Positions 1-64,000 of a stretch of 64,000 nucleotides of DNA are shown here, one piece after another. The notes under the pieces were generated by a model. The model saw only the letters and a list, made by a program, of their open reading frames with translations. It had not been told where the DNA came from and ran no database searches. The position numbers were made by a program, and so were the translations under genes. Positions within the stretch are counted from its first letter, which is position 1. Each line of letters opens with the position of its first letter. The DNA comes from Bacteroidota bacterium. Lineage in GTDB: Bacteria; Bacteroidota; Bacteroidia; Chitinophagales; Saprospiraceae. Location: assembly GCA_029557915.1 (NCBI GenBank), contig JAKQHS010000015.1, positions 1 to 64,000 on the forward strand, written 5' to 3'.

Positions 1-232
1 GCGGCTTCCAAAAGAAAAGCCTGGTCAGGGCGTAACCATCTGTTTTATCTGCGAAGACGCGCTGGACCTGTACCAGGAGTTTTTAAAAAAGGAATTGTCT
101 CCATCAGAACCTTTCGTGGGGAATAAAATGTGGGTGATTTCCTTAAGCGATCCGGATGGCTATAAATTGGATTTCGAGAGCAATACGGAGGTTCCCGAAG
201 GAACAAAATATAAAGTAGTCAGCGGTCAGTGA
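1..232 (+). CDS. VOC/glyoxalase-family protein, C-terminal part
   Basis: The reading frame is already open at base 2 and ends at TGA 230-232, giving the last 76 residues of a protein whose start lies outside the window. It reads as the second half of a vicinal-oxygen-chelate module: a helix (DALDLYQEFLKK), then WVISLSDPDGYKLDFES. The DPDG turn followed by a strand ending in Glu is the family's usual metal-ligand strand. Substrate cannot be told: relatives range from dioxygenases to resistance proteins and methyltransferase-associated proteins. The last codons (VSGQ, stop) are built from a heptamer array, so the repeat has probably modified the C-terminus. Confidence 0.75.
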   Translation, partial: RLPKEKPGQGVTICFICEDALDLYQEFLKKELSPSEPFVGNKMWVISLSDPDGYKLDFESNTEVPEGTKYKVVSGQ

Positions 233-245
233 TCAGTATTCAGTG
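218..245 (+). repeat. Degenerate heptamer array (NTCAGYR)x4 across a stop codon
   Basis: Four consecutive 7-bp units (GTCAGCG, GTCAGTG, ATCAGTA, TTCAGTG) run across the VOC stop codon. This is one of five short-unit tandem arrays in the window. The remaining bases to 431 hold no gene I can support. Confidence 0.6.
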
Positions 246-431
246 AATGCAGCGAGTCTGGCAGCGCAGCGGTGGTTGTCACCTGGCTTAGCCAGCGGGT
301 CGCTTGGTGGCAATCACCTTGTGCGGATGATTTCACCGCAGAGCGCGCGAAGCATGCAGAGCCTCTTCAAAAAACCAAAGCCAAATCTATTTCCCTTGGA
401 TTCAGCAAACTGCCCTGCAAAAGCGCACCAT

Positions 432-459
432 CCACTACCCACTACCCACCACTCACCAA
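432..459. repeat. Degenerate heptamer array (CCACTAC-like)x4
   Basis: Units CCACTAC, CCACTAC, CCACCAC, TCACCAA, then CCACCCC. The array ends 7 bp short of the last base of the metalloprotease stop codon, so on the minus strand it is immediately downstream of that gene. Confidence 0.6.
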
Positions 460-466
460 CCACCCC

Positions 467-2992
467 TTACTGCACCACCAACTTCAATGTCCTCCTCTCT
501 CCCGTCTTATTTTGTACCTGCACCGAATAAATTCCAGGGACCCCGGGAGCTTCCATGGAAATCTGGTTTTCACCCACTGACAGATCCCTGTCCACCACAT
601 CAATCGTCTTTCCGGTGATATCCACCACACGGATGACGGCCTGGCTTTCCTCAGAGGAATAATAGCTGATCTGGAAATCCCCGGAAAGGGAAACCGGATT
701 GGGTAAAATGGAAATATTTCCTTTCGATAAGGCCTGGATCTGGAAGCTGATGGTGCCTTCCTGGTCTATGGAAGGCAGTTCATTGGAGACCACGCTGGAC
801 GAAGTGGTACGGATACAGAGGCTGCCCGAGAGGGCGCTGCTGGTCGTCCCGCAAACCGATCTCAGCGCAAAACAATACTGGGTATTGGCGGACATGCCCG
901 TGATCCGCACGGAAGTTCCGCTGGTCGTGCCCAATTGAACCCATGAACTCCCGGATGCATACCAGATGGTATATTGGGAAGCCCCGCTCACGGAAACCCA
1001 GCTCATGGTAAATGCGGAAGTCGTAATGCTGCTTGCCTGCAGGCTGGAAGGCGGGTTGCAGCTCGTCCCGCTTGTCCCGCTGCGGTAACCTGAATTCGAA
1101 GTACTGAAAGCGCTGATATTGGCGCCGCTGCTGTTGGATGCGGCCCGTACCCAGTAATAATAAGTCTGATTGGTGGCGGCCGAGGCATCGTTATAAGAGG
1201 TGGCGGTTTGCCAGGAACCCAGGGCGGTAGCGGTCCCTGAATTGTTGGTGGTATTGCGGTAAACGCGGAAATAATTGCCCGAGCTTCCGGTCCAGGTCAC
1301 GGCTACGCGGTCACTATAGATGCCGTCCGATGCAGAGACGGAGGTTGGTGTGGTCACGGATACGGAACTCCGCCAACCCGTATTGGAAGTGCTGAAAGCG
1401 CTGATATTGGCGCCGCTGCTGTTGGACGCGGCCCGCACCCAGTAATAATAGGTTTGATTCGCCACTGCGGAAACGTCATCATAAGTGTTGGCGGTTTGCC
1501 AGGAGCCCAGGGCGGTGGCAGTACCCGAATTGTTGGTGGTATTCCGGTACACGCGGAAATAATTGCCGGCACTGCCGGTCCAACCGACAGCCACCCGGTC
1601 ACTGTAGGTGCCATCCGAGGCGTTAACATTGGCGGGTACCGTAACATTTATGGTGCAGGATGCGCTCAGGCAGGTGGCCGCATTGATCCTGTTTGTGATC
1701 AGGGTAGCCGGTAAGGGTCCAAATCCTTTGTTGAGGTTGATCCCGGTACTCAGTAAATGACAATAACTCATGATGGTTCCTCCACCAGAGGGTATTGGAC
1801 CATTGGCACAAGTCCCTTCTTTATAAGCCGAATTATAAGTTGGGCCGCAGCCGTCGATGGGTCCGCCCGACCAGGTGCAACTATGCGTATGAGGGGAACC
1901 CAGGTTATGCCCGGTCTCGTGGGCCAGTACATTCACCGTCCATGAATAAGTGGGGAAATTGCTGTAAGAAGAATTCACCCAGCTGTAAGCATAACCATAG
2001 GTTGAACACAAGGCGTTTACCCAAGCTACCCCCCCGCCGGTCGGAGCTCCGCGGGATATCAGATGGGCCAGATCCCCGTTATAACTTGGCCGGTTTGACC
2101 TGAAACTGTTTAAGGCCGTGGAAGTCGACGACCCGCTGTACGGATCATTGGTAGTCCAGGTAAAGATCTGAGAAATAGTGAAACTGATCTGATCAAGGGC
2201 ATACAAAGCCTGAATTTGATTGTATACCCCGCTGATCCAGTTGACTGCCCCCTGGGCTCCGCCTTTTTCGGTAACCAGGGTATTGTCCAGTTCCAGGTAG
2301 AAGCGGACACAACGATTGGCCCTGGTTTCCAGCTTGAGTTGCGAGGACAATCTCCTGATTTCCTCAGCCAGTTCGCTGCCCGGTTCGACTTCAGGGGTCT
2401 GACATTCAAATGAAAAAGGTTGGCTGAGTTCATGGTCGTTATAGATCACATACTCCTCTTTCCGGCTCGTATTATAGTTGCCGACCACGATATTCCCCTG
2501 GTCCGTGGCAACAATGCCGATTGCTTCATCCGGAAAAAAGCTGAAAGTAGCCAGGCTATTAGGGTCATTCCGGACAATACCCCGGTAGAAGGCCCCGGTC
2601 TCTATGGGAAGGGCCTGGCCATTGGATTCATTGCTGATCACGGTAAAATCCGGAGAAAATAAGTCGGTGCGAATGAGTTCCAGTTCAAGATTGCCGCTTT
2701 CATAGGGGATGCTCAATTCCAACCTCTGTTGTTTCGAATGATAGAGCTGACGGAGTTCATCCCTGTTCAATTTTACCAGAGTGGATTTTTTAACCGCCTT
2801 CGCCACTTGATCAGACCTGAACCCGCCGGCCTGCCGGGAGAATAGGGTGGAACTTGTCAAGGTAGTGGCCCGCTCCCGGTCCACGGCCATAAGCTGTTTA
2901 TAAACGGCATGCTGGCCTGAAGCGGCCTGGAACAGGAGAATAAATAAAATACATAGCAGGCTCCTTGAAGAAGAACGGTAAAACATATCCAA
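467..2992 (-). CDS. Secreted zinc metalloprotease with FN3 repeats and T9SS sorting domain
   Basis: 841 residues. Residues 1-26 are a signal peptide (basic start, LLCILFILLF core). A propeptide-like region of about 190 residues follows, then a metzincin catalytic domain with the zinc site HETGHNLGSPH near residues 358-368 (HExxHxxGxxH; reprolysin/M12B-like). Next come two almost identical FN3 domains (about 96 residues each), a third more divergent FN3 domain (SSLQASSITTSAFTMSW region), and a C-terminal domain from about residue 755 with ISILPNPVS... ending TLKLVVQ, typical of T9SS type A sorting. The protein should cross the outer membrane and be surface-attached or released. Substrate is unknown. 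It is monocistronic, with an inverted repeat upstream at 3021-3043. Confidence 0.88.
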   Translation of the reverse strand: MDMFYRSSSRSLLCILFILLFQAASGQHAVYKQLMAVDRERATTLTSSTLFSRQAGGFRSDQVAKAVKKSTLVKLNRDELRQLYHSKQQRLELSIPYESGNLELELIRTDLFSPDFTVISNESNGQALPIETGAFYRGIVRNDPNSLATFSFFPDEAIGIVATDQGNIVVGNYNTSRKEEYVIYNDHELSQPFSFECQTPEVEPGSELAEEIRRLSSQLKLETRANRCVRFYLELDNTLVTEKGGAQGAVNWISGVYNQIQALYALDQISFTISQIFTWTTNDPYSGSSTSTALNSFRSNRPSYNGDLAHLISRGAPTGGGVAWVNALCSTYGYAYSWVNSSYSNFPTYSWTVNVLAHETGHNLGSPHTHSCTWSGGPIDGCGPTYNSAYKEGTCANGPIPSGGGTIMSYCHLLSTGINLNKGFGPLPATLITNRINAATCLSASCTINVTVPANVNASDGTYSDRVAVGWTGSAGNYFRVYRNTTNNSGTATALGSWQTANTYDDVSAVANQTYYYWVRAASNSSGANISAFSTSNTGWRSSVSVTTPTSVSASDGIYSDRVAVTWTGSSGNYFRVYRNTTNNSGTATALGSWQTATSYNDASAATNQTYYYWVRAASNSSGANISAFSTSNSGYRSGTSGTSCNPPSSLQASSITTSAFTMSWVSVSGASQYTIWYASGSSWVQLGTTSGTSVRITGMSANTQYCFALRSVCGTTSSALSGSLCIRTTSSSVVSNELPSIDQEGTISFQIQALSKGNISILPNPVSLSGDFQISYYSSEESQAVIRVVDITGKTIDVVDRDLSVGENQISMEAPGVPGIYSVQVQNKTGERRTLKLVVQ
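1069..1644 (-). repeat. 288-bp direct tandem duplication (FN3 domains)
   Basis: Two adjacent copies, 1357-1644 and 1069-1356, are offset by exactly 288 bp (96 codons). Long stretches are identical at DNA level, such as the segments at 1104-1127 and 1392-1415. The encoded FN3 domains differ at only a few positions, which points to a recent or gene-conversion-maintained duplication. Confidence 0.85.
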
Positions 2993-3020
2993 CGATTTTT
3001 GTACTTTAATAAACTGTTAA

Positions 3021-3043
3021 GACCATTAAATATTGTAATGGTC
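3021..3043. promoter_or_regulatory. Inverted repeat upstream of the metalloprotease
   Basis: GACCATT (3021-3027) and AATGGTC (3037-3043) are perfect 7-bp arms around a 9-bp AT-rich spacer. They lie 29-51 bp upstream of the metalloprotease ATG, where a promoter is expected, so an operator is plausible. No clean -7 element is visible. Confidence 0.3.
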
Positions 3044-3068
3044 CCAACAATTAATCCAGTACTTCAAA

Positions 3069-3263
3069 TCATTGTTGTTTTTCCTTTTTAAAACTACCTA
3101 CCAACAGTCCTCCCATCAACGCTCCATACAGGGTGCTGTTGAGCGGCTTGGAGGTGATCATACAGGTGCCCTGTGCACAACCAATAAAATGGTAATACAA
3201 ATATCCTGCAACCGCACCGAGGACCACGCCGAGAACCAATTTATAATTGAGAAAATCTTTCAT
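3069..3263 (-). CDS. Small membrane protein, DUF6132-like
   Basis: 64 residues from the ATG at 3263; an upstream in-frame start at 3290 would add nine poor residues. It has a basic N-terminus (MKDFLNYK), a hydrophobic segment (LVLGVVLGAVAGYLYYHFIG), a CAQGTCMIT motif with two Cys, then a second hydrophobic stretch (LYGALMGGLLVG) and a Lys-rich tail. The GCxxGTCxITS pattern with NSTLYGALMGGL matches, as I remember it, a small Bacteroidota family called DUF6132. Function unknown; the two cysteines between membrane segments could form a disulfide or bind a metal. Confidence 0.7.
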   Translation of the reverse strand: MKDFLNYKLVLGVVLGAVAGYLYYHFIGCAQGTCMITSKPLNSTLYGALMGGLLVGSFKKEKQQ

Positions 3264-3658
3264 GAATTCAATTATAGAAGCAAAATACAAAATTGAAAGT
3301 TTAAAAGGACTCCACCGGTAACAAAAGTTACACTGGACTTTTATCCTATTTGACAGAAAATCAATTAGTTAAATTGTGGTTGGCTGTTCCTTTTTAACCG
3401 GGGAACGTAAGAAATTCACCAGGTAGGAATCAATGATATTTTTCCGCATATTATACATCCTTTCCCTTTTCAATGAATAAAACGCATTGCATTGTTTCGC
3501 ATGCTTTACCCGATTCCAAACGCTTCCAAACATTTATAGACGGTTTCAAGCGGAAGTAATTGATTAATTACCGGCTGTCCTTCTTTCGCCCGTACATCTT
3601 TGGCAAACCGGTTGCGGTTAAAAAGAAATTCATTTTTTAATATTTAAAACATTTAATC
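3264..3658. other. Intergenic region before ssb
   Basis: About 395 bp between divergent genes. It is AT-rich with short inverted and homopolymeric stretches. On the minus strand at 3506-3643 there is a 40-odd-codon open frame that reads protein-like but has no start codon, so I do not call it. No -7 box matches the consensus exactly. Confidence 0.5.
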
Positions 3659-4012
3659 ATGTCAAACACAAACAAAGTCATCCTGTCCGGCTACCTGGGA
3701 AAAGAGCCAATGGTAAAACAATTTGAAAGCGGCTCCCGGATGGCCACCTTCACCCTCGCCACCAACGAGTCCTATCTGAACAGCGTGGGTAAAAGAATCG
3801 AAAATACCCAATGGCATAAGCTGGTCGCCTGGGGCGATATGGCCCAGGAGGTGGAGCGCCAGCTCACCAAAGGGACCAAGATCAAAGCCGAAGGCAAACT
3901 GAGCCACCGCCATTACGAAGCCCAGGACGGTACCAGGCGGTACGTCACCGAGATCGTGCTTCACGATTTTGAGTTGCTGCAATTCGAAAAAACACAGGCC
4001 ATACGGGCATGA
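3659..4012 (+). CDS. ssb: Single-stranded DNA-binding protein, tail-less
   Basis: 117 residues forming one OB-fold: NKVILSGYLGKEP at the start, TFTLATNESY, the strongly conserved TQWHKLVAWG, and GTKIKAEGKLSHRHYE followed by RRYVTEIVLHDFELL. It binds ssDNA during replication, recombination and repair. Replicative SSBs usually carry a flexible linker and an acidic tip ending DDDIPF-like, which recruits partner proteins. This one stops after EKTQAIRA with neither, so it is probably an accessory paralogue. It is followed 150 bp later by recA on the same strand. Confidence 0.9.
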   Translation: MSNTNKVILSGYLGKEPMVKQFESGSRMATFTLATNESYLNSVGKRIENTQWHKLVAWGDMAQEVERQLTKGTKIKAEGKLSHRHYEAQDGTRRYVTEIVLHDFELLQFEKTQAIRA

Positions 4013-4020
4013 ATGCAGAT

Positions 4021-4099
4021 TTTCCCGCAGGAAAACGTACGGGCTGCCGGCATTTTCTTAAAATAAATGACCAGGTCCATGACACTTCCCTGCGGGAAA
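4021..4099. promoter_or_regulatory. Long-range inverted repeat between ssb and recA
   Basis: TTTCCCGCAGG (4021-4031) and CCTGCGGGAAA (4089-4099) are perfect 11-bp inverted arms 57 bp apart. The palindrome TGCCGGCA (4045-4052) lies inside. The right arm ends 17 bp before the recA -7 box, a position suited to an operator pair, or to an RNA fold if ssb transcripts read through. Confidence 0.45.
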
Positions 4100-4115
4100 T
4101 CCTTTACAATTACAT

Positions 4116-4123
4116 TAAATTTG
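4116..4123 (+). promoter_or_regulatory. -7 element of recA promoter
   Basis: TAAATTTG is an exact match to the Bacteroidota consensus TAnnTTTG, ending 40 bp before the recA ATG. A convincing -33 TTG/TTTG is not obvious. Confidence 0.55.
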
Positions 4124-4162
4124 CAGTTTATATTTAAATTTTCATTTTATAAATAATTGATA

Positions 4163-5206
4163 ATGAGTAGCGAACGCGATGCAAAACTGAAAGCCCTCCA
4201 GCTGACAGTGGATAAATTGGAAAAAACTTATGGCAAGGGTACCATCATGAAGCTCGGGGACCGCAAAGTAGAGGACGTGGAAGTCATTTCTACCGGCTCT
4301 CTCGGACTCGACATTGCCCTGGGCGTAGGAGGATTCCCCAAAGGACGGGTGATCGAAATCTACGGTCCGGAATCTTCCGGTAAAACGACCCTGGCCATAC
4401 ACGCCATTGCCGAAGCCCAGAAAAAAGGGGGTATGGCGGCCTTCATCGACGCCGAACACGCCTTTGACCGCAATTATGCCGAATCCCTGGGCGTGGACAC
4501 GGAAAACCTCTTTATCTCCCAACCGGACAACGGGGAGCAGGCCCTGGAAATCGCCGAAAACCTGATCCGTTCCGGGGCCATTGATATCATCGTGATTGAT
4601 TCGGTGGCCGCCCTGGTTCCCCGGAGTGAAATTGAGGGAGAAATGGGGGACAGCAAAATGGGCTTACAGGCCCGCCTGATGTCCCAGGCCATGCGAAAAC
4701 TGACGGGGGCCATAGGTCGTACCGGTTGCTGTTGCATATTCATCAACCAGCTCCGCGAAAAGATCGGAGTCATGTTTGGAAATCCTGAAACGACCACCGG
4801 GGGGAACGCGCTGAAATTCTATGCCACCATCCGCCTGGATATACGCAGACAGGGGTCTCCGATCAAGGACAAGGAAGGCAATATGATGGGCAATACGGTC
4901 AAGGTAAAAGTGGTCAAGAATAAGGTAGCCCCTCCTTTCCGGGTTGCAAATTTTGACATCATGTACGGCGAAGGAATATCCAAGACCGGAGAAATCGTGG
5001 ACCTGGGGGTTGATCTCGAAATCATACAGAAAAGCGGCGCCTGGTTCAGCTATGGCGGATCCAAAATTGCACAGGGCAGGGAAGCGGCCAAACAATTCAT
5101 GGCCGACAATCCCGAAGTCGCGGATGAGATCGAGGCTAAAATCAGGGAGAAGGTGGCCGCCGGTGCCGCTATCGGCAAGGTAGCTGCCACTGCCGGGGAT
5201 GATTGA
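4163..5206 (+). CDS. recA: Recombinase RecA
   Basis: 347 residues from ATG 4163; a TTG two codons earlier is less likely. The ATP-dependent strand-exchange core is complete: Walker [10 protein letters not shown] at residues 68-76, Walker [21 protein letters not shown], loop L1 [22 protein letters not shown], loop L2 [29 protein letters not shown], and the C-terminal region ending AATAGDD. The acidic tail is shorter than in E. coli. It acts in homologous recombination and DNA-damage tolerance. ssb lies upstream and its regulator recX is elsewhere in the window (15341). Confidence 0.98.
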
Positions 5207-5284
5207 ACTTCCCTTCTGGAAAAAAGGATCCTGGATCCTGGGAGGCCTGGATATACTTCCAGTTTAATTTCTTAATAGTTCCTG

Positions 5285-5314
5285 TTGCTTATTGCACCCG
5301 GTGCAATATCTTTA
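5285..5314 (+). promoter_or_regulatory. Promoter with palindromic operator
   Basis: TTG (5285-5287) and TATCTTTA (5307-5314) are 19 bp apart, a near-consensus -33/-7 pair. The space between holds the perfect palindrome ATTGCACC-c-GGTGCAAT (5291-5307). A regulator bound there would cover the promoter of the small membrane protein gene starting at 5322. Confidence 0.45.
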
Positions 5315-5321
5315 TTCCCTG

Positions 5322-5561
5322 ATGAATAAGATAAAACAGGTATTAGGGGTTCTTTGGATGATCCTGGCTGTCGTGTTGGTACTTTTTATGTTCCGGCAAG
5401 CTTATCTGAAGGTTTCCCTGGCGACCGCGGGCATCATGCGCACCAATACCCTCCTGCAATGGATCATTATCCTCCTGGTATTTATTCCGATTTGTATCGG
5501 CTTGTTTATTTTCGGCCGGTACGCGCTGAACAGGGAGTTTGATGAGTTGGAGAAAGAATAA
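5322..5561 (+). CDS. Small two-span membrane protein
   Basis: 79 residues from ATG 5322; an upstream TTG lies inside the promoter palindrome, so it is rejected. Segment 1 is about residues 5-23 (VLGVLWMILAVVLVLFMF). Segment 2 is about residues 46-67 (LQWIIILLVFIPICIGLFIF). The tail is charged (NREFDELEKE). I do not recognise a family with certainty; small proteins of this form are common in Bacteroidota. The predicted transcript start is almost at the ATG, implying a very short leader. Confidence 0.7.
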   Translation: MNKIKQVLGVLWMILAVVLVLFMFRQAYLKVSLATAGIMRTNTLLQWIIILLVFIPICIGLFIFGRYALNREFDELEKE

Positions 5562-5573
5562 TGGGCAGCCCCC

Positions 5574-5608
5574 CCTCAACCCTCAACCCTCAATCCTCAA
5601 TCCTCAAT
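5574..5608. repeat. Heptamer array (CCTCAAY)x5
   Basis: Five tandem units CCTCAAC, CCTCAAC, CCTCAAT, CCTCAAT, CCTCAAT, followed by a decayed copy. It fills the gap between two convergent genes and ends 10 bp from the stop codon of the TPR gene. Confidence 0.85.
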
Positions 5609-5618
5609 CCTCTTCAAC

Positions 5619-7424
5619 CTACTGAATCTTATCTCCCCGCAATACCCTGAATCGTTTCCGGGCCTCCACCGCAAAAGTGCTGTTTGAAAAATCAATAAAG
5701 ATCTTTTCATAAAGTTCTTTGGCCTTTTCTTTTTCTTTTAGCTGGAAATCATAGATCTCCGCCAGTTCGAAAATGGCGTTATCGCAGCGGATGCCCTCCT
5801 GGTATTTTTCCATGATGGTTTCATAGATGGGAATGGCCTTGTCCCATTGTTTGAGTTGACGGTAGATTTTTGCTTTCTGATAAAGCACATCGTCATGGAT
5901 ATCGTGTTCCGGAAAGACATAAAGGATGGAATCGAGCTTATCCAGGGATTCCTCGAATTTGTTTTGAAAAGCAAGCAACTCGGCTTGGGCAAAATACTGC
6001 AGGGCCTCCGCAACGCTGTCGCCTTTCATATTGTCCAGAATAAAGACCGACAGATCAATGGCGTCGTTGCTGATGTATCTGGAAGTGGCCGCCTTAAGGA
6101 TGTCGAATTGTTTTTGCGCCCAGGTAAAATCCCCGTTGAAATAGGAGAGGCGGGCATTCCTGAAGCGGGCCTCTTCACCCAGCTGGTCTTCCTTAAAAGC
6201 TTTGTCCACCTGGGAATACAGTAAAGTGGATTCCCAGATCTCCCCCTGGATCAGGTAATAATCGCCCAGGTTGAGCTTGGCCTGGGCCAGGACCGGCCTT
6301 TGGAGGTTGGGGATATTGATGAGTTCGTCCAGGATGCGTATGGCCTTGGGGATATTGTTGAGGTGCAGGGCTTCCAGCTCGGCATATTCGATGATGAGGA
6401 CCGCGCTGTTCCTGTTCTTGCCAAATTCGTTGATGAAGGTTTCGTAATCCTGTTCGACCTCCATCAACTCCTGCTGGCTGGTCGGACTTGCGGAAAGTTT
6501 GATTTTATTTCTTTTGCAGGCCAGGCCTTCTTTTTTCGATTCGATATAAAATGAATTCTGGGGGCCTTTTTCTTTGGTGATGTATTCAAAGGCGCGGATG
6601 GCCGGATCCCATTCCTGGGCCGATTTGGCAATCTGGCCTATCTGGAATATCCGCGACCCGTTTTCATCCAGCATCTTGTCCAGGGCCCGGGCTTGCCGGA
6701 GCGCACCGGCGTAATCTTTCACCTGCAGCATGGCCCATTGCAGCAATTCAGGGTAATGCACGGCAGCCGGCTTTTTTTGAATGGCTGCATACAATTGTTT
6801 TTGCAGTTCGGTATAGTCGGAAGGCTGGAAATTGCGCTGGAAAATAGACTGAATGGGAACGGATCGCTGCGGATCGGCATCCAGGCTGATCAGGTAGTAC
6901 TGGATCATTTTTGGGACATCCCCCTTCCGGCGATACATATCGGCAAGGAGGTAAGGGAACATGTTCTGGTCGTTGAACACTTTCATGCCCTTTTCGTAAA
7001 CTTCTATGGCCAGGTCATATTTTGACATGTTGATAAAACTGCCGGCCAGGGAAGTGATTTTTCCCCGGTCGTGGGGCACTTTTTCAATGGCTTTCAGAAA
7101 CTGTTCTTCCGCCAATTTCGGTTCGCCCTTTTTTTCAAGCAGGGTGCCGTAGACCACATAATTGGCGGCATCATCCGGAAAACTTTTTAATTGTTTTTTG
7201 GCAATGGCTTCAGCTTCAGACATTTTATCCTGGTAGATCAGGCTTTCCGTAAGGCGGTTAAAAAAGTAATTGTTGCTTTTGTTCTGATCCAGCAATTTAT
7301 TGAAAAGAACTGCGGCTTTTTCGTATTCACCGTCCTGGAAATATTGTTCCGCCAGACGGGCATCCTGGGAAAACCCGGTTCCGGCAAGGAGCAGGATTAG
7401 GAATAAATGGAAGGACTTACGCAT
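5619..7424 (-). CDS. Exported tetratricopeptide-repeat protein
   Basis: 601 residues from the ATG at 7424, chosen because MRKSFHLFLILLLAGTGFSQ is a clean signal peptide; 15 extra upstream residues would spoil it. TPR units start at once (DARLAEQYFQDGEYEKAAVLFNKLL) and recur, for example KPAVLAQAKLNLGDYYLIQGE and YNKAIPIYETI-like repeats to the C-terminus (ELYEKIFIDFSNSTFAVEARKRFRVLRGD). It is probably periplasmic and scaffolds protein contacts; partner unknown. An exact -7 element lies at 7467-7474. The similar architecture of gliding and T9SS accessory TPR proteins is suggestive only. Confidence 0.8.
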   Translation of the reverse strand: MRKSFHLFLILLLAGTGFSQDARLAEQYFQDGEYEKAAVLFNKLLDQNKSNNYFFNRLTESLIYQDKMSEAEAIAKKQLKSFPDDAANYVVYGTLLEKKGEPKLAEEQFLKAIEKVPHDRGKITSLAGSFINMSKYDLAIEVYEKGMKVFNDQNMFPYLLADMYRRKGDVPKMIQYYLISLDADPQRSVPIQSIFQRNFQPSDYTELQKQLYAAIQKKPAAVHYPELLQWAMLQVKDYAGALRQARALDKMLDENGSRIFQIGQIAKSAQEWDPAIRAFEYITKEKGPQNSFYIESKKEGLACKRNKIKLSASPTSQQELMEVEQDYETFINEFGKNRNSAVLIIEYAELEALHLNNIPKAIRILDELINIPNLQRPVLAQAKLNLGDYYLIQGEIWESTLLYSQVDKAFKEDQLGEEARFRNARLSYFNGDFTWAQKQFDILKAATSRYISNDAIDLSVFILDNMKGDSVAEALQYFAQAELLAFQNKFEESLDKLDSILYVFPEHDIHDDVLYQKAKIYRQLKQWDKAIPIYETIMEKYQEGIRCDNAIFELAEIYDFQLKEKEKAKELYEKIFIDFSNSTFAVEARKRFRVLRGDKIQ

Positions 7425-7466
7425 TCTGGCAAACAAAAAACCGGTGTACAACATCAAATTTGATTC

Positions 7467-7474
7467 CAAATATA
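7467..7474 (-). promoter_or_regulatory. -7 element for the TPR gene
   Basis: TATATTTG on the minus strand, an exact TAnnTTTG match 42 bp before the ATG. A TTG lies 23 bp further upstream, slightly beyond ideal spacing. Confidence 0.5.
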
Positions 7475-7571
7475 TGGGATTTGGAAGGATGTCCTTTCAA
7501 TAACGAAACAAGCTTCCGTTAAGGAATCCTAAAATAAAACCGGTATATCCATCCAAACTTCTCCCGGAGTC

Positions 7572-7631
7572 CTTAACCTCAATCTTAACCTTAACCTTAA
7601 CCTTAACCTCAACCTCAACCTTAACCTTAAT
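7572..7631. repeat. Hexamer array (CTYAAY)x10
   Basis: Ten unbroken 6-bp units, mainly CTTAAC with CTCAAC, CTCAAT and CTTAAT variants. It starts right after the CBS-protein stop codon on the minus strand (5 bp gap). The unit differs in length from the other arrays, but its location beside a stop codon is the same. Confidence 0.88.
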
Positions 7632-7636
7632 CTGTT

Positions 7637-8101
7637 TTATTTTTTCCAGTTAATGGTATTGATGTCCCGGATTGCTCTCAGGATATCTCGCCTGCTGATT
7701 TGCCCGGCCAGTTTGCCGTTTTCATCCACGACGATGAGGCGTTTGTATTTGGTTTCGAGAAATATATTGGCGGCTTCAGAGATGCTGATGTCTTCCTTTA
7801 CGGTAGTCAGCACGTCATCCATATAGTTGCTTACCGTTTGTTCGGAGAGGGGGGAGTTGTAATATTCCGACGCGACCAACAATTTCAGGCAGGTTTTGTC
7901 ATCGATCATTCCGACGACTTCTTTCCGGTCGTTCAGAACCGGCGCGCCGGTAATCCTTTTTTCAAGCAAGGCATTGACCACATCCATGACATTGGAATCC
8001 GGGGTAAAGGTGATGAGATTGGTGGCCATATAGTTCCGGATCGGTGTTTTTATTCCCCCGGTTTCTACCAGTACGGTAGGTTTATTCATAAAGTTTTTCA
8101 T
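7637..8101 (-). CDS. Tandem CBS-domain protein
   Basis: 154 residues with two CBS modules and nothing else: first about 25-80 (YMATNLITFTPDSNVMDVVNALLEKRITGAPVLNDRKEVVGMID), second about 90-150 (YMDDVLTTVKEDISISEAANIFLETKYKRLIVVDENGKLAGQISRRDILRAI). Such stand-alone pairs bind adenosyl ligands (AMP, ATP, SAM) and act as energy sensors or subunits of other proteins. The partner cannot be told from here. There is a 94-bp gap to the GNAT gene upstream on the same strand. Confidence 0.9.
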   Translation of the reverse strand: MKNFMNKPTVLVETGGIKTPIRNYMATNLITFTPDSNVMDVVNALLEKRITGAPVLNDRKEVVGMIDDKTCLKLLVASEYYNSPLSEQTVSNYMDDVLTTVKEDISISEAANIFLETKYKRLIVVDENGKLAGQISRRDILRAIRDINTINWKK

Positions 8102-8195
8102 GGTTCGGGTTTTAATCGGTTAATCTGGTCAAAGGCTCAAGATAGTCAAAACTAACTACAAGATAATCTGAATTTTTCGGTAATTCCATTTTGTT

Positions 8196-8669
8196 TCAGA
8201 CTGAAAGTACAATTTGTTCTTCGGGTATTCCTATTTTTTTCAATAAGGCCCTGGAAGCGGTATTTTCCGGATGGACCAGGCCGCGGATGACCTGCAAGTT
8301 TAATCGCTCCCGGGCATATCTTAATACGCTTTCAGCGGCTTCCAAAGTATATCCCTGCCTGTAAAATTCAGGTAAAAGGGCAAACCCGATGTCCGGAGCA
8401 TTTTTTTCATCCCTTTTCAATATACCGCAAAGGCCGATGGGGATGGCCCGATCCTTCAATTCCATCAGGTATAAACCAAAACCATGTCGGTCATAACTGC
8501 TGCGGATGGAATCCCGGATGTATTCGCCGGCTTTGGTCAGATCCGACAAACCCTTGTCCCCGATAAAACGGATAAAGTCGGGTGTATTGTACAATTTATA
8601 AATAAAAGGGGAGTCATCCTGGTTGACAAGACGCAGGACCAGCCTTTCGGTTTCCAGTCGGAAGTTCAG
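8196..8669 (-). CDS. GNAT N-acetyltransferase without a standard start codon
   Basis: The GNAT fold is clear: FGLYLMELKDRAIPIGLCGILKRDE, PDIGFALLPEFYRQGYTLEAAESVLRYA (acetyl-CoA loop, degenerate RxxGxG), and the RimJ/RimL-like VHPENTASRALLKKIG. The typical N-terminal strand (LETERLVLRLVNQDDSPFIYKL) is encoded in frame upstream, but no ATG, GTG or TTG precedes it. The frame runs back to the TGA of the esterase (8706-8708). I place the start at CTG 8667-8669, giving 157 residues; TTG 8594 would delete the first strand. A run of eight T just upstream could hide an indel. It may be a non-canonical start, a decayed gene, or a sequence error. Confidence 0.6.
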   Translation of the reverse strand: MNFRLETERLVLRLVNQDDSPFIYKLYNTPDFIRFIGDKGLSDLTKAGEYIRDSIRSSYDRHGFGLYLMELKDRAIPIGLCGILKRDEKNAPDIGFALLPEFYRQGYTLEAAESVLRYARERLNLQVIRGLVHPENTASRALLKKIGIPEEQIVLSV

Positions 8670-8705
8670 TGAAAAAAAATTTTTACAAAAACAAAACCGG
8701 TTCGC

Positions 8706-10013
8706 TCACTGGTTGGATTTCGTTAACTGGGTAAACAACCATTGATTTACTTTTTCCGTTTGTTCCGGGTAGGTCCAATGGCCGGTTTCCTGGTATAACC
8801 ACAGTTCTTTAGGCCCTGAAATAACATTGTATACCGGGTGCATGGAAGTGGGCGGACAGGTTTCATCGTTGTATCCCCAGGTATAAACCCCGGGGACGCG
8901 GATTTGGCGGGCGAAATTGACCACATCGTAATATTGTGCAGTGCGGATTTTCGCTTCCGTGTGATGACCCGGATTGTTTTTGTCAAACATATGCGGCCAG
9001 CCTCCGGCCCGGTTTTGCAAATAACCCGTCAGATCCGCCAAGGCCGGATAGTAAGCACCGAGATATTTCACCCTTGGATCAAGCCCTGCGGTCACCACCG
9101 ACAAAGCCCCACCCTGACTTCCCCCGGTCACGGCCAGGTTGCGGCCATCAAACTGGGGAAGGCTGAAAATAAAATCATTGGCGCGAACGCAGCCCAGGTA
9201 GACCCGTTTGAAATAATAGCGGTCCCGGTCATCCAGGTTGTACACCCAGTATCCGGAAAGGGGGCCGGCACCTAAATTCTGGTATACCGAAGGATCCATA
9301 TTGACGGGAATGCCGTGAATGCCGATCTCAAAAGTGATGATCCCTCTTTCCGCCATGTTAATATCCCCGTTATAGGGCCGAACCCCTGCCCCGGGCACCC
9401 TCAGCAAAGCAGGATATTTGCCTTCTTTTTTTGGTACACAGAGTATGCCATACAATCGAACGGTGCCTCCCTCCCGGTAATTCTGGAGATTCACATGATA
9501 GACATTGGTTTTTTCCGTACATCGTTCAGGCAAAAGGGTCATTCTTGCATCCAGGGGGATTTTGGCAAGGTCCGACTTGGCCTGGTTCCAGAAATCCATA
9601 AAATCACCGGGATAAGTAATTGCGGGTTGCAAATCATTGGGATTAAAACCGGCGGTGGCCAGTCCCCGGTACATTTTTCCATCGATCCAGGTGGTGACGA
9701 CACATCTCGAAAAACCCGGCCCGGTCATACTGCCCCCGTCGATGCGGGCCATCCCATTAACCAGTTTCATGGAATCTTTTTTCACCGGGGTCATTTTTTC
9801 GGGCCCGACTTCATAATGAATGGTGCAGTCAGCCACCGGCTCTTCATTGCGGCTGACACTGATGGTGTAAAAAACCTTTTCACCCGGTTTATAGGTCCAG
9901 TCTTTGTGGTCCGGGGATACCCTTACCTTGATCAGCCTTTCCGGGGGCTGGGCCAGTACCCAAGCCTGGATCAAAACCATAACTGCCCCGGCAATGATCA
10001 TTCTCCTGTACAT
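8706..10013 (-). CDS. Acetyl xylan esterase-like hydrolase (CE7/AXE1 family), exported
   Basis: 435 residues from the ATG at 10013, which gives a signal peptide (MIIAGAVMVLIQAWVLAQ). An N-terminal beta-rich region (about 20-120) precedes an alpha/beta-hydrolase domain. Nucleophile Ser lies in GGSQGG within NLAVTGGSQGGALSVV, the acid Asp in YNDETCPPTS, and His in ETGHW near the C-terminus. VPGAGVRPY supplies the oxyanion region. Family members deacetylate xylan oligomers or cephalosporin C. The N-terminal domain and export suggest action on plant or algal polysaccharide. The gene is divergent from dnaB. Confidence 0.82.
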   Translation of the reverse strand: MYRRMIIAGAVMVLIQAWVLAQPPERLIKVRVSPDHKDWTYKPGEKVFYTISVSRNEEPVADCTIHYEVGPEKMTPVKKDSMKLVNGMARIDGGSMTGPGFSRCVVTTWIDGKMYRGLATAGFNPNDLQPAITYPGDFMDFWNQAKSDLAKIPLDARMTLLPERCTEKTNVYHVNLQNYREGGTVRLYGILCVPKKEGKYPALLRVPGAGVRPYNGDINMAERGIITFEIGIHGIPVNMDPSVYQNLGAGPLSGYWVYNLDDRDRYYFKRVYLGCVRANDFIFSLPQFDGRNLAVTGGSQGGALSVVTAGLDPRVKYLGAYYPALADLTGYLQNRAGGWPHMFDKNNPGHHTEAKIRTAQYYDVVNFARQIRVPGVYTWGYNDETCPPTSMHPVYNVISGPKELWLYQETGHWTYPEQTEKVNQWLFTQLTKSNQ

Positions 10014-10171
10014 ACTGTTTAATTTGATGGTTAAGATACACAAACCGGCCAGATTCACTAAGGGATTTTGACTGGTTAGAATTTTTTATTAACATTTTTT
10101 ATTACCCTTGCTCAATAGTTATTTTATTGAAAATCAGACGGGTTTGACCGCCTCAAGCTCCTTTGGATCAC

Positions 10172-10202
10172 TTATCCACAGTCTGCCAACAACTTATCCA
10201 CA
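10172..10202 (+). promoter_or_regulatory. Two DnaA boxes in direct repeat
   Basis: TTATCCACA occurs at 10172-10180 and again at 10194-10202, the same strand and 22 bp apart (about two helical turns). Both match the strong E. coli-type DnaA box TTATNCACA exactly. They lie 54-84 bp upstream of the dnaB -7 element. At 10281-10310, 28 of 30 bases are A/T. This could be DnaA control of dnaB or part of a replication origin. Confidence 0.6.
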
Positions 10203-10255
10203 TTGGCCTGGTGAAGAGGACCGGTTCGCTGTTTTTCAATTGGAAGGCGCTGTCT

Positions 10256-10263
10256 TACATTTG
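10256..10263 (+). promoter_or_regulatory. -7 element of dnaB promoter
   Basis: TACATTTG is an exact consensus match. A T-run (10232-10236) lies about 20 bp upstream in the -33 position. The predicted leader is roughly 60 nt and very AT-rich. Confidence 0.55.
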
Positions 10264-10327
10264 AACAGCGGCAAGACATTAAAATTGATTTATATATTTT
10301 AATTAAGATTATGTTTGCCGGTGAAGA

Positions 10328-11860
10328 ATGGAAAACCCAAATCCGATAGTTGATATTCACGCCTCCTCCGCCCGGAAAACCACCCGTAAACTGGAGGACG
10401 ATTCAAGCATCATGACCTATGGCAAAATCCAGCCACAGGCCGTGCCGCTGGAAGAAGCCATTTTGGGGGCCATCATGATCGACAAGGACGCCCTGCCTGT
10501 AGTCATCAATATCCTGAAACCGGAGAGTTTTTATAAACCGCAAAACCAGATCGTCTACAAATCCATGCTGGCTTTGTTTGAAAAAACACAGCCTATCGAC
10601 CTGCTTACCGTGCATGAGGCACTTAAAAAAGAAGGCGAACTCGAATCGGCAGGCGGTGTCCATTACCTGGTAGACCTGTCCAATAAGGTGGGCTCGGCCG
10701 CCAATATCGAATATCATGCCCGCATCGTGGCTCAAAAACATATTCAGCGCGAACTGATCCGCATTGCCACGGGGACGATCAGCGGAGCATTCGACGAAAC
10801 CATAGATGTATTTGATCTTCTGGATGAAACCGAAAGGAATCTTTACGACGTCACCCAGGGCAACCTCAACCGCGGTTATGAATCCCTGGGGGCCCTGGCC
10901 GCCCGGGCACAAAAATCCCTGGAAGAAATATCCAAACGCGAAGAAGGCCTTACCGGGGTGCCCTCGGGCTTTACGGCCCTGGACCGGGTGACTTCCGGCT
11001 GGCAAAACTCCGATCTCATCATTGTAGCCGCCAGGCCAGGTATGGGGAAAACCAGTTTTACCCTTGCCCTGGCACGAAATGCCTCTTTTGACCACAAAAT
11101 GCCGATCGCCATATTTTCCCTGGAGATGGCCAGCCAGCAACTGGTGACCAGGTTGATCTCCCTGGAAGCCGAGATCGAAGGGACCAAGATGCGAAACGGC
11201 AAACTGACCGACGACGAATGGGCAAAATTGCACCGGGTCATTGAAAACATGGCCGAAGTGCCCATTTATATTGACGACACGCCCGGGATCAATATTTTCG
11301 AGTTGCGCGCCAAATGCAGGCGGCTCAAGATGCACCACGACATTAAGATGGTGATCATCGATTATCTCCAGCTCATGAGCGGACGCTCGGACAATAAATC
11401 GGGGACGCGTGAGCAGGAAATTTCCTCCATTTCCAGGGCGCTTAAAGGGCTGGCAAAAGAACTGAATATCCCGGTCATCGCCATTTCCCAGCTCAGCCGG
11501 GCGGTGGAAACCCGGGGCGGCGCCAAAAGGCCCATGCTCTCCGACTTGCGGGAATCGGGCGCCATCGAGCAGGATGCCGATATCGTCACCTTCATATACC
11601 GTCCCGATTATTATGAAATGGAAGGCATGGAGGACAACCTGCCCAAAGGCGTAGTGGAGATCATTATTGCCAAACACCGGAACGGGCCCCTGGAAACGGT
11701 CCAGCTCAGGTTTATTGACCGTTTTGCCAAATTCACGGAACTGGATGCCTTTGATTTTACCAGGCTTAAAGGGGAAATGCCCATACCCGGCCAAACCCCC
11801 TTCAGCACGTCGATTACCCGGCCCAGCAGGATGAATGAAGACGATGAGGTCCCATTTTGA
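10328..11860 (+). CDS. dnaB: Replicative DNA helicase DnaB
   Basis: 510 residues. The N-terminal DnaB domain is about residues 35-140 (PQAVPLEEAILGAIMIDKDALPVV...), then a linker helix, then the RecA-like motor with Walker A ARPGMGKTS near 235-243. Further motifs are FSLEMASQQLVTRLISLEA, Walker B MVIIDYLQLMSG, ISQLSRAVETRGGAKRPMLSDLRESGAIEQDAD and the C-terminal RNGPLETVQLRFI. A poorly conserved 30-residue extension precedes the canonical start; MTYGKIQPQ at residue 29 is an alternative start. It unwinds the fork as a hexamer. No intein is present. Confidence 0.97.
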   Translation: MENPNPIVDIHASSARKTTRKLEDDSSIMTYGKIQPQAVPLEEAILGAIMIDKDALPVVINILKPESFYKPQNQIVYKSMLALFEKTQPIDLLTVHEALKKEGELESAGGVHYLVDLSNKVGSAANIEYHARIVAQKHIQRELIRIATGTISGAFDETIDVFDLLDETERNLYDVTQGNLNRGYESLGALAARAQKSLEEISKREEGLTGVPSGFTALDRVTSGWQNSDLIIVAARPGMGKTSFTLALARNASFDHKMPIAIFSLEMASQQLVTRLISLEAEIEGTKMRNGKLTDDEWAKLHRVIENMAEVPIYIDDTPGINIFELRAKCRRLKMHHDIKMVIIDYLQLMSGRSDNKSGTREQEISSISRALKGLAKELNIPVIAISQLSRAVETRGGAKRPMLSDLRESGAIEQDADIVTFIYRPDYYEMEGMEDNLPKGVVEIIIAKHRNGPLETVQLRFIDRFAKFTELDAFDFTRLKGEMPIPGQTPFSTSITRPSRMNEDDEVPF

Positions 11861-11969
11861 CCTTCCGGCGGCCAGTCTTCCGTTGATAGAAATTCACCTG
11901 TTTGGGTGATCGGGATTCCGCTTTATCCCCCCATCTTTATTGCCGCTTCAACCTTTTTGAGCCGTTAAA

Positions 11970-13973
11970 ATGAAATCGATCCTTTTCTTATTTTTTGCCT
12001 CCTTGTGCTTCAACCGGAGCCCGGCACAAAAGGACTTGATTTCGGCAGCGTATTGGAAGGAGCATAAAAAAGTGTTGATCTCTTTGGATGTCGCCCAGGA
12101 CCAGGAAAAAGACAGCGTCCTGTCCATCTTAAACAATACCCTGAATCATCTGCCCGCCCAGGCGGAGCCCCTGCACCGGGCCGATCTGAACCATGCCCTC
12201 GGAGCTTTATACCTGGATAAAAAGGAATTTGCCCCTGCCTTGCGCCATCTTAACGCAGCCCGTTCCTTCTTCAACCAGGTGACGCCGGATTCCATCGATT
12301 CAAGAATAATCTCCGACCTGGCGAAAGCTTTTTTTCACCGCGGCAACTATTATGTGGCGGGCCAGAATTTTATGGATGCTTTGCGCACGAACCCTAAACC
12401 TGGTCCCGCCCTGGAAAATGAGATCCGGGATTACCTGGCCAGAATTTACAACCTGAACGCCAGCATTAATCTGGATCCTTCCTTTTTTATACAATCCATG
12501 GAGCTGAAGAAAAAACTGGGCGATTCCCTGGGTATGCTGAGGGTGGCCCAGCGGCTGTCCAGTACTTTCTACAGTGAAAAACAATACGCCCGGAGCCATG
12601 CTTTTGCAGGACAGGCCATGGATCTGGCGAGCCGGCTGGGACTTCCCGAAGACCGGATCTTTTCGGCCATTGAAAAGGCCAACTGTGCGATCCGCTTGTC
12701 CGGGTTCCCGGAAGCAATGGCCCTCCTCGAAAAAATTCAAATACAAATCCCCTCCTCTGACCTCAACTTGCTCAGCCGCTTTGAAACCACCCTGGGAAAT
12801 TATTACCTGGTCCAGGGTTTGGATTCGATGGCGGAGATACATTATAAAAAAGCCTTGCCGGTCAGGAATTCTCCCCTCCTGGAGCAGAATATAAACCTGA
12901 ACAAAGCCGAATCCTATGAACAGGCCGGAAGAATAAAAGAGGCCCTGGAACATTACCGCTTGTATACCCGGCAACTTTTGGTGGGCAGTGCCCTCAATGT
13001 GCAATCGGCCATCACCCGGATCGAAGAAAATTCCGCACGCCTTAAATTCAAAGACGAAATCCGTTATCTCAATGCGGAAAACCGGTTGATGGACTCTTTG
13101 CTGAATAAAGAAAAACTTTTGGCAGACGCCCTGTTTTCCAGAAACCAGATCCAATCGCAGCAACTGGAAGACCAGACCAGACTGAGCGCCTCCCTGCAGC
13201 GGGAAATGGTGCTGCAGGAACAAAAAATCGCCGATGAAAAAAAAATGAGGTTCCTGTTTTTCGCCGCCAGCCTGATCTTTTTATTGTTCGGCTGCCTTTT
13301 ATACTTCATGTTCATTCAGCAGAGGAACAAAAACAGGATTATCGAAAAACAGGCTGACGAAATGGAGGTCCTGATGAAAGAAATCCATCACCGGGTCAAG
13401 AACAACCTGCAGATCATATCCAGCCTGCTGGACCTTCAATCCCTCTCCATCCGCGACCAGTCGGCCTATACGGCCATCCGGGAAGGTAAAAACCGGGTGC
13501 AAAGCATGGCCCTGATCCATCAGAACCTTTACCGCGACGGCAATATCCGGAGCATTAATGTAAAGGATTATATCCAACACCTGGCTTCAAGCCTTTTTGA
13601 TTCCTATCACATCGAAAAAAATAAAATCAATCTGGATACGGATATCCATCCCCTTCTCCTCGATGTGGATACTGTGGTGCCCATCGGACTTATTGTGAAT
13701 GAGCTGATCACCAATTCCCTTAAATACGCGTTCAATCCGTTGGAAAACGGGGATCTCTCCATTACCCTCAAGCCCGATGGCAACGGGTCCCTGTATTTCC
13801 GGGTTAAGGACAGCGGTGTTGGTTTTCCGCCCGGATGGAGTCCCGATGCCGGAAATTCTTTTGGGTTCCAGTTGATCCGGGCTTTTGCCAAGAAACTGAA
13901 GGCGAAGGTGGAAACCTATAACGAACAGGGAGCCGTGGTCGCCCTCCACATCACCAAATATAAACTTGTCTAA
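11970..13973 (+). CDS. TPR-containing sensor histidine kinase (HisKA_2 type)
   Basis: 667 residues: signal peptide (MKSILFLFFASLCFNRSPAQ), a periplasmic TPR region (about 60-360), a coiled linker, one membrane segment at about 428-450 (FLFFAASLIFLLFGCLLYFMF), then a cytoplasmic kinase. The phosphoacceptor is His in EIHHRVKNNLQIISSLLDLQS (about 470). The ATPase has NELITNSLKYAF (about 576), DSGVGFPPG and GNSFGFQLIRAF. It is paired with the response regulator 11 bp downstream. The signal is unknown; TPRs suggest protein or peptide contact. Confidence 0.93.
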   Translation: MKSILFLFFASLCFNRSPAQKDLISAAYWKEHKKVLISLDVAQDQEKDSVLSILNNTLNHLPAQAEPLHRADLNHALGALYLDKKEFAPALRHLNAARSFFNQVTPDSIDSRIISDLAKAFFHRGNYYVAGQNFMDALRTNPKPGPALENEIRDYLARIYNLNASINLDPSFFIQSMELKKKLGDSLGMLRVAQRLSSTFYSEKQYARSHAFAGQAMDLASRLGLPEDRIFSAIEKANCAIRLSGFPEAMALLEKIQIQIPSSDLNLLSRFETTLGNYYLVQGLDSMAEIHYKKALPVRNSPLLEQNINLNKAESYEQAGRIKEALEHYRLYTRQLLVGSALNVQSAITRIEENSARLKFKDEIRYLNAENRLMDSLLNKEKLLADALFSRNQIQSQQLEDQTRLSASLQREMVLQEQKIADEKKMRFLFFAASLIFLLFGCLLYFMFIQQRNKNRIIEKQADEMEVLMKEIHHRVKNNLQIISSLLDLQSLSIRDQSAYTAIREGKNRVQSMALIHQNLYRDGNIRSINVKDYIQHLASSLFDSYHIEKNKINLDTDIHPLLLDVDTVVPIGLIVNELITNSLKYAFNPLENGDLSITLKPDGNGSLYFRVKDSGVGFPPGWSPDAGNSFGFQLIRAFAKKLKAKVETYNEQGAVVALHITKYKLV

Positions 13974-13984
13974 TCCGGTAGGTC

Positions 13985-14623
13985 ATGACCCATGCCTTGA
14001 GCAGCGAATGCAAAATCCTGATCGTGGAGGATGAACCCCTGATCGCCGAACACATCGCCACCTATCTCAACAATGCCGACTTCATGGTATCCGGCATCGC
14101 CTATGATGTGGATGAGGCCCGTCAACTGCTCCGGACCTCTTCTCCGGATGCGGTGATCCTGGATATCAACCTGGACGGGGAGACCGACGGCATCCAGCTT
14201 GCAGAGTTTATCAATAAAAATTACCAACTGCCCTTTTTATTTCTGACTTCCTATGCCGACCGGGATACCCTGGAAAGGGCAAAAAAAGTGGAACCCTGGG
14301 GGTATATCGTCAAACCTTTTAATGAAAAAACCCTGCAGGCCACCCTGGAAATCGCGATCTCTAATTTTGCCCAGCGGGCCAACCAGCTGGCGCCGGGTAT
14401 TCAATTGGAAAAATTAAACAGGCATCTGTCCACGCCGATCACGCCCCGTGAATTTGAAGTCCTCCAATTGATTTATGAAGGACAGACCAACCGGCAAATC
14501 GCCGGGACCCTGTTTGTGAGCACCAATACCGTAAAAAGACATATCAACAATGCCTATTTGGCCCTCGAAGCCACCTCCAGGAGCACAGCCATTGCCCGCT
14601 TGAGAGAACTCATGCTCAAATAA
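13985..14623 (+). CDS. LuxR-type response regulator
   Basis: 212 residues. The receiver domain (about 8-125) has ILIVEDEP acidic residues, phosphoacceptor Asp near 60 in VILDINLDGETDG, Thr/Ser in FLTSYAD, and Lys in IVKPFNEKTL. A linker follows, then a GerE-type helix-turn-helix (about 150-210: ITPREFEVLQLIYEGQTNRQIAGTLFVSTNTVKRHINNAYLAL). It should bind DNA after phosphorylation by the kinase encoded immediately upstream in the same transcript. Target genes are unknown. Confidence 0.95.
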   Translation: MTHALSSECKILIVEDEPLIAEHIATYLNNADFMVSGIAYDVDEARQLLRTSSPDAVILDINLDGETDGIQLAEFINKNYQLPFLFLTSYADRDTLERAKKVEPWGYIVKPFNEKTLQATLEIAISNFAQRANQLAPGIQLEKLNRHLSTPITPREFEVLQLIYEGQTNRQIAGTLFVSTNTVKRHINNAYLALEATSRSTAIARLRELMLK

Positions 14624-14680
14624 ACCCGGTGCCTCTCTTGTCAGGTATTCCCACCGGTGTACATTCCCGCATTTCCCATT

Positions 14681-14688
14681 TACCTTTG
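14681..14688 (+). promoter_or_regulatory. -7 element 4 bp before a GTG start
   Basis: TACCTTTG, an exact consensus match, ends only 4 bp before the GTG at 14693. If used, the transcript would begin at or next to the start codon. Confidence 0.45.
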
Positions 14689-14692
14689 CAAA

Positions 14693-15331
14693 GTGTCATC
14701 CATAAAAAACATCCTTTTTGACCTCGGGAATGTGATCATCGATATCGATATCCCCCGGACCCGGCAGGAATTGGTCAAACTGTTGCGGCGTCCGGACCTG
14801 GAAGGCCAGGTCATGGAAACATTAAAACCGGTATTGCTGGATTATGAAAAAGGGCTTTTGTCGGATGAACTGTTTATCAACGCCCTCCTTCGCCACGCCA
14901 GGCCTCAGGTCTATGCCCAACAGGTGATCCGGGCCTGGAATGCCATGCTCATCGATATCCCCGCCGAACGCCTGGATTTTTTGAAACAACTGCGGGACCA
15001 GCAGTACAGGCTTTTTGTCCTGAGCAATACCAACGGCCTGCACCTTTCCTGGGTAAACGCTTTTATGGAGAAAAATTACCAGGCGCCATCGCTGGAGCCC
15101 TGGTTTGACCGTCTTTATTATTCCCACCTGGTCAAAGCCAGAAAACCGGAAACAGCTTCTTTTGAATATGTGCTGCGGGATGCCGGGATCCGGCCTGAAG
15201 AGACGCTTTACATCGAAGATACCTATGAAAATATCGAATCCGCCCAAACCCTGGGCATCCGCACCCTTTACCTTACCGGCGGCCATGACGTGATCACGGC
15301 ACTCAAACAATATTTGTCCATCAAACCCTGA
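14693..15331 (+). CDS. HAD-superfamily hydrolase, YihX-like
   Basis: 212 residues from GTG 14693; an earlier GTG at 14657 adds residues unlike the family. The nucleophile motif FDLGNVIIDID puts Asp at residue 10, with motif II LSNTN, motif III Lys in ARKPETASFEYVL, and motif IV IEDTYENIESA. The helical cap sits between motifs I and II, as in HAD-IA phosphatases such as the alpha-glucose-1-phosphatase group. The exact substrate is unknown. It is followed by recX after 9 bp, so the two are probably cotranscribed. Confidence 0.87.
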   Translation: MSSIKNILFDLGNVIIDIDIPRTRQELVKLLRRPDLEGQVMETLKPVLLDYEKGLLSDELFINALLRHARPQVYAQQVIRAWNAMLIDIPAERLDFLKQLRDQQYRLFVLSNTNGLHLSWVNAFMEKNYQAPSLEPWFDRLYYSHLVKARKPETASFEYVLRDAGIRPEETLYIEDTYENIESAQTLGIRTLYLTGGHDVITALKQYLSIKP

Positions 15332-15340
15332 ACGATCCGG

Positions 15341-15805
15341 ATGAAACCCGTTCTGACCAACCGGGAAGGCCTTGAGCTTTTGAGGCAATATTGCAATTAC
15401 CAGGAAAGATGCCACCAGGAGGTCCGTTCAAAGGGACTCAAACTGGGTTTCCGGGGAGACGACCTGGAGGAACTGATCTCGGCCATGATCACCGAAGGCC
15501 TGCTCGATGAAGAGCGGTACGCCCGCTCCCTGGCCAGGGGCAAATTCCGCAACAATCAATGGGGCAGGGTCAAGATCATTCAGGCCCTTAAAATGCACAA
15601 TATCCCTGAATACTGCATCCGGAAAGCCCTTACCGAGATTGATGAATCGGAATACCGGCAGACCCTGCTGAAACTGGCGGAGCTGAAAAACGAATCCCTG
15701 CCCGGCGGCCTTTCGGATTATGAAAAAAAACAAAAGGTCATTTCCTATCTGATGCAAAAAGGATATGAATTTGAAGCGATTGAATCGGCGCTCGGGCAGG
15801 AATAA
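15341..15805 (+). CDS. recX: Regulatory protein RecX
   Basis: 154 residues made of three-helix RecX repeats: the first with ALELLRQYCNYQERCHQEVRSKG-like content, the central signature LISAMITEGLLDEERYARSLARGKFRNNQWGRVKIIQALKMHNI, and a last repeat ending MQKGYEFEAIESAL. RecX modulates RecA filaments and ATPase. Here it is about 10 kb from recA, in a pair with a HAD phosphatase gene rather than in a recA operon. Confidence 0.9.
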   Translation: MKPVLTNREGLELLRQYCNYQERCHQEVRSKGLKLGFRGDDLEELISAMITEGLLDEERYARSLARGKFRNNQWGRVKIIQALKMHNIPEYCIRKALTEIDESEYRQTLLKLAELKNESLPGGLSDYEKKQKVISYLMQKGYEFEAIESALGQE

Positions 15806-15871
15806 ATATTCAATCTTTACGGCGGGGGTGATCATAGACGAGGGCTCTATTCCCAAAGGTCCGGACCGGGT

Positions 15872-17548
15872 TCAGTACACCATCAGTTTTTGTACCTTTC
15901 TTCCATTTTCCGTCTTTACAACCAATATATAAACCCCTGCATTCAGGCTTTCCGCGCCAATGGACTTTACTCCTCCGGGTACCTCTATTATCAGATTGCC
16001 ATGAACAGCAAAGAGGGAAAGGACCTCATTTTCGGAAACCGATCCGGGATGGATCAGGATCTCACGGGTCGAAGCCCGGTAGAAGGCCAGTGAATTTTCG
16101 TTATCCGGCACCCGGACCCGGACGATGTCTGAATAGTCCGCCGACTGATCCGTGCCCGTCAGTTTTAAACGGTAATAGGATTCACCACTTTCTATTTGTT
16201 CATCGTAATAGATATAATCGTTGGGAGCGCTTTCCTCCTTTTTGGGGATCACCTGGGCAATGGATAAAAACCGGAGACCCTCCTTGCTTTTTTCAACAGT
16301 GTAGTGCGCAAGATCCGTTTCCGTATGATTGGACCATCGGAGCTCCACCCTGGGATGGATCCAATGAGCCTGGAACCGGCTCAGTTTAAAGGGCAGAGCC
16401 GTTTCCGTGGATTCGATCAATCCGAGGACCCCATTGCTCTGGCCGGCCAGGATTTCTCCGTTTTCCATTTCCCCGAAGGTGGTGACCCCACCCGGCGTCA
16501 GGCGGCTGATGGTCTTGGATTCGACCGGAGACCCGGGGTTGTATTTGATCATCCATCCATGCCTCGAGACGTAATCCCCACAGATATAATAGCCCCTCAT
16601 GGGGGTGTTGGCGGGTTTTGTCCCGCGGTAAACAAAACCTCCGGTAATTGAATTTCCCGTACCGGCTGTATTGCTGCAGGGGTTGCAGTGTCCGTAATCA
16701 AATATCGGTTGGGTGAAGTTACCGGTACAGCCTGCATAGGAAAGGAATCCTTCCCGGCAATTCCATCCATAATTCCTCCCTCCGGCAAAACCGCCCGATT
16801 CGAAATTGATTTCTTCACGTGCACCCTGTCCCACATCGGCAATCCAGAAATCCTGGGTCTGGCGGTCAAAACTGATCCGCCAGGGGTTGCGCAGGCCCAG
16901 GGCCCAGATCTCATCGCGGATCCCTGGATCGGATACGAAAGGATTGGAAGGCGGCACCAGCTAAGCTTGATCGGTATCGATATCAAGCCTCAGGATTTTA
17001 CCAAGCAGGATATTGCCGTTTTGCCCCGACCCCTGCGGATCACCCCCGCCCCCGCCATCCCCGGTAGCAATATAGAGGTATCCGTCAGGCCCAAAGGCCA
17101 GGTCGCCCCCCTTATGATTGGCATTGGCAGCCTCGGTGATGGTTAGAATGATTTTGCGTGTGCCGATACTCACGGTAGTATTGGCCGAGGGTGTGCTTGC
17201 CGTAAATCGGGCAATGACCGTATGATTGGTATTGGCGGGGTTATAGTTGACAAAGAAGTGGCCGTTGTTCTCAAAATCCGGATGAAAAGCCAGGCCAAGC
17301 AAACCCTTTTCGCTGTCGGTGGCCAGTTGTCCGGATAGATCCAATAAGGTACCCAGGGTATTGAATGCCTGGTCCAGAATGGTGATGGTGCCGGTTTTAT
17401 GGGTGATGAACACCCGGTTGGAACCATCCCCCGCATGGCCGATATCGGTGAGGGTGCCCGATAAGGTTTTGACCTGGGTAAACCTGATTTGGGCAGGCAG
17501 GACATACCAGGAAAAAGAAAAGAAGAAATAAAGGAAGTATCGTTTCAT
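15872..17548 (-). pseudogene. PQQ sugar dehydrogenase with T9SS domain, interrupted by an in-frame TAG
   Basis: Two parts share one reading frame: 17548-16964 (signal peptide MKRYFLYFFFSFSWYVLPAQ, then propeller blades with DIGHAGDGSNRVFI, GLLGLAFHPDF, HKGGDLAFGPDGYLYIATGDGG and GKILRLDID) and 16960-15872 (PPSNPFV, EIWALGLRNPWRISFD, WIADVGQG, GRNYGWNCREG, ITGGFVYRG, then an FN3-like region and a T9SS sorting domain ending RKVQKLMVY). TAG at 16961-16963 separates them, where relatives usually have Tyr before x-I/V-PPSNPF. Otherwise the gene looks intact. It is a recent nonsense mutation, a suppressed codon, or a sequencing error. Intact relatives oxidise aldoses in the periplasm or outside. 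Confidence 0.85.
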
Positions 17549-17699
17549 GCAATTACCCATACGATCAGGGGGTTCATATTGACCGGTTTCTTAATAACGC
17601 AGGAGATGGGTCAAAATTGCCGGAAGCTTCCCGACAAATTTTATCCAAGGCAGGATGGCATTCCACCAAAGAAATAAAGAGGTAGTGGCCCCTGGTTCT

Positions 17700-17707
17700 T
17701 AACTTTG
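17700..17707 (+). promoter_or_regulatory. -7 element for the lactonase gene
   Basis: TAACTTTG, an exact consensus match ending 37 bp before the ATG at 17745. Confidence 0.5.
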
Positions 17708-17744
17708 GCATGGAATTCTGATTCCGAAATTTAATCCAGTTTAT

Positions 17745-18866
17745 ATGAAGTACTTCAGTTTATTAATGCCTTTGTTGATCACCCGGTTCATGAATCCGTT
17801 AATCGCCCAGGATGATTATTTCCTGATTATAGGTACTTATACCACGGCTCCTTCCGACGGCATCGAGGTCTACCGGTACAACAGCGCCAAATGCGAGTTT
17901 CAATACCTCCACAAAGTCGCAGCCCAAAACCCCTCCTACCTGGCCCTTTCTCCGGACCAGAAATATCTTTATGCAGTCACCGAAACCGGCAACCCGAACG
18001 GTGGGGGCGTTTCCGCCTTCCGGTTTGACGACCGCCAGGGCAACCTCGAACTCATAAATTCACAATCTTCTGCGGGCAACCATCCTTGTTATGTATCCAC
18101 TCATAAAAACGGAAAATGGGTGGCCGCCGGCAATTATTCTTCCGGCAACCTGGTCTATTATCCTGTGGCCTCCGATGGCTCCATTGGCAATCCCACCAAT
18201 ATCCAGCATTCCGGCAGCAGCATCGTCAAGGGCAGGCAGGACGCTCCGCATGTGCATGCTGCCGTGTATTCACCCGACTACAAATACCTCATGGTTCCCG
18301 ACCTGGGCATCGACAAGGTCATGATCTATAAACTTCAGCCGGATGGCAACATCATCTCCAAAAAACCGGGATCGGTGCAGCTGCAAGCCGGCGCGGGTCC
18401 CCGCCACCTCGATTTTCATCCCAACGGCAAATGGGCTTACCTTATGGAAGAACTGTCGGGAAAGGTCACCGCGATGAATTACAAAAAGGGAAAACTGAAA
18501 GTGATCGGTACGGTCAACGGACATCCCGCGGATTACCCCGGGCCTTACGGCTCAGCCGATATCCACGTATCCCCCGACGGCAAATTCGTTTATTGCTCCA
18601 ACCGGATGGAATCCAATACCATCGGCATTTTTAAAGTCAATCCCGTGGACGGTTCCCTGAGCCTGGTGGGCCATCAAAGCACACTGGGCAAGACCCCGCG
18701 CAATTTTACCATCGATCCGACCGGCAATTACCTGCTGGCCGCCAATCAAAACACCAACGATGTCGTGGTTTTCAAGATCAACCGGGAGACGGGCCTGCTC
18801 ACCGATGCCGGCAAACGTTTGTCGGTGAATAAACCGGTGTGTTTGAAGTGGGCGGTGAAGAAGTAA
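17745..18866 (+). CDS. Exported lactonase-family seven-bladed propeller (6-phosphogluconolactonase-like)
   Basis: 373 residues. A signal peptide ending near IAQ is followed by IIGTYTTAPSDGIEVYRYN, PSYLALSPDQKYLYAVTE, GNHPCYVSTHKNGKWVAAGNYSSGNLVYYP, the HVHAAVYSPDYKYLMVPDLGIDKV blade, AGPRHLDFHPNGKWAYLMEELSGKV and the closing PRNFTIDPTGNYLLAANQNTNDVVVFKI. This is the Pgl/YbhE propeller fold with its His and Asp residues. Export argues against a role in the cytoplasmic pentose-phosphate route; an extracellular sugar lactone made by a neighbouring PQQ dehydrogenase is a reasonable guess. Confidence 0.88.
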   Translation: MKYFSLLMPLLITRFMNPLIAQDDYFLIIGTYTTAPSDGIEVYRYNSAKCEFQYLHKVAAQNPSYLALSPDQKYLYAVTETGNPNGGGVSAFRFDDRQGNLELINSQSSAGNHPCYVSTHKNGKWVAAGNYSSGNLVYYPVASDGSIGNPTNIQHSGSSIVKGRQDAPHVHAAVYSPDYKYLMVPDLGIDKVMIYKLQPDGNIISKKPGSVQLQAGAGPRHLDFHPNGKWAYLMEELSGKVTAMNYKKGKLKVIGTVNGHPADYPGPYGSADIHVSPDGKFVYCSNRMESNTIGIFKVNPVDGSLSLVGHQSTLGKTPRNFTIDPTGNYLLAANQNTNDVVVFKINRETGLLTDAGKRLSVNKPVCLKWAVKK

Positions 18867-18897
18867 TTAAGGAATTAAAATAATTAACGGATTAAAA

Positions 18898-19602
18898 TTA
18901 TTGATTTTTCCTGGTCACAATGATATCATCCACAAAAAAAGTAGCCCGGTGTTGAAATCCGACCCAGAATTTGACAGCGCCAAAATGACGGGCCAGAGGA
19001 AGGACGTTTTGGGAAATTTGCACCGTGGTATTCCCGGAAGCATTGGCTCCTAGGAGAGTAATCTCCGCCGTGGCGGCCACATCGGTTATATTCAGATTTA
19101 CTGATAATACGAAATTCTGATTCCTCGGAAACTGTCCAAAACGGTGGGTGCCATCGTCAATACGCACGTCACCCTCAGGCATAAAATCGAGATGGAGAAA
19201 TGGGCCAAATGGCAAAGGACTTTGCTTGGAAGCTTCGAACTGAACCGTGACTACCTCTGTAACCGGTATATACAGGCTGGCTAAAAGACCGTATTTACCT
19301 TTCCCAAACTGGGTAAAGTTTCCGGTTAATTCAGTAGGATCTGAATTATTAAATGGATGACTTATACCGCACCATTTTTTTGATTTTATGGTATCATTGG
19401 GTGAAGTCACGATTACGGACCCTCCGCCGGATGTGACAGATACGGTTCCGGTGGCTTGGTTGGGGGCCGGAGGTGATCCGATATGGTCATTATTGAAGTT
19501 TGCCAGTAAGACGGTTGTTGATTTGCAACTGCTCACCAACAGGAAGGCGGCCGGAATAAGCAGACCGCACCAAAATCTGGTTAAAGACATTCTGAAATTC
19601 AT
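18898..19602 (-). CDS. Lipoprotein of unknown function
   Basis: 234 residues with a lipoprotein signal (PAAFLLVSSC, Cys about 26). The rest is predicted beta-rich: GTVSVTSGGGSVIVTS, GLLASLYIPVTEVVTVQFEAS, LHLDFMPEGDVRIDD, FVLSVNLNITDVAATAEITLLG, and a final FFVDDIIVTRKNQ. The last pattern is common at the end of carbohydrate-binding-like jelly-roll domains. I do not recognise the family. It is monocistronic, convergent with the lactonase gene. Confidence 0.7.
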   Translation of the reverse strand: MNFRMSLTRFWCGLLIPAAFLLVSSCKSTTVLLANFNNDHIGSPPAPNQATGTVSVTSGGGSVIVTSPNDTIKSKKWCGISHPFNNSDPTELTGNFTQFGKGKYGLLASLYIPVTEVVTVQFEASKQSPLPFGPFLHLDFMPEGDVRIDDGTHRFGQFPRNQNFVLSVNLNITDVAATAEITLLGANASGNTTVQISQNVLPLARHFGAVKFWVGFQHRATFFVDDIIVTRKNQ

Positions 19603-19763
19603 ATATCGGTTATTGATTTAATAAACAGTGTAAAGAGCCGGGATTTTGTTACTTAAATAGGGAAAAGGGCGGTAATAAGGACTTCAATAGGTTGCCGGAA
19701 GCCGGTACAAAAATGGCCTTATAAATGCGACCAGGTCGGTGATGATTATTTTTACAGCCGGAC

Positions 19764-20855
19764 TTACCAGCCCGTATAAACTTTCTTCATGATTGCCGTC
19801 TTCTCCTCATCTTCAGCCACGGAATAACTGGTAAACATCATCACCCCGCTGGACCGGCCTATGGCCCCATACCTTAAAACCTTTTCAAAGACCTCTGGCG
19901 TGATGACCCCGGGATCGTTGTGCGCCTGGACTATGGGCCAGACTTTTGGGTACTGGTCCGGCTGGATGTCCAACCGGTGGGTAAACCAGCTGATGTTTTC
20001 TTTGACCCATTCGGGATCTTTACCCATTCGGCCGTGATAGACCATCGGCGAAAACACATCGGCATGTTCGCGGAGCAGGTCATAATCCAGTCCCAGGATC
20101 CGGCGCCGGGCTCCGTTAAAATCCTCGTCATTCCAGGGGCAATGATAGATGCCCAGGAGGGCCCCGGGCTTCTCTTCCTTCAGGATCTTCTTAAAATCCC
20201 GCACCCAGCCGGCAATTATGGTGCATCGCCAATTTCGCCAGATTTGTTCCTGATGGCGGAGGATCCAATCCGCTTTTTCAGCGGTATTTCCCCCCGGCAA
20301 TGGCAATCCTGTAGCCGCCTGAAATAAAGAGAGGCAATGGTCACAAAAACAGGTTTCAGGAAGGATGGGCTCCGGATCTTCAAATTGGGCATGATAGTGC
20401 AGGTAATCCATCCAGACTCCGTCGAGGTCAAATTTTCGCAACAGGTTTTTCAGCGCATCGGTCCGGTATCGCCTGAAGCCGGGTTCTGTGGGACAGACGC
20501 CCATAAACCAGGTGGCCGCCTCAACTTTCTTGCCGTGTTGGTCGATGGCCCAGGCTTCGGGATGCTGATCCACATAATTTTTGCCATTCAGTGTGGCAAA
20601 CTCGGCAAAAACCTTAAGCCCCTCTAATCTGGCGCGGGACATGATCTTTTCATTGATCGCCCCGTCGTGCATAAATACCGCATTTACTCCGAGTTGGTCC
20701 AGGTGAAGATCCTTTTTCCAGAAAGGCTCCGGGCTCCCGTAAATCCCCCGTATTTCAATTTTTTTGGAATTCGCGGGCCCGCCTGGCTTTGCCCCGGTCC
20801 CCAGTGCGGTAAGCATGAGGCAGGTACCCCACCGAAGCAAATATTGCAGGCGCAT
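19764..20855 (-). CDS. Exported TIM-barrel glycoside hydrolase-like protein
   Basis: 363 residues with a signal-peptide-like start. Barrel strands are visible: IEIRGIYGS, NAVFMHDGAI, GLKVFAEFATLNGK, DGVWMDYLHYHAQF, ALLGIYHCPWNDEDF, ADVFSPMVYHGRMGK, KVWPIVQAH and GVMMFTSYS. Candidate catalytic acids are D in DGVWMDY and E/D in PWNDEDF. PETCFCDHCLSLFQ holds three Cys in a pattern seen in hypothetical glycosyl hydrolase groups (GHL6-like). Substrate unknown and no CAZy family assigned. The stop of the APH-like gene is 11 bp upstream, so it may be in the same transcript. Confidence 0.7.
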   Translation of the reverse strand: MRLQYLLRWGTCLMLTALGTGAKPGGPANSKKIEIRGIYGSPEPFWKKDLHLDQLGVNAVFMHDGAINEKIMSRARLEGLKVFAEFATLNGKNYVDQHPEAWAIDQHGKKVEAATWFMGVCPTEPGFRRYRTDALKNLLRKFDLDGVWMDYLHYHAQFEDPEPILPETCFCDHCLSLFQAATGLPLPGGNTAEKADWILRHQEQIWRNWRCTIIAGWVRDFKKILKEEKPGALLGIYHCPWNDEDFNGARRRILGLDYDLLREHADVFSPMVYHGRMGKDPEWVKENISWFTHRLDIQPDQYPKVWPIVQAHNDPGVITPEVFEKVLRYGAIGRSSGVMMFTSYSVAEDEEKTAIMKKVYTGW

Positions 20856-20866
20856 AAGAATACAAG

Positions 20867-21877
20867 TTATTGAAATTTTGGTATCGGCGTTTCCAGGTAA
20901 CCATCCATCAATTTCAGGTATTTTTTTACTTCATCCAGGTATTTTTTACGCTGAGCGCCTTCTGCCTTCATGGCCCTCAGGGCATTCACTTTGGCCCTTA
21001 CATTGGCTCGGTAGCTTTTATAGTAGGTGAAAAGCATTTGTTCCCGGGGGCCGAAAGCGCCGGGGTCCTTGTGAAAATAATCGTCCGTGAAGGCCTTGCT
21101 CAACAGGTAGAATCCTTCCGCTTCCAGGTCCATGCAAAAAAAGGCGATCTCATCCAGCACATCCATTTTCCGGAAATCGTCGTTGAATTCAATACAATCA
21201 AAAAGGATGGGCTTGCGGTATAAAAAGATATTCCGGGAATGCAGGTCGCCATGACAGTCCCTTATGAACCCCATTTTAATCCGTTTTATAAAAAGATCAT
21301 GATGGAGTTTCAGGAACCGGTCGGAGAGGCGGACCGCATTTTTAATGAGTTCGTCCCAGCTTGAGCCCAACACCGACTTTACAAAACCGCTGACCGAAAG
21401 CAGGTCATTAAACCTGGATGAAAACGTGCGCGGGCGGAAAGGCGCGCGGATCACATCGGTGTGAAGGTGAAAGCGCCGGATCGTGGAAGCCAGTGCCTGA
21501 ATATGAGCCCGGGTCACCTGTTTTTTTTCAAGCATCCGGTGCATTTGGTTCGAGGATTTCAGCCGTTTCATTTTAACGGCGTAATCGATGATTTTACCTT
21601 CCGGGCCATCAACGGTTATTCCCTTTTTATCCTGGCGCACCGCGACCACGCCGAGGTACACCCCTTTCGAAAACCGGTTGTTCAATAAAACTTCCCGCTC
21701 GCAATAAAACTTGCGTTTTTTTAAGGTTGAAAAATCCAGGAAAGAATATTTGATTTCCTTTTTGAATTTGTATGCCAGGGAATTTCCAAGGATAACGTAG
21801 GAAATATGGGTTTCGATCAGACTGGGGTGAGGAAACCTCCCGGCCTTTAAAAGGATATCAATTTGTTCCCGGTTCAT
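20867..21877 (-). CDS. APH-type phosphotransferase-like protein (COG2187-like half)
   Basis: 336 residues with a protein-kinase-like/APH fold. The N-terminal lobe has ISYVILGNSLAYKFKKEI (ATP-lysine strand). The catalytic loop is DCHGDLHSRNIFL near residue 208 (HGDxxxxN), and the metal motif is LFDCIEFND. Many genomes fuse this domain to an AAA kinase in one chain. Here the two are separate, and this gene starts inside the stop codon of the kinase gene (ATGA, 21874-21877), so translation is probably coupled. Substrate unknown; antibiotic resistance is unlikely. Confidence 0.82.
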   Translation of the reverse strand: MNREQIDILLKAGRFPHPSLIETHISYVILGNSLAYKFKKEIKYSFLDFSTLKKRKFYCEREVLLNNRFSKGVYLGVVAVRQDKKGITVDGPEGKIIDYAVKMKRLKSSNQMHRMLEKKQVTRAHIQALASTIRRFHLHTDVIRAPFRPRTFSSRFNDLLSVSGFVKSVLGSSWDELIKNAVRLSDRFLKLHHDLFIKRIKMGFIRDCHGDLHSRNIFLYRKPILFDCIEFNDDFRKMDVLDEIAFFCMDLEAEGFYLLSKAFTDDYFHKDPGAFGPREQMLFTYYKSYRANVRAKVNALRAMKAEGAQRKKYLDEVKKYLKLMDGYLETPIPKFQ

Positions 21878-22371
21878 TGGACGGAGTGAAGGTAAGCCAA
21901 TGCCTCCGAGAGCATCTCCGAAATATTATGGTTGGAGGAGACCAGGGTGAGATGTTCCCGTTTCAGCGGTTCGTAGGCCGCTTTCAGTTTCAGGTAGACG
22001 GGGTGGTCCGCTTCGCTCATCGTCCTGGGTTTTTGCAGGCGCTCTTCAATCAGGTGCTCCGGGGCGGTGACTTCGATAAACATTAATTTTTCTCCGAATG
22101 CAGCGGCTTTTTCTTCAAAATAATTTCTCAACGATTCCCTGTAAAAGGTGGCGTCCAGGACCACCGGTTTTTTAAGGGACAGGGCTTCGGACATCATCTG
22201 ACCCATGACCCGGTAAACCATTTCTTTTTCTTCCTCGCTGTAGGTTCTCCTGGACAGCCTCTTCATCCGGACTTCGTCCGAACTGATGTATTCCCCTCCA
22301 AGCGTTCCGGCCAGCTTTGAAGCAAAATAACTTTTACCGGAACCGGGTAAACCCATGACGATAACGACCAT
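21874..22371 (-). CDS. P-loop kinase (AAA_33 type) partner of the APH-like protein
   Basis: 165 residues. Walker A GLPGSGKS is at residues 7-14, followed by FASKLAGTLGGEYISSDEVRMKRL (acceptor-binding), VVLDATFYRESLRNYFEE (Walker B-like) and the LID-type arginines in EERLQKPRTMSEAD. It belongs with zeta-toxin/shikimate-kinase-like small kinases and corresponds to the ATP-binding half of a widespread two-domain protein. It overlaps the APH gene by 4 bp. Substrate unknown. Confidence 0.85.
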   Translation of the reverse strand: MVVIVMGLPGSGKSYFASKLAGTLGGEYISSDEVRMKRLSRRTYSEEEKEMVYRVMGQMMSEALSLKKPVVLDATFYRESLRNYFEEKAAAFGEKLMFIEVTAPEHLIEERLQKPRTMSEADHPVYLKLKAAYEPLKREHLTLVSSNHNISEMLSEALAYLHSVQ

Positions 22372-22387
22372 GTGCGCTAATATAATC

Positions 22388-22465
22388 CAAAACCGGTTTT
22401 GTTTTAGCAGTCATCAGGCCCGGGTAAAACAAACACATCATGTGACAAATGTTTGCGTTTTACCC
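22388..22465. promoter_or_regulatory. Palindrome and stem-loop between divergent genes
   Basis: CAAAACCGGTTTTG (22388-22401) is a perfect 14-bp palindrome. Further right, GGGTAAAAC plus AAACA (22422-22435) pairs with TGTTT and GTTTTACCC (22450-22465) around a 14-nt loop that itself contains CACATcATGTG. Both lie between the divergent starts at 22371 and 22508 and look like regulator sites or an RNA hairpin. Confidence 0.45.
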
Positions 22466-22507
22466 CGATGCGTAGGTAATCCTCTATATTTAGAGTAAAT
22501 CTCCCTT

Positions 22508-23329
22508 ATGAGTTATAAACCAATACCCATTCGAAGCGGTGTATGGGGTTATCGGGGAACCGATGCCCTTTTTCTGGATCTTACCGGCACGGATATACCG
22601 GCACTTGCTGCATTCGACCTGGCTTATTTAAACGGAGACCATCATGTGCAAACTCTTATAGCGGGAGGGAAAACGGGAGAACCGTCGAGTTTTTTACTGG
22701 GCCTGGGTGACGGGGATAATGGTCTTTTGGGCAATCAACGGGACCCGGTAGAACTTAAAGCGGTCTACTATCCAATAACCCCCCCTCACCTGACCCGGAC
22801 CAGTGAACGGAGCATTTCCGGATCTTCTTCAAACCGGCAAAACAGCATCGTCTCCATTCCCAGGCTGGCAGCGGATGAAGTTTTTGTTCTACGGGGCTTT
22901 GAATTTCAGGGAACGCAGGGCGGGAACCACCACCTTCGCAAAGTGGGGGTCCGGTATCATTCCATTCGCAGCGAGATCAGAGTTGATTTTGTGGACGACT
23001 CTCCGCAGGATGACCGGTATGCTTACATCATAAGGTATTTTATCCTGAAAAGAGGGGATCACCCGCGTGGGTTAATCCTCAGGGGGGTTTACAGCCAATC
23101 GTTTGAATTTACCGATTCAGCCCGGATCCCCAAGACCAACAGGGGCAATGCTTTGTTGGCCGGATTTAATTTCGAATTCAAGGACGGCGATCATCATTTA
23201 AGACGGATAGCTGTCGATGTTCAGCCCACGAATGAATTTGGGGTCGTTTTTACAGATAGTCAGACAAACCACGGGGTGAAAGCAAGCGTTGACTATGTAG
23301 TCCTGGACTGGTCCGGGGCTTACCGTTGA
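22508..23329 (+). CDS. Unrecognised protein with three GDHH repeats
   Basis: 273 residues, no signal peptide and no membrane segment. Three similar beta-rich modules are visible, each with a double-His turn: AAFDLAYLNGDHHVQTLIAG (about 35), GFEFQGTQGGNHHLRKVGVRY (about 135) and GFNFEFKDGDHHLRRIAVDV (about 220). Modules 2 and 3 continue with a V-x-F-x-D strand (RVDFVDDS, GVVFTDSQ) and a Y-x-x-x-D/Y strand. The clustered histidines could bind a metal or sugar. I recognise no family and assign no function. TATATTTA just upstream is a near-consensus -7. Confidence 0.65.
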   Translation: MSYKPIPIRSGVWGYRGTDALFLDLTGTDIPALAAFDLAYLNGDHHVQTLIAGGKTGEPSSFLLGLGDGDNGLLGNQRDPVELKAVYYPITPPHLTRTSERSISGSSSNRQNSIVSIPRLAADEVFVLRGFEFQGTQGGNHHLRKVGVRYHSIRSEIRVDFVDDSPQDDRYAYIIRYFILKRGDHPRGLILRGVYSQSFEFTDSARIPKTNRGNALLAGFNFEFKDGDHHLRRIAVDVQPTNEFGVVFTDSQTNHGVKASVDYVVLDWSGAYR

Positions 23330-23432
23330 TATAAAAACGGTATAGATCGTTTGGTGTAGCGGACGGGTTCACTCCAGGGACGGCACGGTCGTTGGCCGGA
23401 GGATAAAACGCATAGGGATAAGGAGATGAGTT

Positions 23433-24209
23433 TTAAACCTGATCGCCGGATCTTTTTTTCGACAGGGCTTGAGCCATGGCTTCTGCTCCGCGCGCGACAA
23501 AAGTAGCATCGGCTCCACAAGCCAGAAAACGGTAACCCAGTTGGAAATACATTTCATATTCAGCAAGGTCCAGCAATAAAACCCCTGTGGCTTTATGGTG
23601 TTTCTTAGCGGCAAGGGCCACATCCCTTATAGCTTTTTGATACACCGGGTGATCCAATTGCCCAAATACGCCCAGGGACAGGGATAGATCTGAAGGGCCC
23701 ACAAACAGGACGTCCACCGCGTCCAGGGAGGCGATGCGGTCCACCTGCTCGAGGGCATCCGGGGTTTCAATCTGGACCACCCCGATCAGATTGTTTTCCA
23801 GAGTATGAATATACTCCGTTGCATTTTTACCAAAGCCCGTAGCCCTTACCATTTTTGCCATACCCCGGGTGCCTTTCGGCGGATAATACATCATGCGGCA
23901 TACTTCATCTGCTATGGCTGCCTGGCGGATCTGGGGGAACATGATCCCTGAAGCCCCCGCATCCAGGATACGTTGGATTTTTGACCGGGAAAGTTCATCG
24001 GTGCGCACCAAGGGCGTTGCGGGGGTGCCTTCGAGGACCTGCAATTGCTGGTACATCGCCAGGTCATTGCCCGAACCGTGTTCCAGATCGATCAGGACCC
24101 ACTCGAAACCGGCTCTTCCGATGATTTCCGCGGATACGGTGGACCCAAGATTGATCCAGCATCCGTGCAGGGCCTCGCCGGAACGGATTTTTTCTTTAAG
24201 ATTTTTCAT
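23433..24209 (-). CDS. HpcH/HpaI-family aldolase
   Basis: 258 residues of the class II pyruvate-aldolase barrel: WINLGSTVSAEIIGRAGFEWVLIDLEHG (His-Gly loop), PLVRTDELSRSKIQRILDAGASGIMFPQI, the GTRGMAKMVRATGFG loop, VVQIETPDALEQVDRIA (metal Glu), DVLFVGPSDLSLSLGVFG (metal Asp), and a C-terminal cap. Members cleave 2-keto-3-deoxy sugar acids such as 2-keto-3-deoxy-L-rhamnonate or 4-hydroxy-2-oxoheptanedioate; which one cannot be told here. It is the last gene of a minus-strand run with GH16 and other secreted proteins. Confidence 0.9.
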   Translation of the reverse strand: MKNLKEKIRSGEALHGCWINLGSTVSAEIIGRAGFEWVLIDLEHGSGNDLAMYQQLQVLEGTPATPLVRTDELSRSKIQRILDAGASGIMFPQIRQAAIADEVCRMMYYPPKGTRGMAKMVRATGFGKNATEYIHTLENNLIGVVQIETPDALEQVDRIASLDAVDVLFVGPSDLSLSLGVFGQLDHPVYQKAIRDVALAAKKHHKATGVLLLDLAEYEMYFQLGYRFLACGADATFVARGAEAMAQALSKKRSGDQV

Positions 24210-24322
24210 GAATGTTCACGAGGTTGAATTTTGGAATTGGCAGTCTGTTTTTTTTTATCGTAGAGGAATATGGACAAGGTCTTACAAAGGTATTAAACCC
24301 GTTGACCACCTGTCGGCGGGGG

Positions 24323-24811
24323 TCATTTCCAGGGCTTGGACTTTTTTATTTGCCGGAGGATCTCTTTTTCATTTATTCCTTTGCGCCGGGAACCGTATTT
24401 ATATTCCCTGATGGTGGGATGTCCGAGGGTCACCTCATCCTGTCCGCAACGACCGATCTGCAATATCAGGGGAGACATGCTCATCTGTTTTTTTTCCTTG
24501 TTTATAAGTTGGGTGTTTTCATCATACCGCAGGCTCACTGCTTCCGGACTGAAGTCCAGGGTCATGCTTTTTCCTTTTAGGGCATATTTACCCCGGAGGT
24601 AGGTGTCGTGATGGAGGCACCGGTCGACCAGGGCAAATTTTTTTTTATTCAGAAAAATAAGGTCTGAAGCACAGCAGTCGCAGGCGGCAATCACCTCACA
24701 GGCCTCTTTCGAAAATTCATCCGATAGAATAAATACCTGTCTTGCAAATTGCTGCCCCCAGGTCAAACCGGACCAGGCCATTGAAATCCAGATAAAGTAC
24801 AGTCCTTTCAT
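24323..24811 (-). CDS. Exported cysteine-containing protein of unknown function
   Basis: 162 residues from the ATG at 24811, chosen because MKGLYFIWISMAWSGLTWGQ is a signal peptide. The mature part has ACDCCASDLIFLNKKKFALVDRCLHHDTYLRGKYALKGKSMTLDF, resembling small Bacteroidota secreted proteins with a CDCC start, a DRC-x-x-D-T-Y turn and a G-x-Y-x-x-x-x-x-x-x-L beta-barrel pattern. Four Cys lie close together. It may be a small sensor or lipocalin-like barrel; no function known to me. The C-terminus is very basic. Confidence 0.65.
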   Translation of the reverse strand: MKGLYFIWISMAWSGLTWGQQFARQVFILSDEFSKEACEVIAACDCCASDLIFLNKKKFALVDRCLHHDTYLRGKYALKGKSMTLDFSPEAVSLRYDENTQLINKEKKQMSMSPLILQIGRCGQDEVTLGHPTIREYKYGSRRKGINEKEILRQIKKSKPWK

Positions 24812-24885
24812 TTTTCCAAAGGGTTTAGAATTTTTTTGATGTGCTTCGGATGGGCGAGGCATGGCTCGCGGTCGGCCTGGGCCCA

Positions 24886-25722
24886 CTACTTCTGCCATAC
24901 CCTTACATAATCTATTTCCATCCTCCGGGGCCAGATGTTTTCATCTACACCCTGTTGGCCGCCCCAGAATCCGCCAACGGCAATATTGAGGAGCAGGTAC
25001 ATTTTATTATCAAAGGGCCAGGATTCATACGAATGGTGTTCGTTTTTAAAACTGAAATAAACCTGGTCGTCCATGGAGACGCGAATTTCTTCGGCATCCC
25101 ATTCCACCCCATAGCGGTGAAATTGTTGGGAACAATCGGGTACGGAAATGTTTGCAGTCTTTTGTGTACCGATGCTGTGGTGGTATTTTTTGCAATGAAT
25201 GCTTGCATGTACCCGGCCCTGATCCCATCCCACATGTTCCATGATATCTATTTCTCCGTCATCGGGCCATTGGAGGGGTTGAGGATCGCCCAGCATCCAA
25301 ATGGCCGGCCAGGTCCCCCGGCCTTCAGGCAATTTGGCCCGCACCTCCACTTTCCCGTATTTCCACCCATAAGGTTTATCCAGTCCGGTTTGGGCAGAAA
25401 TCAGGCGGGCTGAAGTATAAGGGTTTCCTTCCCACTCTTCTTTACGGGCTTCGATGACCAGGAGGCCGTTTTCCACCCGGGCATTTTCCAGCCTTTTTAG
25501 GGTATAAAATTGTAATTCATTATTACCCCAACCATGACCTCCCACATTATAAGACCATTTGGTGCTGTCCGGCAATCCGTCGTATTCGAATTCATCGTTC
25601 CATACCAATTTATAAGGCGGAGGGTCGTCTGTTTTAGGGCTGGAATTGCAGGAAATCCCTGTAATCAGGATAAATAATCCGATGAGGTTATGCATGGTAT
25701 TCAGAATTAAGTTTCTTTTCAT
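24886..25722 (-). CDS. Family GH16 endo-beta-glucanase, lipoprotein
   Basis: 278 residues. Lipoprotein signal with Cys25 (LITGISC). The start at 25722 overlaps the ElaA stop as ATGA; ATG 25695 is an alternative. The jelly-roll domain has LVWNDEFEYDGLPDSTKWSYN, GWGNNELQFYT, SARLISAQTGLDKPYGWKYGKVEVRAKLPEGRGTWPAIWML, the catalytic GEIDIMEHVG (nucleophile Glu157, Asp159, acid/base Glu162), and IAVGGFWGG. The EIDIME spacing is the laminarinase-type GH16. It should hydrolyse beta-1,3 or mixed-linkage glucans at the cell surface. Confidence 0.94.
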   Translation of the reverse strand: MKRNLILNTMHNLIGLFILITGISCNSSPKTDDPPPYKLVWNDEFEYDGLPDSTKWSYNVGGHGWGNNELQFYTLKRLENARVENGLLVIEARKEEWEGNPYTSARLISAQTGLDKPYGWKYGKVEVRAKLPEGRGTWPAIWMLGDPQPLQWPDDGEIDIMEHVGWDQGRVHASIHCKKYHHSIGTQKTANISVPDCSQQFHRYGVEWDAEEIRVSMDDQVYFSFKNEHHSYESWPFDNKMYLLLNIAVGGFWGGQQGVDENIWPRRMEIDYVRVWQK

Positions 25723-26219
25723 AGATCCAAAATCATTTTCAGATGCGGAATGCCGTCCTCCAGGTAGCGCTGATCGGTGCTTCTGAATCCAAGAGAGGAA
25801 TAAAAACCAATGAGATAGGCCTGAGCGCCGATTTTGATCGGGTGAGGTCCGTGAATGGACCTGACCTGTTCGATGGAATGCCGCATGAGTATTCTCCCAT
25901 ATGAAAGTCCCCGGAAACGGGGACTCGTCACCACCCGCCCTATGGATAAATAGCCGGCATAGGGCATATTCAAACCAAACAACCTGGAATAGGCGACCAG
26001 GTCTTTTTGTTTATTATAGATCATCAGGTGATGGGCCGCCTCGTCGTAACCGTCGGTGTCCAGGTAAAGGCAGGATTGTTCAAGGATAAATACCTGTTGC
26101 CGCAGCCGGAGGATATCATAAAGTTCCGCGGCGACCAGTTCCGCAAAGGGTTTGCAATGCACGGCCAGGGATTCGTTCAAGGGGTTAAGTTCTTTAGAGG
26201 TATGAAGGTTACTGCTCAA
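25719..26219 (-). CDS. ElaA-type GNAT acetyltransferase
   Basis: 166 residues. ELYDILRLRQQVFILEQSCLYLDTDGYDEAAHHLMIY is the ElaA signature start, then VAYSRLFG, YLSIGRVVTSPRFRGLSYGRILM (acetyl-CoA loop RxRGxxYG) and IKIGAQAYLIGFYSSLGF. ElaA proteins are stand-alone GNATs of unknown substrate. The stop overlaps the GH16 start by 4 bp and the EEP stop is 5 bp upstream, so these three genes form one operon. Confidence 0.9.
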   Translation of the reverse strand: MSSNLHTSKELNPLNESLAVHCKPFAELVAAELYDILRLRQQVFILEQSCLYLDTDGYDEAAHHLMIYNKQKDLVAYSRLFGLNMPYAGYLSIGRVVTSPRFRGLSYGRILMRHSIEQVRSIHGPHPIKIGAQAYLIGFYSSLGFRSTDQRYLEDGIPHLKMILDL

Positions 26220-26224
26220 GCGGT

Positions 26225-27202
26225 TTAATGATTTTTGTTGACCCCGAGGTCTTCCCCGGAAGGATTAAAAGTGTAATAGCCTTGTATCCCAAGGTGCAGA
26301 CCACCGGGGGTCCTTACTTCTTCCAGTTTATTGCAACGGATGGTCGAAGAATAAAGGATGTGTTCGAAGGGCTGCACAAACAAGTGGGGTTCCCGCTGGC
26401 TCAGTTGGAGCCGGGTGTTACTGATCAGTTGCTGCAGCGAAAAGTCCCAGGGAGAAAGATTAAAATCACCGGCCACCAGTTTTGGAAGGGTATCCCCGTC
26501 CTCAACCCAATCCGTCACGGCGTTCAGAAATTGCTGGACCCTGTTAAAATCCGTCGTGTTCAGCCTGGGAAGTACGTGGCAACTGAAAAAATTCATCGCC
26601 CTGCCTTCAATATCCAGTTGAAGTTTTAGCACCGGAATGTCGTAATTGACCATCGTGTCCCTGAAATGCAGGGTATCCGTTTTCAGGATCGGATATTTGG
26701 AATAAACCACCATGCCATAGGGGTCCACCCTGTTCATTTCTGCCCGGTAAGGATAGTTTTCGCTCAAACCATCAGATAAAACCAGGGCCCAGTCGGGCGT
26801 GAGTTCCTGAATGTTGAGGATATCGGCCTTGCTGGCCAGGAGTCGCCGGCTGATGTTTTCGTATTCGTCCGCCCCGGAATTAATCAGGATTTGACAAAGA
26901 CTGAAATCGATATCCGCCTGCCTGAACAGGGATTGAATGCTGGAATTACTGGTTTTTTTCAAATAAAGGCATAAAATGGCACACATGCCCAGGCAGGTAA
27001 ACATAATCTTGGGCCTGTCGAGTATCATAAATCCCATTGCGGAACCCAGAAAAAGAAGCACCGCTTCAAAAGCATGACTGCTCAGACCGGCCAGGGTGGC
27101 CCGGTTGGGAGTGAATAATAAAAGCAGGGTTATCAAAATCATCGAAAGGATGATCCCTCCTTCCACCCATTGGTATGTCAGCAGTTGTTTAATTCTTTTC
27201 AA
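26225..27202 (-). CDS. Membrane-anchored endonuclease/exonuclease/phosphatase-fold protein
   Basis: 325 residues. Three N-terminal membrane segments (about 13-85: GGIILSMILITLLLLF, AVLLFLGSAMGFMIL, IMFTCLGMCAILCLYL) precede an EEP domain with ADILNIQEL (metal Glu), YGMVVYSKYPI, FFSCHVLPRL and VAGDFNLSPWD. The usual closing SDHxP motif is not seen; the aligned end reads GGLHLGIQG, so His is kept but Asp is lost. It starts with TTG, with an exact -7 box 16 bp upstream. Substrate unknown. Confidence 0.82.
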   Translation of the reverse strand: MKRIKQLLTYQWVEGGIILSMILITLLLLFTPNRATLAGLSSHAFEAVLLFLGSAMGFMILDRPKIMFTCLGMCAILCLYLKKTSNSSIQSLFRQADIDFSLCQILINSGADEYENISRRLLASKADILNIQELTPDWALVLSDGLSENYPYRAEMNRVDPYGMVVYSKYPILKTDTLHFRDTMVNYDIPVLKLQLDIEGRAMNFFSCHVLPRLNTTDFNRVQQFLNAVTDWVEDGDTLPKLVAGDFNLSPWDFSLQQLISNTRLQLSQREPHLFVQPFEHILYSSTIRCNKLEEVRTPGGLHLGIQGYYTFNPSGEDLGVNKNH

Positions 27203-27218
27203 GATGGCTTTCCTGAGT

Positions 27219-27226
27219 CAAAGTTA
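27219..27226 (-). promoter_or_regulatory. -7 element for the EEP-ElaA-GH16 operon
   Basis: TAACTTTG on the minus strand, an exact consensus match, with a predicted leader of about 10 nt before the TTG start. Confidence 0.5.
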
Positions 27227-27272
27227 ATCTTCATTGCATCAACGAAATGAGCAGATGATTTATTTATCAGGA

Positions 27273-28994
27273 TTATCCCGGCCTTGATAAGACGGCAGCT
27301 AATTTTTTTTGCAGATGATTCCCCTGCATATCCAGGGCTTCCGCGGCCAGGATATATATCCCGGTCGGACAATTCATTCCGGCCTCGTCCCTGCCATCCC
27401 ATTCGATGCTTCCTTGCTGAGAAAAAGACAGATTATTGACCAGTTTTTTGACCAAGCCCCCCCGGTCATCGTAGATATAGACCCTGCCAAGGTATCCGTT
27501 CCGGGGCAAGCGATACTCTATTTCAAGCTGATCCCGGTAACCGTCTCCGTCCGGACTGAAAAGGGAGTATTTTAATTGGAAATATTCACTCCCGGCAACG
27601 GATGCAGAGGCTGAATTTTTTCTGGTTGGCGTTCCAAAACCTTCCAGTCCGGAAGCCGATTGCCAGTTGGTTCGATCCGCCCCGGCTTCCGGATTGACCC
27701 TTTCCAGGGATACCCCTTGCTTTGAATTCAGAAAAGGATGATGGTAGGTTTCCTCATAATATACCGAATCAACCAGCAATCCGCCTTGCGAATAAATGGT
27801 CAGGTGGCCCGAACCATCGGCCAGGGCCGGCAAATCCTGGGCAATCATCACGTCGGGCTGAACTTTTTTAAACCGGAAAGCAATATCCACCGGATCCGGA
27901 CTCAACACAAGATATCCGCCAGGCAGGAGGTATGCAGCGGTTCCGATCGTTTTTTTCTGCCTGTTCATTTTGTTTTCGAGGACCCAGCCTTTGATGAACA
28001 CCACTTTTCCAGACCGGTTGTACAGTTCTACAAAATCAGAACCGCGGCCTTCCGGATTGAATAAAATTTCATTGATGATCAGGTCATTCCTTTCTGCCTT
28101 TTCCGGTTTGGTCAGAATGGAGGAGTGCACGCCGGCATTACGGCCTGCACAATCCCGGAGCCGTATGGAAATCTGGTACAATTGGCCGGACAAAAGCGGG
28201 GCAGGCAACAAAATCATGAAAGACTGAAGGTCGTCACCCGGGACGATCCTGGTTTCATCCATTGGGGGACTGAAAACAAGATCCGAGACAGAAGGCTCCT
28301 GGATATCCTTGTTTACATAAACGATGATCTTTTGGTCGCCGGATACCACTACCGAATCCAGGGCAGGCTCCACTTTAAAATTTGAATCCGCTGCCGCATT
28401 TTTCCTGCCCGGGCTGCCTCCGGTGGTATCGGTGGACGCAGTCCAGTTTTTAATCTGGTCACACCAGTTGGAAGTATTGATCATTTCCAGGGACCAGCCC
28501 CCATTTTTCTTCCGTCCGTCCCCATACCATTCATCAGTATAGGATACCCTGTGAATCAGTTGGTTTTGATGATACAGGGACAGGGTCCCGTGGCTGTTGC
28601 GGATCCCCGGCCAAGCCTCCAGTCCCAGGACGGGTCCGAAGGGACTCAAAGCCGGAAAGGCATCCGGTTCGCAGAACATAAAATATTGCCCGGGTTCCAG
28701 GAGGAGGTCATCCCGGTCAATCCGGAACGCACGGGATTCAAAACTCAAAGTCAGGCCGTGGAGGTTTATCGTCCTTCCGGAGTGGTTAATGATCTCCAGG
28801 TATTCATAAGGCGGCAGGCCGACCACCGGGGAGGGATCAGCCATGATTTCACTGATCAGCAAATCAAAGGGGAGAACAGGGTCAGGGGAAACCCTGGTTT
28901 TATTCCTATGAATATCAGGCAAAAAAAATTCACGAACCCGGATGCCGCAAACAAACAGGAACAGCCCTGCAAGCAGGGAATGGAGTGGTCTCAT
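27273..28994 (-). CDS. Secreted lamin-tail-domain protein with FlgD-like C-terminus
   Basis: 573 residues. Signal-like N-terminus, then two lamin-tail domains: LLISEIMADPSPVVGLPPYEYLEIINHSG (about 45) and LIINEILFNPEGRGSDFVELYNRSGKVV (about 305). An Ig-like stretch lies between them. The C-terminal FlgD-like Ig domain starts near YSLFSPDGDGYRDQLEIEY and includes YIYDDRGGLVKKL, IEWDGRDEAG and GIYILAAEA. Such proteins are secreted by T9SS and attached to the surface; lamin-tail domains may hold extracellular enzymes or matrix. Substrate unknown. Confidence 0.85.
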   Translation of the reverse strand: MRPLHSLLAGLFLFVCGIRVREFFLPDIHRNKTRVSPDPVLPFDLLISEIMADPSPVVGLPPYEYLEIINHSGRTINLHGLTLSFESRAFRIDRDDLLLEPGQYFMFCEPDAFPALSPFGPVLGLEAWPGIRNSHGTLSLYHQNQLIHRVSYTDEWYGDGRKKNGGWSLEMINTSNWCDQIKNWTASTDTTGGSPGRKNAAADSNFKVEPALDSVVVSGDQKIIVYVNKDIQEPSVSDLVFSPPMDETRIVPGDDLQSFMILLPAPLLSGQLYQISIRLRDCAGRNAGVHSSILTKPEKAERNDLIINEILFNPEGRGSDFVELYNRSGKVVFIKGWVLENKMNRQKKTIGTAAYLLPGGYLVLSPDPVDIAFRFKKVQPDVMIAQDLPALADGSGHLTIYSQGGLLVDSVYYEETYHHPFLNSKQGVSLERVNPEAGADRTNWQSASGLEGFGTPTRKNSASASVAGSEYFQLKYSLFSPDGDGYRDQLEIEYRLPRNGYLGRVYIYDDRGGLVKKLVNNLSFSQQGSIEWDGRDEAGMNCPTGIYILAAEALDMQGNHLQKKLAAVLSRPG

Positions 28995-29081
28995 AGGGTG
29001 TGTGTTTAATTAAAAACTTATATTAAAAAATTAAATATAATAAGTCTCTGACCTAAAAATAAACTGCATTTTGAAACCATG

Positions 29082-29089
29082 TATATTTG
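29082..29089 (+). promoter_or_regulatory. -7 element of asd promoter
   Basis: TATATTTG, an exact consensus match ending 26 bp before the asd ATG at 29116. Confidence 0.5.
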
Positions 29090-29115
29090 CGGGCTTAATT
29101 ATCATTGTACTCCAT

Positions 29116-30135
29116 ATGAAAGTTGCATGCGTTGGCGCTACCGGATTAGTCGGTACCGTCATGTGCCAGGTGCTCGAAGAAAGGGATTTTCCGGTGACCG
29201 AATTTATTCCCGTGGCTTCTGAAAAATCGGCCGGGAACAAATTCCTGTTTAAAGGAAAAGAATATAAGATTCATACCCTGGCCGAGGCGGTGGCAAAAAA
29301 ACCGGACCTGGCCCTCTTTTCAGCCGGTGCATCGGTTTCCCTGGAATGGGCGCCCCGGTTTGCCGAGGTCGGTACGGTGGTGGTGGATAATTCCTCCGCC
29401 TGGAGGATGGACCCTTCAAAAAAACTGGTCGTCCCTGAAGTAAACGGCGAGGTGATCACTGCCGGGGACCGGATCATTGCCAATCCCAACTGTTCAACCA
29501 TTCAAATGGTGGTGGCCCTGGCGCCGCTTCATAAAGCATACGGCATCAAAAGGCTGGTCATTTCGACCTATCAATCGGTGACCGGTACCGGGGTGAAAGC
29601 GGTCAGGCAATACGACCGGGAACATTCGGGCGAGCAGGTGCCCCAGGAGGAAAAGGCTTATAAATACCCGATTTTTGAAAATGTCATCCCCCATTGTGAT
29701 GTGTTCCTGGACAACGGGTATACCAAGGAGGAGATGAAGCTGGTCAATGAAACCAAAAAAATCCTTGGAGATCCCGGGATCCGGGTGACGGCCACTGCGG
29801 TAAGGGTGCCGGTCAAGGGCGGTCACTCTGAAAGCGTTAACGTCGAATTGGAACGGGATTTTGAGATGGACGACATAATAAAGTTACTTTCTCAGGCTGA
29901 AGGGGTGCAAATGATGGATGATCTGGCAACTTTTAAATATCCCATGCCGTTATATGCAAAAGGGAGGAATGAAGTTTTTATTGGCCGTCTTCGCAAGGAC
30001 GAGTCTCAGGAAAGGACTTTAAATATGTGGATTGTTGCCGATAATTTACGCAAAGGAGCTGCGACGAATGCTATTCAGATCGCAGAATATATGTTAAAAA
30101 AAGAACTACTGCCGCTCGAAGCGGAAACAGTATAG
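29116..30135 (+). CDS. asd: Aspartate-semialdehyde dehydrogenase
   Basis: 339 residues from ATG 29116; an upstream start at 29071 overlaps the promoter. NADP loop GATGLVG is at 7-13, catalytic Cys126 in NPNCST, STYQSVTG follows, and active-site His237 is in RVPVKGGHSES. It reduces aspartyl phosphate to aspartate semialdehyde for lysine/diaminopimelate, threonine and methionine synthesis in the cytoplasm. It is followed by a coiled-coil protein gene 52 bp downstream on the same strand. Confidence 0.97.
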   Translation: MKVACVGATGLVGTVMCQVLEERDFPVTEFIPVASEKSAGNKFLFKGKEYKIHTLAEAVAKKPDLALFSAGASVSLEWAPRFAEVGTVVVDNSSAWRMDPSKKLVVPEVNGEVITAGDRIIANPNCSTIQMVVALAPLHKAYGIKRLVISTYQSVTGTGVKAVRQYDREHSGEQVPQEEKAYKYPIFENVIPHCDVFLDNGYTKEEMKLVNETKKILGDPGIRVTATAVRVPVKGGHSESVNVELERDFEMDDIIKLLSQAEGVQMMDDLATFKYPMPLYAKGRNEVFIGRLRKDESQERTLNMWIVADNLRKGAATNAIQIAEYMLKKELLPLEAETV

Positions 30136-30187
30136 AGGACGAAACCTAACTTACCGCAACTGTTAATCGATTACCTGATTTTACCGT

Positions 30188-31552
30188 ATGAAAAGGAGAA
30201 TTGTTTTTTGGGGTACCAATACTGAGAACGAAAAAGTACTGGTTGCTTTACAGCTTGATCCGGAACAAAATATTGTACACGAATGGATTTTTCCCCAGGC
30301 CCATGTGACGGAAGAATTTGCCAATACCATGATGAGGGACTGGAGGATAGGAAAAGAGCTCGATTTCCCGGAATCTGCGGTCCATTCAGAAAAAGCCCTT
30401 ACGGCTTCAGAGTCTCTTTTATCACCCGGTTTAAAGCCGGATAAGGAAGATATCATCCTGAGGGCCCAGACCGAATGGCATTTTATCGTCCTTTCCCATA
30501 AATTAAAGCAGGGCTTTGAGAATGAATACCGGGACCTGAAAGAAAAAACAGATAAACTCCTCAAATACGACAACGAGCTTTGGGAAGAGCTCAAAACCTT
30601 CTGGGACCGGGTTCAAAACCAGGTCAGGGAAAAAAACCTGTTTAAAGAACATGCCCAGATCCTGCGTGACGGCACCAATGCCCTGTTTGAGCAACTGAAG
30701 AAGTTGAGAAAGGCCGTCGATGAGGAATTTGACCGTACCTCCCGGGACCATGTAAATCAATTTCAGAAAAAACTGGATGAAATAAGTCATAAACTTTCCA
30801 ACAACCTCAGCCTGCAGCCTCTTTTTTCTGAACTGAAGGAATTGCAAAACGCCTTGAAGGGGATTGAGATGAACCGCAATGACCGGAGTAACATCTGGGA
30901 CCAGATCGATAAACTGTTCAAACAAATCAAGGACAAAAGATTCGGGCACAAGGATTCGCGTGAAGGTTCCGGGTCTGACCGCCTTTCAAGAAGGTACGAA
31001 GGCCTTATCGAAGCCCTGCAAAAAATGGAATCCTCCATCAAAAGGGATTACAACGACCTGGAATTTGAAAAAAGAAAGGTGGCCAATTCCGAAGGGCAGC
31101 TGGAAGCTCAAATCCGTCAGGCCAAAATCAAAATGATTGAGGAACGCATTCGGTCCAAGGAAGAAAAACTTCACGACATGAGATCTACCCGGGAGGATCT
31201 CGAAAAAAGACAGGAACAGGAAAAACAAAGGGAAATACGCCGCCAGGAAAAATTAAAACTGGAACAGGCGAAACATGCCGTCGAGGATCGCATTAAGGAG
31301 GAGATTAAAAAGGCCGCCGAGGCAAGGAAAGACGATACCCGCCTTGAAAAGGCCGCCGAGGCCATTTCCGGGAGTCCCAAGCCGGTTGAACCGCATGACA
31401 ACATTCTGGACGCCATCGGCACCACGCTTGGAGAGACGCTTGAAGATGTGGTGGATACCGTACGAGCCGTTTCCGAGGTGGTGGGCGATAAGATCCAGGA
31501 GTTTACCGAAAACCTCAAAAGCGACAAGCCCTCAGAGGATAAAAATGCCTGA
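30188..31552 (+). CDS. Long coiled-coil protein of unknown function
   Basis: 454 residues, cytoplasmic (no signal). The N-terminus (about 1-60) has IVFWGTNTENEKVLVALQLDPE with VHEWIFP, a compact domain I do not recognise. From about 90 to 400 it is highly charged and heptad-rich, with long Glu/Lys/Arg helices (EERIRSKEEKLHDMRSTRE, QEKQREIRRQEKLKLEQAK). The tail (about 415-445) has an amphipathic stretch LGETLEDVVDTVRAVSEVVGD. It may be a structural or scaffold protein. The stop codon abuts that of the ATP-grasp-SET gene from the other strand (TGA|TCA at 31550-31555). Confidence 0.7.
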   Translation: MKRRIVFWGTNTENEKVLVALQLDPEQNIVHEWIFPQAHVTEEFANTMMRDWRIGKELDFPESAVHSEKALTASESLLSPGLKPDKEDIILRAQTEWHFIVLSHKLKQGFENEYRDLKEKTDKLLKYDNELWEELKTFWDRVQNQVREKNLFKEHAQILRDGTNALFEQLKKLRKAVDEEFDRTSRDHVNQFQKKLDEISHKLSNNLSLQPLFSELKELQNALKGIEMNRNDRSNIWDQIDKLFKQIKDKRFGHKDSREGSGSDRLSRRYEGLIEALQKMESSIKRDYNDLEFEKRKVANSEGQLEAQIRQAKIKMIEERIRSKEEKLHDMRSTREDLEKRQEQEKQREIRRQEKLKLEQAKHAVEDRIKEEIKKAAEARKDDTRLEKAAEAISGSPKPVEPHDNILDAIGTTLGETLEDVVDTVRAVSEVVGDKIQEFTENLKSDKPSEDKNA

Positions 31553-32980
31553 TCAGTCTCTCAGGGATTCCCTTTTTTCCATCGAATTGCCGGGAGTCCC
31601 CTTGATCCATCCCCTGCATTGATCGGAGCCGCACTGGCAGGCAAAGGGTTCCATGGTTTCATCCAGAAAAGTAGCGTAATCCAGGGTAAGTTCCGTGCCC
31701 ACAGGGATATCTTTAAGGGCGATGACATTGAGCCCGTCGTAGCCGGTATTTGGATCACAACTGTGATTCTGGGGGGCCCAGACGGAGGGGTCGTCATCCC
31801 AGAGAATATAGAGGTGTCCGCTCAGGGGCACGGCGTACCGGGCAAATAAGTCTTTTTCCACAGCCGACCAGTTTTTGTCCACAAATTGTTTGGTGACGAT
31901 CCGGTGGCCGCGGGCTTCGTTGTTGAAAATCACTTCTCCTGCGGCGAGGTGCACGTTGGCATAAATGCCGAATCCATTGATGGAATCGCCTTTCATCGTA
32001 TACTTTTTAAGCTGGGCTTTGTACCTGGAAATCCCTTCCCGGATGATGTGCTGCAAAAAGCCGGCCTGACCGATGCCATCAAAACGAAGGATGTAATCGG
32101 CGGATCCCTCATACCCATCGGAATAAAAAACCGAACAGGTAAAATTGATTTCCAGGAAATAGATCTCCTTTTTATCGTTGACCCTGAAATCAAGCCTGGC
32201 ATACCCCATTCCTCCGAATCCCCTGAATATTCGCTGGGCGGCAAGCCTTAGCCGGTTTTCGAGTTCGGGGTCCTGGCAGGGAACATTGGCCTCCAGGTGC
32301 AGTTCCGATGTTTTGAGGGCATAGGTTTTATAGGCAAAACCACTGGGGAAAACATATTCTACCGGTTTGAAGGTACGGCATTGTTTCTCGTTGGCCGGGT
32401 CCGCGGCTACCAGGACGGTAAATTCCCGCCCGGCGATGTATTCTTCGACGAGCAGGGACGGATATTCCAGCAACAACGCTCGGGCTTTTTCCAGAAGTTG
32501 TGCCGGGTTGGCGACCAGGGAATGGTCATCCACCCCAAGGCTGTCGCCGGCTTTGGCCGGTTTTACAAACAATGGATATTGAAGTTTTTCCACAGCCTTC
32601 GGGATATCCTCCGGGCGCTCGATCAGGGCATATCTTGGAGTGAGGATGTCTTCGGTGTACGCCACGTATTTCATGAGTTCTTTCGAGGGGTCGTACAACC
32701 TGCTCGTGGGCCCGGTAAACGGAAGTTTGAGGGATTCCAGTGCATAAATGACATCGATGGAAGGAATATCCCAGTCCAGGTACCCTTCGCATAAATTGAC
32801 AAAAATATCATAGCCTGCATGCTGAAGCCCGCTCAATTGACCGTAGGTATGCAGTTTGTTCAGAAAGACATGGTCCACGGTATGCCCCGGAAGCAGGCGC
32901 GATAAATCCCGGGGGGGATCATAATACTTATAATCCACGGAAGAAGCCGAATAATCGGGCTGTAAGACACAGACTTTCAT
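31553..32980 (-). CDS. ATP-grasp ligase fused to a SET methyltransferase domain
   Basis: 475 residues. An ATP-grasp domain of the D-Ala-D-Ala-ligase type comes first (about 1-315): LFVKPAKAGDSLGV with ATP-lysine K140, LLVEEYIAGREFTVLV (E179/E180), and YARLDFR...FLEINF (D264, E277, N279 for Mg). A SET domain follows (about 327-440): GFGIYAN, NHSCDPN 405-411, GTELTLDY with Tyr435. The post-SET zinc cysteines are C448, C450 and C455 together with C408. SET domains transfer methyl from SAM to lysine; ATP-grasp joins a carboxylate to an amine. Last gene of a three-gene operon. I recognise both domains but not this fusion; substrate unknown. Confidence 0.88.
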   Translation of the reverse strand: MKVCVLQPDYSASSVDYKYYDPPRDLSRLLPGHTVDHVFLNKLHTYGQLSGLQHAGYDIFVNLCEGYLDWDIPSIDVIYALESLKLPFTGPTSRLYDPSKELMKYVAYTEDILTPRYALIERPEDIPKAVEKLQYPLFVKPAKAGDSLGVDDHSLVANPAQLLEKARALLLEYPSLLVEEYIAGREFTVLVAADPANEKQCRTFKPVEYVFPSGFAYKTYALKTSELHLEANVPCQDPELENRLRLAAQRIFRGFGGMGYARLDFRVNDKKEIYFLEINFTCSVFYSDGYEGSADYILRFDGIGQAGFLQHIIREGISRYKAQLKKYTMKGDSINGFGIYANVHLAAGEVIFNNEARGHRIVTKQFVDKNWSAVEKDLFARYAVPLSGHLYILWDDDPSVWAPQNHSCDPNTGYDGLNVIALKDIPVGTELTLDYATFLDETMEPFACQCGSDQCRGWIKGTPGNSMEKRESLRD

Positions 32981-33019
32981 CTAAAAACGGAACGGAAAAG
33001 GTCAGGGTTCATGGTTTGA

Positions 33020-34168
33020 TCAGCCAACCAGGACATTCGCGCGGACACCGGCTTCCACTTCAAACCGGATCAGGGCGTCCAGGATGATTTCCCGGATAAG
33101 ATAGTCAAAGGATTTTTGGGAATATTTGAGAATGGCGCCGATGGAGGTAAAGTTTTCATCTTCACTCAGGCCGCATTGCGCGTTTACCTCCAGCACGTAC
33201 AATTTGCCGCTCGTCTGGTCCATGCGGATATCAATCCGGCCATATCCCTTGCCCCGGACCGATTGGTAAGCAGACAAGGAGATGGCTTCCAGGGCATCCT
33301 GGATTTCAAAAGGGGGTGATTTATATTCATAAAAATTACCCTGCAAAGGCATGCTGCTTTCGTTTTCGTACACTTCCCACAGGCGTTCGTAAGAAAGGAA
33401 TTTTTCATGATCGGGCAGGGAGGCATGGAAAACCCGTTCAACCGGCGCAAAGTAGATAAGGTCCTCAGGCCGGTCATACGAACCTACTATCAGTGTGGTA
33501 TATTCCGGTCCGGTGATAAACTTTTCCGCAATCACCCCCCCGGCGCCGAATTCCCACCCCCGGTAACCTTCAAACAGTTTGAGGACTTCCGTCTTCATTT
33601 CGGAAGGGGTATTCACCACATTTTTTATTCCTACCCCAAGGGATCCGCCGGAGACCGCCGGTTTGACGATAAGGGGTTTACCCAGTCTTTTGAAAATACC
33701 GGCAGGGCTGGGATTGGACGCCTGGATCGTTTTCCAGGGGGCATTGGAGACCCCATGGGCATCGAAGGCTTCCTTCATCGAAATCTTGGAAGTAGTGATT
33801 TCGTAAAAAAAATGGTCTGCCCCGGTGAAAACCAGGCCGCTGTATTCCAGGGCCTTGACCACGGAAAGACCCGGCGTCCCGTTTATTTCATCGCCGTCGC
33901 AAAGGTTTAATACCACGGGGAAAAATTCCCCTTCGTGCAGTTCCTGCTGCAGGCCTTCGATGACTTCGCGGTAATGGTCCAGCGTCACGGGCTGCCAGGT
34001 CCACGGCATTTTGATTTTTTCAAACACCCGGGTATACTCGGCGACGCTTTGATTAAAATCATAATAATAATCCAACTGTTCATCGTTGGTTTTCAAATAA
34101 GGGAAAAGCACCCAAACCTTGATTTTCCGGTTGCCCGTCAGCTTCTTGAATCTGCGAAAGGATTTCAT
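33020..34168 (-). CDS. ATP-grasp ligase of D-Ala-D-Ala-ligase type
   Basis: 382 residues. N-terminal region WVLFPYLKTNDEQLDYYYDFNQS, then VVLNLCDGDEINGTPGLSVVKALEYSGLVFTGADH (the preATP-grasp NLCDG motif of Ddl-like enzymes). Next are LGKPLIVKPAVSGGSLGVGI (K169), GVIAEKFITGPEYTTLIVG (E215), GYGRIDIRMDQTSGKLYVLEVNAQCGL (D313, E327, N329). A 40-residue insert lies between the last two motifs (YFAPVERVFHASLPDHEKFLSYERL). All catalytic residues are present. It sits 24 bp after the SET gene and 39 bp before the ATP-grasp-SET gene. Not the cell-wall Ddl by context; substrate unknown. Confidence 0.88.
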   Translation of the reverse strand: MKSFRRFKKLTGNRKIKVWVLFPYLKTNDEQLDYYYDFNQSVAEYTRVFEKIKMPWTWQPVTLDHYREVIEGLQQELHEGEFFPVVLNLCDGDEINGTPGLSVVKALEYSGLVFTGADHFFYEITTSKISMKEAFDAHGVSNAPWKTIQASNPSPAGIFKRLGKPLIVKPAVSGGSLGVGIKNVVNTPSEMKTEVLKLFEGYRGWEFGAGGVIAEKFITGPEYTTLIVGSYDRPEDLIYFAPVERVFHASLPDHEKFLSYERLWEVYENESSMPLQGNFYEYKSPPFEIQDALEAISLSAYQSVRGKGYGRIDIRMDQTSGKLYVLEVNAQCGLSEDENFTSIGAILKYSQKSFDYLIREIILDALIRFEVEAGVRANVLVG

Positions 34169-34192
34169 GAAAAGTCTAGTAGCTGGGCCTTT

Positions 34193-34696
34193 TTAGACCA
34201 GGGTGGGCACTTCTTTGAGCTGGCTTTGAATGTAGGAAGACAAATGATAACGCTGGATCAGCTCAGGTTCGATGGCATGGGCCCCTTGAATGTAACCCAG
34301 GCATTTAGGACTGCCGCAGGTACAATCGAAGGGCTGGATCATTTGCCATTCCGTGGAGGGATAAAAGTAAACCATTTGTTCTCCCGCTTTGATGTCCCGG
34401 ACGCTACGCAGAACGCCGTGGTCTACATCAAAAAAAACGTTGGGGTCGCAACCGTGATTGATGGCCGCCAGAAATTCTGGATCGAGCACCATGTGCTGGC
34501 CTTCGCCCACCTGAACCGTCAAATAGGTCGGATTCGCCTGGATTTGTTTGGGTCCGAAGCGGTAAAGAATTTGTCCCGATTTGATGTTTTTGGTTGCCTG
34601 GAATGACCTTTGCTGGGTGTGGTGATCATAATAGATGTTACCCAGACCATGGCGGCTGAGTAACTCGACTTGTGATTTGCCTGTTTTGAGTTTCAT
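34193..34696 (-). CDS. Stand-alone SET-domain methyltransferase
   Basis: 167 residues from the ATG at 34696; 13 extra residues upstream are possible. It is a minimal SET domain: HGLGNIYYD, AINHGCDPNVFFDVDHG (pseudoknot motif, 79-93), AGEQMVYFYPS with the expected tyrosine at 112, and post-SET CTCGSPKC (C125, C127, C132) plus C83. The usual Asp before the catalytic Tyr is Phe (YFY). All zinc ligands are kept. SET proteins normally methylate lysine side chains with SAM. First gene of the operon with two ATP-grasp proteins. Confidence 0.88.
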   Translation of the reverse strand: MKLKTGKSQVELLSRHGLGNIYYDHHTQQRSFQATKNIKSGQILYRFGPKQIQANPTYLTVQVGEGQHMVLDPEFLAAINHGCDPNVFFDVDHGVLRSVRDIKAGEQMVYFYPSTEWQMIQPFDCTCGSPKCLGYIQGAHAIEPELIQRYHLSSYIQSQLKEVPTLV

Positions 34697-35259
34697 ATAT
34701 AATAAATGATGTTTCCGGAGTACGATATAAGCCAACAGCTCCCGCCGGGATCAATGGAAGAAATGAAAGCGTTAAGGAAAGAAGGGTGGAAGTTGAAAGA
34801 TCCGATGTAAAATCAGTTTCCAAGAAAGTTTTCGTGTTGGTTATAATGTCTTTAAAACTTTAAAGCAATAAATCTATATTAATAATCACTATAAACCAAA
34901 TATTGATAAAAATAATTTCATATTTTTTAGTACGTCTTTGTCATCTTCAGGAAGGAAAGGTTTATAGGCACGCATCAGGAAAGATCATCCGGAATGCGGA
35001 TAGGACCGGTGACCCGTATTTGAATGAAACCACCATGGAATGAAAGGGGCTTATCCAACCGGAAGAGATGGCCCGGATAATGATTTTGCCATACCAGCCG
35101 CACTATTCCGAACACCGACAAAAGGGGGGTGTATGCCGGATTGCTCCGTCAACCGGACGCTAAGGAATAAGGAGGGAGACCTAATAATTCAGAATGCGAA
35201 GAATGCCGCTTTAATGGATACCGGCAGGGTAAACAAAATTGAAAGGCCAGCCCCCTGAT
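34697..35259. other. Gene-poor divergent region between the SET operon and the sigma factor
   Basis: About 560 bp. The left half is AT-rich with CTTTAAA-ac-TTTAAAG (34850-34865), a perfect inverted repeat suited to an operator or promoter of the SET operon. The right half (35040-35258) is open in one plus frame but reads as random sequence with no recognisable domain. No exact TAnnTTTG box is found for either flank. Confidence 0.5.
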
Positions 35260-35886
35260 ATGGGGGATTTTTATCACCTTTATCCTGTGAACGAAGAAGA
35301 ACGGAAACGCTACGACCGGGTATTTGAAAAAGAACTTTTACCCCATATTGATGCCCTGAGCACTTTTGCCTTCCATCTCACCCTCAATGAAGACGATGCG
35401 GACGACCTCGTGCAGGAAACCTATCTTAAAGCTTACCGCTTTATAGATAAGTACCTGGAGGGAACTAATGCCAAAGCATGGTTGTTTAAGATATTGAAAA
35501 ATGCGTATATCAATGAATACCGGAGGAAGAGCAAGGCTCCGGCTCATGTAGATTACGAGGATATTATAGGATATCAGGACAGTGAGGAGAGTGCGATCGG
35601 GGAATATACCGATTTGCGGGAAGAGCTTTTTAACACGGTAATGGGGGATGAAGTGACGAATGCGATCAATTCATTACCCGTTGATTTTAGGACAGTAATA
35701 TTATTGTGTGACGTTGAAGGATTTACATATGAAGAGATTGCCAAAATCCTGGATGTCCCCATCGGTACGGTGCGTTCCCGGCTTTTCCGGGCCCGGAATG
35801 TGTTAAAAGATAAATTAAAAGCATATGCCGAAACCATGGGTTTTTCAGACAAGCGAAAATCCAGGTCTCGCAAACTTGAAGAATAA
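35260..35886 (+). CDS. ECF RNA polymerase sigma factor
   Basis: 208 residues from ATG 35260. Region 2 is LPHIDALSTFAFHLTLNEDDADDLVQETYLKAYRFIDKY followed by NAKAWLFKILKNAYINEYRR. Region 4 is AINSLPVDFRTVILLCDVEGFTYEEIAKILDVPIGTVRSRLFRARNVL. The spacer is short, as in extracytoplasmic-function sigma factors. The C-terminus has a basic tail (KRKSRSRKLEE). It is followed 29 bp later by a small protein in the anti-sigma position. Signal and regulon unknown. Confidence 0.93.
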   Translation: MGDFYHLYPVNEEERKRYDRVFEKELLPHIDALSTFAFHLTLNEDDADDLVQETYLKAYRFIDKYLEGTNAKAWLFKILKNAYINEYRRKSKAPAHVDYEDIIGYQDSEESAIGEYTDLREELFNTVMGDEVTNAINSLPVDFRTVILLCDVEGFTYEEIAKILDVPIGTVRSRLFRARNVLKDKLKAYAETMGFSDKRKSRSRKLEE

Positions 35887-35915
35887 ATAATGGTGCATTC
35901 TAACGATTTTGTCGT

Positions 35916-36167
35916 ATGAGAAATCCGGATCCGATCCATGAATATCACCGGATGGTCAATATGTTTCTTGACCACCAGTTGAATGACGAGGAAAACCAAA
36001 AAGTGTTACACCAGGCCCAGGAAAATCCTGAATTTCAGCGGGTACTCCGTACCGAGCAGAATTTCAGGGACCTGATTAAAAAGAATGTAGTTCAGCGGCC
36101 CCATGTGACGTCCCGCCTGATAGACAATATCCGGAACAAGATTTCCAGCCAAGGAGATGGAAAGTAG
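35916..36167 (+). CDS. Small putative anti-sigma factor
   Basis: 83 residues, mainly helical: HEYHRMVNMFLDHQLNDEENQKVLHQAQENPEFQRVLRTEQNFRDLIKK. This is the layout of zinc-finger-like anti-sigma domains (first helices hold the sigma factor), but it has no cysteine at all, so it does not bind zinc in the usual HxxxCxxC way. There is no membrane segment, so it is probably cytosolic. The call rests on position directly after the sigma gene and on this pattern. Confidence 0.68.
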   Translation: MRNPDPIHEYHRMVNMFLDHQLNDEENQKVLHQAQENPEFQRVLRTEQNFRDLIKKNVVQRPHVTSRLIDNIRNKISSQGDGK

Positions 36168-36195
36168 GGCCTTTCCCCAAACCCTTTTCCGTCGA

Positions 36196-36597
36196 CTATT
36201 TTAGTTGTGCGCTGCCGAACAATACGGTGAAGGCTTTGCACCAGATCAGCACATAAGTCCGGGTGCTGGTATCCGCTCCTGGGGGTACGTCAATTTTAAA
36301 ATTCCCTGAAGGAACGGTGGTAGACAATTCTGAATAGTTGGTTGCAGATTTATCTTCTGCCAGCCATATCCGGAGGTCCGGTCCCGGATCCGATTTGAAA
36401 TTTTCAAATACCAGGTATTTTTTACCGGCTCCGTCTTTGGCCAGTTTTACGGTGCCGCTGGTGGGGTGGGCCGCCGATTCAAAACTGCCTTGTAAAAGCG
36501 TAGTCAGGTCTGCGGGGATGGGATCCCCTTCCACTTCGTCCCGGTTGCAGGCCAGGATAGAAAAAGAAAAGAGGAGGAGAATGAGCTTCCGTTTCAT
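36196..36597 (-). CDS. DM13-domain lipoprotein
   Basis: 133 residues. Lipobox SILAC with Cys17. One DM13 domain follows: GSFESAAHPTSGTVKLAKDGAGKKYLVFENFKSDPGPDLRIWLAEDK, then SGNFKIDVPPGADTSTRTYVLIWCKAFTVLFGSAQL, with the conserved Cys near the end. DM13 domains are proposed to take part in redox or electron transfer; this one should sit in the outer membrane facing the periplasm or outside. An exact -7 box lies 20 bp upstream. Confidence 0.88.
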   Translation of the reverse strand: MKRKLILLLFSFSILACNRDEVEGDPIPADLTTLLQGSFESAAHPTSGTVKLAKDGAGKKYLVFENFKSDPGPDLRIWLAEDKSATNYSELSTTVPSGNFKIDVPPGADTSTRTYVLIWCKAFTVLFGSAQLK

Positions 36598-36617
36598 GCT
36601 GCGGGTTTCTTGATGCT

Positions 36618-36625
36618 CAAAGGTA
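36618..36625 (-). promoter_or_regulatory. -7 element for the DM13 lipoprotein gene
   Basis: TACCTTTG on the minus strand, an exact consensus match, 20 bp before the ATG. Confidence 0.5.
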
Positions 36626-36652
36626 AGCCCCTGGCATATATCCTGCCGCTTT

Positions 36653-37138
36653 TTACCGTTCCATCAGTTTTTCCATCATATCCTGGGCAATGGGACAGAA
36701 GGACAGGTTTTTCAGCGTCAGCTCTTTTCGTTTTAAGAAAACATCTTCATCGATGTAAGGAAACCGCTGGCAATCCGAGGGCCGTTTTTCATATATGCTG
36801 CACCGGTGATCCGGTCCAAGAAAGGCGCAGGGGGCGGTTTTCATTACATAATCGCCGTCTTCGTCCCTTTTGAGGTAAAGGTCCTGGAGTTCGGTTTCTT
36901 TCATGCCGAGGTATTTGCTGATCCTTTTCAGGTCAGGGGCTTTGAACCGCGGGCTGTAATTTTTACAACAGGCGGCACAGGAAAGACAATCATGGCGCGC
37001 ATACACCTCTTGAGCAAGGCCGGCCAGTTTTGGAATCCCTTTTTTTAATGGGGCTCGGGCCAGGAATTTTTTATACGCCTGTTGGTTTTTCAGGAAACGG
37101 TCTCTGATTTTTTCAGGCTGATATTCGGGTTTCAACAA
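36653..37138 (-). CDS. YkgJ-family cysteine cluster protein
   Basis: 161 residues. Cysteines follow the YkgJ/CxxCxxCC layout: HDCLSCAACCKNYSPRF, then PCAFLGPDHRCSIYEKRPSDCQRFPY, and a last Cys in LSFCPIA. Eight Cys should bind an iron-sulfur or zinc centre. Function unknown; related proteins are small cytoplasmic metal-binding factors. It follows the GntP gene by 21 bp on the same strand. Confidence 0.9.
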   Translation of the reverse strand: MLKPEYQPEKIRDRFLKNQQAYKKFLARAPLKKGIPKLAGLAQEVYARHDCLSCAACCKNYSPRFKAPDLKRISKYLGMKETELQDLYLKRDEDGDYVMKTAPCAFLGPDHRCSIYEKRPSDCQRFPYIDEDVFLKRKELTLKNLSFCPIAQDMMEKLMER

Positions 37139-37159
37139 AAATCATTTCGGAATGAGGAA

Positions 37160-38470
37160 TTAAACAAAAATATCCATGATCAGGACCATGATCAATCCGG
37201 CAAAACTTACGATCGTTTCCATCAGGGACCAGGACTTGATGGTGTCCCGGATATTCAGATTAAAATACTCCTTAAACATCCAGAATCCCGTGTCGTTGAC
37301 ATGTGAAAACATCAGGCTTCCCGCGCCAATGGACAGCACCATCAAATTGGGGTTGACCACTGCAGGGTCAAAGCCCTGAGCGATCAGGCCGGCGGCGGTG
37401 AGGCCCGCCACCGTAGCGCTGCCCAGGCTGAGCCGGATCACGGCAGCAATGAACCATCCGGTGACCAGCGGGGAAAAACTGGAGGTTTTCATGATCGACG
37501 CGATCTGAGTACTGATGCCCGCGCTGATCAGGATTTCTTTTAAAACCCCGGCTCCGGCTATGATCATGAGTATGGGAAATACGTCTTTGGTAGATTCAAT
37601 GCCCTCCTGCATCACCTTGCCCAGGGAATCGCCCCTTCGCATGCCCAGGAAATAATAGGCCAGCAATAATGAAAGCAGCATCACGATATTGGCATCGGCC
37701 ATCAGGCTGGAAATCTCAAAGGCCGGGCTGTTTTTCTCAAAAATAGAGGTAAACCAAGTCCCCAGGGCCAAGAGGACCACCGGCAGCAAGGCGCAAAAAA
37801 AACTGATGCCAGTTGAAGGCATTTCGGCTTTTTCGAAAATCTTCACCTTAAGGCTGGCCAGCGGCGATCCCTGAATGTTGCGAAGGCTTTTTGCAAATAA
37901 AGGACCTGCGAGGAAGATCACGGGTATGGAAGCGATCAGGCCAAAAATCAAGGTTTGTCCCAGGCTGGCATTCATCATGGGCACAATGGCGGTAGGCGAG
38001 GGGTGGGGAGGCAAGAACCCATGCGTCACCGACAGGGAAGAGCACAAAGCAACCGCCAGGTAAACCAGCGGCAACTGAAACCGCTGCCCAAGGGAATAGA
38101 TCAGGGGGATCAAGAGGATGAACCCCACGTTGTAAAACAAGGGTATGCCCACGATGAATCCGGTGAGGGCTAAAGCCCAAGCCAGGTTTTTTTGGCCGAA
38201 GAGGGTGACCAGGGATTCGGAAATTTGCTGGGCCGCCCCGCTGGAGGCAATGATTTTACCCAGCATGGAACCTAATATAATCACCGAAAACACCGGGCCC
38301 AGAATATCCCCCACCCCTTTCTGCACAGAAGCACCAATCTGCCCCGGATTCACTCCCAGGAGGAGGGACGCCAGAATGGAGACCATTAAAAAAGCAATGA
38401 ACGGATGGATCTTCGCCCAGGTTATCAGCAATACCAAAACCAGGAGAATACCAAAGACGGCAAGGATCAT
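37160..38470 (-). CDS. GntP-family gluconate:H+ symporter
   Basis: 436 residues with about 12 membrane segments. GntP hallmarks are HPFIAFLMVSILASLLLGV, GVGDILGPVFSVIILGSMLGKIIASSGAAQQI, THGFLPPHPSPTAI, a C-terminal GSATVAGLTAAGLIAQ and GSLMFSHVNDTGFWMFKEYF. It imports gluconate or a related sugar acid. The periplasmic oxidation enzymes and the aldolase elsewhere in the window would supply and break down such acids, although those genes are not in this operon. GTG 38476 is an alternative start. Confidence 0.92.
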   Translation of the reverse strand: MILAVFGILLVLVLLITWAKIHPFIAFLMVSILASLLLGVNPGQIGASVQKGVGDILGPVFSVIILGSMLGKIIASSGAAQQISESLVTLFGQKNLAWALALTGFIVGIPLFYNVGFILLIPLIYSLGQRFQLPLVYLAVALCSSLSVTHGFLPPHPSPTAIVPMMNASLGQTLIFGLIASIPVIFLAGPLFAKSLRNIQGSPLASLKVKIFEKAEMPSTGISFFCALLPVVLLALGTWFTSIFEKNSPAFEISSLMADANIVMLLSLLLAYYFLGMRRGDSLGKVMQEGIESTKDVFPILMIIAGAGVLKEILISAGISTQIASIMKTSSFSPLVTGWFIAAVIRLSLGSATVAGLTAAGLIAQGFDPAVVNPNLMVLSIGAGSLMFSHVNDTGFWMFKEYFNLNIRDTIKSWSLMETIVSFAGLIMVLIMDIFV

Positions 38471-38580
38471 GACCAAAGATAGAAAAAACGGAAACGCATC
38501 CCAGGATCAGGACCTGCCCTGCTCACAATAATATATTCCGATAGCAGGATAATAGCTCAAAATGGAAGCATTTTATCCGC

Positions 38581-38613
38581 TGCCCGCTGATGATCTCGCC
38601 CGAACGGCGGGCA
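38581..38613. terminator. GC-rich stem-loop beyond the 66-residue protein gene
   Basis: TGCCCGC (38581-38587) pairs with GCGGGCA (38607-38613) around a 19-nt loop. A second hairpin GGTAATC/GATTACC (38634-38640 / 38650-38656) overlaps the gene's stop codon. Neither has a strong T-run, so efficiency is uncertain. Confidence 0.4.
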
Positions 38614-38651
38614 ATCTCTGAAGTGATGATTTAGGTAATCCGTAAAAGAGA

Positions 38652-38852
38652 TTACCAGCCTTTTTTAGCGACTCCGTCCTGAATCGCCTGGAGGGCTTTG
38701 GCCTCGCTGAGCAGGCTGGTCAGTTTGTTGCCTTTTCCGTCATTGCCCTGGGCCATATAACCTCCGCGAGCCGTCTTGGTGATGACGGCATCCTTCATTT
38801 CCACGTTTTTTTCTTTGGTTTTCACATTATATGCTCTGATGGGTTCTGCCAT
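38652..38852 (-). CDS. Small conserved cytoplasmic protein
   Basis: 66 residues from the ATG at 38852. The sequence MAEPIRAYNVKTKEKNVEMK then KTARGGYMAQGNDGKGNKLTSLLSEAKALQAIQDGVAKKGW resembles, from memory, small Bacteroidota proteins that end in VAKKGW; their function is unknown to me. Rich in Lys and Gly, no membrane segment. It has its own exact -7 box 22 bp upstream. Longer upstream frames are rejected because they overlap the promoter. Confidence 0.72.
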   Translation of the reverse strand: MAEPIRAYNVKTKEKNVEMKDAVITKTARGGYMAQGNDGKGNKLTSLLSEAKALQAIQDGVAKKGW

Positions 38853-38874
38853 GTTATCTTGATTTAATGAACGG

Positions 38875-38882
38875 CAAAAATA
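38875..38882 (-). promoter_or_regulatory. -7 element for the 66-residue protein gene
   Basis: TATTTTTG on the minus strand, an exact consensus match, 22 bp before the ATG. Confidence 0.5.
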
Positions 38883-38992
38883 CTGATTTATTCCTATTAA
38901 AAGCGGTCCCGTTAAGCTTTCGTTAAAACACCGGAGCAAGGGGAAAGGGAGCTGAAAATAAAATAGCTTTAGAATCCCCAAATCCAAAAGAC

Positions 38993-39502
38993 ATGAATAG
39001 AATGAAATTTATCCGGTCCATGGCAGCCGGTTCCCTGGGTTTAGCGGTTCCATCCGCCATGCTCCAAAGCCAGAACAACCCCAAACCGGCAAGCCTGCCT
39101 GTGGAAAAGGTCAAGGAATTCGTAGGTGTTTGTCATTCCGATCTGGATAAGGTAAAAGCCCTCCAGGCGGAATTTCCAAACCTGGTATTTGCATCCTGGG
39201 ATTGGGGGGGCGGCGATTTTGAATCGGGCATCGAAGCGGCAGGGCATGTTGGCAGAAAGGACATTGTCGCCTTTTTACTGGAAAAAGGATCAAGGACCAA
39301 TATCTTTTTACTCACCATGCTGGGACAAACCGCCTGGATGAAGTCATACCTTGAATTGTACCCAAGCCATCTTTATATGAAAGGCCCCCATGGGTTTTCC
39401 CTCCTTCACCATGCAAACAAAGGGGGTGAAGAAGCCGGCGAACTGGCGGCTTATCTTCAGCAACTCGGGCTTAAAGAAACCAGATTTAATTTATACTCCT
39501 GA
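38993..39502 (+). CDS. Ankyrin-repeat protein with Tat-like leader
   Basis: 169 residues. MNRMKFIRSMAAGSLGLAVPSAML resembles a twin-arginine or Sec leader of the kind found on Bacteroidota oxidoreductase partners, although only a single arginine pair-like element is present. Ankyrin repeats follow: HSDLDKVKALQAEFPNLVFASWDWGGGDFESGIEAAGHVGRKDIVAFLLEKGSR, then TMLGQTAWMKSYLELYPSHLYMKGPHGFSLLHHANKGG. It is an exported protein-binding module. Start of a plus-strand set with the oxidative enzymes. Confidence 0.82.
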   Translation: MNRMKFIRSMAAGSLGLAVPSAMLQSQNNPKPASLPVEKVKEFVGVCHSDLDKVKALQAEFPNLVFASWDWGGGDFESGIEAAGHVGRKDIVAFLLEKGSRTNIFLLTMLGQTAWMKSYLELYPSHLYMKGPHGFSLLHHANKGGEEAGELAAYLQQLGLKETRFNLYS

Positions 39503-39528
39503 GTAAATGAGCAAATGAGCAGATTCAA

Positions 39529-40632
39529 ATGAAAACGGTCCATTCGGTCCTGATTTTTCTTTTTTCCATTTATGCTGCCCAGGCCCAGATGGACCTTCCA
39601 CCGGTTGGAGGAAATCCGCGGGCAATCCTGTCTGAGGAAGTGGGGATCACCGGCATCACCCTCACTTACTCCAGGCCGGATGTTTCCGGGCGTGAAGGGA
39701 AGATCTGGGGAACCCTGGTGCCCTTTGGATTTTCAACCTTCAGTTTTATCACCAACGGAAACACCGCACCCTGGCGGGCGGGAGCCAATGAAAATACAAC
39801 CATCCGGTTTGAACACGACGTGCTCGTGGAGGGCAGGCCGGTCCCGGCGGGTACCTATGGGATTCATATGGCAGTCTGGCCGGACAGCGTCCTGCTCATC
39901 CTTTCAGGGCAGCACGATGCCTGGGGAAGCTTTTATTACGAAGAAAAAAACGACGTCCTGCGGGTCATCGTAAAACCATTGAAGCATGATCAACACGTGG
40001 AGTGGCTCAAATATGAGTTTATCGATCATAAACCCAACAGCTGCACCGTGGCCTTGCTTTGGGAAAAATGGATCATTCCATTTAAAATAGAAGTGGATGT
40101 CGAAAACATCGTTTTGACACGCTTGCGCGAACAGGTCACCAGCCAGAAAGGATTCAACAGCAACAATCTCATACAGGCAGCCCAATATTGTCTGAACAAC
40201 AATATCAATCTGGACGAGGCCTTGCTCTGGAGCCAGAGGGCCGTCGGCGGGTTCCAGGGCCAGAGAAGCTATTTCAGCCTCCGGAACCTGGCTGCTGTTT
40301 TTGAAAAATTAAACCGGATGACCGAGGCGGATAGTGTCATGACGGAAGCCTTGACCATGGCTACGGCCGCTCAGTACACCTCGTATAGCAGAACCCTGAT
40401 CTCGCAGAAAAGGACCGGAAGGGCGCTTGATATTCAGCAAGCCAGCCTGCAAAAACACGGAGATATTTATCTGGTCAACCTGGGATTTATGTTTGTTTAC
40501 TCCGCCCGGGGAGATTTCGAAAATGCCCTGAAATATGGCCAGAAAGCATTGACCCAGGCAGCAAGTCCGGGGGCCAGGGCCCAGCTGGAATCAAACCTGT
40601 CAAGGCTCAGGGAAAATAAAGACATTAATTAA
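39529..40632 (+). CDS. Exported DUF2911 protein with TPR-like C-terminus
   Basis: 367 residues. Signal peptide to AAQAQ, then DUF2911 (about 20-190): GITLTYSRPDVSGREGKIWGTLVPFG, WRAGANENTTIRFEHDVLVEGRPVPAGTYGIHMAVWPD and AWGSFYYEEKNDVLRVIVKP. The C-terminal part (about 215-360) is helical, TPR-like (LNRMTEADSVMTEALTMATAAQY, GDFENALKYGQKAL). DUF2911 has no proven function. It begins 26 bp after the ankyrin gene. Confidence 0.9.
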   Translation: MKTVHSVLIFLFSIYAAQAQMDLPPVGGNPRAILSEEVGITGITLTYSRPDVSGREGKIWGTLVPFGFSTFSFITNGNTAPWRAGANENTTIRFEHDVLVEGRPVPAGTYGIHMAVWPDSVLLILSGQHDAWGSFYYEEKNDVLRVIVKPLKHDQHVEWLKYEFIDHKPNSCTVALLWEKWIIPFKIEVDVENIVLTRLREQVTSQKGFNSNNLIQAAQYCLNNNINLDEALLWSQRAVGGFQGQRSYFSLRNLAAVFEKLNRMTEADSVMTEALTMATAAQYTSYSRTLISQKRTGRALDIQQASLQKHGDIYLVNLGFMFVYSARGDFENALKYGQKALTQAASPGARAQLESNLSRLRENKDIN

Positions 40633-40733
40633 GGCTGGCTTCCTTTGTCTTAAACCAGGGGTCTCCGGACCAAACCGGATGTCTGAAGCAGTATATTTCC
40701 GTTTTTTATTTATTTTGGATCAACCTTTATCGC

Positions 40734-43700
40734 GTGACCAAAACCGGATTTATCTCCCTCTTATTTTGCCTCGGCATCCTTTCCTGCAAAGAACAGAATA
40801 AACCAGCTCCAGGCGGGTTTCCGCCGGAACAGGCCCTTACCACCTTTGAGCTGGCCGATGGGTTCCAGATGGAATTGGTCGCCGCGGAACCCCTGATTTC
40901 CGACCCGGTGGCTATGGACCTCGATGAAGAGGGCAATATCTATGTCGTCGAAATGCACGGCTATCCCCTCGATAAAAGCGGCTCGGGAGTCATAAAAAAA
41001 CTGACGGACAGCAATGGGGATGGTCGGCCGGATAAAAGCACGGTCTTCGCCGATCAGTTGGTTTTGCCCACCGGAATCATGCGGTGGAAAAAAGGTTTTT
41101 TGGTGGTAGACGTCCCTCATGTGCTTTACCTGGAAGATTCGGATGGGGACCATAGAGCAGATATCCGGGACATCCTGCTCACCGGTTTTGCCCTTACAAA
41201 CCCGCAGCACATTGCAAACACGCCGGTTTTCGGGCTGGACAATTGGATCTACCTGGCACACCAGGGAGCGGTAAATCCAAAGGTTTTCCCGGAAGAATTT
41301 GGAGATACGGGTTCCGCCGTACTCTATCCTGCTAAAACCGGAGGCCCCGTCCTGCCTGCTGACGCCAATGGCCGGAATGTCCGGTTTAAGCCGGACGAAT
41401 CCCTGCTGGAAATGATGGCCGGCGAATCCCAATATGGTCAGACCTTTGATCCCTGGGGCCATCAGTTTCTGACCAGCAATGCCGACCATCTGTTCAGTGA
41501 AATCATAGCCGCGAGGTATTTGCAGCGAAGTTCCACCCTGCTCGTCGCGGATGCCACGGAAAACATACCCGATCACGGAAATGCCTGTGAAGTATATCCC
41601 ATTACCCAAAACCCGGAACATCAATTGCTCACGGATGTTGGCGTGATCACTTCTTCCTGCGGGGTGACCTGGTACGACGGCGGGTTGTTTCCGGACAGTT
41701 TTTCCAATGTTACTTTCATTGCGGAGCCGGTCCACAACCTGGTGCATGCCGATCGTATCGCGGACCGGGGTGCCTCCTTCACGGCTTCCAGGGTGTATGA
41801 ACAAAAAGAATTCCTGGCTTCCCGGGATGCCTGGTTCAGGCCCTGTCAATTTTATATTGGCCCCGACGGCGCCCTGTTTGTGCTGGATTATTACCGCCAG
41901 ATCATAGAACATCCGGAATGGATGAGCGATGAAGTCAATAAATCCGGCACCTTGTACAACGGCAGTCACCAGGGCAGGATTTACCGCATCAGCCCCTCCG
42001 GTACCCCGCCCATGGATTGGTGCGGAAAACTAAGCCTTGGATCCATGAATGGTGAACAACTGGCAGCGCTGCTCGATCACAAAAACAAATGGTGGCGGCG
42101 ACAAGCCCAGCGCCTCCTTCTAGATAAACAAGATACCGCGGCGGCATTAGGGATACGTACTATCCTCCGAACCGGGAACATGTCGCCGGCAGGGACAGTC
42201 CATGCCCTTTGGACCCTCCGGGGAATGAATAATCTCGTATCCGAAGACCTCAAGCCGGCCCTGGAACATCCTCACCCGCGGGTAAGAGAAAATGCGATCC
42301 GGCTGGCTGAGGATGGGGGTTTGGTCCAGTCTTTATGGAATACTCTGGTCAGCATGAACCAGGATCCCGATTCAAAAGTCCGATTTCAATTGGCTTGCAC
42401 CCTGGGCAGTTTTAACCATCCTGAAGCAAAAAGGGCCATCCGTAAAATTCTGTTCATGGATATTGAAGACCGATGGGTGCAGATCGCCGTACTTACCGCA
42501 GCCGGAAGCTTTGGCCCGGATATGGTCGTTGAGATGGTCCGCCAACTGGGGACTAGGGAGACCAGTGGCCGAAAACAATTTTTCGAACAATTGGGAGCGG
42601 GCATTGCCCTGAAAGGAGAACCCGCTTCGATCATCCAAACTATGGGCTTGGCTACCCAATCAGACAAAGAGCCGTCCGCCTGGTGGAAAGCGGCTTTGTT
42701 GAAAGGATTGTATTCGGGAATAAGAACGAATAAACCCGATCCTTCATCGGTAAAAATATACCGGGACGCTTTGCCCGGTTCTTTCCAGGCAAACCAGCCT
42801 GCTGAAATCAGGGCCGCAGTGGTCCAATTGTTTACCGTTTTGGGCCTGCCCGAGGGTGAACAAAAATCGACGATGGCCTTGAGGGCAAGGAAATTCATTT
42901 CGGATCCCGCTTCTCCCGCCGGTCTTCGCAAGGATGCCATAAAAATTCTGGGATTAAACCAGGATACTTCGGATGTCCTTTTAATACAGGGCCTGCTCTC
43001 GCCGGGCGAAACGGATGAGATTCAGGAAGCCGCCCTCCAGGCCTTTACCGATATTGCTCCCCAGGCCGCCCGTGCTTATAGCCTGGAGCACTGGAAAAAC
43101 CTTACGCCCGCCGTACGCGAAGCGGCCCTTCAGCTCCTGATGAAATCCCCGCCCGGGATGTCCGCCTTGTTGAAAGCGGTCGAAACGGGCCAGATCCAGA
43201 AAAGTTCGATTGGCTGGCCAAGGACCGTGCGCCTGATGAACAGTTATACCGATTCCATTCGAGAATATTCCCGGAGACTGCTGGGCCATCCGGAAGAAAG
43301 CAGGAATGCCGTTTACGAAAAATTCCGGGCAGCCCTTTCCATGGAAGGGGATCCGGTTCAAGGGAAATCTTTATTCATGCAGCACTGTGCGATTTGCCAC
43401 CAGGTAAACGGCGCCCTGGGTAAATCCATCGGCCCCGACCTGGCTACCATTCGCAACCGGGAAGCCGGATTTATACTGGCGGATATTCTGGACCCCAACC
43501 GTTCCATTGCGGATGAATATCAAACCTGGACCATTGAAAAAAAGAACGGGGAAAAACTGAGCGGGATCATATCCGCACAAACCCAGAGTTCCCTGGAACT
43601 CAAAGACGCTGCAGGAACAGCAACCCTGATCGCCAGGACGGAAATCCGGCTCCTCGAGTCTGAGCCAATGTCCCTGATGCCGGTAGGATTGGAAGGAAAT

Positions 43701-43751
43701 CTCACCGTTGAGGATATGGCCGGCTTATTGGCTTTTTTAAAAGGTAAATAA
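40734..43751 (+). CDS. PVC-type propeller/HEAT/cytochrome c lipoprotein
   Basis: 1005 residues from GTG 40734. Lipobox LGILSC (Cys18). The N-terminal membrane-bound dehydrogenase-type propeller (about 40-400) has AAEPLISDPVAMDLDEEGNIYVVEMHGYP, KLTDSNGDGRPD and ITSSCGVTWYDGGLFPDSF. HEAT repeats (about 430-840) follow. A C-terminal cytochrome c domain has GKSLFMQHCAICHQVNG (heme motif CAICH near 885), GPDLATIRNREAGFILADILDPN and the DEYQTW end domain. It probably oxidises a sugar-like substrate at the envelope and passes electrons to cytochromes. Confidence 0.93.
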   Translation: MTKTGFISLLFCLGILSCKEQNKPAPGGFPPEQALTTFELADGFQMELVAAEPLISDPVAMDLDEEGNIYVVEMHGYPLDKSGSGVIKKLTDSNGDGRPDKSTVFADQLVLPTGIMRWKKGFLVVDVPHVLYLEDSDGDHRADIRDILLTGFALTNPQHIANTPVFGLDNWIYLAHQGAVNPKVFPEEFGDTGSAVLYPAKTGGPVLPADANGRNVRFKPDESLLEMMAGESQYGQTFDPWGHQFLTSNADHLFSEIIAARYLQRSSTLLVADATENIPDHGNACEVYPITQNPEHQLLTDVGVITSSCGVTWYDGGLFPDSFSNVTFIAEPVHNLVHADRIADRGASFTASRVYEQKEFLASRDAWFRPCQFYIGPDGALFVLDYYRQIIEHPEWMSDEVNKSGTLYNGSHQGRIYRISPSGTPPMDWCGKLSLGSMNGEQLAALLDHKNKWWRRQAQRLLLDKQDTAAALGIRTILRTGNMSPAGTVHALWTLRGMNNLVSEDLKPALEHPHPRVRENAIRLAEDGGLVQSLWNTLVSMNQDPDSKVRFQLACTLGSFNHPEAKRAIRKILFMDIEDRWVQIAVLTAAGSFGPDMVVEMVRQLGTRETSGRKQFFEQLGAGIALKGEPASIIQTMGLATQSDKEPSAWWKAALLKGLYSGIRTNKPDPSSVKIYRDALPGSFQANQPAEIRAAVVQLFTVLGLPEGEQKSTMALRARKFISDPASPAGLRKDAIKILGLNQDTSDVLLIQGLLSPGETDEIQEAALQAFTDIAPQAARAYSLEHWKNLTPAVREAALQLLMKSPPGMSALLKAVETGQIQKSSIGWPRTVRLMNSYTDSIREYSRRLLGHPEESRNAVYEKFRAALSMEGDPVQGKSLFMQHCAICHQVNGALGKSIGPDLATIRNREAGFILADILDPNRSIADEYQTWTIEKKNGEKLSGIISAQTQSSLELKDAAGTATLIARTEIRLLESEPMSLMPVGLEGNLTVEDMAGLLAFLKGK

Positions 43752-43764
43752 AGAATAATCAATC

Positions 43765-44418
43765 ATGAAAGTCATTGTCACCGGGTCTACGGGTATGGTG
43801 GGGGAAGGGGTTCTGCATGAATGCCTGCACCATACCGCAGTAGAATCCATTCTGGTCATCAACCGTAAACCCTGCGGTATCCGGGATCCCAAACTTACTG
43901 AAATCATTCTCCCGGATTTCTTTGACCTATCGGGAATAAAGGCGCAATGTACCGGGTATGATGCTTTTTTTTTCTGCCTGGGGGTATCCTCGGTCGGTCT
44001 TTCCGAAACCGAATACACACGATTGACGCATAGCCTTACCCTTTACCTGGCATCCAGTATGGTTGCCCTGAATCCGGGCATGGTTTTTTGTTATGTATCC
44101 GGCGCCGGAACGGACAGCACAGAAAAAGGCCGAATGATGTGGGCGAGGGTAAAAGGCAGGACGGAAAATGACCTCCAGAAACTTCCCTTTAAAAAAGTAT
44201 TTCTATTCCGGCCGGGTTTTATTGAACCGGGGGCCGGCCTTAAAAACACCCTTCGATCCTATAAATACCTTTTCTGGCTGGTTCCGATCATCCGCTGGCT
44301 GGCGCCCAACCGGATCTGTACTTTAAAAGAAATCGGGATGGCCATGATCCATGCTGTCCTGAAAGGGTATGATAAAAAGGTCCTGGAAGTCAGCGACATT
44401 AAAAAACTCGCCCGGTAA
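43765..44418 (+). CDS. Atypical short-chain dehydrogenase/NAD(P)-binding protein
   Basis: 217 residues. Nucleotide-binding GSTGMVGEGVL (6-16), VINRKP, and FFFCLGVSSVG. The catalytic Tyr/Lys pair of classical SDRs is absent, as in NmrA-like atypical SDRs. FLFRPGFIEPGAGLKNTLRSYKYLFWLVPIIRWLAP near the C-terminus matches the HTATIP2/epimerase-like group. It lies 13 bp after the PVC-type protein and 30 bp before the PQQ dehydrogenase. Substrate unknown. Confidence 0.82.
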   Translation: MKVIVTGSTGMVGEGVLHECLHHTAVESILVINRKPCGIRDPKLTEIILPDFFDLSGIKAQCTGYDAFFFCLGVSSVGLSETEYTRLTHSLTLYLASSMVALNPGMVFCYVSGAGTDSTEKGRMMWARVKGRTENDLQKLPFKKVFLFRPGFIEPGAGLKNTLRSYKYLFWLVPIIRWLAPNRICTLKEIGMAMIHAVLKGYDKKVLEVSDIKKLAR

Positions 44419-44448
44419 ACTTGTTCCGTTAACCAATCCACGCTCCCG

Positions 44449-46533
44449 ATGTATAAATTTTCCGTTCAATATTGTGTCCTGACCCTCATTCTATTGACCG
44501 GCTGGTTTCCCTCCTGTAATAAACCGGTTGGAACCGACCGGGAACAAGACCTGGCCGATGAATCAAACACTTCAGACTGGTTGGCTTATGGAAGGACCCA
44601 TTCAGAGAGACGTTTCAGCCCGCTGACGGATATTGATACTTCAAATGTCTCCCGTCTTCAGGTAGACTGGTTTTTAGACCTGCCCCGCGACCACGCCCTG
44701 GTTTCGACCCCCCTGGTCATTGATGGTATCCTGTATTTTACAGGCACCGGCAATGTCGTCCGCGCGGTCGATGCCACCAATAGTAAAGCGCTCTGGACTT
44801 ACGATCCGGAAATCGCAAAGGAAATTGGCAATCACCGCAAGGTCGGCTGGAGCCATAGCAGGGGTTTGTCGTATTACCGGGGTAAGATATTCCTGGCTAC
44901 CTGGGATGGACGCTTGCAAGCCCTCGATGCCGGGTCAGGCAAATTGATTTGGAGTACCAGGACCTTTGATCTGAACAAACCCTGGTTTATTACCGGGGCG
45001 CCCAAGGCCTTTAAAGGCAAGGTGGTGATCGGGAACGGAGGCACCGAACAAGGGCCCTCCAGGGGATATGTCACGGCCTATGATGCGGAAACCGGGCAAC
45101 AAGCCTGGAGATTTTATATGGTCCCGGGAAATCCGGCCGACGGATTTGAAAATGAAGCCATGAGAATGGCAGCAGGGACCTGGACCGGCGAATGGTGGAA
45201 ACATGGCGGAGGCGGCAATGCCTGGCATGGATTCACCTATGATCCCGAACTTGATTTGTTGTATATCGGGACAGGAAATGGCTCTCCCTGGAACCGGAAG
45301 ATCAGGAGTCCCGGGGGCGGGGACAATTTGTTCCTTTCTTCCATTTTGGCGCTTGATCCCGATACCGGGGAGTACCGGTGGCATTATCAGACCACGCCTG
45401 GCGAGAGTTGGGATTATAACTCCAACATGGATATCGTCCTGGCTGACCTGATGCTGGAAGGAATAAAAACTAAGGTGATCCTGCATGCGCCGAAAAATGG
45501 ATTTTTTTATGTAATCAACCGGGAAACCGGGAAACTGATTTCAGCCAAGCCGTTTGTGGAAACCTCCTGGGCTTCAGAAATCGATTTATCCACCGGTCGC
45601 CCGGTTGAAATAGCGGCAGCGCGGTATGTACAGGGTCCCGGCTATGTGACTCCGGGACCTCATGGAGCCCATAGCTGGCATGCCATGTCCTTCAACCCCA
45701 TCACCGGGCTGGCCTATATCCCCTCCATACACGACGGCAATGTTTATTCCGACCAGGGCATAGACCTGGCTTCCTGGCAGGCCGTTGACTTTAAGGGCGG
45801 GATCGGAGTGGGACTTACAACGCCTGAGAAATTGCCCCGTGATTATCCGGCCTCTCTCCAGGCTTGGGATCCGGTGACCCAGAAATTGGCCTGGTCCGTA
45901 CCCCAGCAGGAACTATGGAATGCGGGGACCCTCACCACGGCGGGTAAATTGGTTTTCCAGGGCAGGGCCGATGGAAAATTCCTGGCTTATCATGCCTCCA
46001 CCGGTGAGATCCTTTGGACTTTTGATGCGGGCCTGGGTATTTCAGCTCCACCGATTACCTACAAGTTGAAGGGACGACAATACCTGGCCCTGCTGGTAGG
46101 TTGGGGTGGCGCCTTTGCGGGCGTTGGAAACAAGGCGCTGGGTTGGGAATACGGCAAGCATATGCGCCGCCTGATCGTATTTTCACTGGAAGGCAAGAAG
46201 GCTTTGCCCCCCTTGCCTCCTCCCTATTTTCCCGTTCCTCTGGATGCGCCGGATTTTGAGGTGAATGATTCTTTGGCAAAAGCAGGACAATCCTTGTATG
46301 GAAAATGCAGCGGCTGTCATGGTCCGGGACTTCTGGCGGCAGGTATGGCCCCGGACCTAAAAGCCTCGGCTATTGCTTTAAACCTGGACCTTTTCAGGCT
46401 GGTGGTTCAGAAGGGTGAACGGTTAAATATGGGGATGCCCGCCTATCCCGATCTTACAGATGAACAGTTGCTCTCCCTGATGCATTGGATCCGGAAAAAG
46501 GGGAATGAAATCCTGTACCCAAAGGAACTTTAA
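44449..46533 (+). CDS. PQQ-dependent alcohol/glucose dehydrogenase with C-terminal cytochrome c
   Basis: 694 residues. Lipobox-like SCNKP near residue 23. An eight-bladed PQQ propeller: SDWLAYGRTHSERRFSPLTDI, VSTPLVIDGILYFTG, GKLIWSTRTFD, GNGGTEQGPSRGYVTAYDAETGQQAWRF, GGGGNAWHGFTYDPELDLLYIGTGNGSPW, YNSNMDIVLADL, MSFNPITGLAYIP, GLGISAPPITYKLKGRQYLALLVGWGG. The C-terminal cytochrome c (about 605-690) has KCSGCHGPG. It is a quinohemoprotein that oxidises alcohols or sugars in the periplasm. No PQQ biosynthesis genes are in the window, so PQQ may be imported. Confidence 0.94.
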   Translation: MYKFSVQYCVLTLILLTGWFPSCNKPVGTDREQDLADESNTSDWLAYGRTHSERRFSPLTDIDTSNVSRLQVDWFLDLPRDHALVSTPLVIDGILYFTGTGNVVRAVDATNSKALWTYDPEIAKEIGNHRKVGWSHSRGLSYYRGKIFLATWDGRLQALDAGSGKLIWSTRTFDLNKPWFITGAPKAFKGKVVIGNGGTEQGPSRGYVTAYDAETGQQAWRFYMVPGNPADGFENEAMRMAAGTWTGEWWKHGGGGNAWHGFTYDPELDLLYIGTGNGSPWNRKIRSPGGGDNLFLSSILALDPDTGEYRWHYQTTPGESWDYNSNMDIVLADLMLEGIKTKVILHAPKNGFFYVINRETGKLISAKPFVETSWASEIDLSTGRPVEIAAARYVQGPGYVTPGPHGAHSWHAMSFNPITGLAYIPSIHDGNVYSDQGIDLASWQAVDFKGGIGVGLTTPEKLPRDYPASLQAWDPVTQKLAWSVPQQELWNAGTLTTAGKLVFQGRADGKFLAYHASTGEILWTFDAGLGISAPPITYKLKGRQYLALLVGWGGAFAGVGNKALGWEYGKHMRRLIVFSLEGKKALPPLPPPYFPVPLDAPDFEVNDSLAKAGQSLYGKCSGCHGPGLLAAGMAPDLKASAIALNLDLFRLVVQKGERLNMGMPAYPDLTDEQLLSLMHWIRKKGNEILYPKEL

Positions 46534-46545
46534 TAATCCGCCGTG

Positions 46546-47349
46546 TCATCTGCAATCCGGGTTTATACCCAGGATATAGTGCTGCAAGATATTGATTTGT
46601 TTTGCCGTCTCAGCACCCAGAAAACCGCTGATCATTTCATTTTTTAAATGGCGTTCGCAAAAACCGGTTAACGGCCTGGCCAGGGGCATATAAGACCAAT
46701 GCCATTTTTCCTCATGGTATCCGTGTGGACGACCGGCGGTATAGGGTTGGCAAAAGCCGTATTTCCCGGCGTGGGCGACCAGCCAATCGTATATTTTTTT
46801 TCCTTCGCCTTTTGCAAAAAAGGAATTGTCCAGTGCGTTGAGGTCCATATCGGTTCCCCAATGATGGCGGGAAGAGCCGGGCATGGAGGAGTATTCCAGG
46901 ATTTTTAAGGCCCGTTTTACCGGATCTGGCGTGGTGAGGGCAAGATTCTGGCCGTCTTCCACCAGGCGTTTGCCGGTCCATTTATCTTCCCAGATTGATT
47001 TCTGACTGGTAAAGTTGCGGGTGGCCGATAGAATTTTGAGTTCTACCCCGTCCGTCTCTGCGGCCTTTGCCATTTTTACAAATGCTTCCAGGGTTTCTTT
47101 CCTGAGGAACATCCCTTCACGGCTTGCGTATTTTTGTTCAACGGGGGCAAACCGTTCATTGCTGCCCGGATCAAATTTGCCCATCACATAATTCAGGGTA
47201 TCTGTAGCCGGGGAGCTCACCGACGGCCGGGCGGCTTTCAGAGGGAGGGGTGCCTGGGGGGAATCTGGGGCGGTCTTGCATAAAAAGAAAACCGGGATGG
47301 AAAGGCTTATTAAACCGGTTGAAATCAGTCGGCCGGCCAGCTCAGGCAT
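46546..47349 (-). CDS. VanY-like D-alanyl-D-alanine carboxypeptidase (M15B)
   Basis: 267 residues, signal-like N-terminus. Zinc site SSRHHWGTDMDLN (SxHxxGxAxD, about 160) and KWHWSYMP (ExWHW-like, about 213), with KILSATRNFTSQKSIWEDKW before them. It trims peptidoglycan stem peptides in the periplasm. Last gene of the operon that starts with the DJ-1-like lipoprotein; only 1 bp separates it from the hemD stop codon. Confidence 0.88.
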   Translation of the reverse strand: MPELAGRLISTGLISLSIPVFFLCKTAPDSPQAPLPLKAARPSVSSPATDTLNYVMGKFDPGSNERFAPVEQKYASREGMFLRKETLEAFVKMAKAAETDGVELKILSATRNFTSQKSIWEDKWTGKRLVEDGQNLALTTPDPVKRALKILEYSSMPGSSRHHWGTDMDLNALDNSFFAKGEGKKIYDWLVAHAGKYGFCQPYTAGRPHGYHEEKWHWSYMPLARPLTGFCERHLKNEMISGFLGAETAKQINILQHYILGINPDCR

Positions 47350-47350
47350 T

Positions 47351-48124
47351 TTATTTGTTGGAGACGGTCAGGTATTTTTCCAAAGCCATGCTCATCGATG
47401 GAACGTCGGGGGCGGGCGCTTTGATGTTCAGTTTCAGACCCAGATCTTCCACTGCTTTGGAGGTTTGGGTTCCGAAGGCCGCGATGCGGGTTTCTTCCTG
47501 TTTGAAATCAGGGAAGTTTTCATATAACGATTTCAGGCAAAGCGGGCTGAAAAAAACCAGGACGTCGTATTTGATGTCTTTGAGATGGGAAAGATTGCAA
47601 CTGACCGTCCGGTACATGATGGCTTCCGTGACTTTTAATCCTTTACCCAGGAGGTAATCCAGTACTTCTTTTGCACCCTGGTCGCTGGAGGGGAGCAGGA
47701 ATTTTTCGTTTTTGTGTTTATTAAAATAGGCGCTGAGGTCTTCAATACTTTTGGTGCCCACAAATACCTTGCGTTTACGGTACAGGATAAATTTCTGCAG
47801 GTAATTGCCGATGGCTTCCGTGAGGCAGAAATATTTCATGTCCGGATTGACTTTAATCCGCATTTCTTCACAGATCCTGAAATAATGTTCTATGGCTGTT
47901 TTACTGGTGAAGACCACGGCCGTGAATTCATCCGGACGGATCCTGCTTTTCCTGAATTCTTTTTCGGTGACCGGGCTGATCTGGTTGAAGGGAATAAAAT
48001 CGATTTTCAGATTGTATTTTTTCTCAATATTTGCATAGGGAGAATGCTCGGGTTTAGGTTGAGAAACCAGTATGGTTTTGATGCGTTTGAACTTTTCCGG
48101 AGAAGTCTTGGCTGTGCTGCTCAT
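47351..48124 (-). CDS. hemD: Uroporphyrinogen-III synthase
   Basis: 257 residues. It has the two-domain HemD pattern: KTILVSQPKPEHSPYANIEKKYNLKIDFIPF (first domain start), FTAVVFTSKTAIEHYF (motif), SIEDLSAYFNKH, EVLDYLLGKGLKVTEAIMYRT and YDVLVFFSPLCLKSLYENFPDF with IAAFGTQTSKAVEDLGLKLNIKAPAPD. It closes and inverts the tetrapyrrole ring in heme synthesis. HemD is poorly conserved in sequence, but the neighbouring DUF4271 gene is the usual partner in Bacteroidota. Confidence 0.9.
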   Translation of the reverse strand: MSSTAKTSPEKFKRIKTILVSQPKPEHSPYANIEKKYNLKIDFIPFNQISPVTEKEFRKSRIRPDEFTAVVFTSKTAIEHYFRICEEMRIKVNPDMKYFCLTEAIGNYLQKFILYRKRKVFVGTKSIEDLSAYFNKHKNEKFLLPSSDQGAKEVLDYLLGKGLKVTEAIMYRTVSCNLSHLKDIKYDVLVFFSPLCLKSLYENFPDFKQEETRIAAFGTQTSKAVEDLGLKLNIKAPAPDVPSMSMALEKYLTVSNK

Positions 48125-48181
48125 TCAAGAAATCAAGTTTACCTGGTTTTTAAATAGTACCCGGTTTGCGGAGGCGGATAT

Positions 48182-49336
48182 TTAGAGGGAAAAATACCTC
48201 ACCAACAACATCCAGGGTGCGATTTCAACGGCACAAAGGTAAATAATAAAATGCAATTTTCTTGAAACTATGATCGGGAGGTTGTTCAGCAGACCCCTCA
48301 CCTGTCTCATGATGTAAAGGAGACCGATCAGGCATATTCCAACAAGGATCAGGGTCTTTCCTGAAGCCGGATCGACAAAGGACAGCAGGATGTTGATGAG
48401 CATCAATCCGAGCCCTGCGGTGAGGTTGTGGATTCCAATGGTGTAATTGAAAAACATGGTTTCTTTTTCCATTGGAAAAATTTTTCCCATCAGATACAAA
48501 ACCAGGTGGCGCACCAGGTAGATGCCCAAGACGATCCCCAGGGCGACCAGGAGGGAAAGCGGAGCAATCCGGAAAATCTGGAAAGTCTGGTAAATAAAAA
48601 TCCCGGCATTGACCACAAACAGAAAATACAGGATGCCGAAGACCATCATGTGATTGCCTTTGAAGGCGTCCTTAAACAACATCCGGAGTTGATTCTGATT
48701 GTAGGTAGCCTTGAACAGGGAGGCCGGATAAGACCGGTTAAAATTGATGGCGATGGCAGCCAGCAGGAACAGAAAGACATAGATCAAAAACCAGGCGTTC
48801 TTACTGATCGCTCCGCGGGCATCGGTGGTATTGTTTCCAAAGGTTTTCAGCTTTTTTTGAAGGACATCCAGATCGACTCCTCCAGGCCGGCCGTTGGGAT
48901 CCCCGGTGGCTTCAGACGATGGGGGGATACTTCCTGTGGAGGTGTCGACTCCGGCCGTTTCAGCGGATCTGTCCCGGGAGGATGGAAAGGGAGGCCGGGT
49001 TCCTTCCGGGCTTTGGCTTGGCTTGTTGAGGATGACTTCATTGGGATTCCCTCCCGATTTGATATCAAATATATTGGCAGAAGTCCTACCCGTTTTTTGA
49101 ACCGGGGCCGGAACGATCTCCGCAGGCCTGGTCTGAACTGCAACGGGTAAGGAATCGTGCGTAGTCTTTTTCTGGGTGGCCGCACCCGGATCGATGGCTT
49201 CGGTTTTTTTTACTTCTTCTTTTTTGACTGCCGGTTTGATTTTTGAAGCATCCGGTTTTTTTATGTCAAAGGGATTTTGGCCGGTAAGCATTCCGGCCGG
49301 TCCGAATAAAAAAACCAGCAAGATCAGCCTGCTCAT
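48182..49336 (-). CDS. DUF4271 membrane protein
   Basis: 384 residues. Signal peptide ending LTGQ, a low-complexity Lys/Pro/Ser linker (about 25-170, FDIKKPDASKIKPAVKKEEVKK), then six or seven membrane segments from about residue 180 (FLIYVFLFLLAAIAI, VFGILYFLFVVNAGIF, LLVALGIVLGIYLVRHLVLYL, TLILVGICLIGLLYIM, LHFIIYLCAVEIAPWMLLV). DUF4271 proteins commonly precede hemD in this phylum; the molecular role is not known to me. The start overlaps the DJ-1-like stop by 4 bp. Confidence 0.9.
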   Translation of the reverse strand: MSRLILLVFLFGPAGMLTGQNPFDIKKPDASKIKPAVKKEEVKKTEAIDPGAATQKKTTHDSLPVAVQTRPAEIVPAPVQKTGRTSANIFDIKSGGNPNEVILNKPSQSPEGTRPPFPSSRDRSAETAGVDTSTGSIPPSSEATGDPNGRPGGVDLDVLQKKLKTFGNNTTDARGAISKNAWFLIYVFLFLLAAIAINFNRSYPASLFKATYNQNQLRMLFKDAFKGNHMMVFGILYFLFVVNAGIFIYQTFQIFRIAPLSLLVALGIVLGIYLVRHLVLYLMGKIFPMEKETMFFNYTIGIHNLTAGLGLMLINILLSFVDPASGKTLILVGICLIGLLYIMRQVRGLLNNLPIIVSRKLHFIIYLCAVEIAPWMLLVRYFSL

Positions 49337-50133
49337 AAGGTGGAATAACCGTTGCCCTGATGGATGACCACTTTTTTCACCGTATTGAGATCCCAGTCGA
49401 TGACCAGGCCCTTGGCAATTTTGTCGGCCACAACTTTTCCATAAAGCAATTGAACAAGATACAGCGCCGATTCAAAAGACCGGGCTCCCCCGGAGGAGGT
49501 AATCACATTTTTGTCGTGAACAAAATAAACATTTTCATAAACGCGAACCTGGGGAAACATGTCTTTAAACGTTTTGACGTTGGCCGGAAACGTCGTGCAG
49601 GAGACCCCATCCAGCAAACCCGCCTTGGCCAGCAAAAAAGCCCCATCGCAATGGGAGGTGACAAACATCGCATTCTCCCCGGTCTTCCGGACCCAGCGGA
49701 TCATGACGGTGTCGTTGAGATCGGAGTCGGTATGGTGTTCCGCGCTGGGAATGACCAGGACATCGATCTTGGGCAGTTTGTCGCGGGTATAATCAAAATC
49801 CGGTTTGATATAGAGTCCTTCGAAAGTACGGATGAGATCATGGGTGTTCGCTACCGTGAACACATTCATGGCTTTGATGTTTTCCCGGTACTGGGTGTGT
49901 TGAAAAACGTCGTAAGGGGCGGTGAGTTCCGTATTGTACACCCCGTTCATCACCAGAAAGGCTACATTGTACCGGTCGGGCAGGATCAGATCTTTTTGTT
50001 TCAGGGTGACCGCCCTGGTCTGACTGTCGGGGGTGGACTCGTGATGCCGGCAAGCGGGATAGAGGCAGACGCTGACAGCCAAAAGAATAAAGACACGAAT
50101 GCGTATCCTGTCGATCCTGGTTAAAAACATCAT
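49333..50133 (-). CDS. DJ-1/PfpI-family lipoprotein
   Basis: 266 residues. A lipoprotein-type signal (FILLAVSVCLYPAC) precedes a DJ-1 domain: VAFLVMNGVYNTELTAPYDVFQ, IDVLVIPSAEHH, MFVTSHCDGAFLLAKAGLLDG with nucleophile-elbow Cys about 159, NVYFVHDKNVITSSGGARSFESALYLVQ. Members act as deglycases, hydratases or sensors; some resemble AraC-type ligand domains. Location on the membrane and role are unknown. First gene of the DJ-1/DUF4271/hemD/VanY operon. ATG 50130 is an alternative start. Confidence 0.88.
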   Translation of the reverse strand: MMFLTRIDRIRIRVFILLAVSVCLYPACRHHESTPDSQTRAVTLKQKDLILPDRYNVAFLVMNGVYNTELTAPYDVFQHTQYRENIKAMNVFTVANTHDLIRTFEGLYIKPDFDYTRDKLPKIDVLVIPSAEHHTDSDLNDTVMIRWVRKTGENAMFVTSHCDGAFLLAKAGLLDGVSCTTFPANVKTFKDMFPQVRVYENVYFVHDKNVITSSGGARSFESALYLVQLLYGKVVADKIAKGLVIDWDLNTVKKVVIHQGNGYSTL

Positions 50134-50199
50134 TATAGAAACGGAATCCTGTACAAAATTGTTATTTTTTTACTTTCGCCGCAACGATTAAGAGCTTAA

Positions 50200-50646
50200 A
50201 TGGAGATAAAAAACAGAAAAGCGCAGCACGAATACTTTTTCCGGCAATCCTTTGAAGCGGGGATCGTGCTGGACGGAGCCGAGGTAAAGTCCATCCGGGA
50301 AGGCAATGCCAACCTGAATGATGCCTATTGTTACTTCAGGGATGGTGAATTATACATACGAAATTTTCATATAGCCCCGTTTAAACAGGCCGCAGGCTGG
50401 TCGGTACACGACCCCCTGAGGGAAAGAAAACTGCTTCTTAAAAAAAATGAACTTAAAAAACTGAGGCACCGGGTGGATGAAAAAGGCATGACGATCGTGC
50501 CTTACCGCATGTATTTGTCCGAAAGAGGCCTGATCAAAATGGAAATTGTGCTGGGAGAAGGCAAAAAAGCCTACGACAAGCGGGAGACCATTAGGGCAAA
50601 AGACAATCGCAGGGAAATGGAAAGAATGGATAAAGGGAAACTGTAA
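50200..50646 (+). CDS. smpB: SsrA-binding protein SmpB
   Basis: 148 residues: NRKAQHEYFFRQSFEAGIVLDGAEVKSIREGNANLNDAY, ELYIRNFHIAPF, RERKLLLKKNELKKL, VPYRMYLSERGLIKMEIVLGEGKKAYDKRETIRAKDNRREMER. The OB barrel and basic C-tail are complete, ending MDKGKL. It binds tmRNA and delivers it to stalled ribosomes. No tmRNA gene is seen nearby. TACTTTCG before the start is a near-match to the -7 element. Confidence 0.97.
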   Translation: MEIKNRKAQHEYFFRQSFEAGIVLDGAEVKSIREGNANLNDAYCYFRDGELYIRNFHIAPFKQAAGWSVHDPLRERKLLLKKNELKKLRHRVDEKGMTIVPYRMYLSERGLIKMEIVLGEGKKAYDKRETIRAKDNRREMERMDKGKL

Positions 50647-50651
50647 ATGCC

Positions 50652-50816
50652 ATGATCGTTAAAACCAGCTCCGGATACCAGGTGCTTTCCGAAAAGGGGA
50701 AACCGCTGTCAAAGGATAACCTCACCCTTAAGCAGGCCGAACAGCGGCTTAAACAGGTGGAAATGTTTAAACACATGAAACCCAAAGGAAAATCACAAGC
50801 CGGGAAAAAGGAATAA
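50652..50816 (+). CDS. 54-residue basic protein downstream of smpB
   Basis: The ATG at 50652 starts 5 bp after the smpB stop; the frame runs to TAA 50814-50816. It reads MIVKTSSGYQVLSEKGKPLSK, then DNLTLKQAEQRLKQVEMFKHM and a Lys-rich tail. The SGYQVLSEKGKPLSK-x-x-x-T-x-x-x-A-x-x-R-L-x-Q-V-E pattern resembles small hypothetical proteins of bacteria, phages and large viruses. It is short, basic, probably cotranslated with smpB, and below usual gene-finder length cut-offs. Function unknown. Confidence 0.72.
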   Translation: MIVKTSSGYQVLSEKGKPLSKDNLTLKQAEQRLKQVEMFKHMKPKGKSQAGKKE

Positions 50817-50879
50817 TTCCCCCTCCTCCCCTCCCCAAGCCCATCTCATCCGAACCTTTAAATCCGTACCTTCGCCCCG

Positions 50880-52376
50880 ATGAATCAGGAGCTTTTTATT
50901 TACGACAGCCTGAGCCGGGAATACGTCCGTTTTGAACCCTTGCACGAAGGCCGGGTAGGCCTTTACGTCTGCGGACCTACGGTATACAGCGACGTCCATC
51001 TGGGCAATTGCAGGACCTTTGTCAGTTTTGACCTCATCTACCGTTATCTGCGGCAACTTGGATTCCAGGTCAGGTATGTACGAAACATCACCGACGTCGG
51101 CCACCTGGAAGGCGATGCCGATGAAGGAGAAGACAAAGTATCCAAAAAAGCCAGGCTGGAACAACTGGAACCCATGGAAATCGTGCAGAGATATATGAAC
51201 GGATTCCATGAAATGATGGAAGTGTTCAATACGCTTCCGCCCGGCATCGAACCCCGCGCTACCGGCCATATCGTCGAACAAATTGAAATGGTAAAAACGA
51301 TCCTGGCCAATGGCTATGCATACGAACGCAACGGATCGGTGTATTTCAACACTCAAAAACTGATTCAAACCCATGATGTTTACGGCAAACTTTCCGGTAA
51401 GGTCATGGATGAGCTGCAAAATGAATCGCGGGCCCTTAAAAAACAGGAGGAGAAGGACCATCCGGCGGATTTTGCCATCTGGATCAAGGCGGATGAAAGG
51501 CATCTGATGCACTGGCCTTCGCCCTGGTCGGAGGGTTTCCCCGGCTGGCACCTGGAATGCAGTGCGATGAGCACCAAATACCTGGGTAGCCGCTTTGATA
51601 TCCACGGAGGAGGTTATGACCTTAAATTTCCTCACCATGAAAATGAAATTGCCCAGAACATAGGATGTTGCGGTCACAGCCCTGCCAAATACTGGCTCCA
51701 TGCCAACATGCTCCTGCTGAACGGTAAAAAAATGAGTAAAAGCGATGGCAATACCATTTCTCCCGCTCAGTTGTTCAGCGGCCAGAGCCCTCATATTTCC
51801 AAGTCCTATGCACCCATGGTCGTCCGGTTTTTTATGCTTCAAACCCATTATCGCAGCACCCTGGACCTGACCGACGAGGCATTGCAGGCAGCGGAAAAGG
51901 GATATAAAAGGCTGATGGAGGCCGTACGATCACTCAGAAACCTGGGCACGGAGGGGACCCGGCTGCAAGCGTCCCTGGATGAGCAAATCCGGGCCGAATT
52001 GGATTCTTTATACACCGAGATGAACGACGATTTCAACAGCCCCAAGGTGCTGGCGGTTTTATTTGACCTGGTCACCCGGATCAACTCCTTTAAAGACGGA
52101 CATCTCGACATTCAGCAAATCAGTTCGCAGACCCTAGACCGCCTGAAAAAAGAGACCGCACTCTGGGTTTACGATATCCTCGGCCTGAAAGACGAAGAAA
52201 TGTCCAATGGTCAGGGGAAACAAATGGATGAAATCATGAAACTGTTGATTGATCTTAGGCAGCAAGCCAGGGCCAGGAAGGACTTTGCCTTATCGGACCA
52301 GATCCGCGACCGGTTGGGTAAAATTAAAATCGTACTCAAAGACAGCAAGGAAGGAACTACCTGGACTCACGAATAA
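50880..52376 (+). CDS. cysS: Cysteinyl-tRNA synthetase
   Basis: 498 residues. Class I signatures HLGN (40-43) and KKMSKSDGN (about 283-291). Zinc-binding Cys31 lies in LYVCGPTVYSD with CSAMS and HHENEIAQ downstream. A DALR-like helical domain and a charged C-terminus follow. It charges tRNA-Cys in the cytoplasm. The near-consensus -7 TACCTTCG ends just before the ATG. Confidence 0.97.
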   Translation: MNQELFIYDSLSREYVRFEPLHEGRVGLYVCGPTVYSDVHLGNCRTFVSFDLIYRYLRQLGFQVRYVRNITDVGHLEGDADEGEDKVSKKARLEQLEPMEIVQRYMNGFHEMMEVFNTLPPGIEPRATGHIVEQIEMVKTILANGYAYERNGSVYFNTQKLIQTHDVYGKLSGKVMDELQNESRALKKQEEKDHPADFAIWIKADERHLMHWPSPWSEGFPGWHLECSAMSTKYLGSRFDIHGGGYDLKFPHHENEIAQNIGCCGHSPAKYWLHANMLLLNGKKMSKSDGNTISPAQLFSGQSPHISKSYAPMVVRFFMLQTHYRSTLDLTDEALQAAEKGYKRLMEAVRSLRNLGTEGTRLQASLDEQIRAELDSLYTEMNDDFNSPKVLAVLFDLVTRINSFKDGHLDIQQISSQTLDRLKKETALWVYDILGLKDEEMSNGQGKQMDEIMKLLIDLRQQARARKDFALSDQIRDRLGKIKIVLKDSKEGTTWTHE

Positions 52377-52390
52377 TTATTGCACATCCC

Positions 52391-53395
52391 ATGAGACAAT
52401 ATGCCTTTGGCCGGCGCTTGATATTCAGCTTGGTGCTGGCCACCTCGACCCTGTTCTATTTCGGTTGTAAGAACGAAGCGAACATCACCACCCCGGCCGC
52501 CCTGCCCGTCAAACTCAAGGTACCGGTCTTTGACAAGGATTCCGCTTTTGCTTATATACAAACCCAGGTGGACTTCGGGCCAAGAGTGCCGGGTACCGAG
52601 GCCCATAAACGTTGCGGGGACTGGATGGTCGGCAGGCTGAAAGCCTGCGGTGCCCGGGTGATCGAGCAGCCTTTTACAGGCAAGACCTTTTCAGGGATAT
52701 CTTTCCAGGCCCGGAATATTATTGCTTCCTTTAATGAAAAAGTCAGGCCCCGGATCATCCTGGCAGCCCATTGGGACACCCGGTTCATCGCCGATCAGGA
52801 TCCCGAGATGAAAAATAAAAACACGCCTTTGCCCGGTGCGGACGACGGGGGCAGCGGAGTAGGCGTATTGCTGGAGATCGCCAGGCAGCTTCAGGCCAAT
52901 CCCATCCCCAACCTGGGTATTGACCTCCTGTTTTTTGACGCGGAAGACCAGGGAGGGGAAGGGTCGGATCCCGAATCCTGGTGCCAGGGGGCGCAGCACT
53001 GGGCTTTGCACAAACATACGGCAGGGTATCAGGCTAAATACGGGATCCTGCTGGATATGGTGGGAGGAAAGTCCCCGCGTTTTACCAAAGAAGGCACTTC
53101 CGTACAATATGCTTCCGCCTTCGTGGATAAAGTATGGACGCTGGCGCAGCGCATGGGTTATGGAAATTATTTTGTAAACGAGGTCTCCCCCGCGATCATT
53201 GACGATCATTATTTCATAAACAGGATGACCAATATCCCCATGATTGATATCATCAACCGACCGACCAATAATGAATTTGTTGCTCATTGGCACACCCTGG
53301 AGGACAAGATTGAAAACATCGATCGGGAAGCCCTGAAAGCCACCGGGCAGGTGGTCCTGGCGGTGATTTATCGGGAAGCGAACGGAGATCTGTAA
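52391..53395 (+). CDS. M28-family zinc peptidase/glutaminyl cyclase-like lipoprotein
   Basis: 334 residues. Lipobox FYFGC (Cys26). Start of domain VDFGPRVPGTEAHKRCGDWM. Zinc ligands appear in order: AAHWDT, PGADDGGSGVG, FDAEDQGGEG, LLDMVGGK and AHWHTLEDKIEN. This is the M28 aminopeptidase fold; bacterial glutaminyl-peptide cyclotransferases share it and the FGPRVPGT start. It acts at the envelope, trimming peptides or forming pyroglutamate. It starts 14 bp after cysS. Confidence 0.9.
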   Translation: MRQYAFGRRLIFSLVLATSTLFYFGCKNEANITTPAALPVKLKVPVFDKDSAFAYIQTQVDFGPRVPGTEAHKRCGDWMVGRLKACGARVIEQPFTGKTFSGISFQARNIIASFNEKVRPRIILAAHWDTRFIADQDPEMKNKNTPLPGADDGGSGVGVLLEIARQLQANPIPNLGIDLLFFDAEDQGGEGSDPESWCQGAQHWALHKHTAGYQAKYGILLDMVGGKSPRFTKEGTSVQYASAFVDKVWTLAQRMGYGNYFVNEVSPAIIDDHYFINRMTNIPMIDIINRPTNNEFVAHWHTLEDKIENIDREALKATGQVVLAVIYREANGDL

Positions 53396-53421
53396 TACTG
53401 CCGCCACAGCAAACACTTAAG

Positions 53422-53440
53422 CCTCCCGGCTTCCGGGAGG
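53422..53440 (+). terminator. Stem-loop after the M28 gene
   Basis: CCTCCCGG (53422-53429), loop CTT, CCGGGAGG (53433-53440). Strong 8-bp stem, 27 bp after the stop codon, followed by TTCTG only, so it lacks a long T-run. Confidence 0.5.
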
Positions 53441-53495
53441 TTCTGATCAGGAAAGGGGTAGGGATCACGGGAGCGCCCCCGTTATCTTCAAAATA

Positions 53496-53531
53496 AAAGC
53501 ACCTTAGAACTTTCCAATCCTAAGGTGCTTT
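53496..53531. terminator. Bidirectional-looking terminator between convergent genes
   Basis: AAAGCACCTTAG (53496-53507) pairs perfectly with CTAAGGTGCTTT (53520-53531), a 12-bp stem with a 12-nt loop. On the minus strand the stem is followed by TATTTTG (T-rich), fitting termination of glnN. On the plus strand AGCTTT follows. Confidence 0.7.
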
Positions 53532-53563
53532 AGCTTTAAAGTCTTTGTTTCCAATCACCAGCC

Positions 53564-53616
53564 ATTGACCATTGACTATTGACTATTGACTATTGACTAT
53601 TGACTATTGACTATTG
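53564..53616. repeat. Heptamer array (ATTGACY)x7
   Basis: Seven unbroken units, the first ATTGACC and six ATTGACT, then ATTG. The array ends 4 bp before the glnN stop codon (53621-53623), so it is immediately downstream of glnN on its strand. It is the cleanest of the five arrays. Confidence 0.92.
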
Positions 53617-53620
53617 CTGT

Positions 53621-55819
53621 CTATCGCACCATCAGCAATTCACGGTACTTGGGCAAAGGCCATTCATCGTCATCCACGATCAGCTCGAGTTTGTCGATCT
53701 GGTAACGGATGGTATCAAAGAAGGATTTGACCTTTTGGTTATAAGCCAGCGCCCTTTTGTGTGCATCTTCAATGGCATTCGCTTTTTTCCTGGCCTCCGT
53801 CATGTCTACGACCAAAGTTTGGATCTTGCCGATGTATTCGCTAATCTTTTTGATCGTTTCGACGGTGGGTTGGTAAACCTTTGCGGGAATGCCGATCTCT
53901 TTCTGACCGCGCACGTTGTCCACCAACTGCGTCTGGTATTTCAGCGCCGTGGAAACGATGTGGTTGATGGCAAGGTCGCCCAGCACCCGGCTTTCGATCT
54001 GCACTTTCTTGATGTAATTTTCCCATTCGATCTCCACGCGGGCGTGCAATTCCTTGGCGGTATAGATGCCATGGCGTTCAAACAAATCCACACTGGGTTT
54101 CCTCAGGTAGACCTCAAGGGCGGAAGGGGTGTCTTTGATATTACCCAGACCGCGTTTGGCAGCTTCCTTAACCCATTCTTCGGAATAATTATTTCCTTCA
54201 AAAATGATTTTTCTGGAGGCTTTGATGTAACCCTGAAGGACTTCTGAAATAGCCAGTTCTTTTTTCTGGCCTTTTTCGATCAGTTTGTCCACATCCGCTT
54301 TAAACTTAAAGAGCTGGTCGGCCACCATGGTATTGAGTACGGTCATGGCCTGGGCGCAGTTTGCGCTGGACCCCACGGCGCGGAACTCAAATTTATTACC
54401 GGTAAAGGCAAAGGGCGAGGTCCGGTTACGGTCGGTATTGTCCAGCAAAAGGGATGGAATCTTATTGACACCCAGTTTTAGATAGACATTGTCTCCTTTT
54501 TCCAGGGTAATCTCCTTGTTCTTTTCAAATTCAGTGAGCACGCGGTTCATGGTATTTCCCACAAAGACAGACATGATTGCCGGGGGTGCTTCGTTGGCGC
54601 CCAGCCGGTGCTCATTGCCCGGGGAAGCGATGGAGGCCCTCAGCAAATCGGAATTATCGTAAACGGCCTTGATCACGTTGACAAAAAAGGCGAGGAAACG
54701 GAGATTTTCTTTTGGTTTGGAACTTGGGCCCAGAAGATTGATGCCGGTGTCGGTGCCCAGGGACCAGTTGTTGTGTTTTCCGGAGCCGTTGATGCCAGCG
54801 AAGGGTTTTTCATGGAAAAGCACTTTCAGTTTATGGCGGGCGGCGACCTTATTCATCAGGTCCATGAGCAATTGGTTGTGGTCGCAGGCCAGGTTGAGTT
54901 CTTCAAAGGTCGGGGCGACTTCAAATTGGGCCGGGGCGACCTCATTGTGGCGGGTGCGCACGGGCATACCCAGTTTTTGGGCTTCAATTTCAAAGTCGAC
55001 CATGAAGGCGTTGATTCTCGGCGGGATGGAACCAAAATAATGGTCTTCCAGCTGTTGGCCTTTGGCCGGAGCATGGCCGAAAACGGTCCGTCCGGACATC
55101 ATCAGGTCTGGCCGGGCATTAAACAGGGCTTCATCGATCACAAAATATTCCTGTTCGGGGCCCAGGGTTGCGATCACTCTTTTGACGTCGCGGTCGAAAA
55201 ATTCTTTCATCACGGCCGTGGCGGCTTTGTCGACCAGGGCAATGGCTTTGAGCAGGGGGGTTTTATAATCAAGGGCTTCGCCGGTATAGGAAACGAAAAC
55301 CGAAGGAATACAAAGGGTGGCGGTGCCCCCCAGGTTTTCCATAATGAATGCCGGAGAAGAAGGGTCCCAGGCGGTATAACCCCTGGCTTCAAAAGTGGAG
55401 CGGATCCCTCCTGAAGGGAAGGAGGAAGCATCGGGTTCCTGTTGTACGAGGGCGGAGCCTTTGAATTTTTCCAGCGCCTTACCGGTTTTGAAGTCGATAT
55501 CGAAAAAAGCGTCGTGTTTTTCGGCGGTGGATCCGGTGAGCGGCTGAAACCAGTGGGTATAATGGGTAGCTCCTTTTGAGACCGCCCAGGATTTCATGGC
55601 CGCGGCCACTTCGTCCGCGGATTCGCGGTCAATCTTGGAACCGGTGAGGATGGCTTCGTTGATTTTCTTATAAGCGTCCGGGCTCAGCAGGGATTTCATC
55701 ACGTCGTCGTTGAACGTGTTGGATCCGTAATATTCGGTGATTTTCTGGTCCGGAAGTTTGACAGCAGGCATGGGACGGTTTTGAGCCAGGTCCAGGGCTT
55801 TAAATCGGGAAATTGCCAT
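53621..55819 (-). CDS. glnN: Glutamine synthetase, type III
   Basis: 732 residues, the length typical of GSIII. The catalytic region has GPEQEYFVIDE, MPVRTRHNEVAPAQFEVAP, VLFHEKPFAGINGSGKHNNWSLGTDTG, RASIASPGNEHRLGANEAPPAIMSVF, DNTDRNRTSPFAFTGNKFEFRAVGSSANCAQ. The long C-terminal helical part ends YRELLMVR. It makes glutamine from glutamate and ammonia as a double hexamer ring. Monocistronic; the 287 bp upstream holds no gene I can support. TAATTTTA is a near-match -7 element. Confidence 0.97.
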   Translation of the reverse strand: MAISRFKALDLAQNRPMPAVKLPDQKITEYYGSNTFNDDVMKSLLSPDAYKKINEAILTGSKIDRESADEVAAAMKSWAVSKGATHYTHWFQPLTGSTAEKHDAFFDIDFKTGKALEKFKGSALVQQEPDASSFPSGGIRSTFEARGYTAWDPSSPAFIMENLGGTATLCIPSVFVSYTGEALDYKTPLLKAIALVDKAATAVMKEFFDRDVKRVIATLGPEQEYFVIDEALFNARPDLMMSGRTVFGHAPAKGQQLEDHYFGSIPPRINAFMVDFEIEAQKLGMPVRTRHNEVAPAQFEVAPTFEELNLACDHNQLLMDLMNKVAARHKLKVLFHEKPFAGINGSGKHNNWSLGTDTGINLLGPSSKPKENLRFLAFFVNVIKAVYDNSDLLRASIASPGNEHRLGANEAPPAIMSVFVGNTMNRVLTEFEKNKEITLEKGDNVYLKLGVNKIPSLLLDNTDRNRTSPFAFTGNKFEFRAVGSSANCAQAMTVLNTMVADQLFKFKADVDKLIEKGQKKELAISEVLQGYIKASRKIIFEGNNYSEEWVKEAAKRGLGNIKDTPSALEVYLRKPSVDLFERHGIYTAKELHARVEIEWENYIKKVQIESRVLGDLAINHIVSTALKYQTQLVDNVRGQKEIGIPAKVYQPTVETIKKISEYIGKIQTLVVDMTEARKKANAIEDAHKRALAYNQKVKSFFDTIRYQIDKLELIVDDDEWPLPKYRELLMVR

Positions 55820-56106
55820 TTCTAATGAATTTTGGTTTAAAAACGGCTGTAAAATTAGATTTTTTACGCGTATCTGCCTGAAGGAGGTTTTGTTTTCGGC
55901 AAAAAATGGCTGAAAGAAATGTTATTTCTAAAATAATGCATGATTTTTCCCCGCATCCAGGATGTGGGACGTGGGGGTGTCCGGGAAGTAAAAAAATGCT
56001 TTGCCACAAAGACCCCTAAAAACATAAAACTTTGATTATTAATTTATTATGCTAGATAGCTGACCCATTAGGTCGTTGGTAGGAAAGTCCCGCTTAAGGC
56101 AAAATC

Positions 56107-57543
56107 CTATAAGTATTCGATCTTGACCAGATTGAGCCGCATCGACCTTTGGGAAGGGACAATAAATGAGGAGTGGGATACCTGCACCGCATCCTTGAAC
56201 CGCAACTGGAGGCGCACGTATTCCGTACTCAAAACGCTCTTTCTCTGGTACTGACCATCGGCCTGGACCACGTATTCGCTCACTGTGTTTTCGGAACTGA
56301 TCTCGTCGTTATAAACCAGTCGGAGCCGGGATGGATTTTTGAAAAGGAAAAAGGAAGAAAAGACCCCGTCATCGTCGTGCGAGTACTGTTTTTTATGCAG
56401 GATATCGGACCACATCAGGCTGCCATCGGCATTGATTGAAAACAAGGCCATATCTTCATAATAGTAGTCCACCAGCATGTAATTGCGGAAACCTCCCGGG
56501 TTGTTCAGCGGCCGGCCGCTGCCGTATACCGAACGCCGTTCGAATTCTTTTTTAATTTCCATAATGAGCAGGGCGCCACCGTCCTGGCGCAGGGCGATCT
56601 CGCTGACTTCCAACTGGCTGAATTCGTTTTTGTCCCTTGACCTCCTGGTCATTTCTTCATCAAAACGCGATTCAAAAGCGTAAGTCGTCAAACGTTCTTC
56701 CTCTCCGATTTGCAGGGAATGTTTGAGGTAATAGACCCCTTCCGCCCGGTTGAGGTTTTTCTGCGAATAAATGCCCCCTCCCACCAATTGTTTATTGACA
56801 TTGTCGTAGGCAAACTTGCTGTGAAAACTGACAAAACGGAAAACCGGGATGACAAACATACGGGCCGCTTCTGCCGTGGGATAAAAACAATGGACTTCAA
56901 ATACGTGCTTCTCTTTGCGGGAGCGGTAATTGTTTTTTTCGAGTATGAGAAACATTTCGCCGGCATTGGATACCAGCAGGGACCGGAAATCCTCCTTGAG
57001 AAAAATTTCCTTGAAATAGATTTTGCGGTCGTAAACCGTTCTCCCGGCCGTCAGATCATAAAGCGCCACCTGCATTTCATGATCCTTTTCATCGGTGAAG
57101 AAAATGATTTTTGTGCGATCCTCCGATCTAGCAAACCGGATATTGGGATTGAGGATCACGTTTTCGAATATTTTGACGGTGTCCGAAGAGATGATGGTGC
57201 ACTCCCCGTTCAGCTGGTCCGCCTGGATGTAATAATCTCCCCTGTGCCGGAAACCATAAAAAATAAAAAAGGATTGGGGTGTGGCCAGGGACGCCAGGAG
57301 CTGACAGGTTTTATCCGCCAGAATGATTTCCTTTTCCGTTTTTAATTTAAGCTCCTGGTCATATATGCTGGCTTCGTATTTGGTGCCTCGGTCACGGAAA
57401 AGAATAAAATGGCTGTCGATCTTTCCCACGAGATCATAAGAAAGGTCGTTACGGAGTGTGATTTCCTGCGAAACGGTCACTTTCTGGGCCCGTGCCGTGA
57501 CCCCTAATCCAAGGGCAAAAACAAAACACCAGAATTTTATCAT
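56107..57543 (-). CDS. Exported protein of unknown function
   Basis: 478 residues. Signal peptide to ARAQ. The rest alternates short strands, e.g. YDLVGKIDSHFILFRDRGTKYEASIYDQEL, DYYIQADQLNGECTI, KIIFFTDEKDHEMQVALYDLTAG, ADGSLMWSDILHKKQ, compatible with a beta-propeller. I do not recognise a family. A stretch at about 130-170 has IRFARSEDRTKIIFF. It has its own exact -7 box. Confidence 0.72.
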   Translation of the reverse strand: MIKFWCFVFALGLGVTARAQKVTVSQEITLRNDLSYDLVGKIDSHFILFRDRGTKYEASIYDQELKLKTEKEIILADKTCQLLASLATPQSFFIFYGFRHRGDYYIQADQLNGECTIISSDTVKIFENVILNPNIRFARSEDRTKIIFFTDEKDHEMQVALYDLTAGRTVYDRKIYFKEIFLKEDFRSLLVSNAGEMFLILEKNNYRSRKEKHVFEVHCFYPTAEAARMFVIPVFRFVSFHSKFAYDNVNKQLVGGGIYSQKNLNRAEGVYYLKHSLQIGEEERLTTYAFESRFDEEMTRRSRDKNEFSQLEVSEIALRQDGGALLIMEIKKEFERRSVYGSGRPLNNPGGFRNYMLVDYYYEDMALFSINADGSLMWSDILHKKQYSHDDDGVFSSFFLFKNPSRLRLVYNDEISSENTVSEYVVQADGQYQRKSVLSTEYVRLQLRFKDAVQVSHSSFIVPSQRSMRLNLVKIEYL

Positions 57544-57563
57544 GTTCGGAAAAAAGAGGATTT

Positions 57564-57571
57564 CAAAGTTA
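57564..57571 (-). promoter_or_regulatory. -7 element for the 478-residue exported protein
   Basis: TAACTTTG on the minus strand, an exact consensus match, 20 bp before the ATG. Confidence 0.5.
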
Positions 57572-57669
57572 AACGATAATCTTTTGCCCGGCTTGATTTT
57601 TCATGGAGGGCGACCGGATCCCCATGAGACGGAAGGGAGTGGATCAAGTTCGTTCAGCGGGATGACCCT

Positions 57670-58962
57670 TTAATGGGCAAAGTCCGTCTCGTAATTGAAC
57701 ATCCGCTCCCGGGGCGGATTGAAATACCCGAATTTCAAATCGGGATACCTTTTTCGGAGTTTTTTCATCATGTTCAGGATGCCCAGGAAAGGCTCGTCCG
57801 GCGGGATATTCAACTTATGGAGATAAAAATCCGGATCGATATTAAAGTTTCTCCACTGGATCATGGAAAGGCCGGTGGAATCGATCAGGTCACACAGGGC
57901 CTGGTATTCCTCCGGGGTATCGGTGACGCCGGGGAATACAAAATAATTGATGGAGGACCATCCGCCGTATTCCCTCACGATCCGGAGGCTTTCCAGGCAA
58001 TCCCTGAAAGAATAATTGTTAGGGAGGTAATACCGGGTGTACAGGGTTTCCCGGGCGGAATTCATGGATACGCGTATGGAATTCAATCCGGCTTCGCACA
58101 AAGCCCTCACCGCAGCCGGTTTGCTGCCGTTGGTATTGATGTTGATAGATCCCTTGGAAGTAAATTTCCGGATTTGTACAATGGATTCACGGATGGTTTC
58201 CCACATCAGCAGGGGTTCGCCTTCACACCCCTGTCCGAAACTAACGATGGGGTAAGGAGCGGTTTCAAGATGGGGTACGGTATATTCCACAATCTCTGCG
58301 GCAGTCGGTTTGAAGGCCAGCCGGTCATGGGAAGCCTGGAAGACCTCGCTTTCCGGGATATAGGAAATGCATCCGAGGCAGTTGGCATTACAGGCCGGGG
58401 AAACCGGTACCGGGCATTCCCACCTGCCGAGGAAATAATTCCGGGCAGCCGGGCAGCAATAACGCATGGCGCAGTTTTCGGCAAGGTGCCTGACCAACCT
58501 GTTGTTGGGATAAGCGGAAGTGAGTTGGGCAATGCCCCTGGATATCTTTTTTTCATCATATCCCGCGGCCTCCTGGCGGATGTCCTTTTCAATCCGGGTA
58601 GCGGCTACGTATATTTTGCCTCCATACCATCCTACCGCGCTGTAACAATAAAGGGGAAGGGGGCTGGCCTCAGGCAGGGTGAGATAGGGGGACAATCTTA
58701 GAACCGTATAAGCAGGCGGTACAAAAGCGGCAACCGCCCTTCCTTTTTCACAAACTTTCACCTCGCCGGAAGCAATATCTATACCCAGGCCCTGGCGGTC
58801 GGGGAGGGTGTACAATTGTCCGCCTTCCGGCAATTCAATCCATTCTTCCAGGGGCACTTCCCCCGCATCCCAGGCCGACCGTCCCATGGCATAAAGGCTT
58901 TTGTCCTCATAGGTGAGGCCTTTGGCATCGGCAAAAAGCAGGAATGGCGGTCTTTTTAACAT
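57670..58962 (-). CDS. Radical SAM protein with unknown N-terminal domain
   Basis: 430 residues from the ATG at 58962; the longer frame lies over the rnhB start region. Residues 1-175 have no motif I recognise (FADAKGLTYEDKSLYAMGRS, LYTLPDRQGLGIDIASGEVKVCEKGR). The radical SAM core starts near 185 with the 4Fe-4S motif CNANCLGC (Cys about 190/194/197), then GQGCEGEPLLMWETI, STKGS-like INTNGSKPAAVRALCEAGLNSIRVSMNSA and SINYFVFPGVTDTPEE. Two extra Cys pairs precede it (YCCPAARN). Substrate unknown. Confidence 0.85.
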   Translation of the reverse strand: MLKRPPFLLFADAKGLTYEDKSLYAMGRSAWDAGEVPLEEWIELPEGGQLYTLPDRQGLGIDIASGEVKVCEKGRAVAAFVPPAYTVLRLSPYLTLPEASPLPLYCYSAVGWYGGKIYVAATRIEKDIRQEAAGYDEKKISRGIAQLTSAYPNNRLVRHLAENCAMRYCCPAARNYFLGRWECPVPVSPACNANCLGCISYIPESEVFQASHDRLAFKPTAAEIVEYTVPHLETAPYPIVSFGQGCEGEPLLMWETIRESIVQIRKFTSKGSININTNGSKPAAVRALCEAGLNSIRVSMNSARETLYTRYYLPNNYSFRDCLESLRIVREYGGWSSINYFVFPGVTDTPEEYQALCDLIDSTGLSMIQWRNFNIDPDFYLHKLNIPPDEPFLGILNMMKKLRKRYPDLKFGYFNPPRERMFNYETDFAH

Positions 58963-58974
58963 GTAAACAGGGTG

Positions 58975-58982
58975 CAAATTTA
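58975..58982 (-). promoter_or_regulatory. -7 element for the radical SAM gene
   Basis: TAAATTTG on the minus strand, an exact consensus match, 12 bp before the ATG and only 31 bp from the divergent rnhB start. Confidence 0.5.
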
Positions 58983-59012
58983 GCCCCATTCCCCCCGATA
59001 AAACAAAGATTA

Positions 59013-59642
59013 ATGATACCTTGGCGCAAACAGCTGGACTTGAAGTCATTTTTTCAGAAAGGGTTGATCGAGGCCGGAGTGGATGAAGCGGGCCGGGGAT
59101 GCCTGGCCGGGCCGGTCTACGCCGCTGCGGTGATCCTCCCCCCGGGATTCCGGAATCCGGGAATTAAGGATTCCAAAAAATTGCAGGCTGAAGAAAGGGA
59201 CCGGCTCCGGTCAATCATTGAAAAGAAAGCCCTTCAATGGGCAGTGGCCTCCTGTACCCCGGCAGAAATCGACGAGCTCAATATTCTTTGGGCTTCGGTA
59301 AGGGCCATGCACCTCGCCCTTGCCCAGTTGAGCATCCCCCCTGACCTGATCCTGGTGGATGGAAACCGATTCAAAGCCTATGGCGAAATCAGGCATCAGT
59401 GCCTGGTGGATGGAGATGCCCTCTACCTCTCCATTGCGGCAGCTTCGATCCTGGCCAAAACCCACCGCGACGAATATATGCGCCGGCTGCACGAGCAATA
59501 TCCTCATTATGGCTGGGTCAACAATAAAGGTTATGCGACCCCTGAACACAAGTCGGCTTTATTGCTTCACGGGGAATGCGAGCATCACCGGAAGAGTTTT
59601 GACTGGAATCAGCCGGTGCAGCTGGAACTGTTTGAGGATTAG
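59013..59642 (+). CDS. rnhB: Ribonuclease HII
   Basis: 209 residues from ATG 59013; an earlier start at 58944 would overlap the divergent radical SAM gene. Catalytic motifs: AGVDEAGRGCLAGPVYAAAVIL (Asp, Glu), GIKDSKKLQAEERD, LVDGNRF (Asp), YLSIAAASILAKTHRDEYM (Asp). It cuts RNA in RNA-DNA hybrids. The C-terminal tail is short. Convergent with proB with 5 bp between stops. Confidence 0.96.
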   Translation: MIPWRKQLDLKSFFQKGLIEAGVDEAGRGCLAGPVYAAAVILPPGFRNPGIKDSKKLQAEERDRLRSIIEKKALQWAVASCTPAEIDELNILWASVRAMHLALAQLSIPPDLILVDGNRFKAYGEIRHQCLVDGDALYLSIAAASILAKTHRDEYMRRLHEQYPHYGWVNNKGYATPEHKSALLLHGECEHHRKSFDWNQPVQLELFED

Positions 59643-59647
59643 ACCGA

Positions 59648-60415
59648 TTATACGGGGAATCCGGTATATGTTATTTTACCTTCCAGGGCATTCACGGCAA
59701 AATTGTCCTTACCCCCATTTACAATCCACATTTCTATTCCGTGAGCCCGGCATATTCGGGCAGCTTCAATTTTGGATTTAATCCCACCGGTCCCCAGGGA
59801 AGAGAGGCCTCCGTTTTGCAAATGCTCTATTTCAGAGAGGTCTTTCACGGTATGGATCAGCCTGGCCTTGGGGTCCTGCCGGGGGTCGGCATCATAAAGC
59901 CCGTCGATGTCTGAAGCCAGGATGAGCAGGTCGGCTTTGAGCAATACCGCGGTCAGGGCACCCAGTTTATCGTTGTCCCCGAATTTGATCTCGTCGGTGG
60001 CGATGGTGTCGTTTTCATTGATCACCGGGATATACCCGTTGTCCAGCAAAGTGTTGATGGTGGCGAGGGTATTGGATTGGGACAGGTCATTCTCAAAATC
60101 CCGGTAGGTCAGCAGGCACTGACCGATCTTCAAATCATAATCGTTGAACACTTCCTGGTAAAAACGCATGAGCACCGGTTGGCCGATGGCTGCAAGGGCT
60201 TGTTTGACGGCCACCGGATTGCCCCGGTGCAGTTCGATATAATGTTTGGCCGCCGCGATCGCCCCGGAAGTGACGATCACGATCTCATTTTCTTTTTTAA
60301 GCTGGTTGATTTGGCGGGCGATGTCCTCCAGTTTACCCCTGGAAATCAGTTTAGTGCCCCGGGTCAGGGTAGTGCTGCCCAGTTTGAGTACAATCCGTTT
60401 CCTTTTGTTTACCAT
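59648..60415 (-). CDS. proB: Glutamate 5-kinase without PUA domain
   Basis: 255 residues: RIVLKLGSTTLTRG, EIVIVTSGAIAAAKHYI, AAIGQPVLMRFYQEVF, IPVINENDTIATDEIKFGDNDKLGALTAVLLKADLLILASDIDGLYDADPR, GTGGIKSKIEAARICRAHGI. The C-terminal PUA domain of many glutamate kinases is absent, a common short form. It makes gamma-glutamyl phosphate for proline. It follows proA in the same transcript (12 bp). Confidence 0.95.
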   Translation of the reverse strand: MVNKRKRIVLKLGSTTLTRGTKLISRGKLEDIARQINQLKKENEIVIVTSGAIAAAKHYIELHRGNPVAVKQALAAIGQPVLMRFYQEVFNDYDLKIGQCLLTYRDFENDLSQSNTLATINTLLDNGYIPVINENDTIATDEIKFGDNDKLGALTAVLLKADLLILASDIDGLYDADPRQDPKARLIHTVKDLSEIEHLQNGGLSSLGTGGIKSKIEAARICRAHGIEMWIVNGGKDNFAVNALEGKITYTGFPV

Positions 60416-60427
60416 GGATGCTGAAGC

Positions 60428-61624
60428 TTATTTTCGGATCTGGCCATTGCCATATACATACCATTTATTGGTCACCAGCTGGTTAAGCCCCAGGGGGCCC
60501 CGGTGGTGCAACTTGTCCGTGCTGATCGCCAGTTCAGCCCCCAGTCCAAACTGGCCTCCGTCCGTGAAGCGCGAGGAGGCGTTATGGATCACAGAAGCGG
60601 CATCTACCGCTTCCATAAAACCGGCAGCGGCTTCCTGGTCTGCTGTGATGATCACTGCCGTATGCCCTCCGGAATATTTGTTGATTTTTTGAACGGCTTC
60701 GTCGAGGCCGCTTACGGTCCCAAGCAGGATCCTACGTGCCAGGAATTCTTCATACCAGATGTTTTCCTGGTCGGGGATTTGAACAGGATACAGGCTTCCA
60801 AGGCCGGACAGGCTCTGGTCTGCCAGGAGGGAAACTTCTTCATAGACCAAGGCAGCGGCGAGTTGTTTAGAAAAAGCTTCCAGTCCCGGAAGCTGACGGT
60901 CAATCAAAACCTTGTCGGTGGCATTGCAGACACTGATTTTCTGCAGTTTTGAATTGAGGATGATCTCCAGCGCCATGGCGGGATCCGCTTTATCGTGTAC
61001 ATAAATAAAATTGTTACCCCTGCCGCTGACCAGGACCGGAGCCGAGGCATGGGTTTTGACCATCTCAATAAGTTGATCGCCACCCCGGGGTACCACCAGG
61101 TCAATCTTGCCTGCTGAGGATTTGAGCAAATCAAAGGTTTGTTCGCGGGTATAATCCAGGTAGAGGATATGGTCCGGATCCAGCCCGCATTCGGCCAGGG
61201 CCAGGTGCCATAGACTTACCAGGAAGCGGTTTGAGTTTCTCGCTTCTTTTCCGCCTTTGAGCAAGATTTTATTTCCGGCCTTAAAAGCAAGCGCTGCCGC
61301 CTCTACGGTGACGTCCGGCCGGGATTCATAAATGATCAAGATGGTACCGAAAGGGGCGCTGCGGTTGTAAATCTCCATTCCCTGGGGATGATGGTAATGA
61401 TATTTTTCAATACCCACCGGGTCCGGGAGGGCCAGGGTTTCCTCGAGGGACTGCGTCATCGCCCCAATTTTCCGGTCGTCGATTTTTAAACGGTCGTATA
61501 AGGTAAGGTCATCCAGGTTCCCGGCATCCAGGTCTTGTTGATTGGCTTCCAGGAGGCCGGCACGGTTATGCGCCACCAGCCCGGCCATAGTAGCCAGTAC
61601 CTTGTTTTTAATCAGAATATCCAT
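60428..61624 (-). CDS. proA: Gamma-glutamyl phosphate reductase
   Basis: 398 residues from the ATG at 61624; an upstream start at 61690 overlaps the promoter. Features: APFGTILIIYESRPDVTVEAAALAFKAGNKILLKGGKEA, DLVVPRGGDQLIEMV, catalytic Cys in SVCNATDKVLI (about 230), and HNASSRFTDGGQFGLGAELAISTDKLHHRGPLGL. It makes glutamate semialdehyde from the ProB product. First gene of proA-proB, with an exact -7 element. Confidence 0.97.
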   Translation of the reverse strand: MDILIKNKVLATMAGLVAHNRAGLLEANQQDLDAGNLDDLTLYDRLKIDDRKIGAMTQSLEETLALPDPVGIEKYHYHHPQGMEIYNRSAPFGTILIIYESRPDVTVEAAALAFKAGNKILLKGGKEARNSNRFLVSLWHLALAECGLDPDHILYLDYTREQTFDLLKSSAGKIDLVVPRGGDQLIEMVKTHASAPVLVSGRGNNFIYVHDKADPAMALEIILNSKLQKISVCNATDKVLIDRQLPGLEAFSKQLAAALVYEEVSLLADQSLSGLGSLYPVQIPDQENIWYEEFLARRILLGTVSGLDEAVQKINKYSGGHTAVIITADQEAAAGFMEAVDAASVIHNASSRFTDGGQFGLGAELAISTDKLHHRGPLGLNQLVTNKWYVYGNGQIRK

Positions 61625-61644
61625 CGGGTAAACAGGCAGGGGGA

Positions 61645-61652
61645 CAAAGGTA
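61645..61652 (-). promoter_or_regulatory. -7 element of proA promoter
   Basis: TACCTTTG on the minus strand, an exact consensus match, 20 bp before the proA ATG. Confidence 0.5.
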
Positions 61653-61727
61653 AGTGGAATGGTCCGGGCATTCAATCCGGTGACCGGCAAAGATTTAGGC
61701 CCATTTTGTCATGATCAAACCGGGAGC

Positions 61728-62684
61728 CTATTTACCGGCCAGGGCCAGGGCCGCTTTCCACAGCCTGTTCCGGTAGCGGGTAATTTGCAATACGGGGATA
61801 CGGAGGCTCCCAAAAGAACGGAATACGTGTTCAGGCCCTTCCAGCATGCTGCCTTCAAAATCAAAAATGCGGTACCGGCCGATATGATCCCGGATGGCTT
61901 TCCACAAGAGGCTGTGTATGCTTCCGCCGGGGTCAAGCAGGTGGTTGCGTCCCAACACCAGGTTGTAAACCGTATCCCGGTCATGCACGATGAATATCCC
62001 GGCCACCGGTTCCTGGCTCGGGGGGAGGACGGCCAGTAAGATTTTACCAGCTCCCTGATTTTGCACCGATTCGTAAAGCCGTTGAAACTGGTCCCGGGAA
62101 TAGGGCATTTTTTTTTGCTGGCGCCGGAAGGTCATGGTCACCAGCTTATGCATTAAGGCAGGGTCCGTGCTTTCCACGATTTCCACCTGGCCGGAGGTTT
62201 TTTTCAATTGGGTACGCACGGCCCCTTCCATCTGGTTCCAGATCGTTTTTTCCTCTTCCTGCAGTGAAAGATGGTAGGTATATCTCCAATCCAGCCGGAA
62301 TCCTTTCCAGAAAAAAGGAAGTCCATAGGTCAGGGAAGGATAAAACTTCTGTTGCAGGTAAGGAGTATCGGGCAATTGGTCGATCAAGCCATCGAGTACC
62401 TGTTTTTCGTAGTCATACCTTGAAGTCAGTTTTTGTCCCTCCGGGTAATCGATATGGATTCCCATGTAGGGGGTCAGAAAAGGGAGGGCGATGACGTGAA
62501 TTCCTCTTTTGTAAAATTGAAAAAAAGGCAGGGCAGCAATGGGTTCTCCGCCATGGTTTTTAACCAGTGCCACGTTCCACCGGCTGTCTCCGCACACGGC
62601 ATCCAGCCACCAGGGCCTGAGAAAAAGGGGCAATGCATTTCCTTTTAGTTCAGCCCAGGCCCGGTATTCGTCGACAGCGGTCAC
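61728..62684 (-). CDS. FemAB-like GNAT-fold protein
   Basis: 318 residues. Double-GNAT layout: LFLRPWWLDAVCGDSRWNVALVKNHGGEPIAALPFF, then a central MEGAVRTQLKKTSGQVEIVE segment (FemAB-type arginine/lysine helix) and second half FIVHDRDTVYNLVLGRNHLLDPGGSIHSLLWKAIRDH with FDFEGSMLEGPEHVFRSFG. Such proteins use aminoacyl-tRNA or acyl-CoA to modify peptidoglycan precursors or exopolysaccharide. Substrate not told. It starts 16 bp after the lgt stop codon. Confidence 0.82.
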   Translation of the reverse strand: MTAVDEYRAWAELKGNALPLFLRPWWLDAVCGDSRWNVALVKNHGGEPIAALPFFQFYKRGIHVIALPFLTPYMGIHIDYPEGQKLTSRYDYEKQVLDGLIDQLPDTPYLQQKFYPSLTYGLPFFWKGFRLDWRYTYHLSLQEEEKTIWNQMEGAVRTQLKKTSGQVEIVESTDPALMHKLVTMTFRRQQKKMPYSRDQFQRLYESVQNQGAGKILLAVLPPSQEPVAGIFIVHDRDTVYNLVLGRNHLLDPGGSIHSLLWKAIRDHIGRYRIFDFEGSMLEGPEHVFRSFGSLRIPVLQITRYRNRLWKAALALAGK

Positions 62685-62700
62685 TGCGAAGGGTGTGAGA

Positions 62701-63876
62701 TCAGGAGGCGACAGACGGTTTATGCCTTTTCCACAACAGGAAACTGCCTACAAGTCCGGTGATCATCAGCAGGATAGCGATGATTTCTGCCTGGGTCAGC
62801 GACAGGGAACCGATATGGATCTTTTCGTTGACCCTTATTTTTTCAATAAAGAACCGTTCAACTCCGTTCAGGAAGCAATAAATAAAAAACAGGATGCCGG
62901 CGATGCGGATCCGGGTACGCAAAAACCACAGGATCCCGAAAATGACAAAGGAAAAAAAGGTTTCCCAGAGCGGTGTAGGATATACGGGCTGCGCCAGTTG
63001 CATGCAATGACGGTAGCTGCAGTCCGCGATCGGCACCCCTTCATTGAGGATATTGTGCGGGTAGGTGTAGGCCCACCAACTGTCCGGAAAGATAAACCAG
63101 GAAGGTTTGGGATTGAGGTTTACGATCCCCCAGTCGCCGTCCCCTGAAAACTGGCAACCGAGCCGGCCCACCGCATATCCGATGATCAAAGCCGGCGCCA
63201 CGGCATCCATGACCTGAATGGGTTTGATCCCCTTTTTCTTTACATAATAGAAGACTGTGATAAAGGCCACGATCAAGCCTCCGTAAATAGCCAGGCCGCT
63301 GCCGGAAAGAAAAGCTTTGACCGGGTCCCGGACAAATGAACTCCAGGATTGTTCGCCTTCAAATAAGGCGAAAATCTTTGCTCCAAGGATACCGGACACG
63401 GCGGCCAGGATCGTGATATCGGGCACTTGTTGGTGCGGATACAGCAGGACTTCCATGGGTTTGGAATCCTGTTTTTTTACTTTGAGATAATCCCGGTATT
63501 TTAAGAGGCCAAACAGGAGCGCGCCGATCAGTCCCCCCGCCATATTTCCCTTGAGGGACAGCAGCAGGGCTACGGCATCAGTCTTCATTTCATCCATGTG
63601 ATGGTATGCGTAGAGGACCTTAAATCCGATAAAAAATCCAAACAGGGCATTGATAAGGATATCTGCAGGCCTTACCGCGTCGGCAGGATTGATCATGATG
63701 GGCCTGGGATGCAAGAGTCCTTGTTTTTCTTTCCTCACGAATTCGAGGTAAAGGATCCAGGCACTGGCCAGAAAAGCCAGGGTGAGGAATAAGCCAAACG
63801 TTTTGATGATGGACGCAGCTCCATCGGGGGGGGTACCAAAAAGATAATGAAATATATAAGAGAGGTCGGGAAACAT
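62701..63876 (-). CDS. lgt: Prolipoprotein diacylglyceryl transferase
   Basis: 391 residues, with about seven membrane segments. GYAVGRLGCQFSGDGDWG (the GRxGCxxxGDGDWG form of the Lgt signature), YPHNILNEGV, YPTPLWETFFSFVIFGILWFLRTR and GVERFFIEKIRVNE. It attaches diacylglycerol to lipoprotein Cys, which the many lipobox proteins in this window need. It is longer than E. coli Lgt, as is usual in Bacteroidota. TAAATTTA is a near-match -7 element about 15 bp upstream. Confidence 0.95.
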   Translation of the reverse strand: MFPDLSYIFHYLFGTPPDGAASIIKTFGLFLTLAFLASAWILYLEFVRKEKQGLLHPRPIMINPADAVRPADILINALFGFFIGFKVLYAYHHMDEMKTDAVALLLSLKGNMAGGLIGALLFGLLKYRDYLKVKKQDSKPMEVLLYPHQQVPDITILAAVSGILGAKIFALFEGEQSWSSFVRDPVKAFLSGSGLAIYGGLIVAFITVFYYVKKKGIKPIQVMDAVAPALIIGYAVGRLGCQFSGDGDWGIVNLNPKPSWFIFPDSWWAYTYPHNILNEGVPIADCSYRHCMQLAQPVYPTPLWETFFSFVIFGILWFLRTRIRIAGILFFIYCFLNGVERFFIEKIRVNEKIHIGSLSLTQAEIIAILLMITGLVGSFLLWKRHKPSVAS

Positions 63877-63960
63877 GCAATGAATTTAAGGGCTAAATTT
63901 AGGCAAATAATCAGTAAGGGTCTTTCCGGGATGACCCGGTCCTTCGAACCAGCTGCAGCC

Positions 63961-64000
63961 ATGATTTACATAAAAACTACCGCTTTCTTTTTAATGTGGA
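63961..64000 (+). CDS. Possible start of a further gene, cut by the window edge
   Basis: From ATG 63961, 13 codons (MIYIKTTAFFLMW) run to the edge and could be the start of a signal peptide. The 85 bp between lgt and here carry no clear feature. Too short to support a family. Confidence 0.2.
   Translation, partial: MIYIKTTAFFLMW

What the first reader, a model, noticed from the sequence alone, without database searches (positions are those of the whole stretch)
31553..34696. Three-gene cluster pairing two ATP-grasp ligases with two SET methyltransferase domains
Seen: SET gene, then ATP-grasp gene (24 bp gap), then ATP-grasp-SET fusion (39 bp gap), all on the minus strand, with intact ATP-grasp metal/ATP residues and intact post-SET zinc cysteines. 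Known: DdlB-type ATP-grasp enzymes form peptide-like bonds, and SET domains methylate lysine with SAM. Inference: the operon builds or tags a peptide or protein by ligation and then methylates lysine. I know of no described pathway with this exact gene set, but I cannot search the literature.
Basis: partly seen in the sequence, partly recalled or inferred. Interest (0 to 1): 0.85.

Follow-up and report, generated by a model that had tools for sequence, protein, structure and literature searches.

The report
Operon pairing peptide-type ligases with methyltransferases
A three-gene bacterial operon, kept together in scores of related genomes and often sitting beside a transport protein, most likely builds and methylates a small peptide-like molecule; the molecule itself is unknown.

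Summary
In detail: A (SET, 34193-34696), B (ATP-grasp, 33020-34168) and C (ATP-grasp::SET, 31553-32980), minus strand, gaps 24 and 39 bp, catalytic residues intact. It is a conserved system. A genome scan matched 300 stretches encoding relatives of C; of 70 examined loci with room upstream, 63 also carry A and B. One genome fuses A to B, mirroring C, so the operon looks like two SET+ligase modules. Green sulfur bacteria (9 of 86 genomes) keep A and C without B, next to a full ABC transporter (8 of 9) and a third SET (5 of 5 read). In 195 Chitinophagaceae-type genomes a lone ABC membrane gene, usually beside C, occurs in 25; 24 of them have C.

The lysine reading is not supported: A's nearest solved relative, by sequence and fold, is BurB, which S-methylates free methionine, though some BurB SAM contacts are not kept. 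C's ligase half has the whole D-Ala-D-Ala ligase fold but not its D-Ala motifs. No conserved precursor peptide was found nearby. Best reading: a small peptide-like molecule is ligated, methylated and often exported. Substrates are unknown; C's SET could still act on protein. No paper found by these searches describes the operon.

The parts
34193..34696 (-). Gene A: stand-alone SET methyltransferase, 167 aa, BurB-like (TxQ...H stretch, FYPSTEW, post-SET cysteines)
33020..34168 (-). Gene B: D-Ala-D-Ala-ligase-like ATP-grasp ligase, 382 aa
31553..32980 (-). Gene C: ATP-grasp ligase fused to a SET domain, 475 aa; the part by which the loci were found, present also where A or B is missing
32006..32980 (-). 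Ligase half of C (residues 1-325), whole D-Ala-D-Ala ligase fold
31595..31975 (-). SET and post-SET half of C (residues 336-462)

Best explanation
The operon makes a small, methylated, peptide-like metabolite. B and the ligase half of C are D-Ala-D-Ala-ligase-type enzymes (fold shown for C, family match for B) that activate a carboxylate as an acyl phosphate with ATP and join it to an amine (inferred from the family). Their D-Ala-binding motifs are replaced, so other building blocks are used (inferred). A and the SET half of C are SAM-dependent methyltransferases in a part of the SET tree that also holds BurB, which S-methylates free methionine; they probably methylate the amino acid or the product (inferred; methionine is one candidate). 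SET+ligase is the working module: A+B and C in Bacteroidia, A+C in green sulfur bacteria. The product is exported by an ABC protein in many hosts (inferred from neighbourhood). Shown: conserved linkage, a natural fusion, fold, motifs, co-occurrence. Not shown: any substrate, product or activity.
For: Linkage: A and B accompany C in 63 of 70 loci with at least 1850 bp upstream (loci). Fusion: in L079 A and B are one 556-aa frame. Green sulfur bacteria: A directly beside C in 9 of 9 loci, no B in the stretches held; full ABC transporter beside C in 8 of 9, the ninth contig ending inside C; third SET in 5 of 5 loci read with long flanks. Chitinophagaceae-type loci: lone ABC membrane gene (PF13748) within 400 bp of C, same strand, in 47 of 74 with room; 24 of 25 genomes with a close copy have C, against 58 of 195 overall (Fisher 8e-14; genera 17 of 17 against 36 of 101, 1e-9). 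Own genome holds it on another contig at 49% identity. BurB kinship of A: phmmer 1.4e-14 against 2.9e-5 for the next chain; profile 73 against 38 bits; VIA Z 13.6 against 10.7 for the first histone enzyme; Cys-to-Tyr spacing 29 in BurB and in 25 of 25 A rows, 35 in two histone enzymes. C ligase: Ddl fold, Z 27.9 over 293 residues. D-Ala motifs absent. No precursor ORF seen: best small upstream family in 7 of 61 loci.
Against: A-BurB identity is only about 30%, with Foldseek TM about 0.6; BurB's SAM-contact residues H72, R133 and H138 map to Leu, Gln and a variable place in A; the joint placement of A and BurB in the tree is weak (85/83 and 81/69). C's SET is BurB-closest in the PDB only narrowly (42 against 34 bits), its segment before NHSC is long, and no fold search of that half alone was made. 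The lone ABC gene is missing in 26 of 74 loci with room and in 3 of 5 C-bearing genomes of the window's family, is on another contig in the window's genome, and has no ATPase part of its own. A is missing in 7 of 70 loci with room and in G023. I recognised no amino-acid or metabolite gene consistently beside the operon among the gene families listed.
Confidence: 0.55

Rival explanations
1. Protein modification: the ligases attach an amino acid or peptide to a protein side chain or terminus and the SET domains methylate the tag or a lysine.
For: Nearly all SET chains matched in the PDB are named protein lysine methyltransferases. C's SET has a long segment before NHSC. A eukaryotic protein, TTLL12, joins SET-like and TTL (ATP-grasp-like) domains (PMC3520985, passages).
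Against: Nearest solved relative of A acts on free methionine. ABC transporter neighbours in two lineages. No conserved small ORF that could be the target beside the operon.
Confidence: 0.2
2. Cell-envelope building block: B and C make an unusual dipeptide or depsipeptide for peptidoglycan or another wall polymer, as Van ligases do, and the SET enzymes methylate it.
For: Whole Ddl fold for C; Van ligases among NCBIfam hits; the green sulfur ABC protein scores with MsbA-type, peptide and glucan exporters, below their cut-offs.
Against: Own genome has a separate Ddl-type protein with the usual motifs; I recognised no mur or van genes among the recurrent neighbours listed; patchy distribution (58 of 195, 9 of 86).
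Confidence: 0.1
3. Intracellular osmolyte: the operon makes a sulfonium or betaine dipeptide kept as a compatible solute.
For: BurB's product S-methylmethionine leads to the osmolyte DMSP (PMC12542666, PMC7496086).
Against: Transporter association; the aminotransferase and aldehyde dehydrogenase seen beside a BurB-group SET gene in Eleftheria were not recognised beside this operon.
Confidence: 0.1
4. Graspetide-type RiPP cluster: the ATP-grasp enzymes cyclise a ribosomal precursor.
For: ATP-grasp enzymes, Bacteroidota hosts, ABC transporter nearby.
Against: No conserved small ORF upstream (best family 7 of 61 loci); the same-strand families listed downstream lie, by position, in the ABC gene region. 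Best families are Ddl-type, and no graspetide ligase is among the matches listed.
Confidence: 0.04

Closest known systems
BurB, methionine S-methyltransferase of the DMSP/malleicyprol pathway
   Same: Small stand-alone SET protein; A matches it best in the PDB by sequence and fold. Shared residues in BurB numbering: T73, Q75, H81, H93, Y124, S126, E128, F135 and the zinc cysteines; same Cys-to-Tyr spacing, 29.
   Different: About 30% identity; H72 and S88 are Leu in A; R133 and H138 are not kept; BurB sits with PLP enzymes and a megasynthase (PMC7496086), A with ligases; activity untested.
D-Ala-D-Ala ligases (DdlA/DdlB, Van ligases)
   Same: Fold over the whole ligase half of C and catalytic Arg/Asp/Glu/Asn of B and C.
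   Different: N-terminal E-x-x-I/V-S motif and the AKY loop motif absent (roles recalled); below all NCBIfam Ddl cut-offs listed.
TTLL12 (eukaryotic SET-like + TTL protein)
   Same: A SET-like domain and an ATP-grasp-like ligase domain in one chain.
   Different: Order SET then ligase, as in L079, not as in C; lacks critical residues and showed no activity in vitro (PMC3520985, passages); eukaryotic.
ATP-grasp dipeptide and graspetide clusters
   Same: ATP-grasp ligases with transporter genes.
   Different: No precursor ORF found beside this operon; no SET partner in the passages shown of the graspetide survey PMC8939145.

Membership tests
BurB-type methionine S-methyltransferase | SET fold with BurB as best structural match | tested here: met
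   A model pLDDT 84; VIA Z 13.6, 129 aligned, rmsd 3.8; next 10.7; Foldseek TM about 0.6
BurB-type methionine S-methyltransferase | Active-site Tyr124 and adenine-contact His93 | tested here: met
   Map to Y112 and H81 of A, invariant in 25 of 25; both are general SET residues, so weak evidence
BurB-type methionine S-methyltransferase | SAM-contact residues His72, Arg133 and His138 | tested here: not met
   L59, Q121 and a variable position in A; so A is not filed as BurB
BurB-type methionine S-methyltransferase | Methylates free methionine | not testable with these tools
   Needs enzyme assay
SET protein lysine methyltransferase | Catalytic SET motifs (NHSC, Tyr, post-SET Cys) | tested here: met
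   BurB has the Tyr and cysteines too, so not decisive
SET protein lysine methyltransferase | Lysine of a protein as substrate | not testable with these tools
   Needs enzyme assay
D-Ala-D-Ala ligase | Ddl fold and ATP/Mg residues | tested here: met
   Fold for C, residues for B and C; B was not modelled
D-Ala-D-Ala ligase | D-Ala-binding motifs (N-terminal Glu, AKY loop) | tested here: not met
   Absent in the C and B rows aligned with six Ddl-type proteins picked by their motifs; residue roles recalled
D-Ala-D-Ala ligase | NCBIfam cut-off | tested here: not met
   B and C 83.6 bits at most against Ddl cut-offs of 243 or more
Graspetide RiPP cluster | Conserved precursor gene beside the ligase | tested here: not met
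   61 upstream and 76 downstream stretches; precursors elsewhere in the genome not tested
DMSP (bur-type) pathway | Decarboxylase, aminotransferase and dehydrogenase partners nearby | tested here: inconclusive
   None recognised by eye among the recurrent neighbour families printed (79 loci, up to 8 kb a side); the families were not run against Pfam, and partners elsewhere were not sought

The most novel reading that the evidence does not exclude
A new class of natural-product pathway, shared by many Chitinophagaceae, some Saprospiraceae and some green sulfur bacteria, in which SET-domain enzymes methylate an amino acid (perhaps methionine to a sulfonium) and partner ligases of the Ddl fold build it into a peptide that an ABC protein exports.
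Probability: 0.3. Interest if true: 0.9.

Novelty: new variant of a known kind. Interest (0 to 1): 0.72.

Why it matters
SET domains are known mainly as protein lysine methyltransferases; the paper that introduced BurB calls its role remarkable, since natural-product methyltransferases had been found only in classes I and III (PMC7496086, passages). Here two or three SET domains per operon are tied to peptide-type ligases in scores of genomes examined, and 300 stretches matched. By family search such genes look like 'D-alanine ligase' and 'SET', which hides the link. If the reading holds, bacterial SET proteins include a metabolite-making branch, and an unknown compound awaits isolation from cultured strains such as Lacibacter, Ferruginibacter and Terrimonas, which carry the operon (A not found in Ferruginibacter paludis).

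Tried and rejected
Lysine methylation as the default reading was dropped because BurB was the best PDB match of A in each comparison made. RiPP precursor: looked for beside the operon and not found; the widest downstream small-ORF family (48 loci) is a piece of the ABC gene, and the other families printed were placed by position only. Defence system: PADLOC gave no match up to E 0.01 for A, B, C or the lone ABC membrane protein; the ten matches of the green sulfur ABC protein, the best mad3 at 3.1e-32, all fall in its ATPase part. An essential Ddl: rejected, own genome has another protein with the usual motifs. Other recurrent Chitinophagaceae-type neighbours (an 845-aa helicase-like ORF in 42 loci, a single-strand-binding-like ORF in 32, a MnmG-like ORF in 22; names recalled) lie on either side at varying distances, or, for the MnmG-like ORF, on the other strand, in at least eight loci within 15 bp of the end of C; I took them as chromosomal background without testing. 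Plasmid search for C: 62 records, none covering 80% of C; the 30 listed are annotated as Ddl, Van or other ATP-grasp proteins or not at all. Plasmid search for A: 9 records, none covering 80%. Paper searches without a useful result. The VIA list for the fusion model covers residues 1-329 only, so the SET half of C was not tested there.

Rows dropped: L038 (same contig as L006, begins inside B) was left out of the 79-locus counts. Three of the 79 loci (L052, L074, L076) come from one MAG. Trees used every sixth or third locus. Of the SET genes brought, L001 was not in the tree because my filters missed its frame, and only 29 of the matches had been given as new loci. Of the 300 relatives only the best 80 were seen. 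The Cys-to-Tyr spacings printed stop one residue short of the Tyr; one search recounts them.
Full report
WHAT IS THERE. The finding is right in every stated detail. On the minus strand lie A (SET, 34193-34696), B (ATP-grasp, 33020-34168) and C (ATP-grasp then SET, 31553-32980), with gaps of 24 and 39 bp. Pfam gives SET for A, Dala_Dala_lig_C for B, and both for C. The window lies in a 5.0-Mb genome. Its family is Saprospiraceae, inferred because its nearest relative found, G024, matches an uncultured Saprospiraceae contig in length and coordinates. GC of the three genes (50-51%) is close to that of the window (49.8%).

HOW WIDELY IT OCCURS. A scan of named genomes with an alignment of eight C proteins gave 300 stretches that encode relatives; the best 80 were kept, 62-78% identical. 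One is titled only 'uncultured bacterium', the other 79 name Bacteroidota taxa, 47 of the 80 being titled Chitinophagaceae or a genus of that family (my count; genus placement recalled). In 79 of these loci (L038 left out; three come from one MAG), 70 had at least 1850 bp upstream of C and 63 of the 70 have both A and B in the locus; six lack A only, one (L100) lacks A and B. A-B-C on one strand is the rule. Exceptions: A after C in L091; about 1.7 kb of other genes between B and C in L047 and a gene on the other strand there in L115. Sampling whole genomes for C: 5 of 150 in the window's family at E below 1e-180; of these the window, G044 and G144 have A-B-C, G023 lacks A, and the contig of G024 begins inside B. 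4 of 395 in the class at E <= 1e-30, all in two families of one order; 58 of 195 in the second family, taken as Chitinophagaceae because places of G560 and G607 match loci L081 and L084 so titled; 67 of 296 in the phylum by profile at E <= 1e-25, of which 15 match over nearly the full length and the rest only in the ligase half.

A DISTANT VARIANT. Eight of those fifteen lie in one genus (g408); a search of its family gave 9 of 86 genomes, all in that genus. These are green sulfur bacteria: four of four tested carry the FMO protein family and one operon lies beside a magnesium-chelatase gene. The C of one (L201) is 38% identical to the window's. A lies directly beside C in 9 of 9, with no B in the stretches held. 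Next to C come a 585-aa ABC transporter with membrane and ATPase parts and, in 5 of 5 loci with long flanks, a third SET gene. That transporter (86-100% identical) is beside C in 8 of 9; in the ninth the contig ends inside C. Elsewhere in the phylum G895 has A-B and C in separate places and G894 has C without A or B in the 14 kb read. So C stands alone at need, and A and B are further parts.

TWO MODULES. In L079 A and B form one continuous 556-aa frame, the mirror image of C. It is one case among 79 loci, from a MAG. It suggests that each ligase has a SET partner.

THE FOURTH PARTNER. In the 79 loci a lone ABC membrane domain (PF13748) lies within 400 bp downstream of C, same strand, in 47 of 74 with room; L096 has it overlapping C by its open frame; 26 have none in the locus. 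Of 195 genomes, 25 have a close copy (E <= 1e-40) and 24 of these have C, which 58 of 195 have (Fisher 8e-14; by genus 17 of 17 against 36 of 101, 1e-9). These tests do not correct fully for kinship. The exception, G666, shares a genus with a genome that has C. The window's genome has the gene on another contig at 49% identity. In the window's family only the two genomes of its genus have a close copy; the other three C-bearing genomes have no match at E <= 1e-10, and eight genomes without C have only matches of 22-32% identity. How a membrane domain without its own ATPase works is not explained.

THE SET DOMAINS. The best PDB match of A is BurB (1.4e-14; next 2.9e-5); with a 25-row profile BurB scores 73 bits against 38 for the next chain. 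The AlphaFold model of A (pLDDT 84) matches BurB at Z 13.6, 129 residues, rmsd 3.8, 30% identity; the first histone enzyme scores 10.7; Foldseek puts BurB first with TM about 0.6. BurB methylates free methionine to S-methylmethionine and not MTHB or MMPA (PMC12542666, parts 1-2 of 4 read; also PMC7496086, passages). Mapping that paper's residues through the alignment, T73, H93 and Y124 are kept in A (T60, H81, Y112); H72 and S88 are Leu, R133 is Gln and H138 is variable. Methionine is held in BurB by main-chain contacts, so residue identity cannot predict A's substrate. From the NHxC cysteine to the tyrosine there are 29 residues in BurB and in 25 of 25 A rows, 27 in 29 of 32 C rows (three not measured), 35 in MLL1 and a Set2-type chain. 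C's SET is nearest BurB too, but only narrowly (42 against 34 bits), and its segment before NHSC is long, like that of lysine methyltransferases. In a tree of 72 SET rows without eukaryotic enzymes, the sampled operon SETs (15 A, 18 C, 2 third SETs) and the BurB group lie, with four others, on one side of a branch with support 98/96, apart from 30 other SETs of Bacteroidota genomes; the closer A-BurB joining is weak (85/83, 81/69), and the program warns of long branches.

THE LIGASES. C's model (pLDDT 84) matches D-Ala-D-Ala ligases over the whole ligase half, Z 27.9, 293 residues. ATP and metal residues are kept in B and C, but against six Ddl-type proteins from the same family of genomes, one from the window's own, the N-terminal Glu motif and the AKY loop are not (their D-Ala roles are recalled from the Ddl literature). 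NCBIfam scores lie far below the Ddl cut-offs listed. These are amide-forming ligases for other substrates, by inference.

NEIGHBOURS AND ANCESTRY. No conserved precursor ORF was seen beside the operon: upstream the largest small-ORF family covers 7 of 61 loci, and downstream the same-strand families listed lie, by position, in the ABC gene region. Among the recurrent neighbour families printed I recognised no tight metabolic partner besides the ABC gene; they were judged by eye. In a quick tree of C the window and G024 nest within Chitinophagaceae-type rows (SH-aLRT 97, no bootstrap) while the other rows of the window's family branch outside, which suggests transfer.

HOW IT PROBABLY WORKS. 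A ligase activates an acid with ATP and joins it to an amine; its SET partner methylates the building block or product with SAM; a second module extends or decorates it; an ABC protein exports it. The linkage, folds and motifs are shown; every chemical step is inferred. The main rival is protein modification, for which C's SET is the best argument.

WHAT IS KNOWN. Full-text searches for ATP-grasp with SET domain found two papers, on TTLL12 (passages read) and on drug side effects (listing only); other combinations found none or unrelated ones among those listed. The graspetide survey PMC8939145 and the CDC123 paper PMC4431377 were searched by term; no SET partner appeared in the passages shown. 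The library holds only open-licence papers, so absence from print is not proven. TTLL12 is the nearest domain combination found but is eukaryotic and inactive in the assays reported.

Spacings were recounted, H72 was added to the residues not kept, the DMSP partner test was lowered to inconclusive, and wording on counts was narrowed.

Noticed in passing
L121:4757-6669 (Rhizobium bangladeshense plasmid p7): A BurB-group SET gene, annotated hypothetical, lies between an asparagine-synthase-related gene and an S-adenosylmethionine decarboxylase gene: a BurB-like SET beside another possible amide-forming enzyme.
   Followed up: partly
L119:7851-12319 (Eleftheria terrae plasmid): A SET protein 72% identical to the BurB stretch sits with a polyketide synthase, a TauD-type dioxygenase, an aminotransferase and an aldehyde dehydrogenase: a bur-like cluster.
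   Followed up: partly
L047:5458-7034: Two genes that look like a DNA methyltransferase and its restriction partner (motif recalled) lie between B and C.
   Followed up: no
L100:7318-7914: Where A and B are missing, a gene resembling a class I methyltransferase (motif recalled) precedes C and the ABC gene is kept.
   Followed up: no
L141:7037-8976 (G145): Two adjacent ATP-grasp ligases distantly like C, with an acetyltransferase-like gene (name recalled) and no A-type SET found: perhaps a related paired-ligase pathway.
   Followed up: partly
window 31550-31555: The stop codon of C abuts that of the convergent ORF 30188-31552, coiled-coil-like by its composition, with no spacer between them.
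   Followed up: no
window 29071-30135: An ORF that reads like aspartate-semialdehyde dehydrogenase (name recalled), an amino-acid pathway gene, lies about 1.4 kb from C on the plus strand.
   Followed up: no
G815:C9:61185-62236: The FMO protein gene appears in two overlapping frames in this green sulfur genome, perhaps a sequencing error.
   Followed up: no
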